A stretch of DNA of 64,000 bases, taken from contig NW_026516215.1 of NCBI RefSeq assembly GCF_025602895.1, positions 310,001-374,000 of the forward strand, written 5' to 3'. Both the position numbers and the translations under genes were made by a program. The first letter of the stretch is position 1. Each line of letters begins with the position of its first letter. The stretch is from Polychytrium aggregatum (lineage: Eukaryota > Chytridiomycota > Chytridiomycetes > Polychytriales). The notes under the pieces were generated by a model. That model had not been told where the DNA came from. It did no database searches and saw nothing but the letters and a program-made list of their open reading frames with translations. Positions 1 to 64,000 of the stretch are shown here, in pieces.

Positions 1-3000
1 ACTGTCTCGGGTGCCTCGCTATGGCTTTGTTTGCAATCGGCCGGAATCTGACCAGTTACATGCCTTGGTTTCGCTCAGTCCCCAGCACATTGCGCTCTTC
101 CATCGGGCTCTGGAGCAGTACACCAACATGAGCATCAGCTTTGTCAACCACAGCTTCACCCTGACTGAGCTCTTTATGTTGGCGACATTCCACCTCACCA
201 CGAAGGTTCGTTGCAGCCCTGAGTTGGCTTCTGCCCATCGCTTGGTCCGCAGCAGCATCAGCACCAGCAGCACCAGCACCAGCACCAGCAGCACCAGCAG
301 CAGCAACCAGGAGCTTGAGTCGGCCGTGGTTTCTGCTAATCTACCACACATGATTTCTTGATGCGCTGTGGCGGAAATGCGTCGCGAAACACTGCCCACT
401 CCACCACTTCCATGTGCTATAGACCGTCAAGTTCTCTCTGAATGTACGTATCTGCCATTGCGCTCGCCTCGGCGTGGCTGGGTGTCCGATCCGCTGGCCT
501 GTCTTCATGTGATTGTCATGCTCGAAAACCCTCTGCTCGACCTATCAGACTGGTGTCGAGTGGATGGGCAGCGGAGGGAGGCTCCGAGGCACTTGAGGCT
601 CGAGCAAGTCGGTGCTCCGCTGGCACACGGGTGTCCATCTGCCGATTTGGACATCCTGTCGATTTGGAGATCTGCCGCTGAATGGCTGTTCGCTCATCAC
701 GGCTGCCCATATTCCAACACTGCTCTTGAAAATCTGTAGGCGGCTGAAGAAACCGTTGCCACCTTTGACGGGCTCTTTGGGTCGACAGAGACCTCCCGGA
801 CCCTGGCCACGTTCGTGCAGCTTGTGCGTCAGGAGCTCAACGAACTTGGCGAGGGCTCCGGGCTCCTTCTCCCGTCGGGCATTTTCAGCAGCACCATCAG
901 CACAATTCTTCTGCTCGGCGGCCTCACCAAGGCCATCACCGCCTACGCCTGTCTGCAGTATGTCACTCGCGAGCGTACCATGGCGTCCCGCAAGCTCATC
1001 AAGCTCTACGAAGGGATCGTCCACTTCTATGGCGATGACCAGCACAGCCACTCGGAGGAGCTTCTGTTGACTTGGGACACCCCAGAGCCTTCGTCTCTGT
1101 CCCCAGAGGAGCCCTCGCCGCCGCCCGTCCCCACTAAAGACGCCGATGGCATCATTGATCAGGTCAACTTCCTCCGCCAAGACATCGAAACGATCGAGCA
1201 CATCGACGAAGTCATCAGCGAGGGTCTTTTGGAAGAGGATGTCCATGCGCACACAGACTTGGGCCGCGACGACGATGACCTTGTCTCCAATCTCGACTTT
1301 TTTCATCACCTTGCCGACGACTTTTCCGAGCAGGCCGGCGAGCAGTTTGCCATGACGGTCTCGAGCCAGCAGGCGATTTCGGAGCAAGGATCTGCAGGCC
1401 ACAGCCCCGCGCATTCTCCACATGCAACATCGTTTGAACCGAACGACGACTATGGCATGTATCCCTCATCGCCTGAATCAACCAAATCAAGACCTTCTTT
1501 CTTTTCCAACCTCTTCCAGAAACTCTCATTCAAGCGAAAACACTCTGCCGACTCAAACTCGCACGCCTCCTCGTTTTCCGTATCCTCTGCGGCGTCGCAT
1601 CCGGATCACAAGCACATCAAGAGCGGAACTGTGAGTCTTGGGTCCAGGGAGGTGGCTCTCGGGGGTCGCAGATGGCCCAGGTTGCTTCAACGAGGTCCTG
1701 TGTTGCTACGGGTTCAATGCACAACCATTGATTTGTTGCTGATATTCGCTCGCTCGCTCTCCCTACCCCCCACTGTATGTCGATCTCTGCGATGTCACTG
1801 CAGCTTCCAAGTGCATCACAGCCCATCCAGGTCCGCGCACACCATCGCGCCGGCCCGTCCTCTAACGGCTTTGCTTCGCCTCGAATCGTCAGTCCGGGTG
1901 CCTCATTCGATCATCCTTCGCGCCACACCCGTGCTGGAACCAGCCATTGGCCCGATCCCTATCTACTCAAGAACATCAATCGCTTTGTCAAGTTTGCTTC
2001 CGCAGCATACGGGCGCCACTTTATGAACGTCTTTGGCATCGGCGTCGTCTCCGACGTTCGCACCACCGACCCTGATTATCCGGAAAACCACTATGTGTTC
2101 TCGATCCATACCGGCATCCCGCTCAACTGTATCCTGCTATCGTCTTACAAGAAGGGCGGCGTGGCTTTCCAAGCACCTCGGATGAAGCCTGTTCAGCACT
2201 TTGTGTGCCTCGACCACGCTTCCAAAGCCGTGGTGGTGACGCTCCGTGGAACTCTGGGGTTGTCTGACACACTCACGGATCTGTTGTTCGCATACGCCGA
2301 CTTTCAATTCGAGGGCGAGACCTACCAAGTTCACGAAGGCATGCTCAAGTCGGCCCAGCTGATTGCCGACCCGACCTCTGTCATATCCAAGGTCGTGAGA
2401 AAGACCCTGGATGAGTACCCTGGCTATGGCGTTGTACTGGTACGTTCAAGGCTTGCATTCGTGCTTCGCTTGTGGTGGTCCGCATTGGCGACAACGTGCA
2501 CGCGCAGGACCCTTCGACGCCTAGCCTTGCAGCAGCTGATGATGTGTGCCGCTCAACGTCCCATGGGAGTGCGTCAGGCGAGATGCAGAGTAGTCACTGA
2601 TGTTGTTGGCGAACTGTGTCCTTTGATAGTGTGGTCACTCTCTCGGCGGTGGCGTGGCTGCCCTTGTGGCTATGATTTGGGCCACAGCCGCCTCGTCGCT
2701 CTCGGCTCGCATTCCGACGGTGTTTGCCACCTCGACGGCTTCTGGCTTGCCCACAGGCCGACCCATCCACTGCTTTGCTTACGGCACCCCGTCGGTGTGC
2801 TCGCTTTCTCTGTCTCAAGCCTCCCGCGAGCTGGTGACGTCGGTAGTGAACGGCAATGATCTGATCCCCAACCTGTCGATCGGGATCGTCAAAGACCTGA
2901 AGAGCATGTCAATGATGCTGCTCGATCCCGAAAACAAGGGTCTCTCCGAAAAGATCATTGGCAAGTCCCTTGGCCTCTATCGCGACAGCCCTACCACTGC

Positions 3001-3838
3001 TGCCCTTTCGCGGTCCGGTGAAGGCTCTTCGTCCGGCACACCATCGTCCCCGCCTCCGCGCCCGACGATGCCCTCGCACGGCTCTGCTCCTGCCGCCCAG
3101 TCATCGTGGTTTTACGGCTCGCCACCAACGTCCTGGTTCTTTGGGTCGCCTTCCTCGTCCGCTGCCGCTTCGGTTCCAGTTCCGGCCCCTATTTCAACTC
3201 CCCAGGCGCCGTCGGTGCCCTCCTCGCCGCCAAACCCTTCGTGGTTTACGCAGCAGTCTGTACCGCATCTGAAGGACAGGACCAAGCTCCCCCCGCAAGA
3301 CCCCGACGAAAGCGACCAAGAGTGGTTCTGGGACATGATGACCGAGATCAAGTCGACCATGCGCTCCGAGAAGCTGTATCCTCCTGGCACGGTCTATTGG
3401 GTCCGATCGGTGATGACAACGACAAAAACTCGCCATAAGCCTTCACTGGCACCGCGCCAAACGAGCAGCAAGTCCAGTCCCTCTGGCCTTGACGCCGCCG
3501 CTGTCAAAGGCGGTCCGGCCTCGAGCAAGCACCAAAGCCTGGAGATTATGACGAGCCGGGTCGAGTGCTCTCGGGTCGAAGATGTATGCCAAATGTTCGG
3601 TCAGCTGAACTTTTCCTCCAAGATGATGATGGACCATTCGCCCAAGTCCTACGAGGATACACTGGAGCGTCTGATGCAGTGTGTCTACGGCAGCGTTCAC
3701 GCGGATGCAGCTGCGGCCAGCTCGGGATCTCGGCCTTCGGCTCGCCACGAGCGCTCACAGGCGGCCTCCTCATCTGGCTTGACAGTTTTGTCCGATGCTC
3801 AAGCCCAGCCGTCTCGCAAACACCGCTTCCGCAAGTAG
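1..3838 (+). CDS. Class-3 lipase, sn1-diacylglycerol-lipase-like (5' end outside window)
   Basis: Likely a serine hydrolase acting on diacylglycerol at membranes. The reading frame is already open at base 1, so the start lies upstream. Inferred exons: up to 205, 740-1630, 1804-2439, 2630-3838; all junctions are GT-AG and in phase. The core shows an oxyanion-type strand (VVVTLRGTLG, near 2230), the nucleophile elbow CGHSLGGG spanning the 2439/2630 junction, the acid region NGNDLIPNLS (near 2850) and a late His segment MMDHSPKSYED (near 3630). These match the order of the class-3 lipase triad Ser-Asp-His. The stretch 950-1800 encodes an acidic, Ser-rich insert, and 3000-3300 a Pro/Ser-rich insert inside the catalytic half; regulatory inserts are known in the DAGL family. 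The 534-nt first intron is long for this window and might hide a further small exon. Family call is firm; substrate is inferred. Confidence 0.8.
249..308 (+). repeat. CAG/CACCAG trinucleotide-type repeat in lipase intron 1
   Basis: An imperfect run of AGC/ACC triplets lies in the inferred first intron (206-739). It can be read in several frames as Ser/Thr or Gln-rich, but conserved protein sequence resumes only at 740. Confidence 0.7.
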
Positions 3839-4566
3839 ATTCAACATGGGGCGGGGCTAAATCCTGCCTTCTGGAGGACATCTTGTCTGGGAGCGGGAGA
3901 GAGGAGGGGAGTGATCGCTTGGTTCTCCGTCCGGCTCCTATATAGTGTCTCGTCTTGTCCTCATCCTTGACTTCTCTCCATTGTCGTTGCTTCTACCTTC
4001 TGTCCTTGATCTCATGATGTCATTTGTTTCTTGCTTGTCTCCTTCTCATGATTGCCGATTCTGGTCGTGGCCCGCTCTCCCTCATGCTGCGGCATCACCG
4101 CGGCACTCGCTCACGCATCACTATGCTTTGATGGCTGGGATACTCCCCAGCCGGAGCTGCTTCTCTGCAATGACGGCGATCGTACCCTTGGCTGCTTCAA
4201 TCGAGGGCACATGCCCTGGAATGCGGGTGACGCAGCAGCTCCGGCGAGGCAATGAACAGTGCGCATGGGTGAGGACTGTTCCCTTACGCCGTGTTCCACC
4301 CATCGTCCGCTGTGTCCATTTACCACTAAATGCAAACGTGATGCGAGATCCACTCGTTTCAGCGGGCTAGGCTTGGTTGGTACGTTCCTCAACTGAGCTG
4401 TATTGGGCCGTGCTGCCAGCTTGGTATGCCGAGTTCATCCACATGGTCACAAACGTTTTGCGGGGGGGGGGATGCAACTTACACGCCCGCCCTCTCGCCC
4501 CTCCCTCTCATTCAAGCACGGTCCGGACTGGCGACGCCATCAAAGTTGATATGGGGTTCTTCGGAT
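3839..4566. other. Intergenic region between convergent genes
   Basis: The lipase (+) and SND1 (-) end towards each other. I see no conserved coding sequence here; there is a run of ten G near 4460. The stretch probably holds the two 3' UTRs. Confidence 0.6.
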
Positions 4567-8635
<4,069 letters not shown>

Positions 8636-9222
8636 CTCTGCAGGATCTGACGGCGAGAAGGAGGAGGAAGATCAGCGACCAGGGATGCAGATCAATTCAG
8701 GGGAGGCGGGGTGGATCTGATCTGGGAGCCGCGCCGGCTGTGGCTTGGGCACGGCGCGCATTTGTGCTGGGGCGTGTGCTGATTGGCCAGGGGCGCTCTC
8801 TGCGCCGCTGACCCAATGTGCGTCACGGGGCAGTGAGACGAGGCGATCGCGAGAGCCGCTTGGAGCTGAACAAATCGCTTGGTCTCCCATGTGAGTCCTG
8901 GGCGCCGGGCGTCTCTGGTGGTGGTGGTGGTGGTGGGTGTATATTCAGGACCCAGAGAAGTGACATGCAGGACTCAATAAGGTATCCCCCGGCTTTCGTT
9001 TTGTCGAAATAGGGCAGCTGGCTCATGCAACAGCGACAGCGATGGTGGAGAGCGCCGCCCGTCCAAGACAGACCACCACCCCCGGGGTCGGCCAAGGCTC
9101 AAGTCCGCGACTCAGTCCAAAAAAAGAGGAGACATAGCAGGAATCAAAATTCACAGATCGGAAAATTACATACAGCAACAGCAACAGCATCAGGAGCAAC
9201 GTGGGCTGGGACGCAGCCCAGG
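8636..9222. other. Intergenic region, SND1 promoter side
   Basis: This 587-bp gap separates two minus-strand genes. It holds a short (GGT)n run near 8917-8938 and no recognisable gene. It should contain the SND1 promoter and the 3' UTR of the PHD-finger gene. Confidence 0.6.
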
Positions 9223-11100
9223 TCACTTTTTTATCACCCCAAACCGCTCCTGAAACTTGTTCAGACACCGCTCGAGCTGATCAAGCACTTGCATGCTCGT
9301 CAGCTCCTCGATTGGCGGATCGGGAGAGAGGCCTCCTGAGGCCGAGGGGCTCGACTCTGCGCTTTGCAGCGACTCGATGCTATCGCCCCCGCTCGAGTTG
9401 GCTGAGCTGACCGAGTTGGCGGACGATGTCGACGGGCGGGCTTGGGTCGCCAAGAACGGGAGTCGGTCGGTCGGCGAAAATCGATCGTCGGTGCTCGCTA
9501 GCGAGACCTGGAACCGGGTGATGTAGTCAGACAGGCGCTTTGCCCGCTTGGTCATCTCGCTGAGAGACGACCGCGTGCTCGGTATCCGGACCTTGATCGG
9601 CGGCGTCGACGATCGATGGCGCGAGCCAAGCGAGCTGTCCGAGCCAGCGACATGGTGCGGATGCGAGCTGCCCGGTCCGGCTGCATGTGTCGACCCATTT
9701 GCACCATTTGATCGCGACTTGTCGCGGGGCTTTGGATTCTTCTTTTTGGCGTCAACGGACTTGGCACTCGATGATGCGGAAGCAGCATCCACTGAGCCTC
9801 CCGTCCGCGAGTCGGCAGGCTTGTACCGCCTGTTACTGGCCCGTTGCGGCTGTGTGGCGCCGCTGCCGTCAACGAGAGGTGAGTCAGAAGCTGGACTCGC
9901 CCCAGGCGACGGAGAGGGGTTGCCATCGGCATCGAGAGCGTCGTGCAGCTTGTCCAAGATGAGAGGACTGGAGCAGGCCGCCGGGCTGGCGTCGTTCGAG
10001 CCCATTCTATTCGGCAGACGCGGGACGGCTTCCTGGTCGGTGGATGTGCGCTTCTTTTTATTCGGGTTTTTGTTGTCTGAAGGCGAGGGCTTGCGCTTCT
10101 TGGAGTGATCCGAGGACTCGGCTGGTATGCCAAAAACGCAGTAGCAGGCGGTCAGTTGCATTGCAGTAGACGGGGGTGGTTCTTTCGCGAGGAACAATCA
10201 ATCACACAGCATACCCTGGATAGACTCGGGTGACGGAACCCTTTTCAAAGGAGGGACATCGCCGTTCAACTTCCTGCGCCTCGTAGAGTCAGCAGCCTTG
10301 GCAGCACCATCCTCTGGCGGTGGCGGCAGGAAAGTGTCGGGGAGATCAGCCGCCTCGGGCGTTTGGTTGCTGTTGTTTGTGTTGCGAGGCCGTTTGGTCG
10401 GAGCCGGCTGGTCCTTGGACTGGTTCTTGTGCTGTCGGGATTTGAATCTGAGTAGCAAAGCGAGACGAGAATTAGCGGCAGAAGGTGACTCGCTCGGGCG
10501 CGATCGATGGCACGGGCGCTGCGTATGCCACTCCATCCAGGATCACTGGCTACTCACTTGAAATACGGGTGGCCAATGGGCTGGCATCGTTCGCAGAAAT
10601 AGTGCTCGGGCTCAGCCCGTTTGGACAAAATGCCCATGCATTGGCAGTGCTGCCATTTGTCGCACTTTTCGCACTGAATCATCCATTCAAATGACTCTGG
10701 AACGGAACAAACCGCAAAACGAAGGATGATGAGTCGACAGACCAAGGACACCAGGGGGTTGGATTGGGATGGATATGAGGGGCAACTGCAAATGGCACTG
10801 GCGCCGCTCTTGCTGTCACTATCGATGTGGTGATTGCCTCTATTGCCATCGTTATTGCAGTTGAGGCTATGGTTTCTGGTGGCATACCCCACGGTCGCCC
10901 CCAGCAAGTATGCCTTGGCGGCAGAGGATAGCGCAGCTCAAGAAGCGGCGAGAGTTTGGGCGATTGCGGCATATCGTACCTGTTCCGTTGCAAACGCAGC
11001 GGGTCTCGGAGGTGTCGTCGGACATTGGGTTTTCGTCGCTGAACTCCTCTGGCGGAGGGATGTAGTAGGATGTGGGCCGTGATGTTGCTCTTCGAGACAT
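9223..11100 (-). CDS. PHD-finger protein, possibly Cti6-like
   Basis: Exons 10980-11100, 10558-10696, 10215-10447 and 9223-10121 sum to 1392 nt (463 aa) with all junctions in phase. Residues about 35-85 form one PHD zinc finger assembled over the first junction: CVCNGTESFEWMIQCEKCDK, then WQHCQCMG and YFCERCQP, giving the C4-H-C3 pattern with the aromatic residue expected of a histone-tail reader. The rest is Ser/Pro/Lys-rich and probably disordered and nuclear (basic KKRKPS and NKKKRT stretches). Near the C terminus a conserved-looking segment, IKVRIPSTRSSLSEMTKRAK, recalls a segment after the PHD finger of fungal Cti6 proteins (Rpd3L deacetylase complex); that assignment is from memory of the family and is tentative. 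The call as a PHD protein is firm. Confidence 0.85.
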
Positions 11101-12919
11101 GGCCGACGATCACGGCAGCGTTGGACAGAGTGATAAAAAGGGTTTAAGCAGCCTGGCACACGAAGAAAGGAAAGGGCCCGGTGTGGATCCATTGAGAATC
11201 GAGCACGGCAGATCATGGACCAACAGAGGGGGGATAGGAATGGTTGGGTCAAGGGAAAGGTGCCGAAACTTGGGAGGGGGATGGGCAGGATGGGCGGACC
11301 AGACAGCCGGCAAATGCTCTGAGGCAGAACACTGGCTGCAGGCTGTACTGGGGATATGGATGGAGCAACGATGCAATCTGAAGGGTCTGGCGCTGGGGAG
11401 GGGGCTGCATTGTCACGGCTCGAGGGCGCTCAATGAGGAGGAGGGGGGTTGCAAGTGGGCCCAGTCGTTGCTGCAAGACACAAACCTCGGGGGGTCTATG
11501 GGACCAAGAAGCCAAACAGACGCAGGCGATGGCCTCTGGAACGTGGGAACGGGTAGGGAACGGGTAGCAGGTTGTTGGAGGCTGGAGTTGTGCGAGCCCA
11601 GAACTTGAAGCAAACAGGCGTCTGTATGATGGGATCGGCGAAAGGAAGAGAGCGTCAGCAGCGAGTTGGGCAAATGCATCTGGCCGGCGAGACGCTTCGA
11701 GGCATTGCAAGTCGAGAAGGATCCACGATGCAGACTGGTGACAGAGAGGGAGTGTGGGTCGGAGCGGGTGAATCAATGGTGCCTCTGGATGTCCAGCGCC
11801 GTCTTGCTCAGATTGGAGCGGCTGAGGAACGCCGTGAAGACGCCGACAAACGAAGGACGAGGGCATGCACAGGAGGCAATGGGAAGAGGACGCAGCGAGT
11901 AGCCGCGGAGTGGCCAGCGGAGAAGCACAGATATAGATGGAGAGGGAAGAGGACTGCAACGGAGATGGCATATGGCCGATGCGATGGGCAGGACGGGATG
12001 GGATTGACCCCGATGAGGCCGATGAGGCCGATGAGAGTCGCCGGGTGGGCAAGCGCATCGACGGGGAGGGAGCGTATTCGACGGGCGATTGAGGAGGGCA
12101 ACGGAACAGCCAAACGGACATGAGGCAGGAATGGAGCAGGCAGCACCTCCGGCAGCAAAGCACAGCACAGCACGCCGATACGCACCGATACCAAGATCCG
12201 ATGGGGTCGGGCTGGCCAGAGGCGGGTATGGAATCGGGAAGCCCTCCAAAGGCCGCTGGGGAGGTTTTCAGCCAGGCGCCCAACCCGAGCGCAGCCGCCG
12301 CCGCCGCCAAATGAATTCATTTGCGTGTGTGTGTGTCCGCGTATGCGTCATGTGTCCGGCGCGTCGATCCGGGCGGATCCATCCAGCCGGCTGCATCCAG
12401 CCACGGGTGGCGCGAAGAGGCGATGCGCAGCGCGGCTGGCCAGACAGACCAATACGCAGGCTGGCGAGCGGACGGGTGGACAGGCCGGGCAGACAGACAT
12501 GCAGACAGAGCGACAATCACGCAGGCCGGCAGACAGACACAAACCAAACGGACAGACAGGCAGGCCAGCAGGCGGGTCCCAGGCTCGTCGAGATGCTGCG
12601 TTGTCGCCTGGGCTGGGGGGGGGTGGAAAGTTGCCAGTGTCGCTGCAAAAGTGCTGGGAAAGAGCAGAAAAAAAAAAGCCGCCTGCCCGCGCTGGCGCAG
12701 CCCTGGCTGGGCTCTCGGTCACGTGCATTCTGTGCAGCTGTTCCGTGTCGAGCGGTCCACGTGCAAGCCGTCCTGGCTTTGCGTCGCCAGCGGCCTGTTC
12801 GTTGCCGTTCGTTGATCTGTTCGCCGATCTGCTTGTGCGTCGTCTGTCCGTCTCCATTCGTCGTCGTTCACAAGCGATCCCATCTGCTGCGCGCCCGAGT
12901 CCCTCCAGAAGGCCTCGCC
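11101..12919. other. Long divergent intergenic region
   Basis: This 1.8-kb region lies between the start of the PHD gene (-) and the start of U1-C (+). Several overlapping frames of 150-350 codons exist on both strands. All are Arg/Pro/Ala/Cys-rich, lack conserved motifs and mirror one another, as expected from GC-rich non-coding DNA. There is a GT run near 12323-12340 and GACA-rich imperfect repeats at 12470-12570. Both promoters are expected here. Confidence 0.55.
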
Positions 12920-14782
12920 ATGCCAAAATACTACTGTGGTGCGTCCATATGCCGATAACACTGCTCTGAATCAACGCCGGATCTCGTCCAGTGTCCACGT
13001 TCCAAGCACAAATGCCATCCGATACCGGGAGCCACCCCTCCAACACGCCTCGAACAGCCCTCGCCTGAGACTACAGCTCGCTCAGTGCAGGTTGCCCCTT
13101 TCCAATATTGACGCCACAGACCGATCATTTTGTCCACCGCTGTCTCCGTTAGATTACTGTGATATTTTCCTCACCCATGACTCGCCCTCCGTAAGAAAGT
13201 CCCATAACAGCGGCAAGAATCACAAGCTGGCAGTCCAGATGTACTATTCGAGTGAGTCTCGCTGCCGCACCTCAGTCTGTGCATCCCGTATTGCCCGCTA
13301 ACGTGATCACTGCTGCCTCGGTCATTTCCGTCCCATCCTTATCGATGGGTGTATCGCCGCTCCTCCCAAACCGGCACGATTGTCTTTCCGGGTCACTTCT
13401 GCGGATCGCTGCTTCACACCATAGATCTCAGCCACGAAAAGGTTCAAGATGTCATCGATCAGATCACAAAGGCATACGACGGAAAAGTCGGCGCTCCCGG
13501 TACTAATAGCATTTCTCGTCTCGTGAGGCGGCCGCTGACATGCATAACACTCCACAGATGCGCCGATCCTGCGGCTGTCTCTGGCCGAGTCTCCCTCGGC
13601 CACGATCATCGGCCACCCGCAATCCACACCAATGCCATTGAACCGATCCTGAACATCGGGGCATCTCCTGACGCTGCTGGCGTCAAATATGCATGCTCTT
13701 CGTTTGGCCTGCCCTCTGGGCGTGCTTGCACCGCATGCCGATTTGATTGTCGATCGCCGTTACTCACATGATATAATGTATCTCTTCCAGAATTCAACTC
13801 GCCTTTCGGCAGCTCATTCCCGCGTAAGCATCGACCCTGCATACCCAGGAGCTGGATTGGATCCTGACGTGCGGCTCTGGATCTCGGCTCCGACCCTGGA
13901 TGGGTGCTCGTCCATGAGCAACCGCCTTGGCCGGCGTGCTGCTGCTGATTCCTGTCGATGGTCTGCCTTACGTACCCGCCGTCATCACCTCCGAATGGCG
14001 AGATCAACACGCTGATCTTCTACTCCACCACAATCTCTCTCGACTCCAAAACCAACCTCTGCTTCTCCTCATATCCCTTCGACAATCTCACCTTTCGGAA
14101 ACTCGAATCTCGCAGCCCCTCCAATGCGATCCGGCGGCCCGGGCATGCCGCCATACGGCCATCGGCACCCGCCTCCAGGTCCTAACGGTCCACCTCCTCC
14201 CATGGGCATGAGGGGGCCTCCTCCGCCTTTCCGGCCAGGCATGCCGCCTCCTCCCTTCCCACCTCCTCCGGGCGGATACGGCATGCCGCCTCCCGGTTAC
14301 ATGCGACCCCCGCCCCCTGGGTTCGCTCCTCCTCCTGGGGCTCGCTCTGGACCTCCGCCTGCCGGCATGCCCCTTCCGCCTCCGGACTCGTCTGCACACA
14401 CCCACGGGCATCCTCCGGGAGGACCTGGCTATCCCGGAGGGCCTGGCTATCCCGGTAACCCCAGCGGTCCCCTCCCTCCTTCGCGTCCAGGCCCGCATGA
14501 AGATGGTAAGTCGTCATGGACGCTATATATAAGCGCACCGCGCCATTGCCTCGGTCTGCATGGCTTCGAGTGTATACGTGCATACGGCCGTGGTGGACCG
14601 AACAGGTCATCGGCAGTTAGTTGGCCAACTGGCCGCTTCAAAGCTTGCAATTCGCTCGGATCGGCAGTATGACTCATCGCTCGCTTCCGCAACCCTGTCC
14701 ATTCTCAGGACCTGCAGCCAAGCGCACCTTCGAAAGCGAAGCCGACGACCATCACCATGCCAAACGCGCCCGAGATGAGTGA
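12920..14782 (+). CDS. U1 small nuclear ribonucleoprotein C (U1-C)
   Basis: U1-C stabilises pairing of U1 snRNP with the 5' splice site. Exons 12920-12938 (19 nt), 13153-13251, 13425-13499, 13791-13823, 14116-14505 and 14709-14782 sum to 690 nt, giving 229 aa, in phase throughout. The N terminus [18 protein letters not shown] is the family's matrin-type zinc finger: C-x2-C, followed by H-x5-H in [13 protein letters not shown]. The helix [15 protein letters not shown] follows, and then a Pro/Gly/Met-rich tail typical of U1-C. It ends in a basic stretch, [20 protein letters not shown]. The start is certain because the Cys of the zinc finger is the sixth residue. The 33-nt exon and the acceptor at 14115 are the least certain junctions. 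Confidence 0.95.
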
Positions 14783-15606
14783 CATTACTGATCCACACGT
14801 CTCGGGGTTGCTGGCTGTACTCTCAAGTATGGCGAGGATGAGATTGCTGATGGCAACAGTGCCTTTGCTCGAGACGCACATTTCACACAGCAGTACATAC
14901 TACCATGTGATTGAATGCAATAGCTGCTCTGTACACTTTCTTCAGCTCTCTCTGGGGACTGAATACGCTCACATTCATCGTCTTGCACGCTTATCCATGT
15001 CGTGGGGGGGGGAGCACAGTAAGGCCCATATTTCCCGCCAGCCATCGCCGATGATAATCATTTCCTGGGCCACACGGTCCTGGAGGCTGCTGGTTGGTTT
15101 CCATAAGCGCCAACCGAGTCGCGCACCATGGCCATGGGTCGAGCTCCGCCCGGCATCACCAACCCGGATCGCTGAAGTTTTGCTGCGTCGATTGAACATG
15201 GATATTGCGTGTGCTGGCAACAGGATGATCGCCCTTTGCAGGGGGGGGGTGCCCATCTGTCCGTCCTCCGTCCTTTGTTGCTCGGTGGTCAGGCGACAAG
15301 AGTGGCCCGGCACCAGCGGAGGCCGCCGGGGCTGTGATTGAGGGAGGCATGGCTTCCGATGCCGCCAGGGTCGATGGCCGCAGCAAGGGTCGGCCCCGTC
15401 GCCCATCCGGCCCTGGCCCAGCACTTTCGATCCATCGACCCATCGTCGGTCCCATCGTCGGCCCATCCAGCATCTTCTTGGCACATTCCTGTTCAGTTAT
15501 CTACCCTCAACCTAGCCATCGAGAGTCGCACCCTCCTCAGCTCCACATCAAGCCCTTCCCTCATCAATCTGTTAGCTTCACCACCGTCCCTCTGCATTGA
15601 GCCACA
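14783..15606. other. Intergenic region between U1-C and PNP
   Basis: This 824-bp gap separates two plus-strand genes. It holds poly-G runs near 15004 and 15241 and no conserved coding sequence. It should contain the U1-C 3' UTR and the PNP promoter. Confidence 0.6.
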
Positions 15607-17168
15607 ATGACTACCCCGAACAACATCCCACCTCCCGACATCAATTACTATGCCTTCGATACATACCAGGCCTCCGCTCAGTTTCTGAGGAACCGCCTTC
15701 CACCCGAGTTGCAAGCCATCCAAATCGGCATTATCTGCGGCAGCGGTCTCGGTGGACTGGCCAAGACCCTGGAGGAGCCTATTTGCGAAGTTGAATACAA
15801 GGCAAGGCCCGTTCGTTCGTTCGTTCGTTCGTTCGTTCGTTCGTTCGTTCGTTCGTTCGTTTACGCAGCGCAACTCTGTCGTCTCCCTCCTTCCATCATG
15901 CTCGCGTTCGTCTTGGGTTGTGGGTTCGGGGCTTGTTTCGGGACCCATACAGCCCACGAAATGGCTCATCCATCATCTTGAGCACTTGTCTGCCATTCGC
16001 AAGAGTCGATAGACCGCTCTCGCTGGCCTTTGCTGATTCCTCTGCCGGCTCTCGCCTGTCTCCAGGACATTCCCAACTTTGCCGTCAGCACTGGTATGAA
16101 AGAGTCTGTCTGTCTGTTGATGGCTACGATCCTCGGCTCTTGGTCTATCCATCCTCATCCGGTCTTTGGAACTGACCCCTGCCCGACACGCGCTCGATCT
16201 CGTCTCCCCAGTCCCGGGCCATGTCGGCAAACTGGTCTTTGGAATGCTCGCTGGTCGCGCGACCGTCTGCATGGTCGGCAGGAAGCACATGTACGAAGGT
16301 AACTACGCAGACATGGTCCTGTCCAGCCGTTGTCGCCATCGGCATGCGGTTCGTTATCACCATGCGATTCGTTATCCGCTGATTTTGGCTCTCTTGTTTG
16401 CGGGCTCTAGGCCATTCCCTGCTGAGAACTGTCTTTCCGGTCCGAGTTATGAGACTGCTGGGTGCCCATACCCTCCTCGTCACCAACGCTGCCGGCGGCC
16501 TCAACCCGGACTTCAACGTCGGCGATATCATGATCATCAAGGACCACCTCTCCATTGCCGGCTTTGGTGGCTGCAACCCACTGATCGGAGCCAACGTCGA
16601 TGATTTTGGCCCACGATTCCCGGCCGTATCGAATGCCTATGACTTTGACCTGCGGGTCACTGCCTTCTCCTGTGCCACGGCCTGCGGCCTGGGCCCGTTT
16701 ATGCGCGAAGGGATTTACGCCTTTGTGCCCGGACCCAGCTTCGAGACCCGGGCCGAGGCCCGCTACATTCGAAATGCCGGTGCCGACTCTGTGGGGATGT
16801 CTACTGTCCCTGAAGTCATCATCGCCCGCCATTGCGGCATGCGTGTCCTTGGTGTTTCGCTCATAACTAATATCGTACCTCAAGGACACGGCCGCTCGGC
16901 CATGCAGGCCGCAGCCGAGCTCGAGCCGCCAACTGCGTCGTCTCCCGGATCGGTGTCGTCAGGTCCCGATGTTGCCGCCGTGATGAAGTCCATGGTCAAG
17001 AACGTTGTCGAGGCCGTTTCCAAGATCACCGAGTATCCTCACAAGAACGACGAGAAGGTTCTGGCGAACCACGAGGAGGTGCTCGAGACAAGTAACAAGC
17101 GCTCGCAGGCTATGCAAGAGCTCGTCCGATTGATTGTTGGAAAGATCCCGGAGCCATCCAAGCAGTAG
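15607..17168 (+). CDS. Purine nucleoside phosphorylase (trimeric, PNP family)
   Basis: Phosphorolysis of inosine/guanosine to base plus ribose-1-phosphate in purine salvage, cytosolic. Exons 15607-15801, 16066-16093 (28 nt), 16212-16298 and 16411-17168 sum to 1068 nt, 355 aa. Landmarks: [12 protein letters not shown] (phosphate loop), [53 protein letters not shown] (base-site Glu), [13 protein letters not shown] and GVSLITN. The first intron begins with GC (AAG|GCAAGG), unless it is spliced within the adjacent GTTC repeat. Between SLITN and the family's HEEVL motif there is an extra block of about 45 residues rich in Ser, Pro and charged residues, which makes the protein about 65 residues longer than mammalian PNP (289 aa). 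Function is well supported; the insert has no assigned role. Confidence 0.95.
15811..15860 (+). repeat. (GTTC)12 tetranucleotide repeat in PNP intron 1
   Basis: About 12.5 perfect GTTC units start nine bases inside the first intron. Read in the opposite direction they give an Asn-Glu-Arg-Thr repeat, which is not a gene. Confidence 0.97.
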
Positions 17169-17921
17169 GACTTGTCTCCGATGCCTGAGATGTTTCCACA
17201 TCTAAACGTTTGAGTTGTGGTGGTGGTGACAGGGTCTGGGGAAGCTGGACAGTAGCCCGCTCACAGCACGAATCACTCCAAAAGCACCATCTTTTCGTCA
17301 TTAGAATACACAGTGGTCGATGCAATTGATATTCGATCTGAGCGAGAGGGAGATACTCGTTCCCATTCACTGCCGCGAGCAGGGCTGCCATCTGTACCGA
17401 GCCTCATACATTATTGGCTCTCGAGCCAGCAGCCTCAATCCGCTCGGGTGCTCTATTCTGGCTGCGCTTTGGTGCAGGATGCGGTCTTGGACCGGCTGGC
17501 GACTCGAAAACCAAAGCGTTTCCGGGTCTCACCCGGCGTCCGGGATCCTGGTCCTGGAAGGATATCCCATCCACAGACACATGGTCATGGGAAAGCAAGT
17601 CCGTAAATATCGAGAACAAGGGCATTGAATCGCGAGGCGGATTTGAATCGGAGCAACTCTCGTGGGAAATGGTGCCAAGATGGTGCCTTTCAGGAGAGAA
17701 GGTCGATTGGTCGCGAAACGCCAGCATACCTTCGTCATCTTTGGAGCTGGGCGCCCCATCGTTTGAAGTGTTTCTGGGCTCGTTGTTCGAATAGATGCCA
17801 TCGGGCGGTGCTGTTGCGGAGCAAACGGGAGGAAGCCCTTCAATGACATCATCACCAACGTTACATCCACAGTAAATTGTGGAGATCTCCAGGACAGTTA
17901 CTGCTGCGTGGGCTATATACG
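17169..17921. other. Region between convergent PNP and Rap-GAP genes; possible extra 3' exon
   Basis: A minus-strand frame of 173 codons (17404-17925) begins where the Rap-GAP frame stops and has the Ser/Asp/Pro-rich look of a disordered tail. It could be an alternative 3' exon of Rap-GAP, but I could not place a convincing splice junction. Confidence 0.35.
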
Positions 17922-20900
17922 TCATTGCAGCATCAATGCCTCCAAAGGTTGAGGAGAAGCTGGGGTGGGGCGATCAAGGGTGTCCATAGCATATAGCTGC
18001 GCGCATGTGTGGAACTGTATCTGTGTCAGTGCGAGAGGATGCATCAAGGGGTTACCTCTATCAAAGTCGTCTGACGAGCACAGAGAGCGACTCCGTCGCC
18101 GAAGACCATCGCTACTGCCGAGAAGACCGTTGAACGACTCGGAGCGAAGGGATGCTGCACTGCCCTCTGGTAGATCTGTTGACCGACTCAAGTTTTTTGT
18201 CCGGGGCGATTCGAGATGCAGCGCAACACTCGCACTTCGCTCGGGCTCGCCTCGCTCCTTTGCTGACTGAACGACATAGTTTGGCCTTTGGACTTCGATC
18301 GTGGCAATCCTGGATTTGGATACTGATGCACATATCTTGTCCTTTTCCTTGTCCTTTTCTTTATCTTTGTCCCTGTCCTTTTCTTTGTCTCTATCCTTAC
18401 CGCTCTTGTGCTTCAGCAGCGGTGACGATGGCGTCGAGTTGGACTTGGCTTGGTACTCGGTCACGATCTCGTCAAAGAGAGTGTTGCGAGCGCGCGTGTG
18501 TGGCTTGCTGAATTTGGGGGCACTGTAGGCCGCATTTTCGCCGTTGATGGCTGTTTGGAATTGATATTCGCATTTGGGGATTAGCTTGGCCCAGTGCATC
18601 CGTACTCGGGGAAGGATCCAATGTACACGCTCAAGCGCCAGGGAGTCGCATATGCACCCAGGGCGTACCTTTCGCCAGGATAAAGTGCCTGAGGGCTTCC
18701 TTGGACCAGAACAGAGGCGGGCATGGCAGATTCGGCCCAAACGAAGGCACATTTCTGTTGCTAGCAACGCTCACGCGATAGGGAACGACGCCGTCCCGCT
18801 CGTATTGCGGGTCCTCCATGATGATGATAAAGATGTGGAGGAACTGCGATGTGATGCACCTGGGATCAAACTGTCCCCCTCCATCCAGGAACACAATCGA
18901 GACAATGTCTGCGATGGCGGGGCGATTGTTGGGATCAGAATATATCGTTGCGTCGTCAATGTCGAGCGATTCTCAGCATCTCCACGGACTTGGCTTGCTC
19001 TCCCTCAGGGATAATGAGAAGAGAGTCTCTGATGAAGCCGGATACGATCCGATCACCGCAGCACGTATGCCTTGAATCATACGGTCAATATCTGCGATCG
19101 TTTTTGGCTCTCGCAGGCGGCATCTACAGGTGCGCAGTCTGGCCGATACCACTTACCGTTTCCAATATGCCGCTTCCTCTGGATCTGCTGGGGATCTCCC
19201 TCGATAAACGGTATAAATGTGGACACGTGGAACATCACTTCGAACTTATTCCAGTAGCTGTGGAGGGAGAGCGTTCCAGTTTGGTCGTTCTTGACGTCGA
19301 GTCCTCCAGCAAACCCACTGTGGCCCTTGAGTCGGATGACATTTCCAAGCAACGAAATCAGGCGGTCAAATGACGGTGTAGAGCTCTCTATTGGAATAGA
19401 GGTCCAAAGATAACATTGCGACGTTTTCGATGGAGTTAGCGAGCATATCAGACATTAGAGGACCACAGGGAGGCTCCAGAAGTAGGTCCAGGTGTCTATG
19501 CTCTGACGAACCGCGCTTGGCATCGGGATCCATCGCTCGTTCTGGCCCTCTCTGCTGAGGCCCCTGCCGCCCACATCATTGAAGCTGGATCTCGTCTCGC
19601 ATATTTCCTTCTTCCAAACTCGAGCGCGTTTAATGCATACCGTTGCAAAACATTTCTTCCTCTCGTGTCTGCCCGTCTTTGCACAGGAGCAAGCCAAACT
19701 TGTACTTGAACGACAGCTGTCGTTAGTGGAAAGACGAATCAGCCAGCTGACCACCGAACAATCACTCCCAAGATCATGTCCAAAGCCTCCGGCAATCGAT
19801 GCGATGGACACTTTGTCGTTACTCTGGACGGCACCGGCAGCTCCAGAGTGCATATCCATCATATGTACTCCCACAGAAGAGTTGGACAGTCGGTCTTTCA
19901 TCTTGCCTGCATCTCGTCAAGACTCTTTAGCCGCTTCTCGATAGCCTTGTCTATGACCTTGACGAGTTTTGATGGGTTGATGCTGTGATGGATCATCTGC
20001 AGCACTTGCTTGACCGTTGAAGATTTGCTCTTGATCACCGATTTGCTGACAACATCCTTCTCATAAATGAAATGTATGCTGTTCTTTTTCTGTACCGTGC
20101 CGTATGTATAATTAACCAGTGGCTCTGTCGTTAGCCAGAACATCCGCAGCTTGCTCACACGCTGCTGATCCGCCAAAGGAGTTCGGATACCGCTCTTGTG
20201 CAATCAAATGCGCCAGCTGGCAGATCTCACCTCCTTTTGCCGCAGTATCACGCGCCAACGAGGCCCTTCGGTTTCTTTGCTCTCGAATTTGATCGAGATG
20301 ATGACCGGGCCAAGGACATCCGTATGCCCAACATAGTTGAAGTGCTCTGAGGTTCAAACGATGCGTCAGGCAGACCCGGAGCATAAGCAAAGTACAGATT
20401 GGCATCCGGTCATATGCTCCGAGTACAATTGGGTCGACCCGGATGGTTCGTACACACCTTGTCCAATGAACATTGTCGAGTACGTCTGCATGGACTCGTC
20501 GATATGCTCCATTTGGTAGTTGCTGTACTGGCTGGATGACCCGGCAGATTCGCCCTGGATCTCGATTCGGTATTCGTCCGATGGCCTCATTGCGATCTGC
20601 TCGAGACCACATCCATATGATGGATTGGCGCATCATCATGCAAGGCAACAGCGCTGTCAGCAGATATGATCCTCCCCTGACAAATAGCACGTTGTCCAGT
20701 TCCGATAAAGGGAGCAGGCTCTCGTCGCCCATGACGCTGCTCGCCCATGACGCTGCTCGCCCATGACACTGCTCGTCCATATGCAACACAACCAGCGGCC
20801 AGCGCACCGTCTTTTGAAATAGCTTGTACTGTTCCTCGAGCGATTCGCATATCATCAAGGTCGTTACTAGCTGCAAATCCGACAGGCATTAGCTTTGGAT

Positions 20901-22320
20901 ATGCATCTATACCCTTTGGGGATGTCATAGTCGGCCAATCATGTGTGGTATTTCAATCGCCTGCTGCCACAAAGCTCTTGGCTCTTTCAACATGGACGCT
21001 CAGTTCCAGCGATGAAGATCGTTGCCTACCTCGCCTTTGATCTGCGTAAGCTTGGATTCCATGCCTTCGAGCATCTGCTTGCGCTTCTCGGCCGGCACCG
21101 ACCGGAGGTCTGCGTATTCGCTCTCAATGCCTCCTTCTAAGCTGGTCAAACTGTCCTGCAGCTCAACTAGGTTCTTGATCAGCGGCAGCCAGCCAACTGT
21201 CTCCAGTACCCGCTTCAAGAGATCAATCAGGCTCCGGAAGAGTAGCCTTTCGATGTCTCTGGAAGGGAGCGTGTTGCTACTCGAGTTGAGGGCTTGAAAC
21301 ATGGCGTCAAACGAGTTGGAGACCGAGGCGATTTTGAGTGTCAGCTTGCTTGAAAGGTTTACTATCTGAACCTCCAGGTCGGCTGTGAGCGAACATGAAT
21401 TGAATCTGGCTCGTTCCTTTGGGAACACATACTGCTCGCCCATAGTGCCCATGTCCTGGATCAGAGGCAAAGGTGGCCAAGGGCAGGTCAAGCCAAGATT
21501 AGCGTTGCTTAACTCAGTATCCAATGGTCAGTTGCCAGGCGATACTAAAGGCTGTGAACAATGTAGAGCTTGCCAACCACCATCATCATGGTCACCAAAA
21601 TGCTCTGACGGGAGCAAGGCTGCATCAGAGACTCCAAAACTAGCGCATACTTACGATGCTCTGGTTTCGGGTCTGCCCTCCATCGCCAGGGAAGAGCGCA
21701 TGCGGGAAGATTTGATTGAACTCGCACATAATGTCGTCATCGGTCTCTGGATCATTCAGCGAGTCCATCGAACACGATGCTGTATCCTTTTTCGGTGAAT
21801 CATCGTCGTCCGAGTTAGGCGTCGCTTGGGCTGACGAAGCCTGGCGCACGGTGGTGTCGATGGTGACTGACGATGGAGGGAGCCGCTTCTCCAGCAGCGG
21901 AGGCGTCATGTTGCTGCTGGCGCTGCCACCGATGATGGGTGTAGCCGCCTCGGCATCATAGGAGAGCGCTGAGTTTGGTATGATGTTCACGGCCGGGTTG
22001 ATGAGCCTGACAGAGAGACTTTGTCCGACCGATGCCAGAAAGTCGTTTGGGATGCTCCCGGGGATCACTGGAGTCATACAGGTGGCCTCTATGTAGCTAC
22101 TTATTGGCAGCCGGGACGATATGGCCTGCACCGAAGTCACTGGGTTCAGAGAGTTGTCGGGGGCATCATGTGTTTCGAACAGGTGGGTGGCGAGTTCGTT
22201 GAGGGACCGCTTTAGCGTCTCAAAGGTATCCAGATTGAGCTCCGAGTCGTGCATGCCGTCGATTTCTCGGGGGCTATTGATGTCTCGGAGAGGGGTATTA
22301 TCGTGGCGATGCAGGGACAT
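17922..22320 (-). CDS. Rap-GAP domain GTPase-activating protein (Rap1GAP-like)
   Basis: Predicted to switch off Rap/Ras-type small GTPases. Exon 1 (21655-22320) and exon 2 (21030-21512) are exact multiples of three and encode a disordered start and a helical segment. A third exon starts at 20870. The catalytic domain then runs through EHFNYVGHTDVLGPVIISIK and RWRVILRQKE (near 20230-20340), YKFGLLLCKDGQTREEEMF (near 19680), IRLKGHSGFAGGLDV and MFHVSTFIPFIEGDPQQ, the thumb motif RKRHIGN (near 19160), and VFLDGGGQFDPRCITSQFLH (near 18890). In this family the Asn of HIGN supplies catalysis, and it is present. After the domain comes FSKPHTRARNTLFDEIV and a tail with a Lys/Asp/Glu run (KDRDKEKDRDKDKEK). 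The middle exons between 19400 and 20500 are approximate. The 3' end at 17922 is the simplest reading. Confidence 0.85.
20727..20774. repeat. Three tandem 16-bp units inside a Rap-GAP exon
   Basis: Three head-to-tail copies (one substitution in the third) lie within the inferred exon that starts at 20870 (-). The unit length is not a multiple of three, so gain or loss of one unit would shift the frame. Confidence 0.8.
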
Positions 22321-22508
22321 CGATTGGCCTGGATGGGCGGCCAGGGATAGAGGACCGGCGGAATATTTTATGGACCGGCGTCATGTGCGTAAAGGAGGAG
22401 GAGGAGGAGGAGGAGGTGCGGGGAGGACATGGGCAGAGAGGGCATGGGCGGTGAGCAGCCGAGCGCCTGTCCGATCGAATGCAGTCGCCTGCCCGAGCCG
22501 CACCCAAA

Positions 22509-23628
22509 TCAACGGCGGCAAAGATGACGATCCAGGACCACAAGAAAGCAGCGGGACCAAGCCAAGCCGGTGTCGGGTCTGGTGATGAGCTGCTCCACAA
22601 CGGATGGATACTGCAGAGAAAGCGCCTCCGCGTCGCCAGAGGCACTGCATCTCGTGAAAGTGGTCCCGACACTGTTCGCCGATGCACCCTTATGCGTACC
22701 TGGCTGTGTGGCGCTGCTCCCTGGGCTTGTGGCATCGTTGGAGAGTCGGACTGGGATGCGATCGGGATCCCGGTCGAGAAACGTGGATGGAGGGTAAGTA
22801 TGCCATTGGGGCGTGGGAACGTGGGAAGAACCGCACATTGGACGGCCAGGCATCAGCGAACAGGGGGTCGCTGGAAGACCAGCCAGCAGGCGATCATTGG
22901 AGGACCAAGGTTTGTGTGCTGACCCAGGCGAGAGCCGACCCGAGCCAAGTGCGGCACATGGGTTGCGGCGACAGGCATCCATGGCGAGCATCGACGCCGA
23001 ATGGAAGCAGCCAGCCCGCGGTGGATGGGCGGCACAGGTCGTCCACAGACCAGCAAGACTCATGGCCGGATACGCCCTGGCCAGGAGATTTGCGGCCCAA
23101 GCGGGAGAGAACAGCACGGCGAGAGCCAGGATACCTTCGAGCTTTGGTCTGTGGTTTGTGCAAAAGATACTGTTGCCAATCGATACATAGTTGACGAGGG
23201 AAAGCGTTCGCTTGCAGACCTCGCATTTGAAGCACTTGCATGGCGAATGACCAGGGCATCAGTGTCCTTGCCCCAGAGCCGCACGGCAGCCACATCGACA
23301 CAGGAGCCCATCCGTCAACCGTTTGAGCATCGGGGCCGCTCTGGGACGCACTGGGCGGGCGAAGCACAACACGCGAACGATCTCCATCCGCACCCATCCA
23401 AGGCCTGCTCTTGGTCCTTGCCAACAACACACTTTCGACGCACCCATTTGTGATAGATCCTAAAGTCGTCGCATCCGATCGATTCCATCGCATAGCTGAT
23501 GCAATCCAAACGGCGTGTCAGCGTTGGCCTCGTCGCGGGCTGGCTCGAAAAGCAGGCGTCCAGCCAGTTGCATCGACTTACACCGGTTTGTTACAGACGA
23601 AGCAGTACTGGCTCTGCTCCTCGGCCAT
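22509..23628 (-). CDS. Small LIM-domain protein (3' end uncertain)
   Basis: A single LIM zinc-binding domain emerges only when three short exons are joined: 23582-23628 (starts MAEEQSQY), 23444-23495 and from 23234 downwards. Together they read CFVCNKPVYAMESIGCDDF, then RIYHKWCFKCEVCKRTL and SLVNYVSIGNSIFCTNH. This gives C-x2-C-x18-H-x2-C-x2-C-x2-C-x17-C-x2-H, the complete LIM signature. It resembles LIM domains of EPLIN type, which act in actin or adhesion scaffolds, but the partner here is unknown. Exon lengths 47 and 52 nt and all junctions are in phase. Past the last ligand the frame stays open to 22509, but the composition looks non-coding. A possible donor (GTATCC) at 23134 suggests the real end lies in a further exon that I could not identify. 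Confidence 0.75.
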
Positions 23629-24662
23629 CTTTCATCTGGTTCGCAATTGGTCGTATGCGCGGAGGGTTGGTCTTGACAAAGGGCTGCCTGGGATCTGCCC
23701 GTCGCTATACGTCGCTTTCCGTCGCTTTCCGCTGCCGCCCCTTCGTATAACCGCCGTGATTTCGCTGCGGGTTGTCTCTGCTGGTCGATTTGCCCAAAGC
23801 AAGCGGGGTTTCTCTTAAAGAAGCCCAGCTTACAGCTTGAAATGAGCCCACAAAAATTGGGTTCTACAGCTGCCTCCAAGTCTCTCCGCCGAGCTGCTCC
23901 CTCTCAGAGCAGCCATTGTGCGAGCCCGGCCGGCTTTTCGCACTGATTGGGATGATGGTTTGGCTGGCTGGGCTTGCATCGGCCTGATCGATCCGGGTGG
24001 CCTCTGTGCGATTGGATACCGGGTCGGTTTGCTTCCCATCGTAGTCCTTTCAGCGCCTAAAGTCTGATACCCTGCTACACTCTATTCAGAAAGCAACGGG
24101 ACACTGCCCATTCCATGAACATGTGGCATGTGATGGGCTTGCGTCCAATGGAGACACATGCAATTCAACAGATCACCTCCCAGTGAAGACCACGGTCGCT
24201 CTCCGGTCTCCACAATCGACCTGCACTGCTCAAAGTACCGAGCAAACCGCTGCCTCCTGGGACCGGATGCATAGCCCTTGCCTTGGCGGCGCACTGGTAT
24301 CGGAGTGCCGGTGGTGAATGGTGCTCTTGGACACACTAGCAAATAGCCATGACCAAACACCAGGGTGACCCGTTTCTTTCTGGATCGCCGGTATATCCAT
24401 CGAGGTATGCTCGCCAACTAGATCAGCGCCGATATGCCATCATGGAGCGACACAAAGATTATGTCCTGAATATGCTTGCTCAAATTGTATTTGTTTCATG
24501 GGAGGTGGGAGTTTGATCGCATCTTGGCGACCAGTGGCAAGGCAAGGCAAATGGAGCTGTGCTGGTACCGATGGTGCTAGTGTTCCAGTACGCGGTTGGT
24601 GAAGAGGAATCGACTAGCCATTGACCCCGCTGCTCTCCTTAGCATCTCTAGCTTGAGCTTGC
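23629..24662. other. Intergenic region
   Basis: This gap of about 1.0 kb separates two minus-strand genes. No frame shows conserved motifs, and nothing else stands out. It should hold the LIM-gene promoter and the carrier 3' UTR. Confidence 0.55.
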
Positions 24663-27163
24663 TCAGTCTTTGCGAGGGAGCAACATGGACTGCGAGGAAT
24701 GCGAGATCGTTGCAGGAGCGGCGACCTTGGCTCCGCTCAAGAAGCGCTGCTGGACTTCATAAACAAGAACGGTGATAGCAAACAGTGGCTGTTTGTTCAG
24801 TGCCGAGTCGGAGGCGGCATACCGCAGCGATACGATGCCACGGGATAGCGATGACGCATCGTGTGATCAGGAGGAATTAACGGCGGGGAAGAGAACGGGG
24901 TATCAGTAATCATGCACTACAGAGTTCCGTCATGGTATGACCGGCTACTGGTTTAGAGGTTCAGAGGCGCCCATCGGCTCAAACCACTTTCAGCACTACA
25001 ACTCCACAGCAGCCACTTACCGATACAATCAGCATACGGGGAACGACGCCGCGGAAGAGAGCACTAAAGCCCTCGTTCTTGATGATTTCCCTGAGGATAC
25101 GCCGAGCGATGATTGGGTCATTAGAGTGGGTGTCTTGCCTTGCCGCGATCGCGGACAGAGCAATGTGAAAGACGTGCCCTGTTCTTGAAGCAGCTCGCAA
25201 TCAAGTCACCCACCGATAGCAGTGTGCCATTCCCTTGTAGACAGGGTCGCCAGGTCGGGGGATGGCTTGGAGCCGTGTCTTGACAACTGTCAGGGGCCAG
25301 AGGCAGCGACAGAGTAAGTACGAGGCACGGTTTAGGTGCGCATCTCTGTGAACACTCCGTCGCGGAGCTCATCCAGGACCCCTCGAGAGTATTCGAGGAC
25401 TGATGAGGACTTACCATCCATGGGCGTGACAGCGGCAGCGGCAATCATGCCAGCGGCGATTCCCGAGCCAAAGACCACGCCGAAGCTGGGAGTACCGCTC
25501 GGGCCCGAGCCAAGAGACTTGAGAACGGCCAATGTCGGGAAGAAGACGATCGAAAAAGGCACATCGCGAGCAAGACAGGCGGCTGTTCCCTTGTAGAGAC
25601 CTCGCAAGCCGAGTTGGCGAACGATATCGCCGGCGCTGGGTTTTGGCAGCCCAGGCGCGGTGTTGGCTCCAGCAAGTTGCATTTGGATCTTGACCATCTC
25701 CATCGGATTCGTCGCAATGACCTGGCAGAAGCCGGCTGTGGCACCGGCCACCTGAAGCAACAGGGCGGACGCTACGTCAAAGATTGCAATGTGCTGTTGG
25801 TGCTCACTGACTGCATCACGCAGCTCGGGATGCATGGCTCATGGTGAACAAGGATTACGCTCCAGTGCTGGATGATGTCTGGTTTCTTCTGCGACCCGTT
25901 GATCATGGCCTTCTGGTCGATCGACAAAGCCTGGGCTCCATTCACCATGACCTCAAGTGTGCGTGCATCAGCCTGGTTCCCAGCGGCTCGGCTACACGGC
26001 TCCGAGAGCAAGAAACTTACAATGCCGTAATGCACCGGGATGTGGTCCGCATCGATCTGAAGCTGTTCGGCAAAGTGCTCACGCACAGCGTCATTCACAG
26101 CCAGCTTGATGGCCTTTTCCGGACAGATACCAATAAGGTTGGGGAGCAGACCTATCGCCAGAGATTGGTTGTCGCAGATCGACGGCTCGCGGCGTTAGCG
26201 ACAAGTCCAAAGATCAAACTGTCGACATGAGCGGAGCGTGGCCAGAGTCGAGCTGGCCAAGGGGCTGATTGAGGCCGACAGCAGATGCCTACCTCGATAA
26301 AGACCGCGAACACCTTCCTTGCGGACAATCTGCTTGAAGCAATCGACGCTGTCGAGCGCAAAGGCGGCAGATCAGCAAATAGCCGGTCAGGGCACGGCCG
26401 GCCGGCCGGCGTGGGCCATGGCAAAGTAAAATAGTAATGCAAGTCGCGGCGACGACACTCACGCTCCACGATACTGAGGGAGGCCATCCGGCCCCGGTCG
26501 CTGGTTTTGTAGTCGGGTCTTGACAATGTCTGCGGATAGCAGTGCAAGTAAGCACGGACGCACGCGAGAGTCAGACAGCCGAAGAGCGGCGTCCCGAGGT
26601 CGAGACGAAGGACTTGTGCAATTCGATCCGTTTGAACAAAGGCATACCCAAGGGGAAAATGCTAATCCAAGAGAGCGAGAATGTTAGTGCGAACGACGAG
26701 GCGAGCCAGCGTCCTTGGACGCCATCCGGTGTCGGGGCTATTCCAAACCCGCACCATCGACAACGAGCCCCCAAGCCTATGTGGGCTCGCAAGCACTTCA
26801 CACGATCCACGCAGCAAGGAAGAGCTAGCGGCCAAAACCGAGACCCACATGGAGGTTCCGATGACACCGGCGATAGCTCCGCACACCAGCTTGGTTGTCA
26901 AGCTGTGCGTGGATTCGTTATGTGGTATATTCGACGGTTGATGGAGGGTTGTGCGGTGGCATCACAAGGTATGATACTGTCAGTCAGGAATGCCGCTGCG
27001 ATGACAGCTACAGGAGCTTCGAGGCAAGCACACGGCGGCTGGATTGGGTCGGATATCGGCCAAACCTGATCTTTCCCTTGGGCTTGGAGACAGGAGTGTG
27101 CTGGGGCAGGTTTTCGTAGATCCCAGGCGGAGCGACGGGCAGGGAGACTTGCGGGCTGGACAT
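24663..27163 (-). CDS. Mitochondrial carrier, glutamate-carrier type (SLC25A22-like)
   Basis: Inner-membrane carrier with three Solcar repeats, best matched to mitochondrial glutamate carriers. Ten exons: 27066-27163, 26849-26902, 26648-26661 (14 nt), 26463-26529, 26293-26348, 26021-26151, 25415-25751, 25214-25286, 25021-25090 and 24663-24788. They sum to 1026 nt (341 aa), in phase at every junction. Signature motifs: IIFPLDIVKTRLQNQRPGP in repeat 1 (the 14-nt exon supplies the core of PLD), FCQVIATNPMEMVKIQMQ in repeat 2 and VTPMDVVKTRLQ in repeat 3. KISLTTKLVCGAIAG at the start and LLPNLIGICPEKAIKLAVND are typical of the glutamate group, and RDVPFSIVFFPTLA supports it. Substrate is inferred by similarity. 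The first donor (GTTTGG) is weak, but the protein alignment supports it. Confidence 0.93.
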
Positions 27164-27748
27164 GGCGACGGGATCAAGCCGCGACGGCAACGAACGATGC
27201 GGACGATGGAGATGGCGTCAACGCCGAGGGCAGCAGCGTCGGATCGGCTCTCTCGGGGAGGTGCTGGTCCTGGCGCTGCCCAAGACCTGCGGGCAACAGA
27301 GCCGCAGATCGTGGCGGCCGCAAGCCAGCGATTGGCCGCGAGCCGATCTGTATCACAGCCGGGCCATCCCGCCGGCATCCATCCCGCCATGCCCGAAGGT
27401 GGAGGAGAATGCCCGGCAGGAGCCGGGAGCAGCCATGGACCAAAAGCGACTGGGCGGCAGGTCCATCGGCAATGGCAATGGCGATGGCAATGGCGATGGC
27501 AATGGCAATGGCAATGGCAATGGCAAGCATCCGATTTGGGACTCGACGACAGCTGTTTGTCTCGATTTCCGCCGACAGATGCACTCCCGCTGCTCGTCCA
27601 TTTCCTGCCCATTGCATATCCAGTACTCATGCTCACAAATGAGCAGTCGATGAGGCACTCGCGCATTCATTTGTTTGCATTCCGATTCCATCTCTTCTGT
27701 TCATTACCCTCTGGAAGCGCATCTGGACACTGAGCCGCTGTTCCGTCA
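27164..27748. other. Intergenic region with a GGCAAT/GGCGAT hexamer repeat
   Basis: This gap lies between the start of the carrier gene and the end of SPAG6, both on the minus strand. About ten hexamers of the GGCRAT type occupy 27468-27527. The Gly-Asn-rich frames through it have no support as genes. Confidence 0.7.
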
Positions 27749-30695
27749 TCAGGCCGTCAGACCCTGCGGCAGCACGGGTTGCATCGACTCGCCCGGAGGA
27801 GTGGCTGCTTCCAGTTTAGCTTGGCCCGAGACATACTCCTGCAGGGGATTATAGTCGTCGATCTGAATGAAACCAAAGGGACGACGTATTAGCTTGAATC
27901 ACCTCTGCGTTGATATCCTGCAGCGCCGGATCCTCGGCTCGCTCGCTCCGGCTTCGACGGCCCCCCCCCAACCTACCTTCTCCAACAACGTTGCCGAGTA
28001 TCCGGGCGAGTAGTATCGCACAATTTCCTCGGGATAGCATTCGTTGATGGTACGAATGTACTCGCCCATCTTGGTGCCCATAAGCGAGTTGGGCTGGTTG
28101 TTCGATGCCGTCCCCAAAACTTGTCCTTGCGGTCCACTTCCGTAGCTGGCAGCAATTTCCTGGATGCGCTGCAGCCCTCCAGACGTCACAAATGCTCGGC
28201 GTGCCGCCACGTCATGCGGTAAGATTTTGGCAAACTGGCCAACAACGTACTTGAGGATGTTGGCCGGTGTTGTCTGTTTCAGCAGCGGATCGAGTGCTTC
28301 GAGATGCAGCGTCTTTTCGAGAATGCATTTGAGTGCGCGCTTGGCTTTGGTTTTCAGATCTGCTCCGACCTCACCCTCGCCGTTTTCATCCGAGGATGTA
28401 AGAACCTTGAGGAGCTTGGGGAGAACTGCATGGTCGGCCAGAGTTTTGGCATGGTCGGGAGAATGGCGGCCGATTTGTCCCAAAGACCAAGCGCACGCCG
28501 CCTGTGGGAGCGATATGTAGTTGTTGCAAGGGTTACAATGTGTATCGGGCTCGCAAACCAGGTCTCTGACCCAACGCCGGGTACTGGCAGGACAGGACAG
28601 GGCAGGACAGGACAGGGCAGGACAGGACAGAGCAGGACAGGACAGGGCAGGGCAGAACAAGTTGGCTCCAGGGAATCATGACAGAGTCTTTGTTCAAGAT
28701 GCTCGCGGCTGGCAGAAGACGGATACGCCGTACCTTGATATGTTCCTCGGTTTCGGTGACCAGAGCGTGCGCCAGTGGCGGCACACCCTTGGCGACGATC
28801 ACGGCAAGCGCAAGCGTCTCGGAAAAGGCCGCTATATATCCTAGTGTCATGATACCCGGTAGTCTGGCATTTCCGTGGCTATCGTTGATGTAATCGACGA
28901 CGGCAGCGATGCCGCCGGAATTGACAATCAGTTGGGCAAGCTACAACAGAGTTAAGGTAAAGCCAGTGAGCGAGTGCTGGACTAACATAGCGCTATGCTC
29001 TCGAGTAGATGCTTGCTGCCGATTCGAAGTACACAGTACATCATATTCGAGGCTACATCGGACAGTCACTGCCTGGGCTCACCTCGGGGGTATGCTTGGC
29101 AATCTCGCAAATCAGCGTTGCGGCATTCTTCTTGACATATCCATCGGTGTCTTTCATACAGTTCAGGACGTTCGGGAAGATTTCTCCGTCGACAACAGTC
29201 TCGGCCAAGTCGACAGTGTGCTTAGATATCTGCGAGAGTGCGCTGCAGACCTGTCGGCGCAACTTGGCATCGGGGTTTCCGAGCAGCGGAGCGATGAACG
29301 CGATTGTGTTGGCATCCACGACGGATTGAGCGAGCTGGATATGGTGATGTAAAGTGAGCATTCGAGATGGATCCGAGGCTCACGGCTCTCGATAAGCAAG
29401 GTCACAAAATGAATGCACAACTGCACAACTGCACAACTGCACAACTGCACAACTGCACAACTGCACAACTGCACAACTGCACAACTGCACAACTGCACAA
29501 CTGCACAACTGCACAACTGCACAACTGCACAACTGCACAACTGCACAACTGCACAACTGCGCGGCCGTTACCTCGGGCGAGTGCTTGGCGATATCGCTCA
29601 GGGCCGAGGCAGCGATACGCCGCAGAGACAGCTCTGGCTCCTGCACACACAGCACCAGTAGAGGTACTGCGCTAGCGTCGACGACGGCCTGCGCAAGGTC
29701 TGGATGATGACTCAGTGTAAGGATCTGGTTCGCATTACCTTCGCACCCATTCATCCCTATCGACCTTCGGTGCATACGGGCCGCTCGACACGTGCATAGC
29801 GACTGCGATGAATCGGTGCCAGCATCGACATACCTCCGTTATGACGAGCAATATATCCCAGTGCCCACGCTGCCGACTCTTTGACGCCGGGATCGAATTC
29901 CTCGAGACAGCTCACCAGAGCGTTGAGCGCTCCAGAGTCAACCACGGACTGGGCGAGCTCGGGTGAGTGCTTGGCAACTGCGCGTAAAACGAAAGCAGCC
30001 GCTTTTTTATAGAATCGCTAGAGTTGAGCGAGCAATAATGAGCCGGTTGACAGCCGCAAAGAGAGGACCACAGTATCGCCCAACAATGACGGCAGGTAAA
30101 GAGGCAGATGTATGGATGATTAGTCGCAATGCCATGGCTGATATGTCCACCTTCTTCCCGAGACCCTGTCGGCGGCATTGCTGAGCCCGTGGATGCGCTC
30201 GACAGCTAATTTTCCTTCGTGTTCTACTCTCATGGTTTTGGCTCTGCCGCTCGTTTCTAGTATGCAAACCCGCAAGAGTCGTGTCCTTGGAGCGGCTCTC
30301 AAAGCTCCGTCCCAGGCCCATGCGCGGGCGCCGATTTGGCCGCACTCGACGACGGCAATAGCAAGAACAAGGATGCTGGTTACATTTTGCTCCGAGAGAG
30401 AGTATACGAGTTGCGGGAGGATATCCGAATCGACGACCGACTCGGCAAGCTCCTCGTTGTAATTGGCCAGGCGACCGAGAGCCAGCGCGGCGGCCTGCTG
30501 GATGGCCGGGATATTGTCGAGCAAGAGCGGACGCAGAAGCGACATGACACCAGCGCTCTGCAGCGCCTCGATGTTTGACTCTCGTGACGCCAGATCGGCG
30601 ACAGTCTGGACAAACAGCAGCCGCTCCTTCTGATATTTTTCGAATACCGACAGGACCGCCCGGGTGTTCGCAACGGGCGTTGTGGTTGAATTCAT
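27749..30695 (-). CDS. SPAG6: Sperm-associated antigen 6 / PF16, axonemal central-pair armadillo protein
   Basis: Structural armadillo-repeat protein of the C1 central-pair microtubule, needed for flagellar beating. The start MNSTTTPVANTRAVLSVFEK is followed by FVQTVADLASRESNIEAL and MSLLRPLLLDNIPAIQQAA, then NYNEELAESVVDSDILPQL. Exon 1 is 30384-30695 (phase 0); the next opens at 30017 with RFYKKAAAFVLRAVAKHSPE. Further armadillo blocks: DPGVKESAAWALGYIARHN, RRIAASALSDIAKHSPE, RRQVCSALSQISKHTVDLAE, DGYVKKNAATLICEIAKHTP, LPGIMTLGYIAAFSETLA and AACAWSLGQIGRHSPDHA. The C-terminal part has LKYVVGQFAKILPHD and INECYPEEIVRYYSPGYS. The terminal exon ends at 27749. Block order matches the family over its whole length. 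Several introns carry tandem repeats. Some internal junctions (near 29700-29830) are not resolved. Confidence 0.95.
28588..28655. repeat. GGACAG/GGGCAG tandem repeat in a SPAG6 intron
   Basis: Imperfect units of five (GGACA, GGGCA) run in tandem between SPAG6 coding blocks. Confidence 0.8.
29413..29560. repeat. 8-bp tandem satellite (about 18 copies of CTGCACAA) in a SPAG6 intron
   Basis: Perfect octamer repeats lie between two armadillo-encoding exons. Because 8 is not a multiple of 3, all three frames on a strand read the same short peptide repeat. These frames are not genes. Confidence 0.95.
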
Positions 30696-31391
30696 TTCGT
30701 TTGCTTTGCTAGCGCGCAGAATTGTCCGAGAGGATACGTGCAGTGTGTGGAGTGAAAGCAGAGCCGCAGCAAGGCAATAGGATGGTCGACTGGACCATAA
30801 AACAGACGAGCGAGATTACGATCTTTGCGCAAAAGCACGCATCACTTGCTCATCCGGGGATGCGCTGCAGAGGGGACTTTCAAGCCCTTATCGAGGGATG
30901 CGATGCTGGCGAGAAGTCGGCCGCATTTGCACAATGTCTTTGGAAAATTGCCCGAGTGGGTACGCTCTTGTGTCGACAGAGGCAAGCTCTCTGGTGCTCG
31001 ACTGAATCACGACATTGTCCAAGGTCGTCTGTGACGTCACTGAAAGTGTCGCCGCTGCTGCATTTCTATCGCTCTGTCTGCCAGCCCCCCCCCCAATCAG
31101 CCCGCAGTAGCCCCAGCATGCTCTGTGAGATGCGGCGGACGCAGAGCACCTATTGTAGCGCCCATTCAAATCACCCGCCATGATCGGCAGAGTTCCTTTC
31201 GAAATCACCTCGCTGCCTTCTGTCCAGATCTCGGTCAACGATCGTCTTTGGCTCGCCTCACTACAACCGCTTGTGTCTCGTACTTGCGGCCAGAGACCAG
31301 TCATGCACCGCCAAAGGACCATCTTTCGACTCAGGTATATCTTGCAAACTTGGGTCCAACAGGGCCGTGTCGGCTAGAGTACCTGTTCGCC
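30696..31391. other. Divergent promoter region between SPAG6 and the F-box/WD40 gene
   Basis: The two genes are transcribed apart from this 696-bp region, which should carry both promoters. There is a run of nine C near 31087. No conserved coding sequence is visible. Confidence 0.6.
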
Positions 31392-34161
31392 ATGCAGCGA
31401 TCGTCAACCGCAGCCTTCCAGCGGCCATCGCTCAAGATCCGATCCAGCTTGGCAGTCGAAGCACTGAGGCCTGCGTCGGCTATCAACTCGACGATATCAC
31501 TGGCTTCCGCAGAGAGTCCTCGGTTCGCTGGAAATGCACCATTCTCCATCAACTCGGCTCCCAACGGCAGCAACGGCGACGACCGAGAACTGGGCTCGCC
31601 AGCGCAAATCGTCGTCCGCGTTCAAAATGAGTTCCCCAAATTCTCGGCTCCCGACCGGCAGAAATTCATCCTGGCGATTCTCAAGGAGTGCGACCCCTCC
31701 GACATGACGTTCCTCTACAAGACGCTTCCAGTCCTGCACCGCGACTTCCTGAAACTCCTGCCGGCGCCAATCTCGCACCGAATCCTGAGCTATGTCCACC
31801 CTCGAGACTTTTGCGTCGTAATCCGGGTCTCCCGTGCCTGGTTTCGGACTGTAACGGACCCCGTACTCTGGGCGCTGCTCTACGATCAAATCGGCCTGTC
31901 GAGCATGACCAACTCATACTACATTGCGAATGCCCCGCTCTTGGTGAATGCAAAGAAGCTGCATCGGCTCAGCAGCTGGACACGCGGTCGATTTACACAT
32001 CGGCGTTTCCTGGCCCATCAGGCCGGCATCCTTGGCATCTGGTTCAATGGGCAGTGGGTTGCTACAGGCTCGGTTGACAAATCATGCACGGTCCACCATG
32101 TCAGCAACGGCAAGCTGGTGAAGCGATACGTCGGACACGAAGAGAGTGTGTATTGCGTCCAGTTTGATGAAGCAAAGGTTGGTGTTGTGGCGAGGCCCGA
32201 GAGAACGGCTGTTGCATGGTGTGGATCCGGTTGGATGGTCGTATAGGGCTTCATCGCCAGGCTTGCATCGGGTCTCCGCTCTCAAGTGATGTTTTGATGA
32301 GGGCTCTAAGGTCGTTGCCCCGCGCCGAGAAAAGCGCAATGATCTGTAACGTACCGATGTCCTCGTATCCCATACCATGCTTTGCCTGGGTCCAGGTGAT
32401 TACTGGAAGGTACGATGGAGATACCGACTTGCGACCAAGTGATGCCAGCACTCTGATTCCGGTCTTGGCCGCCATCCCGAGCCGGAAGATGCTGCAGAGG
32501 GGTGCTAAACAATCGTCGCGAATGCTTCGTGTAACTGGATCAGTCTCAGCCCGCCGGCTAACATGATGATGCATTGCCGATTGCACTCTCAGCGCCGACT
32601 GCACCGTACGCATCTGGGGTGCCAAAGACGGTGGCCAGCGATTTATTCTGCGTGGACACAAGGCCACCATCAATTGCCTCAAGTTCAACTCGGATAACCT
32701 TCTTGTTACTGGCTCTTCCGACAAAACCCTCCGGATCTGGCAGATGCCTAATAACGCCATCATCCTATCTACCAAGATCAAACGAACAGAGACTACCGAT
32801 GAGCAGCGGCTGATGCTCATCCAAGGCGGCGAACGAGCTGCTCCTGCACAGCAGCGAGTGGGCAGTCCCAGAGAAAAGCCAGGATCTGCTGGGCTTGGGC
32901 GTTCCGCCTCGACCGTGAATCCCAATTCGAATTCCAAACTCAGGACCAAGGACAAGAGCTCGACCGAGCCTGGTACTGTACCAACTCAGATGGAGCCGAC
33001 CTGCTTGCGAACCCTCCATGGACATGTTGCTGGCGTCAAATGCCTTGACTTCACCTCGGCTGTCCTCGTCAGCGGAGATATCCATGGGTTCCTCCGACTA
33101 TGGCATATACGCAGGTATGGGGTCTCAGCAGACGCACGATCAAAGTGGCGCAGCGGTGGTTGCCTCATCGACTCTTCCGAGCCGCTCTGCGCATATTGTG
33201 CCGCATGGATTGTGATGGCTCTTCTGATACTCTGCTCTCACGTGGCTCTGCCTGCCAACTGTTCCGTCGTCGTAGCGGAAATTTGCTCAAGGTAATTAGC
33301 ATCGCTCAGCCGTCAAAGGCCATCAACGCCTTCCAGACAGCAGTTCCTCCTGCAGCGTCGGACGACCCAATTTCATCCATTCAGTTCACGGGCACACGTC
33401 TTGTGTTTGGAGCGTTCTCGGGAAACCTGTACATGTACGATGTTCTCCCGCACAAGACCATCACCAGTGCTGTCACGACTAACCAGCTCAGCGCTGCCTA
33501 TGAGCATCTGCATCACTGGGCAAACGATCCTGCAACCTTTGTTCTCAACCGGGTCTTCAACCTCCAAGAAACCATGTCCAGTCCTACACTTTCGCATGCT
33601 GCATCGTCGGCTGAAGTCCGGCCGCTCTCACCAACACCGGATCGGCGCAAGACTAAGCGCCGCAACGGCGAGCGCTATCCTGCTTCCAAATCCGGTGCCA
33701 CCTCTTCGTCGTCGTCGTTCTCCAAGCCCGGCAACCTCGAGATTTCAGTCTCCCGGGAACCTTCGCTGCCCAGTCCGTTGTCAAGTGCTCTTCCAAGTCC
33801 GCTGGCTTTTGCAGCTTCGCCGCTTGCCAAGATCAAGAGCCAAAAGCTCAATTCATGGGCTCTTTGTGTCCAGATGGACGAGTGGAGACTAATGAGCGGC
33901 GGATCCGGGGGCCGCTGTTCGGTTTGGAACTATAGAACCGGCCGCCAGATCTATGTTTTGAAGGGCAACATCATCGACAACGGAGATGGACCCATCCAAT
34001 GCGAGACAAAGGAGATCTTGCCGGAAGAGGCTCTCGATTTCGCTGGGGACGGCAATACAGAGGAGGGGAAGACCATCACTGGAGTGGCGTTTGACGACCG
34101 ATATATTGTTGCTGGCGGAATGGATGGAATGGTGCGTATATGGGAGGCGAAAGTCAACTAA
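31392..34161 (+). CDS. F-box and WD40-repeat protein
   Basis: Probable substrate receptor of an SCF ubiquitin ligase. Exons 31392-32177, 32396-32409 (14 nt), 32593-33114 and 33276-34161 sum to 2208 nt, 735 aa, in phase. An F-box is visible near residues 130-180 (LLPAPISHRILSYVHPRDFC, then VSRAWFRTVTDPVLWALL). WD repeats follow: WFNGQWVATGSVDKSCTVH, ESVYCVQFDEAK joined through the microexon VITGS to ADCTVRIWGAKDG, LLVTGSSDKTLRIWQM, VLVSGDIHGFLRLWHIRR, RLVFGAFSGNLYMYDV, RLMSGGSGGRCSVWNYRTGR and YIVAGGMDGMVRIWEAKVN. Low-complexity Ser-rich inserts split the propeller near 32830-32970 and 33580-33840. It lies divergent from SPAG6. Substrate unknown. Confidence 0.9.
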
Positions 34162-34722
34162 GGTCCATTGCCGTGTAAAAGCGAATGCGACGAAAGCAAT
34201 ATACAATGACCGCTCTTCAGTGGCTTCACAAGGATGCTGTTCCTGAAACTCTTGTTTTGTAGGGTATGGTGTATTTCCCCACTGGATATACCAGGATCTA
34301 CCAAGCACATAGCCCTCGAGGAGTGACAGCAGCTATGGCGCATGAGGGCAGCGGTGCAAGTGGTAGAAGAGGAGGCAGAGGGCACCTAGCGAGACGCCTC
34401 AGTGTGATTGGTGAACGATGCAGCCCGCCGCCGTGGTATGCATGCCCGTGCGCGCAGATCTTTGCAGTCTTGAATAATCGCTGCCGTATTGGATGGGATG
34501 ACAGATTGTCGGCTTCACTGCGTCCATTCGGACCATATGGCATAGAAGCGACAGTGATCCAGGGGGTATTGTCAGGCGATCCTCATATCAATTCAGCTGA
34601 CCGCCATCCGAGGGGACCTCGGCAGTCTCTCAGATACGAATGCATACCGAGGAGATTGTGAACCGGATCTGGCAGCACTGCACCCACAGACTACCAACGG
34701 ATAATGCTCTGAGAGTAGTCAA
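34162..34722. other. Intergenic region between convergent genes
   Basis: This 561-bp region between two 3' ends holds no recognisable feature. Confidence 0.6.
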
Positions 34723-36501
34723 TCAGGGCATGTCAAACTGGCCGTTGGCAGATTCAAGTCCGACCTCGCTTGCAAGAAAACGCTGGATTTCATTGAGGCT
34801 CCCGTCTTCACCGGGTGAGAACTGTGAGCCGAGCGGGAGACTTGGGCCGCGTTCTGGTGTACGCTGGCTAGAAGGAAAGTCGCTCTCTTCGACAGAACCA
34901 GTCGCTGTCAAGCTGAATGCAGGCCGTCCGAACAGCGACTCCTGCAATACAAGTACAGTGAGTAGCGGCTCCGGAATCACACACGCGATTCGGACAGGCA
35001 GCAAGGTGCTATCGACGCTGCATTCGAGATACAACGTGCACTACACTGCAGGCAAAAATATGACACGAAGCAACGATCCGTCGATCCTGGCTTGACAGTC
35101 ATAAGCGGGACACTTACCGACCGAGGGCTCCCCGTTGGCTCGGTTTTCAAAATCTCAAACAGTACTGCCGATATGGGCTTGTGCGCCTTTGGCGCCTGGG
35201 ACAATGTTGATCCGATGATGTCGTGCCATGCGCAGATACAGTCAGTGATTTACTTGAGTACAGTTATCAAAGGGCTCGATTTGTCTCACCTTCCCGTAGC
35301 ATGTTGGTCCTCTGAGTGACAGCTCCGGTTTTCGACCAGAGACCTTGGATTGCGGCTGTTCGTCGTCATCGTCCGAGCCAGGAAAGTCGAAAACATTTTT
35401 GGGTCCAGGAGCTGCGGCGGGGCTATTGAAAAGCGATGCCTGTGCTTGGCTTTGGAGCAGGGATGACTCGGTTGGGGTTTCAAGCTGCCGGTTGCCGATC
35501 CCTGTTCCAAGGGGAAGCACATTCCCATTTGCTTTGGAGGCAACGTTGTGGTCAAGACGGCGGGCATTGCCGTCTGGTTGGTGGGCATCAATGACCAGCG
35601 GCTCATCGAGGTCCTCAGGTTCGTCATCTACAAGCTGCAGAGATGGCTCTGGGAACGACAACAAGGAGATGTCGCAGTCCATCGAGAGCAACATGCCAGA
35701 TGTATCTTGGGGCTGAGGCAGCGTAGGATGACGGACGAGTCCAGGCCCCGGCATTCCGTATCGAGGAGCTGTTCCGGATAGCAGCTGAGGCGATGCAGTC
35801 GGTCCTTCGCTGGCATGGCTGATGCTTTGCAGAAACGGCTCTCGATGAAGCGACCCATGATGGCCTTGCGCAAGCATATCGACTTGGTCAGAGGCTCCGG
35901 CTGGACTGGCGGGTTCTTCGAAATCGTCCGCAGCTATCAAGGTAGGCACGGTACTCGGACTTGACAAACGAATTTGCTCGAGCGTGGCTGCGTCTTGTCT
36001 ATGGCCTTGGGCCGAATTGCTCGTTGTTTTGGATCGCACTTGAGTTTTAGCCGACACCTCTTCCATGCAGGCGGATTGATGTCCACCTCGGGATATCGAC
36101 GGAGAGCCATTGTGGACAGGCAAGCTCAGCAGGTGCCCTTGCGCGACGAGACCCATCGGCTCTTGCCTTGGGGATGTGATTCTCGGCCTGGTGATGCTGG
36201 GGCTGTTAGTGGCTGTCGGCTCGTTGTCGAGATCGACAGCATCCCCGGCCATCCTTGAATTGTACCGATTAAATCTGGCAGCAGCGACAGTGCCTCTGTG
36301 ATGGGCATCCACAGCGCTTGAGTGCTGCCGAGACCCACAGTCAAAGCAGAGCCATGGATCGTTTCGAATCGACCAGTGGTATGGATAGAGTGGCTCTCCC
36401 GCCAGCACAGCTTTCTTGGCTGCAGCGATCCGCGACTTGAGAAGCTGCAGCCGTTCGGGACTCCAGCCAAGCGGCAGGGTGGACGCATCGCCCAAAACCA
36501 T
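34723..36501 (-). CDS. Unknown, mostly disordered protein
   Basis: I do not recognise this protein. Exons 35290-36501, 35118-35195 and 34723-34941 join in phase to 502 aa. The start chosen (MVLGDASTLPLGWSPERLQL) lies just inside a 343-bp promoter shared with the WH2 gene; an upstream in-frame Met also exists. The first about 75 residues look folded: a helix LQLLKSRIAAAKKAVLAGE, then PYHWSIRNDPWLCFDCG with one C-x2-C pair. The middle is Ser/Pro/Gln/Asp-rich and contains an acidic patch (FPGSDDDDEQ). Toward the end there is a short hydrophobic segment, ISAVLFEILKTEPTG, and a tail ESLFGRPAFSLTATG. No membrane segment, no signal peptide. It may be lineage-specific. Confidence 0.6.
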
Positions 36502-36844
36502 TTCGCCGTCAGGCACGGCAGAGCAGCACGGCGCCGGTGATTGGGATGGGTGGGCGCTGGTCCGAGAATGCGATAGATCCGAACCAGGACGGCAAAGCCA
36601 GGACGGCAAAGCCAGGACGGCAAAGCCCGCTATTTTTGGGTCACCTTCCCTGGTGTGCATGTGGCACCGCCCCTCAAGACCCTGTTGTCTCCTCATCTCG
36701 CTGCCGCCTGCCCCACCGCCGGCCTCATATCCAGCTTCACCCCCCACGCTCGCAGTCTCGGACCGCAGCAAGTTAACAGCAAGCCCGCAGCGAGCACAGC
36801 ATCGACTCGGCACTGGCTCCTTCTCCTGCAGCCTCATCTTGGGT
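36502..36844. promoter_or_regulatory. Compact divergent promoter with a triple 14-bp direct repeat
   Basis: The unknown protein (-) and the WH2 protein (+) start at either side of this 343-bp stretch. Three perfect head-to-tail 14-bp copies (AGGACGGCAAAGCC) occupy 36586-36627. They could be binding sites or a simple minisatellite; the sequence alone does not decide. Confidence 0.5.
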
Positions 36845-39800
36845 ATGCATCGCAACTTGAATCTCGCCCGCCAAACAGGCATCGACACCAAACGCAGCAG
36901 CGCCGTTCGCCCCGAGAACCATGTGGGCGAGCATGTACTGGTCTCTCTCAGCGAAAGTGGCGATCAGGACGACGACTGGGTCCAAGCAGGTGGGTCTCAG
37001 GCGGAGCACTTGTTGAGGAGACTCTTTTCTACAGATGTCTTGCTCTGCCGCCTCGCGGACTGGCGGGGCTGGTGGCCTCGCCGTTGACTATCGGTTCTGA
37101 TATGCGGTACCTCGGCAAATATATGAACAGTGATCGTATCGGTCGCTACGGACGACGAAACCGGAGCCAGAACCTACACCGTCAAGGTGCTCTCAACCGA
37201 GCAGACCCTCGTCGTCAGCCGAGATCGTCTTCGCTTCACGAGCTCCAGATCAGCGTCGTCTGCAAATCTTTCCTCTGGGCCGGTGTCCAAAACTCTCTCC
37301 AATGGCACCGGCATTAGAAGACAATCTGCCCTTCCAATGAGTAGAGGCAGGAACGAGGGCTCTTCAGAATCGGGTGTGCATGCCACAGCTGGTAAGGCGA
37401 TTCTGGCTCACCTGTCGGTGGCGACGCAAGTTGCTGACGTGAAGGCCTAAAGGAGAAGCGACACTGATAAAGCTCACATAATATCATTTCCAGGCCCCCG
37501 TCCGCCGCCGCCACCACCTCCTCCTCCCATGATGGGTAAGCGAGTGGTATTTGATATTCCAGCACCGATATTCTGGTACTAACTATCCAACTTGGTAGGC
37601 GGACCGCCCCCTCCACCCCCTCCTCCCCCCATAATGGGTAAGTGCTCTCGGGTTGTAATTTGCTGAGTGATTGGTTGATATACTCACGATTATGTTCCGT
37701 CGACAGGTGGACCACCCCCTCCCCCTCCTCCTCCCATGATGGGTAAGTGTTCATGCGAGTGGTATTTGGTATTCCAGACCAACATCTTGGTACTAACTAT
37801 CCAGCTTGGCAGGCGGACCACCCCCTCCACCCCCTCCTCCCATGATGGGTAAGTGTTCATGGGAGTGGTATTTGATATTCCAGCACTGATATTCTGGTAC
37901 TAACTATTCAGCTTGGCAGGCGGACCACCCCCTCCACCCCCTCCTCCCCCCATGATGGGTAAGTGCTCTCGGGTTGTAATTTGCTGAGAGACTGGTTGAT
38001 ATGCTCACGATTATGTTCCGTCGACAGGTGGACCACCCCCTCCCCCTCCTCCTCCCATGATGGGTAAGTGTTCATGCGAGTGGTATTTGATATTCCAGCA
38101 CCGATATTCTGGTACTAACTATCCAACTTGGTAGGCGGACCGCCCCCTCCACCCCCTCCTCCCCCCATAATGGGTAAGTGCTCTCGGGTTGTAATTTGCT
38201 GAGTGATTGGTTGATATGCTCACGATTATGTTCCGTCGACAGGTGGACCACCCCCTCCCCCTCCTCCTCCCATGATGGGTAAGTGTTCATGCGAGTGGTA
38301 TTTGATATTCCAGCACTGATATTCTGGTACTAACTATTCAGCTTGGCAGGCGGACCACCCCCTCCACCCCCTCCTCCCCCCATGATGGGTAAGTGCTCTC
38401 GGGTTGTAATTTGCTGAGAGACTGGTTGATATGCTCACGATTATGTTCCGTCGACAGGTGGACCACCCCCTCCCCCTCCTCCTCCCATGATGGGTAAGTG
38501 TTCATGCGAGTGGTATTTGATATTCCAGCACCGATATTCTGGTACTAACTATCCAACTTGGTAGGCGGACCGCCCCCTCCACCCCCTCCTCCCCCCATAA
38601 TGGGTAAGTGCTCTCGGGTTGTAATTTGCTGAGTGATTGGTTGATATACTCACGATTATGTTCCGTCGACAGGTGGACCACCCCCTCCCCCTCCTCCTCC
38701 CATGATGGGTAAGTGTTCATGCGAGTGGTATTTGATATTCCAGCACCGATATTCTGGTACTAACTATCCAACTTGGTAGGCGGACCGCCCCCTCCACCCC
38801 CTCCTCCCCCCATAATGGGTAAGTGCTCTCGGGTTGTAATTTGCTGAGTGATTGGTTGATATACTCACGATTATGTTCCGTCGACAGGTGGACCACCCCC
38901 TCCCCCTCCTCCTCCCATGATGGGTAAGTGTTCATGCGAGTGGTATTTGGTATTCCAGACCAACATCTTGGTACTAACTATCCAGCTTGGCAGGCGGACC
39001 ACCCCCTCCTCCCCCTGGTCCACCACCTCCCCCTGGTGCCCCCCCACCGCCCCCGCTTGGAGGTAATCCGAATTTGTTTTTGCTGAGGACGGTCGTCGTG
39101 TGTACCGATTTGGCTGCTAACTTTGCCATTGTCGATTCCAGGTTTTGTACCCCCTCCCCCCGCAGCAGCCGCACCTCCAAAGTCCTCTGGCGACCCTATG
39201 GAAGAGATTCGACGGGCAATTCAAGGTGGCGTCAAGCTCCGTAAAGTTAATCGTGAGATTCGACCCCAGCCCGAAGTCAAAAAAGAGGTCTCCGACGACG
39301 AAGCTACAAAGATGGCCCTGGTATTTGACATTCTGAATCTCGTCGAAACCACGGATGGTGGCTCTCCTGAAGAAATTGTATCCAAGCTAGAGCTGGAGAG
39401 CTCTCGAGCGCGAACATACATTTTCCAGTTGATTCGCCGCGGATGGGTCAAGCCTTATCGCTTGTTGGATGGGACTGAGAAGGAGTCCGAGAAGGACCGC
39501 AAGCTGCCCTACAAAGTCTGGCAGGGTAAAGAGGTGACATCGGCAATCGAGGTCCCGGGAAAACACGAGTTTGAGCTTGAAGAGCTGGGGCTGCTCAAGA
39601 ACGAAATCATCCGGGCGCATCTGCATCGCTTCGCGAAAAACTCCAACATTCACACGGTCGACACGATCGTGCTCCTGCGGTGTCCTGGTACGCCGACCGA
39701 GATTCCTCCCTTCGATAAGGTGGAGCCCCCCAAACTGGATTCCAGCTTCAAGGGCACGGTCACCAAGGAGCTGCGACAGCAACGCGAGGACTGGGAGCGG

Positions 39801-40358
39801 CAACGCGACGAATATTTCCAAGCGCCTTGGCCCACCTTCCGACTGTTCATGTCCAAGATCGAGGACCACGACCGAAACATCACCTCAGATTACCAAAAAT
39901 ACTCCAAGGGTCAGGAAGATGCCGGGCGCGTCATCGGCGAGCTCACTCAGATGTTCAAGGAGCTTGACATTCCGCAGCTCACAAAGCTGGTGAGCGATGT
40001 GCCCAAGAAGATCAACGAGGTTGCCGAAAATCTCAGTCGCACATCTGGTATTCAGATCCCAACGTCGAGTGTGAAGGTCTCGACTGTGTTTGTTCGCCGC
40101 ATGGTCGACGAAACCCTTGGAAAGCGCCCGAAGGCCGAAGGGGCCCCCGAGGTCAAGAGTCGAGTGCGCAAGGTGACATTTGTCACGCCAGAGGAGGAGG
40201 AGGAGCCCGAGAAGCTCAAGCTCCAGGGGGCATCCAGGCACGTTCTGAACTCGATCTACAACGCTTCTGGTCGGCATCAGATGCCGATGAGACGTGAGCC
40301 CGCAGGCACCCCTTCCAAGCCATCAAAACCTGTCGGTCGTACCTTTACGATCATGTAA
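36845..40358 (+). CDS. Polyproline and WH2-domain protein with a tandem mini-exon array
   Basis: Exons: 36845-36989, 37131-37391, fifteen proline-rich mini-exons between 37494 and 39062, and 39142-40358. Together they give 2220 nt (739 aa), in phase. Residues about 30-85 (HVLVSLSESGDQDDDWVQA joined to VIVSVATDDETGARTYTVKV) look like a small beta-barrel of Tudor/SH3 type. The middle, about residues 136-335, is a string of GG-P(6-9)-MMG or IMG units, the kind of stretch that binds profilin or SH3 domains. PMEEIRRAIQGGVKLRKVNR matches the WH2 actin-binding motif. Next, SPEEIVSKLELESSRARTYI with FQLIRRGWVKPYRLLDG has the look of a winged helix (inference), followed by about 250 residues of charged, helical sequence. 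The polyproline-WH2 pairing suggests an actin regulator of WASP/verprolin style, but neither end matches those families. Function is inferred. Confidence 0.8.
37494..39062 (+). repeat. Tandem array of 15 phase-1 polyproline mini-exons, 215-bp period
   Basis: Exons: 37494-37535, 37599-37637, 37707-37742, 37813-37848, 37920-37958, 38028-38063, 38135-38173, 38243-38278, 38350-38388, 38458-38493, 38565-38603, 38673-38708, 38780-38818, 38888-38923 and 38994-39062. All but the last are 36, 39 or 42 nt; the last is 69 nt. Every exon begins two bases into a Gly codon and ends on the first base of the next Gly codon. Two intron types alternate: a 69-nt type ending CCGTCGACAG, and a 70-71-nt type (63 nt in the first copy) with a TACTAAC branch site. 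A 36-nt exon, long intron, 39-nt exon and short intron make the 215-bp unit, exact for exon starts 38028, 38243, 38458, 38673 and 38888. Confidence 0.95.
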
Positions 40359-41244
40359 CCGCAGTCAGCTATTTTTTTCTTTTCCTTTCCGAACGCTTCC
40401 GTATTCAATGCTTTGTGTACCTATCGCTTTTGTCGCCACCGGGGGTCTGAGCTGTCGCAAGTGTGATTGCAGCCAGGAGGAGCACACCTCCGGCCTGCCA
40501 AGCCGAGCCCTTACTCTAGCACCGACACGAACAAAGGTTCCCCAAACCCGAAGCTCAAGAGCGGGAGCACTCAGGCAGCGTGCATCGATGATCCACCATT
40601 GTCATGCCACTGCTGTCGCTGTTGCGGACAGTCATCGAGGGCATATTTGACTTGGGAAGCGTTTATGAATATATGAAAGTGATGTGTATAGGTGATACGG
40701 CCTTTCCGAAAGCAAAGACAGCCAGAGTTCGTGGAAGATCTTTGATGAGCGGAATGCGATGGAAAGCCACGGATTCGTCCCCGCTGCTCTCGCCGGCGAT
40801 ACTCGTCCAGAAGGTTTTGTCGTGGGTGTTCATGTGATTCCCACAGGTCAATCTCTATGTGCGATTGTCAACTTGCACACAGCGATCATGCTCCTTCTGG
40901 ACACGGCTCGCGAGTCTGCAGGGATGATCCGCCATGCCGGACCACGAGTCAATCACTGGATACGTAAAATTGCGAGAGCTCGAGGTGGAATCCACGTAGC
41001 AGATCGAGAAGACATAATGGAGTGTATTGGCAGGTCGATGATGTGGTGCATACGGGTTTTGGGATCGGCAGCTTGACCAAAATTGATCGCACATGGATCA
41101 GAGCTATCTTCCTCGCCATGCCGATCCGCGTGCAGTTCGGTACTGAGAGGGTTGTTGCTCCGAGCAGGCCGCTTTGTCGGGCCAGACCTAGGTTGGTCTG
41201 TGGATCGAGGGCACCGAGAGTTCATCGGCGCAGGATCTAAGAGT
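40359..41244. other. Intergenic region between convergent genes
   Basis: This 886-bp region lies between the WH2 gene (+) and the YHM2-like gene (-). I see no coding motifs and no RNA gene. Confidence 0.6.
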
Positions 41245-43268
41245 CTATTTCTTCTTGGAGAGCTCAGCGACGTAGGCCTTCAAAGAGTCGCCACCGAACA
41301 CCATGCAGACCTGGAAGGGAGAGCAAAGAGGGTAGGGAGTTAGGATTGTGCCGCCTCGCGATGGCTGTCGCCTACTTTCGACCCAGGCTGATCGATGCTG
41401 GCTTTGACAGCGCTTTCGGGATCGGTGTGGAGGCGGATGGATCGCAGTTGCTCCACCAAAAGCACGGTTGTGGTTGCATGCCATACCGTCAAATAGACTG
41501 AGAGGCCGATGCGTGGGGTGACGCCTCGGTAGAATCCAAGGAAGCCGTTGTTCTTGTAGATGTATTTGGCGCAAGTCCAGATGTTCATATTTTCAGGCCG
41601 ACCGGGCGTCTTGATTTGGCTTTGCATCTCGACGCGAATGACCTCGATCGGCTGGTTCCAGCAGGCTAGAGCGCCACCGATGACCGAGGAGAGGATGCGT
41701 TCTGAAACGGCCAGGGGCCGTTTTTTGTCTTCAGGGCTGCGCATAGACAGAAGCATCGACTCGGTCACACGGGCGATACCTACAAGTGAAGTAGTTATGC
41801 CAGCGAGCGGGATGCATTGGCAATTGAGCCAGTCGTAAGACACGAGAGAAGACAGGCGAGATACCGACACATGATGACCGGAAGAAGTTTTACCGGCTGG
41901 GATGTGGTAGCTGCGACGGCATCCATCAATTGACTTACCAAGACGGCTGCCCCAGTTGGTCATTTGCCGCAGAGCCACAGCAGAAACGCCCTTGTTCAGG
42001 CCGACAATGCCTTCCTTTTTGAAAATCTCCATAGCGATTTGGACAGACGACCGCTTGGCACCGACTTCCTTGTGCCGAGTAACTTCAACAGTTTTCATGA
42101 ATGTGCAGAAACCCATAGTGGTATAGGCCTGGATACAGAGGAGTCAGGTTCGATCGCATCGGGGGAGTCCACAGCGCATGCGATGGGAGGGCACGCCACA
42201 AGCCAACGTGGGCGCTGGTAGAGAGGGCAAACATGCTTACCTGACACACGCCACCGCCCATGCCTCCGAGAACGCCGGCGACTGCGTTGGAGGTACCGAA
42301 GCGTTTGGAGTAGTATTCAATCTCGGAGCTGGAAAAGAGAAGGACGGCGCCCTTTGTCGATGCTTCGATCCAAGCCCACTAATTCCAAGACACCGGCAGC
42401 CGTTCCGACGCGGAGGGGAGGGGATGTAAAAGATGAGCTTATGACGCAGATTCAGAGGCAAACACAGCGACATCACAGAAAGGAAACATTGGATGATGCG
42501 AGTGCATGACGATCGAACGATGTGCAAGGTGCCACTCGGCGAGGTGAGACAGGTGAGCTCCGGTATGGTCGCTCGATGGTGCTCGTGGATCAATGCCCCT
42601 CGCGGATTCAGGATCAGCCACGCTATCAGTAAAGCCGGCACCAGGGAGGTCGGGAGAATGATCCCCAAGTAAAGCGATACTCACAGGTATGAGGCCTTGG
42701 TAGAAGCCACCGATGCCACCACGCTGATAGGTCTTGGAGATTGATTTCCACAGGTTGTCGCCACGGTTGGCTGGGAACCAGGAAGAGATGCCCGTGCATG
42801 ATCAAGATCAGAAAGGGAGCGATCCGAGCAGCCCATCGAGGGACACCGCGGACAGGCCCGGAGCACATGGGTGGGTTGGCAAAGCCCACGAGCAGTAGCA
42901 GGCGAACGTACCGGCCATGTGGGTTTTGACGACCTCGAAGGGCTGACCAAGGGTCGACACCTCAAAGGTCTGGATGGCAGCGCCGAGGGCCAGGTTGATC
43001 CATGAGACGGATTTCTGCAGCGATCGAGATTGAATCGATCGAGAATGAATCGATCGAGATGAGCGACAGGCCGGCGGTAGTGGGCTGTTTATGATGCTGG
43101 GAGCTGCAATCGGAAAGCCCCAGCGCAGACGGTCGAGGAGCGATTACGGAATGATTGAAGGAAAGCCAGAGCCAGAGCCAGAGCCAGCGCTGCTGTGGTG
43201 TTGGGCAGAGACGGATGAACGCAGGACAGTTTGCTTGCCTTTGTAAGAGGGGGGGCTTCGGCGGACAT
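41245..43268 (-). CDS. YHM2: Mitochondrial citrate/oxoglutarate-type carrier (YHM2-like)
   Basis: Inner-membrane carrier of the YHM2 group, which in yeast exchanges citrate for oxoglutarate and has been linked to mtDNA maintenance. Exons: 43239-43268, 42912-43014, 42685-42770, 42241-42378, 41939-42128, 41487-41779 and 41245-41310; 906 nt, 301 aa, in phase. Diagnostic blocks: [110 protein letters not shown] and [16 protein letters not shown]. It ends [23 protein letters not shown]2 motifs replace the usual PX[DE]XX[KR] signature in the same way ([18 protein letters not shown]). The 30-nt first coding exon ends at a GC donor (AAG|GCAAGC). The start is the only Met in frame before it. Confidence 0.93.
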
Positions 43269-44577
43269 TGTTACGGGGGAGGGGCTGTGGGGCTGGATCG
43301 AGATCGATGGCAAGGGCGGGCAGCAGGGCGATCGCGGCCGGGGTGTGGAGAGAGAGAAGGTCAAGGGCGATCGTCGGGGTATTTATGGGTGCGGCAGCCG
43401 ATAAACCGATAGAGCTGATAAGGCTGGCGGTGTCGCTGAGCAGGCCAGGCGCGTGGTTGGTGGGGCGGCCGGTGGCGGTCCGCCGTGTCCGGGCGGGCGT
43501 TTTCCCATTGGCCCGGCTGCAATCGCGCGCTGTGCTCCTGCGACTGAGGGCCGGCTGCCTCTTTTGGGCAGGGCTGCGCGGTGTGCGCTTTGGCGGAGCT
43601 GGTTTGGCGGTGGATTGCACCGACAACAACGGGCTGCGTCGGCGACGACAACGGACTGCGTTGATGGACGAGGCAAACGGTGTTAGGCTTGGCGGTGGGG
43701 TGCGCTGGTTTTGGCGACGAGCGGTCAACGTGCTGGTCTCGATGCAGCATTACTTTGCATGGTTCGGTTGCATGGTCCTGTTGGCAGCGTCGTTTGCATG
43801 GCCCTGTTGGCAGCGTTCTTTGCATGGTCCTCCCGCCCCAACCAAACACCCCGTCCCCTGGTCCCGCTCGCTAACTCGCTCTTGCCACCCCTCCAAGATC
43901 CTTCGCCGTGCCCCAAAAATTGTGCCGCGCTCCATCGGATCCGCCTGCCCTTGCCGAAGGCGCGTTCCGGGCACGGCGTTCCGACCGTCAGAGACCGCCC
44001 AAGGAACCTCCGCCATGGGAGGAGGAAGGGAGTGGGCCCAGCAACCGATGATGGGCTCATGACGTGTCCCGGGGTCGCAGCTGGTGCCGGATGAGGCTCG
44101 CACCACACCAAGGCACCACCACCCCGGGCTGCGCATTGTGGATAGCAATTGTGAATGATAGATGTGTGTATTCCCATCCAAAAAAAAGGGGGAGGGGCGA
44201 TAAAGCAGGGTGTCCTGAATGATTATATGGATGAGGAAAGGGAGCAAGAGCAAAGCAAAGAAAGTGAAAGACATCGACAAGCTGGAGCCAGGAAGAAAAC
44301 AAGAGTGTGTATAGAGAAATGCGTCCACGGGTTGAGAGAGAGGCCCATCATGTCGCACAACCAGGGGCGGCCTGAGGCGGCCGCCGAGTCGATCTCCCCC
44401 AGTCGGGAAGCATTGCCAAAGCCTCGGATGTAAATGCCCCTTGGCGGGTCTGTGTGTGGACGACGAACGGCGTGCAGGAACAGAAACTAATGATACAGTA
44501 GTGGGTTGCAGGATACAGACCACCGCCCAGCGACAAATCCCCTGGACAAAGTGCTATCGCCATCGGCTTCAGGATGA
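43269..44577. other. Intergenic region with short imperfect repeats
   Basis: This 1.3-kb gap separates two minus-strand genes. Near 43755-43835 a motif with TTTGCATGG and CTGTTGGCAGCG recurs two to three times. Many overlapping Arg/Pro/Ala-rich frames occur and none is conserved. Confidence 0.55.
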
Positions 44578-47500
44578 TCACCGTCGCGTGGGTCGGGAGC
44601 GCTGCGGTTTGCTGCGGAATGCCGTCGCCTTGGCATCATGAGCACCAGCAGCAAGCGCCAGTCTCGAGGCACCGCCTGTGTCCGGTAGCTTGATTTTGAC
44701 CGTATCCTCGTCCGAGTCGCAGAATTCATCGTCCTCGTCGTAGTCGCTATCTTCCTCAGGCATTTCGTTGGCTCCGAGCCATGTGCTGCTCACCTGGCCG
44801 ACAATCTTGCTGATGCCACTGATGAGCCCGGTGATCGACATGCGCTTCATATCGGATATCACAGCAGAGTCATCCGGCGCAATTGATCCTGTATCGTGCT
44901 TGGACAGGTCTCCCGCACTGCCCTTGCGGCGCTCGTCCCGCGCTGCCTTGAGTGGCGTCGCCTTCTTGTCTGCTTTTGCGTTCGTGTCGCTTGCGCTCGT
45001 TTCCGAAATCTCATCCTTGGCACCCAGGAAGGATCGAACACGGGTGCGCGATCCATGATTTGAGATATCGCCTCCTCTCTTTTCGGTGCTCTGATCGATC
45101 GAACTCGGGCTGTGTGTCCGACCGGGGAGGCTAGAAACCGCTGCCGCACTCCGTGACTTTTTCTTCTTGCCCCTCTTGGCTTCGGCCATTCCCAGGCTCT
45201 TGCTCGGAGGACTAGGATGCATTTCTTCGCTCGAACTTTGCGAGAGAACGAGCGCCGAGCTCTCGCCTTTGAAACAAGTATTGTCGGATCCCCGGACGGA
45301 TGGTGCCGGGTGCTGCGAAGCGCTGCCGCCCCATGAAGCATCTCCCTTGGTATTGGGTCTTCGACCTGTCCCGGTCGTTGCTGGAGGCTCGAGGACTGAC
45401 TTTGCTTCCAAGGGGATGGCGCCACCTCGATTGACCATAGCGGTGCTGGGAGTCTTCTTGACGACAACAGGCATTTCGGGAATCGATCCGCTGAGAGACG
45501 AATCCATCGACAAGACTGCCTTCTTGGCCTTGTTCGAGTCGATAGCGGCGCTTGACGGGCTGGGCTGGGCGGGGCTCATATGGTCAGAGCGTTGCAGGCC
45601 ATCTTCGGTCGGACGCCGCGGGGCTTCGTCGCCTGAAAGCTTGGCCTCGCCGTTGGATCCCTGCGAGCACAAGGACGACCGGGTCTCGCTACTGACATCT
45701 GCGGGCCCAGGGCTCGACGAAATCCGATGCGACGACTCGGCCAATTTACTTTCTGGGTCAATCTCTGGAGTAGGAGCCCAGCGGAAGTGCATAGTTTTGC
45801 GATCACCCGCCTGACTCAGGTCACTAAAGTACTTTGGCTCCAGCGGGACACAGTCCGTCGCCGGAAGCAGAGGCGAGGTGACGCGGCTTCGGCGGCCCGT
45901 GGTGTGGTCCGGGTGGCCCTCAGTGCGGTGGGAACTCTGTTTCGGGGAGCCGACTTCCTTCGTGCCAGTTGCACTCGACTTGGGCTGAGGCGCTTCAAAG
46001 GTCGTTCTGTGTGGCTGCGTCTCTGGGTTAACATCCTTGGACCCAGGCTGGGTCGCAGTATCAACATCACGCTCCTTAAGCATCTTTTTTTGTTGAAGCT
46101 CTTGGAATGACGGGATGGGGGGGAGGTGAAACTTGGGCTTGCGTTCGCTCGGTTTTGGGTAGTCCTTGGGTTTTAGTGAAGGTACGAGGCCCTTGCGTTG
46201 GGCAACGGCGTTGTGGAGGAAGCCGATGAAATTGGCGTTGGTGGCGCTATCGTCTGGCGAAGTTGTGATCACGTCACCGTCGGGCTCTTTGGATACCAGC
46301 ACAATTGTCTCTTCAGTTGTCAGCACGATCTGCTCGGCAAAAGGTTCGTCGACTGTGCGACCTTGGCGAGCAGCAGGGCCGAGGCCCCACTGTGAGCCGC
46401 GGCGCTCGGCTTCAAGATGCGATTGTCCGGAGATGTGCGAGACACTGGCGCTGACATCCATTCGCGGCGGCGGCGGCGGCACCTGCGGAAGCGTATCGTG
46501 CTGAAACAGTGATTGCTGCCTCCGCCGCATGGCGGGAGAGCGGTCGTCGCCCGAGTATGAGCCAGCACCTGCTCCATTTTCGGACCGAGGATAGGATCCG
46601 GGGCGATGGGAGAAGGGCCGTGGATATGACGACTGGCGCGGATCAAAGGCTCGCGGGTCCTTGGAGGCCTTGGGTGGATAAAAGTTTGGCGGCGGAGGTG
46701 GCGGAGGATAGGTGCCGAGGTAGCTGGCGTCCGAAAACTTTCGACTACGACCAGGAGTAGGCGGATAGCCCCAGTCCGAGTAGTAGGATTGGGCCGAGTA
46801 CGGGTCGTCGCGACGGAGGTCGTGGCCGGCGCTGTGGAATCGCTCTCGGCGCGGTCGAACAAGGTCGTCTCGCGAATAGCCGCTGGAGCGCTCATAGACG
46901 AGAGTATGCTCGCCACCGGGTTCCTCCCAGTTCGAGCCCCGCTTTGGTCTGGAGCCAATCGTGCGCGGCCCATCGGGTGCATGAGCGGACATGGAATGGA
47001 TGGCATCCCACGGGTTCCACTGCCCGATGCCGGGCATGAGCGGGGTCGTGTCGACAGTGGTGCCCCATCCTTCCGCTGGGGTGGTGCGACTCCAGGCCAC
47101 CTGCTGGTCATCTTCGTCATTTTTGGCCGTGTCGCTGAAGATGCTCTCATCGACCTCGCTCTGGCCAGGCTCGGTGGAGAAGACGTCATCATCGACGAGA
47201 CTTCGTGTGCCTGTGGTGGTGCTGGACCATCCGGCCGGAACCTCGGTGTGGCTGTTGGGGAGTTGACCAGGGTGTTTGGGCGTGCTTGGCCGATAGGGGA
47301 CCGGTGGGGGAGCAAGGTAGCTCACGGGACCATGGTAGCTGTGGCTCTTTCCGCTGTACGGATGCGGATTCTGGTTATAATAGCCTTGATGTTGGCGCGA
47401 TCGAGAGGCATTACGGGGATAGGTGGATGCATTGCGCTGGGTATACGTAGCTTCGCAAAGGGCATCCAGGTCTCCGGTCTGAGCGAGGATCGTCAGGGCA

Positions 47501-49735
47501 CGGTGGAACTCCTGCCTCAGGTGGGCTACGGATGCGCCATCGGCAGAGTTGGCGAGGTTTCTTTGGGGATCGAAAGGTTCTTCGACACATAGGTATCGAC
47601 ACTTGCGCTCGATATCAACATGCCATTCCTTTTCTTGTTTCGTGAGAAGGCGGCCGTGCCGAACGGAGACGACATCCCTTTCATAGTCCAGATCGATTGC
47701 ATAGCGGCGAAAAAATGAAAACAGCAGCGCTCCCAGCGTTTCGTGGTTTGACTTTCCAAACCCGCGCAGAGTCTCGAGATCGTCGGCAAAGGTGCAGTCG
47801 ACTCCGTCGACGATGATGGGCTGGACAGGGATGCTGTTTTTGAGTTTGAAAAAGTACAGCTCGTGGAGGCACGGAAGAATGGGCGGATCGCGCATCTGCA
47901 GAAAATTGAGAACCTAGGGGATGGGGCGGAGCGCAATGGCGACGGATGAGACTGAATTGTAGACAGTGAAACGACCAGGCGGCTCGGATGACAAACGGGA
48001 GCTACGTAGCAGTCGCTACGGTGGAGGAGCTACCAACCATCATGACCCAGCAGTAGCTGCTCAAGGTTCCTCCTTTGGCGGCTATCACACAAGGATGATC
48101 AAAGACGTTAGCGCTAGATAGGTCACGACCGACAGCCACCTTGAACCGAGAGGATATGCATGCGGATGGTAATATCAAGTACACTCTTTGCCGCAACCTT
48201 ACCATCATTCAAGGCCCGCCGCTTGGCCCAGTGCTTGACTATCATGATAATGGGGCGGACGCGAGGATCTATCTCAATATAGGTTCGGATCATATGAGTG
48301 TTGCGCAGGGCAATAAGGTTGTTGACGTTGAGGTCGCAGTACATCATGCTACGATAAACAACAGTGTTAGCTCAGTTCAGATAGTACTGGCTCCAGGAGC
48401 TAGTAAAGATCACCCCCCCCCAGCCAGCAGCCGAATCGAGCAAAGGCCCAAGAGCCCAACCCACATCTACATCCAGCGCAGTCGAGATCAATTGGCAAAA
48501 CTCACTATTCAGGATCGAAGAATTTGCAAATGGGAACTTTGGCGTTGGTTACTGTATAGAGCTTCTTCATTCCGTCTGGGCAGTGAAGGGTTGGAATGAA
48601 TTCGGCATCATTGAGAAGGTGCTCGGACACGTTGCTATCTTGCACCATGTTGCTGCAACGCTGGACGCACTTGCCACCAGCATCCGTCACGAACAAGTTC
48701 TCACAGACTGACAACTGGTTTTTGGCAGCGACACAGTCGATACAGCAAGCGGATCGGCAAAGTATACATACATCGCTTCATGCAGTCTGCCAAGACATGC
48801 ATATTCGATATGCCATTCTTCATATCGTCCCAAGTTGTTTCCACACAAATATCGAGGTCACTTTGATTTGTTCCAAGACCATTAATTGTTGATCTGTCGG
48901 CGGACGCAAGCAGGACAAGAGACGCATAGAAACGGAAGCGTCAGTGAGAGGGGGGGGTGAAATTCCCGTGGAAGGGTCTGCAGAGTACTGGGTGGAGAGC
49001 GCAGAGGTATCATTGGCATCCAGGACCAGATTGATATCCGCCATGCTTGACGCCGATGCAGGCATTATCCATTCAAGTAAATGGTCCAACACCCCTGCCA
49101 AGGGGCGGGTGTACATCGCCAGTGCTTGAAGATAACGACAGAATGCAATGGAGACTGTGCAAGCCATGGATTTGTACCCAAAAACATGTGGCAGAATCAT
49201 CTTGTCGGGCCATTCCTGCTTGAAAATGTTGTGAATCTTGATGGCAAGCTTCTCCTTTGACTTTTGCACCTCGGGAGTGCACATCAGTTTCTATGATAGT
49301 GGCGGGCCGAAGGGGAGAGTGGGTAAGCAGACCAACTCGAGGGGGGGGGAGTACCGTATGTGTCTGGAGACTGAGCCGAATAGCACATCTGGATGAACAA
49401 GAACACTCTCGAGATCGACACATCGACGATACCGACAGCAACTTTGCTGACAACGGCAGCACCGACTGTCATCGAGCAGAAGCAGCCTAATCAACGATTG
49501 CACAGTCCGGCTGTGCGCGCCGGTGCCACAGAGGCATAACTGGCTCATTGCAAGCATCGGTGTCAGAGTCCTCCTTAAATCCCACCTGGGAAAAGTCGTT
49601 GATGTCAAACGTCAGATCCTCCTCAATGTCCGAGCTCAGGTGGGCGGCTGAGTCTGCTGACGAAGGATCCGAGCATGGCGATGATTCAGTTTCGGCAACG
49701 CTTGCTGCTGTGGAGACGATGCTCGTCTCGGCCAT
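44578..49735 (-). CDS. Cid1/TUTase-type terminal nucleotidyltransferase with a long disordered tail
   Basis: Template-independent RNA nucleotidyltransferase (poly(A) or poly(U) polymerase type). The first exon starts MAETSIVSTAASVAETESSP and is acidic. The catalytic core is spread over exons between 49290 and 47600: KLMCTPEVQKSKEKLAIKIH, HVFG followed by ADINLVLDAND (near 49030), KVPICKFFDPE (near 48520), CDLNVNNLIALRNTHMIRTY with IDPRVRPIIMIVKHWAKRRA (near 48300), GGTLSSYCWVMM joined to VLNFLQMRDPPILPCLHELY (acceptor at 47914), and the PAP-associated block TLGALLFSFFRRYAIDLDYE with YLCVEEPFDPQRNLANSADG. The third catalytic Asp (CDLNVNN) is present. The first site reads D-I-N, where D-h-D/E is usual. 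About 900 residues of Ser/Pro/Arg-rich sequence follow, ending with an acidic stretch (EDSDYDEDDEFCDSDED). Exact upstream junctions are not resolved. Confidence 0.85.
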
Positions 49736-51249
49736 CTGGAGATGAAGCCATGATAGCAGCAGTTAAAGGACGAGTTGCTTATCGCAGCATGGGTCATAAT
49801 CGCAGCGATAGTCACAGAGAGCGCCAACATAGCCCGGCATGGCGGATGAGAAAGGCCGAAAAAACCGTCCCCCAGGAGCCTATTGCCGATGCACGGCACA
49901 AAAGCTCGATGGCCTACCATTCTTGATCGGGAAGAGGGATACGACGGGCGAAGGAATGGCCAGAGGCGACGGATCGAAAGAGTGCAACCGGACACAGAGA
50001 GGGCAGCGAATCAACGGCCAAGGACAGAGGACAGGCAGCAGAGGGCAAAGACGGCAGCAGATCGAGACGGTCCGCGGGGCAATCTCTCTGGGCAGGGCAA
50101 CTCCAGCTCGATTCGGCCAGGGACGGATGGATTGACGGGCGACAGGAGACGTTGACGACCAGGAGCCGGGTTGGCGAACAAGACCAACACCAAGCGGATC
50201 TGGCGAGGCCAGAGAGGGGAGCGAGAGCACGGCGAGAGCAGGGCGAGACGAGGTCTGCGGCTGTCGACTGCGACAGTGGCCCGGAGTGAAGGCGGACAGC
50301 GCAGCACGGCGAGTCGCGCGACCCCACAGGGCACAAGGGCGCACCCACCCCAGGCCGCGAGTGCCCATGTGGCCCAGCGGGCAGTACGGGACTGTGCAGA
50401 GGCAATGGGCTGCCAGCCGCACACAGAGACTGCATGCAAGTGTGGGTGCTGTTGCGGTGGGGGGAGCCTTGCCACAGGCTGCGCTGCGTGCGCCGCGCTG
50501 CGATGATCCCCACCCAGCAAGGCGCATGTCACACAACAGAACGCGCGGTCCGCGGCGTGATCCAGCAAGTCCGCCGCGTGTGTCACGCAGAGCCCCGCCA
50601 ATCATCGCCAGCAGGCTTGGTCCGAGCGCGCACTGGGTCAGCACGCCCATTGCTGCCACGCGCCTGTGCGTGGCTTGCAACGGACAGGCGCGCCTGATTC
50701 CTGCAGGAGCACTTTGCTGTGCCTCAGGATCGTGGGAATCGGGGTGCGGAAACAGGCACGGTAGTATCGTGTGCCTGCAGGGCAATGCATGGCTCGAGTC
50801 GATGGTTGACATGACGAGGATCGGCGAATCGCGATAGATGCAGCCACCCCTGAACAAAAGTCAGAGCTGTGGCCAGGAGGCAGATGCCGCGGACACTGTG
50901 CAGTGATGGTGAGATCCAGCATCCGACTTCGACAGCATCCACAGCCATTACCAAAGCTCCCGAGATGACCCGCTCCACTTGTAGTGTGTTCCGAACGATA
51001 GCGACGCCAGGTGCGCGCGACAGTAGACCGATATTTGATGACGGAATCGACAGTACTGCATGAATCACGAGCGATACCCCTGACCAAGGAATTCACGTGT
51101 CGGGGTGTATTCGCTTGATTGCCAACGGTCGTCGCCTCCTGAGCGCCAGCGACGGTGCATCTTCCGTCCCGATTGCGGACTCTGACTCGCGAGCCAGAGG
51201 GGCGTGCTTGCACTGTCATTCAGCAGAGCTGTCCTGTGGACCACGAGCG
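49736..51249. other. Divergent intergenic region between the nucleotidyltransferase and SEC3
   Basis: This 1.5-kb region is flanked by two gene starts. Overlapping Arg/Pro/Ala/Cys-rich frames occupy both strands and show no conserved motif. I searched it by eye for exons of the Sec3 N-terminal PH domain and found none. Confidence 0.5.
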
Positions 51250-54200
51250 ATGGAGGGACAGAACCCAAATGAGGGCCTTGTCGGGGCCCTGTCTAACTCG
51301 TCAAGTCTTCACGAGTCGGCAGAGTTCTATAACGGTAAGTCAATAGCGCTTGAACATAGGCACGCTCAGTATCGGCGGTGATACCCGCTTCGTGTGGCCT
51401 TAACGGAGTGCTAACGCGAATCGCCCACTCGGCCTCCAGCGGTTGTATCCACCGCAAACGTCGACTTGATGGAGGTTCTTCAAGATTTCAATTGGCAGGC
51501 CGGTGGCGACGCTAGCGATCTGGAAACACGACTCAAGAGTGAAGTCCAAGCGATAGAGGCTGTAAGTTGGACCCGAATCGCCGTTGGCTACACGAGCGAC
51601 ATTGGCGACCTCTGAAGATTCGGAGCAAATCCGTCGGTTTGATTCCGAACGAAATAATATATGGGCGACCACGGCCGATTCCTGTTCAATGTAATTTCGA
51701 CGCGAGTTTGCCGAGAATTGATGCATCGATTGCTGGGGGCCTTGCAGTCCAATGTCCACGCCATCATTCAGAGCGAAGAGCAAGCCAACAGTATCGTCGA
51801 GCAGCTCGAGCGAGCCATCATGGAGCTCGATATTATAGACGAGTGGCTCTCGCATTATACACGTCACTTGGATGTAAGTAAACCTCAGTATTCATCGCAG
51901 CCAAAGCCACTGCCGTGATATAGTCTTTCATTCACGGGGCTGATCGCTACCGCTCATTGCCAGGGTATGGGACAAGATGTCCATCAGATTGAAGTCAAAA
52001 ACAAGAGCATGCAAATCGGATCGGCCAACCAGAAACGACTGTTGGAGGAAATGGAGAAGATCATGGTTGGTTGGGCATATGCCATCTGAAGCGGACCATG
52101 GGAACCGCGACTTTGGAGCCTCCTACGGGTGGCTCAGCAATATTTGCAGTCGTATCCATTGTCGCCGCACAGTAAGCGGCTGTCGTGCCCTTTGGCTGGA
52201 GAACGCCCGTGAGTCCTGACACGAACGGCACAAACTCTATCACAGGCAATGATCAGAGTGCCTGGCTTTGTCATTGAGATTCTCCGAAGCGAGCCTCTTG
52301 AGGATGAGGCGAGCGTACTTCAATGCGAAGACGCCATCAATCGGCTAATGCAAGTTACCCAGACTAAATTCGACGATGGTTTGTACTTGGTTTTAGTTGC
52401 TCCGATCAACCTTGCGCCGATCGTCATTGGATTGCGGACAGATAAATCAACCAACAATTTCATAAATAGGCATTGGTGATATGACAGCAATCAAGGAGAA
52501 GATGTCTCTGTATGACGGATACGCGCACCAATTCGGAATGCGTCTGCACAGCTATCTCGAGACGTATTTTGCAACGCAGGTACAGCCGTAGCGACAGCGA
52601 TTTGATCAGATCAGAGGATTGGGAATGAATGCTTCCGAGGGAGCTATTTATCATTTTGTGGGATCATAGCTCTATTGATTAGGAATATGGCAGAGAGCAC
52701 ATTTCTCGCGGTGTGAAGGGTGACTTACATGTGGCTTTGTGGTGCGTCGTGTACCTGTATTCAGCATCAGGGAGTCTGATCATGGAGGGACGATCTTACG
52801 CGAGCCTTTTCCATTTCAGGCCGAGGTTTGGCATCGAGAGTCGGGTCGAATATCGAAAAAGGGAGACCTGAGGATCTGTGGACACGAATCTGTCGAGCTT
52901 GATCTGTACAAGTTTAGGAAACTATTGCGGTGGCTGAAGGGACTCGACGTGCGAAAGCATGTCGACCTACAAATGGTAGGCTATGCACATGTGTGGGCCG
53001 AAACACAAGAGGCAGCGCCGCTCGCCTACTGGAATACTCATTCTCTGGATGCTTTGCACTGGATATTGAATATCAGAGCTACGTTCAAGAGATGGGGCGG
53101 GTCTATCAGAAGGAGACATCCGATCTGATTGAACAGCTGCGAGCTCGAATGAACCGCAAGGTTCCTACTGAGGATCAACAATATTGTATGTATCCCGAAT
53201 CGTTCTGGCTGGCGGTTGGAGTTGCTTTGCACAGAGCGTGGGCATCGTATGCTTTCGGACCACAGTAGTAGCGATGTTCGATGGCGGTTGCATCTCTTGC
53301 TGTCCCCGGGGTAAAAGTTCGAGCCAAGGTTAGCTGGGTGTCGTGGCCAACGCAAGAATCTCGCGCTCAGGGTGGGTTTGGTCTGCGTGGGGCTAATCGG
53401 CAATCATCCTAACCGCGACGCACCTGAACGTGACTCCCTGGGAAAGTGTTTTATGTTCCGAACACGGCATCGCTTTCAAACACCATATCTTCATCGGCGA
53501 CAAGTGCAATCAAATCCATTGGGATATCCGGATCCCGTGGAAACCTCTCGATCCTCGCCAACGAAAAGAATTCGAAGCCCGAGAAGCGAGGTCTGAGGGA
53601 CCGACACAGGAGAAAAGGGACCAAGGATTCAGTGGACTCAGGCGCAACTGAGGATGAGGAAGACGATGGGGCATCACAAAAGGACGGCCGTTCTCTCCGA
53701 AGAAAATCAGAAGCTGGTGACGGAAAGTGGAGTCGCGGTTATGCCTCGAGTAGCATGGCCAGCTTGGATGTTGGATTGGAGGATAGAATGACTCCTGACC
53801 AGGTGAGGACCTTCGGTGGTACGAGCCACCTTGTCTCAGCAGATGTGGACGGATGTACAGAACAACACGATCGATAATCAGTGACACGGGCCAATCGGAT
53901 GTGGTGGCATGGAGCCGCAATCGTATCAAGCGCTGATAGTACCACCACTTTGTGATCCAAGGCCCTTGGTCACGCTCTCTCGGTTATAGTGCCGATAATC
54001 ATCAGAGAACAAAACTTCATGACTGATCTCTTCGGGCTGAGTAAGTCATTCGAAGAGAGCGACTCGAAATCGTGGCAAGAAACCTTAGATCGTCCACGGC
54101 CCGCATCCAAGGATGTCAAAACATCAAAACGTATACAGTGAGCATTTGGAATCAGCACTCTTTGGCCGTGATTCTGGCAAAAAAAGACGAGCAGAGGGCG

Positions 54201-55751
54201 GGGGCCTGGAGAAACAGATTGGAGGCTTCTACATAAGAGAAAAATATTCAACGAGCACCCAGGAATCTAATCACGAGTGACTCTCGTCATAGCGAATTGG
54301 TTGGAAGGATGTTTTCAGAAGCAAAGGAATTTCTGAGTAACATGATCGAGGCCGCTATCAAATATGATCAAACATTTTCAGTTGGAATGATGGTTCGGAT
54401 TGAAGAGCATATGAAGGAAACCGACTCGGCCGCATATTCATTATTGTTCGAGACGCTGGATGCAGTACATAAGAAGGCGTCGTCGATATTTGAAAAGTTT
54501 GTGGTAGGAGGTCCCAAATGCCCAAGCGGAGCCGCATGGGAGTGTGTGGATGACGAGTATTGTGGAATAGAAATGATCTCACAAACCAAAATGCTGCTCT
54601 GGAAACAGGATGAGCAGCTCAAGGGCATTGAGGAGACCAAGGTCAACTTTAAAAAGCGAACCGGTATACTGCCATTTATACGAACATTTCCGGTATGCAC
54701 GTCATTCGCTTGGAATAGTATCGCAACAAATACTCCCAGGAATGGAATGTGACCTTATAATGCAGATAATTGGGATTGATGATGGCGGAGTATGGAAGCT
54801 AGTACGTCGACAGCCGACCTCGAGTTGGATATGAAAGCGTATCCACGGAGACAAGGCTTATTGGATTTGTACATACCACACAGCATTTTGTTGATCGAAT
54901 GGAAGGGTGCCTCGAGGATTCAGACGGCCCAGCTCGACAGGGAGTTTGTCGAGCATATGAGAGAATAGTTCAAAAAATCATGGAAACCTTGAATGATGTG
55001 GCGAGAGAAGTCGCCGCGGACTCGAAATTGTCAAATGACGATAAGGAACAGCTAAACATACATATCATCAACGTTGGTACGACTAGAACCTCATGATGGA
55101 TGATGATGATGATGGCGATGATGATTGTGGTGATTTATGGATTCGATTCACTTTCAATTGCAGAAAATATGCATCACTTTTACTCGGAGGTCAGGGCACG
55201 GAAAGTGGTGTTCATGGACCCATTCGTGAAACAAACCAAGACTCTATATGACATTAGCCTATTAAGCTATGGAAAAGCGGTGATCAGAAAGCCACTAGGG
55301 AAGCTCTTTGAATTTTTCGAAGGAATCGACGAGCTCTTGGAAAATCACATAACTCCTGAAGAGATAAGCTTCAGACTGCAATACAACAAATCGGCTCTGA
55401 AGGACGTGCTGAAGCGCTACCCAGGAAAGGAGGTCTGGTTAACATGATGAAAATAGCGAAGACACAGTAGCAGAGGAGCGGGAGAATAGTAACTGAGCTG
55501 AATAGAGTCCTGAACTTGCATCGTAGATCCGCAAGGGATTGGAGAGCCTCTATAAGCGGGTTGAGAAACACTTTCCGTCTGAAAACGGCTTGCTTCAAGT
55601 AGCATGGCGGGGCATCCAAGAAGAATTTACCCGACAGCTTCGAAAATACGAAGATACGATGGCGCGGTGCTACCCTGATAGTGGGCTGAAGATCGAATTT
55701 ACAATGGACGAATTGTTGGGCTACTTTTCTGACTTGGCGCGGGCCCATTAA
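51250..55751 (+). CDS. SEC3: Exocyst complex subunit Sec3 (EXOC1), no PH domain found
   Basis: Landmark subunit of the exocyst, which tethers secretory vesicles at the plasma membrane. About a dozen exons. First: 51250-51334 (MEGQNPNEGLVGALSNSSSL), then AVVSTANVDLMEVLQDFNWQ, and SNVHAIIQSEEQANSIVEQL with IMELDIIDEWLSHYTRHLD, GMGQDVHQIEVKNKSMQIGS and NQKRLLEEMEKIM. Next come PGFVIEILRSEPLEDEAS, MTAIKEKMSLYDGYAHQFG, LRICGHESVELDLYKFRKLL and a linker rich in charged residues. The C-terminal half holds GRMFSEAKEFLSNMIEAAI, ENMHHFYSEVRARKVVFMDP and ESLYKRVEKHFPSENGLLQV. It ends MARCYPDSGLKIEF and LLGYFSDLARAH. These blocks follow the coiled-coil and CAZ-type C-terminal parts of Sec3 in order. The yeast protein's N-terminal PH domain, which binds PIP2 and Rho GTPases, is not visible upstream. 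A short ATG/GAT repeat sits in the intron at 55095-55125. Confidence 0.9.
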
Positions 55752-56448
55752 ACAGCATGAATGGAGAACGACAGAGTGGAGCAATAGGATTATTGAAGCC
55801 GAATGGGAACCAGAAGTATAAAGAAGCGTCCTACTTTTCAATCGTGAGTGAAGCTCGCTGATGTGAATCATAAAACTAGGACCATCCGCTTGGTTATGTG
55901 GTTGTGGACTTTGGAGTAACGGAATGAGTAAAGGATCGGAATGAGAAAGTGGATGCTCAGAGAGTTGATATAATTGATATATGGATACACTCGATATATT
56001 CAAAACTAACCACTTACTGGGAGCCGGAGAGGGATAAGGGCCCGAACGAGTCGACAGGGAGCTTTCGGACTTAAAATTTGCTCCAAAGCTGTCAGGAAAG
56101 CTGAGCCATTATGGAGTGGATGCAAGGGTGGAGTTGCGATGGGGGACAGTATGAGAGAGGGACGGGATTGTGTGAAATACACTGCGATTGATCACTCGAA
56201 ATTATTGTTCTGTCAGAAAATCCACTCTTGATATAGTATCTGGTATATGCCGGCTTCGAATACGACTGAAAGACACCCCACATCCGCAACCTGATTCGAG
56301 TTATGGACGTGCTATAGGAAACCAGAACGTTGACGCTGTTGGGATCACGACTCACATTTGACAAATGGGCTTGGCGTCATGAGAAAAGGACACATGAAGA
56401 GTACAACGCGGATCAATGGGGCAAGCCCAAATATATGCAAAACAAAGA
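55752..56448. other. Intergenic, AT-richer flank of the transposon nest
   Basis: This stretch between the Sec3 stop and the first inferred LTR shows no conserved frame. Confidence 0.5.
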
Positions 56449-56704
56449 TCTGTGAGAAGGTACTGATGTTTTGCATGTAGGGGCAACTGTAACGGACGTA
56501 TATTCAGGAGGTGGGTCAACGGGGCGAACAGGAAGGCGAGATGAACAGAAGACTCGTCTTTCTGGGTCCTTCCGGTGCTGGGGCATCGCCCTTTATATAT
56601 CGTGAGAACCCAGCAAACCGCAGTGGTGGTGGTGTGGAGAGTCTCCTCGCTCGCGTGCACGACCCAGCCCTCGCGACATGTGGCGACTGGACCGAGTCGT
56701 CACA
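56449..56704 (-). mobile_element. Element A: probable 3' LTR of a Ty3/gypsy element
   Basis: On the minus strand the chromodomain frame of element A stops at 56717. A purine-rich tract (GAAGGAGGGAGTGA) follows and then TGTGACGACT, a plausible LTR start whose inverted complement could be TGTGAG at 56449. A TATA-like ATATATAAAG lies inside. The outer boundary is a guess from the terminal TG/CA only. Confidence 0.45.
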
Positions 56705-56716
56705 TCACTCCCTCCT

Positions 56717-56996
56717 TCACCGATTGCGAGACCTGGATACCGGCTTTGGCTTGTCCGGGAATCGCTGGTGGAACTCCTCCACCAGTTCCGGAGCGCACAT
56801 CACATTTGCGGGCGGTTCCCAGGTGGATTCCGACATTGGGTATCCTTTCCAGGATACCAAGTAAAGCATCCCACGACCTTGTTTCTTCGAGTCCAATATT
56901 TCATCAACCTTATACTCGATATTGTCCTCGACTTCAACTGGCGGTGGGGGTGGGATGATACGATTGGGGATGAGTGAGGTCACGTGGGGGTCTAGC
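56717..56996 (-). pseudogene. Element A: truncated integrase C-terminal chromodomain
   Basis: A chromodomain of chromovirus type: YKVDEILDSKK, LYLVSWKGYPMSESTWEPP and LVEEFHQRFPDKPK. The frame is cut at its upstream side by the LTR of element B at 56997, so everything encoding protease, RT and integrase core is missing here and would lie beyond the nest. Confidence 0.85.
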
Positions 56997-57787
56997 TGTT
57001 AGAGTCCGAAGGGGACTCAACGGCAAAAGAAGAAGTGAGCTCGAAGTGAGCTCAGGGAAGGCAAGGGTAAAGTCCGAAGTGGACTCGGAGAGGGAGCGAG
57101 GGAAGCAAAGATCCGTTCAAGATAAGACTAGTCTCGAAATGAGACGTGAGGAACACTCAGAGAATAAAGTAGAAGGCACTTTATTTAGTCCTATTTTGAA
57201 CGCTGAGGTTCGACTACACATCGCGGGGGTCAGGCTATTTATAGACAAGTCCGGACTTGGCAGCGAAGGGCGGCCAAGGGAGGGAAAAGTGGGCGATCGA
57301 GCAGGGCGAAGGGGGCGATGCACGAACGAGGGCCGAGAAGGACCACCGAGACAGGCAGAGAACCAAAGCGAGGGAGGCGCAAGCAAAAGCGAAGCACCTG
57401 GCAGGAGAAACGTGCAAAGGCGAAGCAATGTGACTCAACGTCCAAGAAGCGGATTGGTCAAGTATAAGGTTGGGGCAAATGCATGCGAGATGAACAAGAG
57501 ATCGGGGCGGTCAGGCAGGTCATGAGTCACCGGTGGTGGGACACATGACCGGCAGCCGAATTGCAACCAATCGCAGCAAGGCGCGTGCACAAACAAACCG
57601 GCGCGTGCGAAGAAGACAAAGGAAGCGGAGCAGCGCGGGGAAACGGAAGTGCGGAAGGAGCGGAAATGGCAGGCAAAAGGCGGAAAATTGGAGGGGAACT
57701 GCAAAGCTACACACAAACAAACAGAAAGGCAAAAGAACAGCCAAGTGTGCAGTCAAAGTGGAGAACAAGCAGAAGCTATCCCTAACA
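56997..57787 (-). mobile_element. Element B: 3' LTR (791 bp)
   Basis: The ends are TGTTAG and CTAACA, a perfect 6-bp inverted terminus. On the minus strand it directly follows a polypurine tract (GGAAGGGGATGA) after the pol stop. A TATA core, TCTATAAATAGCC, lies at 57233-57246 (reverse orientation). Confidence 0.8.
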
Positions 57788-57799
57788 TCATCCCCTTCC

Positions 57800-58693
57800 T
57801 TAGCGACGAACTCCGGGCGTCGCCTTCGGCTTTGAGGGATAGCGAAGGTGGAAGTCAGCAACAAGATCAGTGGCGTGGGAAACATTGGCAGCGGGCTCCC
57901 AAGACCGGTCAGTCTCGGAATAGCCCTTCCACTGAACCAAGTACTGTAAGCGACCACGGAAGAGCCGAGAATCGAGAACAGTCTCGACCTCAAACTCTTC
58001 CTGGGAGTCAACAAGAATGGGTGGAGGTTCGGGTTGGGTGAACTCGGGAACAATGTCCTTCGTTCGGGGTTCAAGGAGGGATACATGAAAGACGGGGTGG
58101 ACTTTGAGTGTGGAAGGGAGTTTAAGTTCAAAGGCAACGGGGTTGATGCGGCGAAGAACTTTAAAGGGGCCAAGCTTTTTCTGATCAAGCTTGTTGGAGG
58201 GACGAAGGGTGCGGATGTGGCGACGATCAAGAAAAACGAGGTCGCCAACGGAGATGTCGGGAGTGGGGAGACGGGATTTGTTGGCCTGCAAAGTGTAGGA
58301 CTCTTGGGCAACCCGGAGGTTGGCCTTGAGATCCTCGAGAACGGTCTGAAGTCGGTCGACACGTTCTTCGGCAGAGGGCACAACAGAAGGATCACGGATG
58401 ATGGAGGGATCAAAAATGGGGTGATGGCCATGGACTGCAAAGAAGGGAGTCATGCCAGTGGAGGTGTTTTCCGAGTTGTTGTAAGTGAACTCGGCAAGGG
58501 GAAGGTGAAGGGTCCAGTCGTCTTGCAGGTAATTGCAATGGATACGCAAATACTGCTCGATGACCTGGTTGAGAACCTCGGTCGAACCGTCGGTCTCGGG
58601 GTGGAAGGCAGAAGAAAGGGAAATCTTCGTCTTCAGAAGCTCATTGAAGCGCCTCCAGAAGGCCGAAGTAAACTGAGTTCCTCGGTCCGAAAC
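57800..58693 (-). pseudogene. Element B: pol fragment, integrase C terminus plus chromodomain
   Basis: An open frame of 298 codons runs from VSDRGTQFTSAFWRRF and FHPETDGSTEVLNQVIEQYL through the GPY/F-like region (DQKKLGPFKVLRRINP, HPVFHVSLLEP) to a chromodomain (EVETVLDSRLFRGRLQYLV, SETDRSWEPA). It has no stop inside, but it is cut at the second catalytic Asp region of the integrase by the LTR of element C at 58694. The upstream part of B is not in the window. Confidence 0.9.
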
Positions 58694-59112
58694 TGTAAGG
58701 AGTGAACAAGCGCAAGGACGAAGACCAAGTGCTTGGTATGAGCTTTATTAGCTTTTAGCCCCGAACACCAAAGAACAAGTTTTGTTCGAACTGGTGTTCA
58801 ACATAGGCTCAGACATGCAGGGCTATTTATAGACCGGGAGAAGGTCGAGGGGCAAAAGTGGGCGAGAAGGGTGGAGCATCACAGAGAAGCGAGAAGGGGG
58901 TGCGAGAGTGGCTGGTGTGCAAGCGAGAGAGGCTTGGCACAGCCCGGGGACATGTGCCGAGCGGTGGGGGAGGCAGGAAACCAGTAGACGCGGGTGGCAA
59001 CGGCGCGTGCTCATGCATGGGGGCAAACAAACACGTGGGGACTCATGATTGGTGCGGAGGGCGAGAGCATGCGGGACAATCTCATTGGTCCGTTGTGATG
59101 CTGGTCATCACA
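58694..59112 (-). mobile_element. Element C: 3' LTR (419 bp) inserted in element B
   Basis: Reading the minus strand, pol ends at 59113, where a polypurine tract (AAGGAGGAGATAG) abuts TGTGATGACC at 59112. The LTR ends in CTTACA at 58694. The same 14-bp TATA core as in B lies at 58821-58834. The candidate target-site sequence next to it is GAAAC (58689-58693); its partner copy would be beyond the right edge. Confidence 0.85.
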
Positions 59113-62100
59113 CTATCTCCTCCTTAAACTACGGCGTGTTCCATCTTGAGTTCTCCTGGGGCCAGGCTTGTCTGGGTAGCGTCGGTGGTACTCCGCGGCC
59201 ACCGTTGGGGCAAAGACAATGTCGGCGGGCTCCCAACTTCGATCGGTGACCGGGTAGCCTTTCCAATCGATGAGATAGTGCAGCTTTCCGCGCACGAACT
59301 TGGAGTCTAAGATCTCTTCGACCTCCCACTCCAAGTTCCCATCGATGACCACCGCAGGGGGCGGCGCTTGCACCCGACCCGGAAGCGAGTTCTTCTTGTA
59401 GGGCTCAAGAAGAGACACATGGAACACCGGGTGCACCTTTATGTCCTTTGGCAAGTCCAGGCGGAAAGCCAATGTCCCGACGGCCTCGAGGATGGTGAAT
59501 GGTCCAATCCTCTGGTAATCCAGCTTCTTGCTTGGGCGAGTGGTGCTGATGTTACGAGTCAGCACCCAGACTTGATCGCCCGGACGCAAGTCGGGAGCCT
59601 GGGACCTCCGGAGATCTGAGAAGTGCTTGTAGTCAGACTTTGCCTTCTCAAGATTCTCCTTCAACAGTGCCAGGTTCCGCTGGAGATGTTCAACCCTCTC
59701 CGTGGCAGAGGGAACATCAGGGCCGCCAGCGACAACGGGGACTTCGAACCTTGGGTGGAACCCATAGGTTGCCAAGAATGGCGAGGCATGTGTTGACGAG
59801 TTCTCGAGGTTATTGTAAGAGAACTCGGCCAACGGCAGCAGCTCGGCCCAGTCATCTTGCTGATACGACGTGTAACAGCGCAGGTATTGGTTGATGACCT
59901 GGTTGACCCTCTCAGTCTGTCCATCGGTCTGGGGATGGAAGGCCGTGGACAGACTGGTTTGGATCCCGAGCTGCGTGCAGAGTGCCTTCCAGAACCGAGA
60001 GGTGAACTGACTTCCTCGGTCTGAAACCACTGTGTCGGGGAGGCCATGGAGACGAAAGACATTGTCGAGGAACAGTGACGCAGTCTCCTCCGCCGACGGC
60101 AGTGAACGCCAGGACATAAAGTGTGCCATCTTTGTGAGGCTGCATACCACCACAAAGATGCAGGTGTGACCCTTGGACTTTGGCAGATCAGTGATAAAGT
60201 CCATGGTCAGTGTCCCCCAGGGTCGATCGGCTGTCTGGAGTGGCAACAGGAACCCAAACGGCTTGTGTCGCGGAGCTTTCGAGCGTGCACAGGTGTCGCA
60301 CGTCGAGACGTACTCTTTGACATCTTTCCGATAGGTTTGCCACCAAAACTGTCGCGATACCAGAGCCAGAGTCCGTCGGATGCCTGGATGACCCACAGCG
60401 ACTGGGTCATGGCACGACTTGAGCGCCGGAACTCGGCACGACTCTGGGACCACAATCCTGTTCTGGAAGGTGAGGTACTGGCCATTCCAGACGAACTTCG
60501 GGTCACGACGGTATTTGTCTAGACCGGGATCCCGAGCCTGCTCTTCGGCTATGAGCTGCAGCAAATCCACAGGGTCACTGCGACTTGCAACCGAAGAGCG
60601 GGCGTCTCTGCTTCGGAGCACGCGTATCACCGCGGCAGGATCGAGAAGCAGAGGCGGATCCCTCGACACGGAGGCCGACGAAGGGATGTAGTCCGAGCGA
60701 CGAGACAGGGCATCGGCCTTGCCGTTCCTCGCACCAGGACGGTACTGGATGCGGATGTCGAACCGAGACAAGAACTGGGACCACCGTGCATGACGCTGGT
60801 TTAGGATGCGAGCCGTTGCCAGGTACTCCAAGTTCTTGTGATCGGTCAGAACGGCAACGGGATGCTGGGCGCCTTCGAGGTAGTGTCGCCACGCCTCGAA
60901 AGCCTCCTTGATCGCCAACAGCTCTTTCTCGTATATGCTGTAGTTACGTTCAGCATTCGAGAGTGTCCGCGAATGGAACGAGCAAGGATGAAGGCGATCA
61001 TCAGCACCCCGCTGGGAGAGCACGCATCCAAGCGCAAAGTCCGACGCATCTGACTCTACGACGAACGGCTTGGATGGGTCCGGATGCACCAGAACGGGCT
61101 CCGAAACGAAGGCATCCTTCAAGGATCTGAATGCTTTATCGGCTTCGCGGGACCACTGGAAGCCATGCGTCTTCCGGAAGAGCCGAGTCATGGGCCCCGC
61201 GATCTTTGCGTATCCATCGATGAAGCGTCGATAGAAGTTCGCAAACCCGACAAAGGATCGAAGATCCGAGATGTTGCGCGGTATGGGCCAATCCAAGATC
61301 GCAGAGAGCTTGGATCGCTCCATACCGATGCCCTCGGGCGAGACCATGAAACCAAGGAACGAGACCGAGGTTTTGGAGAACTCGCACTTCTCCAGCTTGC
61401 AATACAGCTTTGCAGCTCGGAGCTTCGAGAGGACCTGCTTGACGTGCTCTACATGCTGCGACGGATCAGCACTGTAGATCAAGATATCGTCAAGATACGC
61501 AATTGCGAACTGGTCCAACTCGGTGCGCAGGACGTCGTTGATGAAGTGCTGGAACGTCGCTGGCGCGTTGGTGAGCCCAAAGGGCATCACCAAGTACTCG
61601 AAGTGCCCATATCGAGTACGGAAAGCTGTCTTCCACTCGTCCCCGGAGCGGATGCGCAGCAGATTGTAGGCTCCACGAAGGTCCAGCTTAGTGAACACCT
61701 TCGCGCCTCGAAGTCGGTCCAGCAGCTCGCCGATCAGCGGTAAAGGGTAACGGTTCTTTACCGTGATACCGTTCAGTGCGCGGTAGTCAACGCAAAGACG
61801 AAGTGAGCCGTCCTTCTTCTTGACGAAGAGGATTGGTGAGCCTGCTGGGGACGACGAAGGACGAACGAATCCCTTGGCAAGATTCTCGTCGAGATAGTCA
61901 CGCAGAGCGTGAAGTTCGGGCTCGGACAGTGAGTACAGAGGCCCGAACTTTGGCGACTTGCCCGGCTCCAAGTCAATGGGGCAGTCATAAGGGCGATGCG
62001 GAGGCAAGGAGTCAGCTTCCTGTTTAGAGAAAACAGACAGGAAGTCCTTGTACTCCGCAGGCACTTCGACAGTCGCAGTGCTCGGCTCGTCAGTGGGCAG

Positions 62101-63219
62101 GACATGGACCTGAAAGATGGTCAGGGGTTGCGTTCCATGCCTGCATGCATCCAAAGACTCGCGCATCGAGCGGTAATCAATGCTGCAGACGCGGAGAGGA
62201 GCGTCCGAGCTGAGAGGAGGGGCGTGGACAAGGTCAGAATAATGTTCGACGGTTACTTTATTCTGAACAATGTCCGAAGAACAAACAACAGGAGGAGGTA
62301 CATCAAGGAGGGAAAGAGAACTGACAACAGAAGAAGGGGTTTGGGAAGAGCGAAGGGGTTCGGGAGGAACAAGACAAGAAGGGGAAGACGAAGGTGGGAG
62401 CGTAGGAGAGGAGCTTAGATCAATCAAAGGAGTGGAATCATCAAGAAGGGGAGTGACATTGGAGGAAGTGGAGCAAGACGAAAGAGAAGTAGTGCATGGA
62501 GAGGGGTCGGAATCAACAGAAGGAGGGAGACAAAGAAGACCGCGAGACCAGACAATCTTGGGCTCGGCGGTGCGCAACCAAGGAAAGCCAAGGATAAGTG
62601 GTTGATGTGGAGACCTGATCACATCGAACCGAAGGCGTTGCGAGACGTCCCCGAGAATCACCTCGAGTGGAGCAGTCTCGCGGAGGATGGGGCCAGACGA
62701 CAGCGGCTTACCATCCACGCCTTCCACTGCCAAGGGCGAAGCCTTGGAGCAGGTGGGGACAGAGTGTCGAGCAACAAAGTCCTCGTCGATAAAGTTGCCA
62801 GAGGCACCAGAATCGACAAGTCCTTCGCACGACAGAGAATCACCAGAAGGAAGACGAACAGCGACGGGAACAACCAACGAGCAACGACGAACAGACGAAA
62901 CACAAGACTTTGGTTCGGTACCAGCTTCGGCACCAGGGTTGCGGCTAGCACAGACAGTTAACTTTGCCGAGGGTTGGCAGGACAGCTCAGGTATTTGCAC
63001 CTGTGGATGAGGTGCAGTTCCCAGTGACACCAGAGGTGCCACGGGTACTATGCCAGAGCTGAGAGTGTCCGCCGGTCCAGAGGCAAGGCGAAGCTGTCCG
63101 CACATCACTGCTTCCCCAGTACTTACCAAAGGCACCTTACCAATGTCTTCACTTTCGGAAGGCGGTGGGCACGGCTCCGGTTCAAGGCCTTCACTTAGAA
63201 CCGGGCCTGGTCGTTTCCC
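59113..63219 (-). CDS. pol: Element C: Ty3/gypsy chromovirus Pol polyprotein (intact)
   Basis: Retrotransposon polyprotein in the order protease, reverse transcriptase, RNase H, integrase, chromodomain. Protease: LVDSGASGNFIDEDF. RT: KLDLRGAYNLLRIRSGDEWK, MPFGLTNAPATFQHF and the catalytic AYLDDILIYS. RNase H: VESDASDFALGCVLSQ, TDHKNLEYL. Integrase: zinc-binding HPGIRRTLALVSRQFWW with CDTCARSK, core TMDFITDLPKSKG, VSDRGSQFTSRFW and FHPQTDGQTERVNQVI, then a chromodomain (EVEEILDSKFVRGKLHYLI, TDRSWEPADIVFA). All catalytic residues are visible and there is no internal stop, so the copy looks recent. Pol lies in the -1 frame relative to gag and overlaps its end, so expression should need a frameshift. 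Confidence 0.95.
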   Translation of the reverse strand, partial: GKRPGPVLSEGLEPEPCPPPSESEDIGKVPLVSTGEAVMCGQLRLASGPADTLSSGIVPVAPLVSLGTAPHPQVQIPELSCQPSAKLTVCASRNPGAEAGTEPKSCVSSVRRCSLVVPVAVRLPSGDSLSCEGLVDSGASGNFIDEDFVARHSVPTCSKASPLAVEGVDGKPLSSGPILRETAPLEVILGDVSQRLRFDVIRSPHQPLILGFPWLRTAEPKIVWSRGLLCLPPSVDSDPSPCTTSLSSCSTSSNVTPLLDDSTPLIDLSSSPTLPPSSSPSCLVPPEPLRSSQTPSSVVSSLSLLDVPPPVVCSSDIVQNKVTVEHYSDLVHAPPLSSDAPLRVCSIDYRSMRESLDACRHGTQPLTIFQVHVLPTDEPSTATVEVPAEYKDFLSVFSKQEADSLPPHRPYDCPIDLEPGKSPKFGPLYSLSEPELHALRDYLDENLAKGFVRPSSSPAGSPILFVKKKDGSLRLCVDYRALNGITVKNRYPLPLIGELLDRLRGAKVFTKLDLRGAYNLLRIRSGDEWKTAFRTRYGHFEYLVMPFGLTNAPATFQHFINDVLRTELDQFAIAYLDDILIYSADPSQHVEHVKQVLSKLRAAKLYCKLEKCEFSKTSVSFLGFMVSPEGIGMERSKLSAILDWPIPRNISDLRSFVGFANFYRRFIDGYAKIAGPMTRLFRKTHGFQWSREADKAFRSLKDAFVSEPVLVHPDPSKPFVVESDASDFALGCVLSQRGADDRLHPCSFHSRTLSNAERNYSIYEKELLAIKEAFEAWRHYLEGAQHPVAVLTDHKNLEYLATARILNQRHARWSQFLSRFDIRIQYRPGARNGKADALSRRSDYIPSSASVSRDPPLLLDPAAVIRVLRSRDARSSVASRSDPVDLLQLIAEEQARDPGLDKYRRDPKFVWNGQYLTFQNRIVVPESCRVPALKSCHDPVAVGHPGIRRTLALVSRQFWWQTYRKDVKEYVSTCDTCARSKAPRHKPFGFLLPLQTADRPWGTLTMDFITDLPKSKGHTCIFVVVCSLTKMAHFMSWRSLPSAEETASLFLDNVFRLHGLPDTVVSDRGSQFTSRFWKALCTQLGIQTSLSTAFHPQTDGQTERVNQVINQYLRCYTSYQQDDWAELLPLAEFSYNNLENSSTHASPFLATYGFHPRFEVPVVAGGPDVPSATERVEHLQRNLALLKENLEKAKSDYKHFSDLRRSQAPDLRPGDQVWVLTRNISTTRPSKKLDYQRIGPFTILEAVGTLAFRLDLPKDIKVHPVFHVSLLEPYKKNSLPGRVQAPPPAVVIDGNLEWEVEEILDSKFVRGKLHYLIDWKGYPVTDRSWEPADIVFAPTVAAEYHRRYPDKPGPRRTQDGTRRSLRRR

Positions 63220-64000
63220 GAACTGAAGTCTTGCACTTCTCCATCTTCGTAAACGATGGTGCGGATGATCCTCGGGCCGGGAGGTCCAGGGGGCGGTCCG
63301 GTAGCTCTGGTAGATCCAAACTTGACGGGGCAGTTTCGTACCAAGTGGCCCTTCTTGCCACAGTACAGGCAGAGTCCAAAGCGGCGGCGGCGTTGTTTCT
63401 CCTCGGCGGTCAGGGGTCCAGAGACGGCAGAGTCCACTTGCATGGGCTCGGAAACAATGTAGGAGGGGTGCGGCGGAGCGAGGACGGGCGCGGGAGCGAT
63501 GGCGGGAACGGCAGCGGAGGCGGAACCAAAGGCGAACTGGGAAGACCGGTAGCGGGCAGGCGTGCTTCGGCGCTCTTGACGGCGCTCGCGGATTCGTGCA
63601 TCGAGCTCGTTACAAAGCTCGATGTACTCCTCCAGATCTCGTGGCAGAGGGCGAACTCGCGAAAGTTCGTCTCTGACATCATCCGACAAGCCAAGTCGGA
63701 AGAACGAGATCTTTGCACCGTCGTTCCAAGTCGTATCGGCGGCAATACGAAGGAACTCGGATGCATAGACTGCGCACGGGCGGTTGCCCTGAGACAGTGT
63801 GGTGATCACTGACTCGGCAGTCCTGGCCCGATCAGGGTCGTCAAACACTTTGGAAAAGCGTTCTAGGAAATCGCCAAAAGAGTTGAGTCGGGGATCACCC
63901 ATCTCAAGCATCGGAGTCGCCCACTGGAGAGCCGGTCCAGTGAGCAGACTAATGACGAATCCGACCTTAATCGGGTCAGCAGGGAACCGGTGGGGCTGCA
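63195..64000 (-). CDS. gag: Element C: Gag with zinc knuckle (5' end outside window)
   Basis: The frame is open at the right window edge and ends at 63195. Upstream part: IKVGFVISLLTGPALQWATP and MLEMGDPRLNSFGDFLERFS, typical of Ty3/gypsy capsid. The nucleocapsid motif is CLYCGKKGHLVRNC (C-x2-C-x4-H-x4-C). A linker rich in Ala and Pro joins them. The last residues are DFSSGNDQARF. Confidence 0.92.
   Translation of the reverse strand, partial: QPHRFPADPIKVGFVISLLTGPALQWATPMLEMGDPRLNSFGDFLERFSKVFDDPDRARTAESVITTLSQGNRPCAVYASEFLRIAADTTWNDGAKISFFRLGLSDDVRDELSRVRPLPRDLEEYIELCNELDARIRERRQERRSTPARYRSSQFAFGSASAAVPAIAPAPVLAPPHPSYIVSEPMQVDSAVSGPLTAEEKQRRRRFGLCLYCGKKGHLVRNCPVKFGSTRATGPPPGPPGPRIIRTIVYEDGEVQDFSSGNDQARF
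63213..63219 (-). promoter_or_regulatory. -1 ribosomal frameshift slippery heptamer GGGAAAC
   Basis: In the gag frame the bases are read TC[G GGA AAC], which is the X XXY YYZ pattern. Slipping back one base gives GGG AAA, and that is exactly the open pol frame. It lies 15 nt before the gag stop codon. Confidence 0.8.

Follow-up and report, generated by a model that had tools for sequence, protein, structure and literature searches.

A gene of the chytrid Polychytrium aggregatum, order Polychytriales, encodes its polyproline region in a row of symmetric mini-exons. One genome contains this row in two lengths, 15 and 6 exons, with the gene otherwise identical. We consider it quite probable that this WH2-like/polyproline gene contains a coding minisatellite with introns, in which array length changes by exchange of units and sets the number of polyproline blocks in the protein. 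Length change in coding repeats usually risks a frameshift; here the mini-exons are symmetric, and whole exon-intron units can be added or removed while the frame is kept. More tentatively, the number of putative profilin/SH3 docking blocks may be tuned between haplotypes, and perhaps within a cell by exon skipping.

Gene structure and the public model

The gene occupies positions 36845 to 40358 on the plus strand of the window, the 64,000-nucleotide stretch of contig C35 analysed here. Its splice model, inferred from the genomic sequence rather than from RNA, comprises two N-terminal exons, 15 array exons, and one long last exon. Exon 1 (36845-36989) carries the start codon and the N-terminal part, and its 48-aa piece has no Pfam match at E <= 10. 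Exon 2 (37131-37391) continues the N-terminal region and ends in phase 1. The last exon (39142-40358) encodes a P4A4PP linker, a WH2-like motif (SGDPMEEIRRAIQGGVKLRK, 39186-39245), and a C-terminal region of 370 aa up to the stop codon. Translation of the model on C35, the long copy, yields a product of 739 aa.

The public counterpart is the uncharacterized P. aggregatum protein BJ171DRAFT_473837, also on C35. The NCBI model was made independently and likewise splices mini-exons together, 12 in number, but it disagrees with the present model at both ends. It starts within exon 37599-37637 and lacks both N-terminal exons. At the other end it joins 38923 to 39142, which omits the terminal polyproline exon in frame; this omission is perhaps a matter of prediction only.

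Anatomy of the mini-exon array

The array spans 37494-39062 on the plus strand and contains 15 consecutive exons, every one of a length divisible by three and all in phase 1-1. A first exon of 42 nt is followed by 13 mini-exons, each 36 or 39 nt long, and by a 69-nt last exon. The run of 15 small phase 1-1 exons is as the initial annotation had described it. Its accompanying statement that each exon encodes one GG-P(n)-MMG block applies to 13 of the 15, which encode GG-P8/9-(M/I)MG, but not to the two outermost. The first exon, F (37494-37535), encodes GPRP9MMG, and the terminal polyproline exon, T (38994-39062), encodes GGP6GP5GAP5LG. Type A mini-exons measure 39 nt and encode GG-P9-(M/I)MG (e.g., 37599-37637), and type B mini-exons measure 36 nt and encode GG-P8-MMG (e.g., 37707-37742). 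Across the 13 mini-exons, amino-acid variation is limited to the number of prolines and to M or I.

All 14 array introns are GT-AG, with lengths of 63, 69, 70, or 71 nt and GTAAGT donors apart from one GTAAGC. They fall into two types. The type-a introns of the long array contain a perfect TACTAAC and measure 71 nt, except for two of 70 nt and the first of 63 nt, whereas type-b introns measure 69 nt and lack TACTAAC. The complete order is F-a-A-b-B-a-h-a-A-b-B-a-A-b-B-a-A-b-B-a-A-b-B-a-A-b-B-a-T. Alternation of two intron types, part of the first description, is therefore present but has one break. It lies at exon h (37813-37848, 36 nt), a hybrid-looking exon flanked by two type-a introns. The upstream one of these (37743-37812, 70 nt) has the same sequence as the intron that closes the array (38924-38993).

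Downstream of exon h, five successive A-b-B-a units of 215, 215, 215, 215, and 214 bp fill 37920-38993. Their exons are located at 37920-37958 and 38028-38063 in unit 1, 38135-38173 and 38243-38278 in unit 2, 38350-38388 and 38458-38493 in unit 3, 38565-38603 and 38673-38708 in unit 4, and 38780-38818 and 38888-38923 in unit 5, all on the plus strand. The period of 215 bp, at first given as exact over five units, is exact over the four steps from 37920 to 38780, and the final step to the terminal exon measures 214. TRF reports a period of 215, 5.6 copies, and a score of 2190.

Repeats of the same type are homogenised. With both copies of the locus taken together (see below), the three 70-nt a introns and the eight B exons are each 100% identical among themselves; the eight b introns reach 97.2%, as do the eight A exons, and the six 71-nt a introns reach 94.1%. 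The view that introns a and b are diverged sisters is unsupported, since 148 of 500 shuffles matched or beat the score of their alignment. Because the two types are not sisters by sequence, the alternation is one between two different introns. The A units show a second alternation over part of the array, between CCG/ATA and CCA/ATG subtypes, which suggests that two-unit blocks have been copied as well. Exon h is most simply read as a recombinant product: an exchange inside polyproline exon sequence would have shifted the array by half a unit and kept the frame. The interchangeability of exons without frameshift that had been proposed thus holds, and exon h looks like an instance of it.

The 215-bp unit consists of 75 exon and 140 intron bases, a sum not divisible by three, and only in the spliced message is the frame kept from one repeat to the next. 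If single introns are retained, an in-frame stop follows for 12 of the 14, and two introns of 70 nt give no stop within the translated stretch. A block read as a whole without splicing is ruled out by the broken frame together with these stops.

Near-identical introns at regular spacing could also have arisen from introner-like mobile introns that inserted repeatedly into a polyproline exon. We regard this origin as ruled out, or at best extremely improbable, because such introns are confined to two loci rather than dispersed over many genes. With the first type-a intron as query, 11 of 11 matches (E <= 10) lie in the C35 locus and its counterpart on contig C380, and the whole array, type b included, matches these two loci only. 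Moreover, the exons are duplicated along with the introns and the order of types is retained, which points to duplication of units and not to insertion.

A second, shorter copy in the same genome

The search of the 64.7-Mb assembly with the whole array returned two matches including the array itself, the other being on C380. Window positions 1-56996 are collinear with C380:60027-116071, and ahead of the window C35:299001-301000 matches C380:49018-51014 at 99.6%. When the two 2-kb bins with the array are set aside, C35 and C380 differ by 90 substitutions (0.17%) and 17 indel events in roughly 52,999 aligned bases; with every bin included, the totals are 148 substitutions and 35 indel events in 56,501. 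Within the gene, the two copies show 0 differences in the 649 bases that lead from the start codon up to the array, in the 79-base intron that follows it, and in the 1217-base last exon.

The array itself differs greatly. The C380 copy contains six exons in the order F-a-A-b-B-a-A-b-B-a-T, against 15 on C35. It is 966 bp shorter, with nine exons fewer, and its product has 627 aa instead of 739. Two near-identical loci that lie nine exons apart indicate that the array changes much faster than its surroundings, and the expectation that copy number changes is thereby borne out.

An assembly error, in which collapse or false expansion rather than real alleles produced the two arrays, appears improbable. 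Assemblers struggle with tandem 215-bp units, and the identical in-gene flanks of the two copies would fit such an error. Each array, however, has pieces of its own: three of the 11 pieces in the C380 array (one A exon and one intron of each type) do not occur in the C35 array, which in turn has seven distinct pieces without a counterpart in the short one. These private pieces on each side rule out that the short array is a collapsed long one. Both arrays also end in the same last intron and exon, and the 90 substitutions outside the array mark C35 and C380 as distinct sequences.

The two copies are most likely haplotypes, with C380 an unpurged haplotype contig, although C380 may instead be a recent segmental duplicate. 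Doubling within the genome was sampled with seven probes, four of which fell in high-copy repeats and were uninformative. Probe C35:311000-316000, inside the window, has one second copy at 99-100%, as does probe C35:700001-702000, whose second copy is on C382. A probe on C1 has no second copy, which shows that doubling does not extend to the whole assembly. Array lengths are those given in the public assembly, which represents one strain.

Several features of the surrounding sequence accompany this comparison. Collinearity between C35 and C380 ends in high-copy repeats, from window position 56997 and C380 position 116072 onwards. A 1494-bp stretch from window position 57200 has at least 39 further 100% matches in the genome, and C380:116200-118232 is likewise high-copy. 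The window also contains the perfect simple repeats TGA x47 (5382-5523), CGTT x13 (15810-15861), and TGCACAAC x18 (29414-29560). The alignment of the two contigs breaks at CGTT x13, and indels occur in the 2-kb bin holding TGA x47.

An older plan beneath a recent array

The C-terminal 404 aa identify one clear paralog in the genome, at C371:155120-156037 (33% identical, E 8e-42). The 2 kb read at this locus contain six complete polyproline exons of 42, 48, 54, 45, 39, and 36 nt. All six are multiples of three in one frame with phase-1 breaks, and the first three end in MMG. The introns of the paralog measure 77-185 nt and share, with one another and with the array introns, short words only (longest exact match 12 bases, E 0.002). 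A paralog with unrelated introns thus has one polyproline block per symmetric exon, which indicates that the one-block-per-exon plan is old and that the homogenised 215-bp array is recent growth on this plan. The exon plan of what had been taken for a novel build is older than the array itself.

A pattern scan of the genome extended this observation. The pattern, a short exon with a run of five proline codons flanked by CAGG and GTRAGT, matched 19 times, against 0 for a reversed-pattern control. Nine matches lie on C35, three on C380, three on the paralog contig C371, and two each on C12 and C112. The latter define a third locus on the minus strand, at C12:58263-58307 and 58716-58760 and at C112:476923-476967 and 477376-477420. 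Its polyproline mini-exons measure 36 nt, would read GFGGP9G if in phase 1, and lie 453 bp apart. These exons are identical on C12 and C112 and equally spaced, which suggests a third gene present in two copies. The plan of one block per symmetric mini-exon is thus common to the two paralogs and probably also to a third gene.

In addition, the end of the WH2-like motif and the region after it weakly match C24:456034-456261 (E 0.014, 30%, two stops), a possible further family member or remnant. Protein searches in other species returned the self record alone, at E <= 0.001 among 4568 candidates, and at E <= 10 and E <= 1 among the best 7994 and 7992 candidates, respectively. Such searches need shared 5-residue words and may miss distant relatives; the protein of the C371 paralog is also absent from their results. 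With no sequence relative found outside the species, the role of the protein is not anchored.

Polyproline blocks and the WH2-like motif

The protein begins its array-encoded part with P8/P9 blocks, 14 in the long copy or 5 in the short one when exon F is included. These are followed by the product of the terminal polyproline exon, the WH2-like motif, and the 370-aa region. A WH2 motif next to the blocks had been reported from the start, and the stretch in question, SGDPMEE(I/L)RRAIQGGVKL(R/K)K, is identical at 18 of 20 positions between paralogs that are otherwise 33% identical. Its score nonetheless falls short of Pfam membership: short pieces reach 14.7 bits in this gene and 18.1 in the paralog against a curated WH2 (PF02205) cut-off of 23.1, and a longer paralog piece scores 14.8 bits, also below the cut-off. 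Pfam lists no WH2 at E <= 1 in the 627-aa product. We therefore use the term WH2-like for a motif that may work as WH2 does.

Other signatures give little further guidance. The 627-aa product has no Pfam match above a curated cut-off, and no FH2 match up to E 1 that would place it among the formins. A winged-helix-like match, HTH_IclR at 18.5 bits, lies below its cut-off of 22 and is not taken as an identity. Sequence searches of the PDB returned 0 matches at E <= 1 for the 404-aa C-terminus and one weak match for the WH2-like piece, to N-WASP (E 1.7). The 370-aa region has no known fold, and AlphaFold, run from one sequence, gives a mean pLDDT of 40. The tail of WASP is acidic and ends in tryptophan, and inspection of the C-terminus here revealed no tail of this kind.

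Polyproline tracks in FH1 regions are described as binding profilin-actin (PMC5969902). By analogy, the blocks might gather profilin-actin or SH3 proteins beside the putative actin-binding motif. The same source reports that mDia1, with its FH1 cut from 14 tracks to 2, still elongates faster, though less strongly (PMC5969902). Since two tracks still speed elongation, the number of blocks may matter little.

How array length may be set

The reading we prefer, a coding minisatellite with introns, can be set out as a sequence of steps. A separate symmetric (1-1) mini-exon encodes each polyproline block, and two exon types together with two unrelated, homogenised intron types form the 215-bp unit of two exons and two introns. 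Whole units would be gained or lost through unequal crossing-over or gene conversion between near-identical units. Every product would stay in frame, because all exons are multiples of three and in phase 1-1. All exons would normally be spliced in by intron definition, so that copy number in the genome, and not alternative splicing, would mainly set protein length. Copy number would then determine whether the protein has 739 or 627 aa, and how many putative docking blocks stand by the WH2-like motif.

Exon skipping is allowed by phase and hence possible. In its strong form, array exons would be skipped in varying numbers within one cell, and a single allele would give a ladder of protein lengths. 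This scenario draws on the symmetry of every array exon, the near-uniform GTAAGT donors (one GTAAGC), and the presence of a perfect TACTAAC in a introns but not in b introns; given the latter, B exons could be skipped for the next strong acceptor. The public model, moreover, skips the terminal polyproline exon in frame. We nevertheless judge it unlikely. Fungal introns as short as these are usually recognised through intron definition, a mode that tends to pair adjacent splice sites, and the skip in the public model may be prediction only. An RNA structure that would force skipping was not seen in three units compared with 20 shuffles: the pre-mRNA of window positions 38028-38672 is less folded than its shuffles (z +3.76), and none of the 20 dinucleotide shuffles folds less stably.

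Two further observations concern splicing more generally. A and B exons may differ in splicing strength, TACTAAC being found in a introns alone. The weak folding of the 38028-38672 pre-mRNA perhaps leaves splice sites open.

A more serious contender is that array length is a neutral by-product. Under this explanation, unequal exchange proceeds without benefit, selection purges frame-breaking products, and the remaining length variation has no effect. Its chance of being right is only somewhat short of even. Array growth is recent and confined to one gene, the unit variants are mixed as drift under exchange predicts, and mDia1 retains much function with few tracks (PMC5969902). Conversely, the exon plan is retained in the old paralog and probably in a third locus, and the amino-acid blocks are conserved across the 13 mini-exons. 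A kept plan and conserved blocks imply that the block itself is useful, yet they say nothing on the number of blocks.

On a broader level, we tentatively propose that this lineage stores the docking regions of several genes with one block per mini-exon, and that here two alternating, homogenised introns have made the arrangement a frame-safe, heritable length dial, perhaps supplemented by exon skipping. If block number alters profilin-actin delivery or SH3 binding, the locus would offer a natural allelic series for the number of tracks needed. It also allows a test in a fungus, with very short units, of whether introns channel unequal crossing-over.

Comparison with known systems

The architecture was first thought to be new. 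Among the papers listed in searches of the open-access literature, none described a fungal gene of this build, but similar intron-bearing repeats are reported in spider silk (PMC9779670) and in LPA (PMC7613587). In the Argiope genes MaSp2.1a and MaSp2.2a, two short intron types, each nearly identical among its copies, alternate; the core unit consists of two exons and two introns, and the introns are homogenised to a mean of 97.6% (PMC9779670). The authors propose that introns steer unequal crossing-over and state that they know of no comparable alternation in any other eukaryotic gene (PMC9779670). The chytrid array likewise alternates two intron types, which are 94-100% identical within type, with one break at 37813-37848. 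It has a comparable core unit, the 215-bp A-b-B-a, and both systems yield low-complexity repeat proteins. The genes are not homologous, and no descent from spidroins is implied. MaSp2 is a structural protein of spider silk, whereas the present gene has 36-39-nt exons of one block each, belongs to a chytrid, probably encodes an actin-handling protein, and occurs with 6 and with 15 exons in one genome. On the length-dial reading, this fungal gene would have arrived independently at the intron alternation of spider silk, with units so small that each exon is one complete docking block.

Human LPA, the best-known coding repeat that has introns and copy-number alleles, offers a second parallel. Its kringle IV type 2 unit of about 5.5 kb contains exons of 160 and 182 bp, with introns of about 4 kb within and about 1.2 kb between units (PMC7613587). 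The same source describes wide differences in copy number between alleles and unit subtypes mixed in one array (PMC7613587). Both systems have two exons and two alternating introns per unit, and in both the number of exon units varies, here 15 versus 6; we infer that the two chytrid copies are alleles in the manner of LPA. As that source presents it, the two LPA exons jointly encode one folded kringle and are separated by long introns, unlike the P. aggregatum array exons, each of which is a complete block that can stand alone.

Strings of very short exons are also known from the micro-exon genes of Schistosoma, described with exons of 3-81 bp, splice variants, introns of 100 to almost 5000 bp, and secreted products (PMC10526429). 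The same source cites work from 1988 on 81-base exons repeated in tandem in Schistosoma, which represents an early example of small repeated exons (PMC10526429). The array described here differs in its introns of 63-71 nt and in units that are 94-100% alike within type.

In muscle, exon use in the PEVK region of titin is regulated by alternative splicing, and we know of no recent homogenised array there. The length of this proline-rich extensible region is set by the number of exons used, according to PMC11040099. As in the FH1 regions of formins and in WASP-type regions, polyproline blocks stand beside a putative actin-binding part (PMC5969902), but the chytrid protein differs from formins and WASP in having neither an FH2 match nor an acidic tail ending in tryptophan. 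Against this background, the new elements are one complete block per 36-39-nt exon, a fungal polyproline protein built in this way, and two array lengths side by side in one genome.
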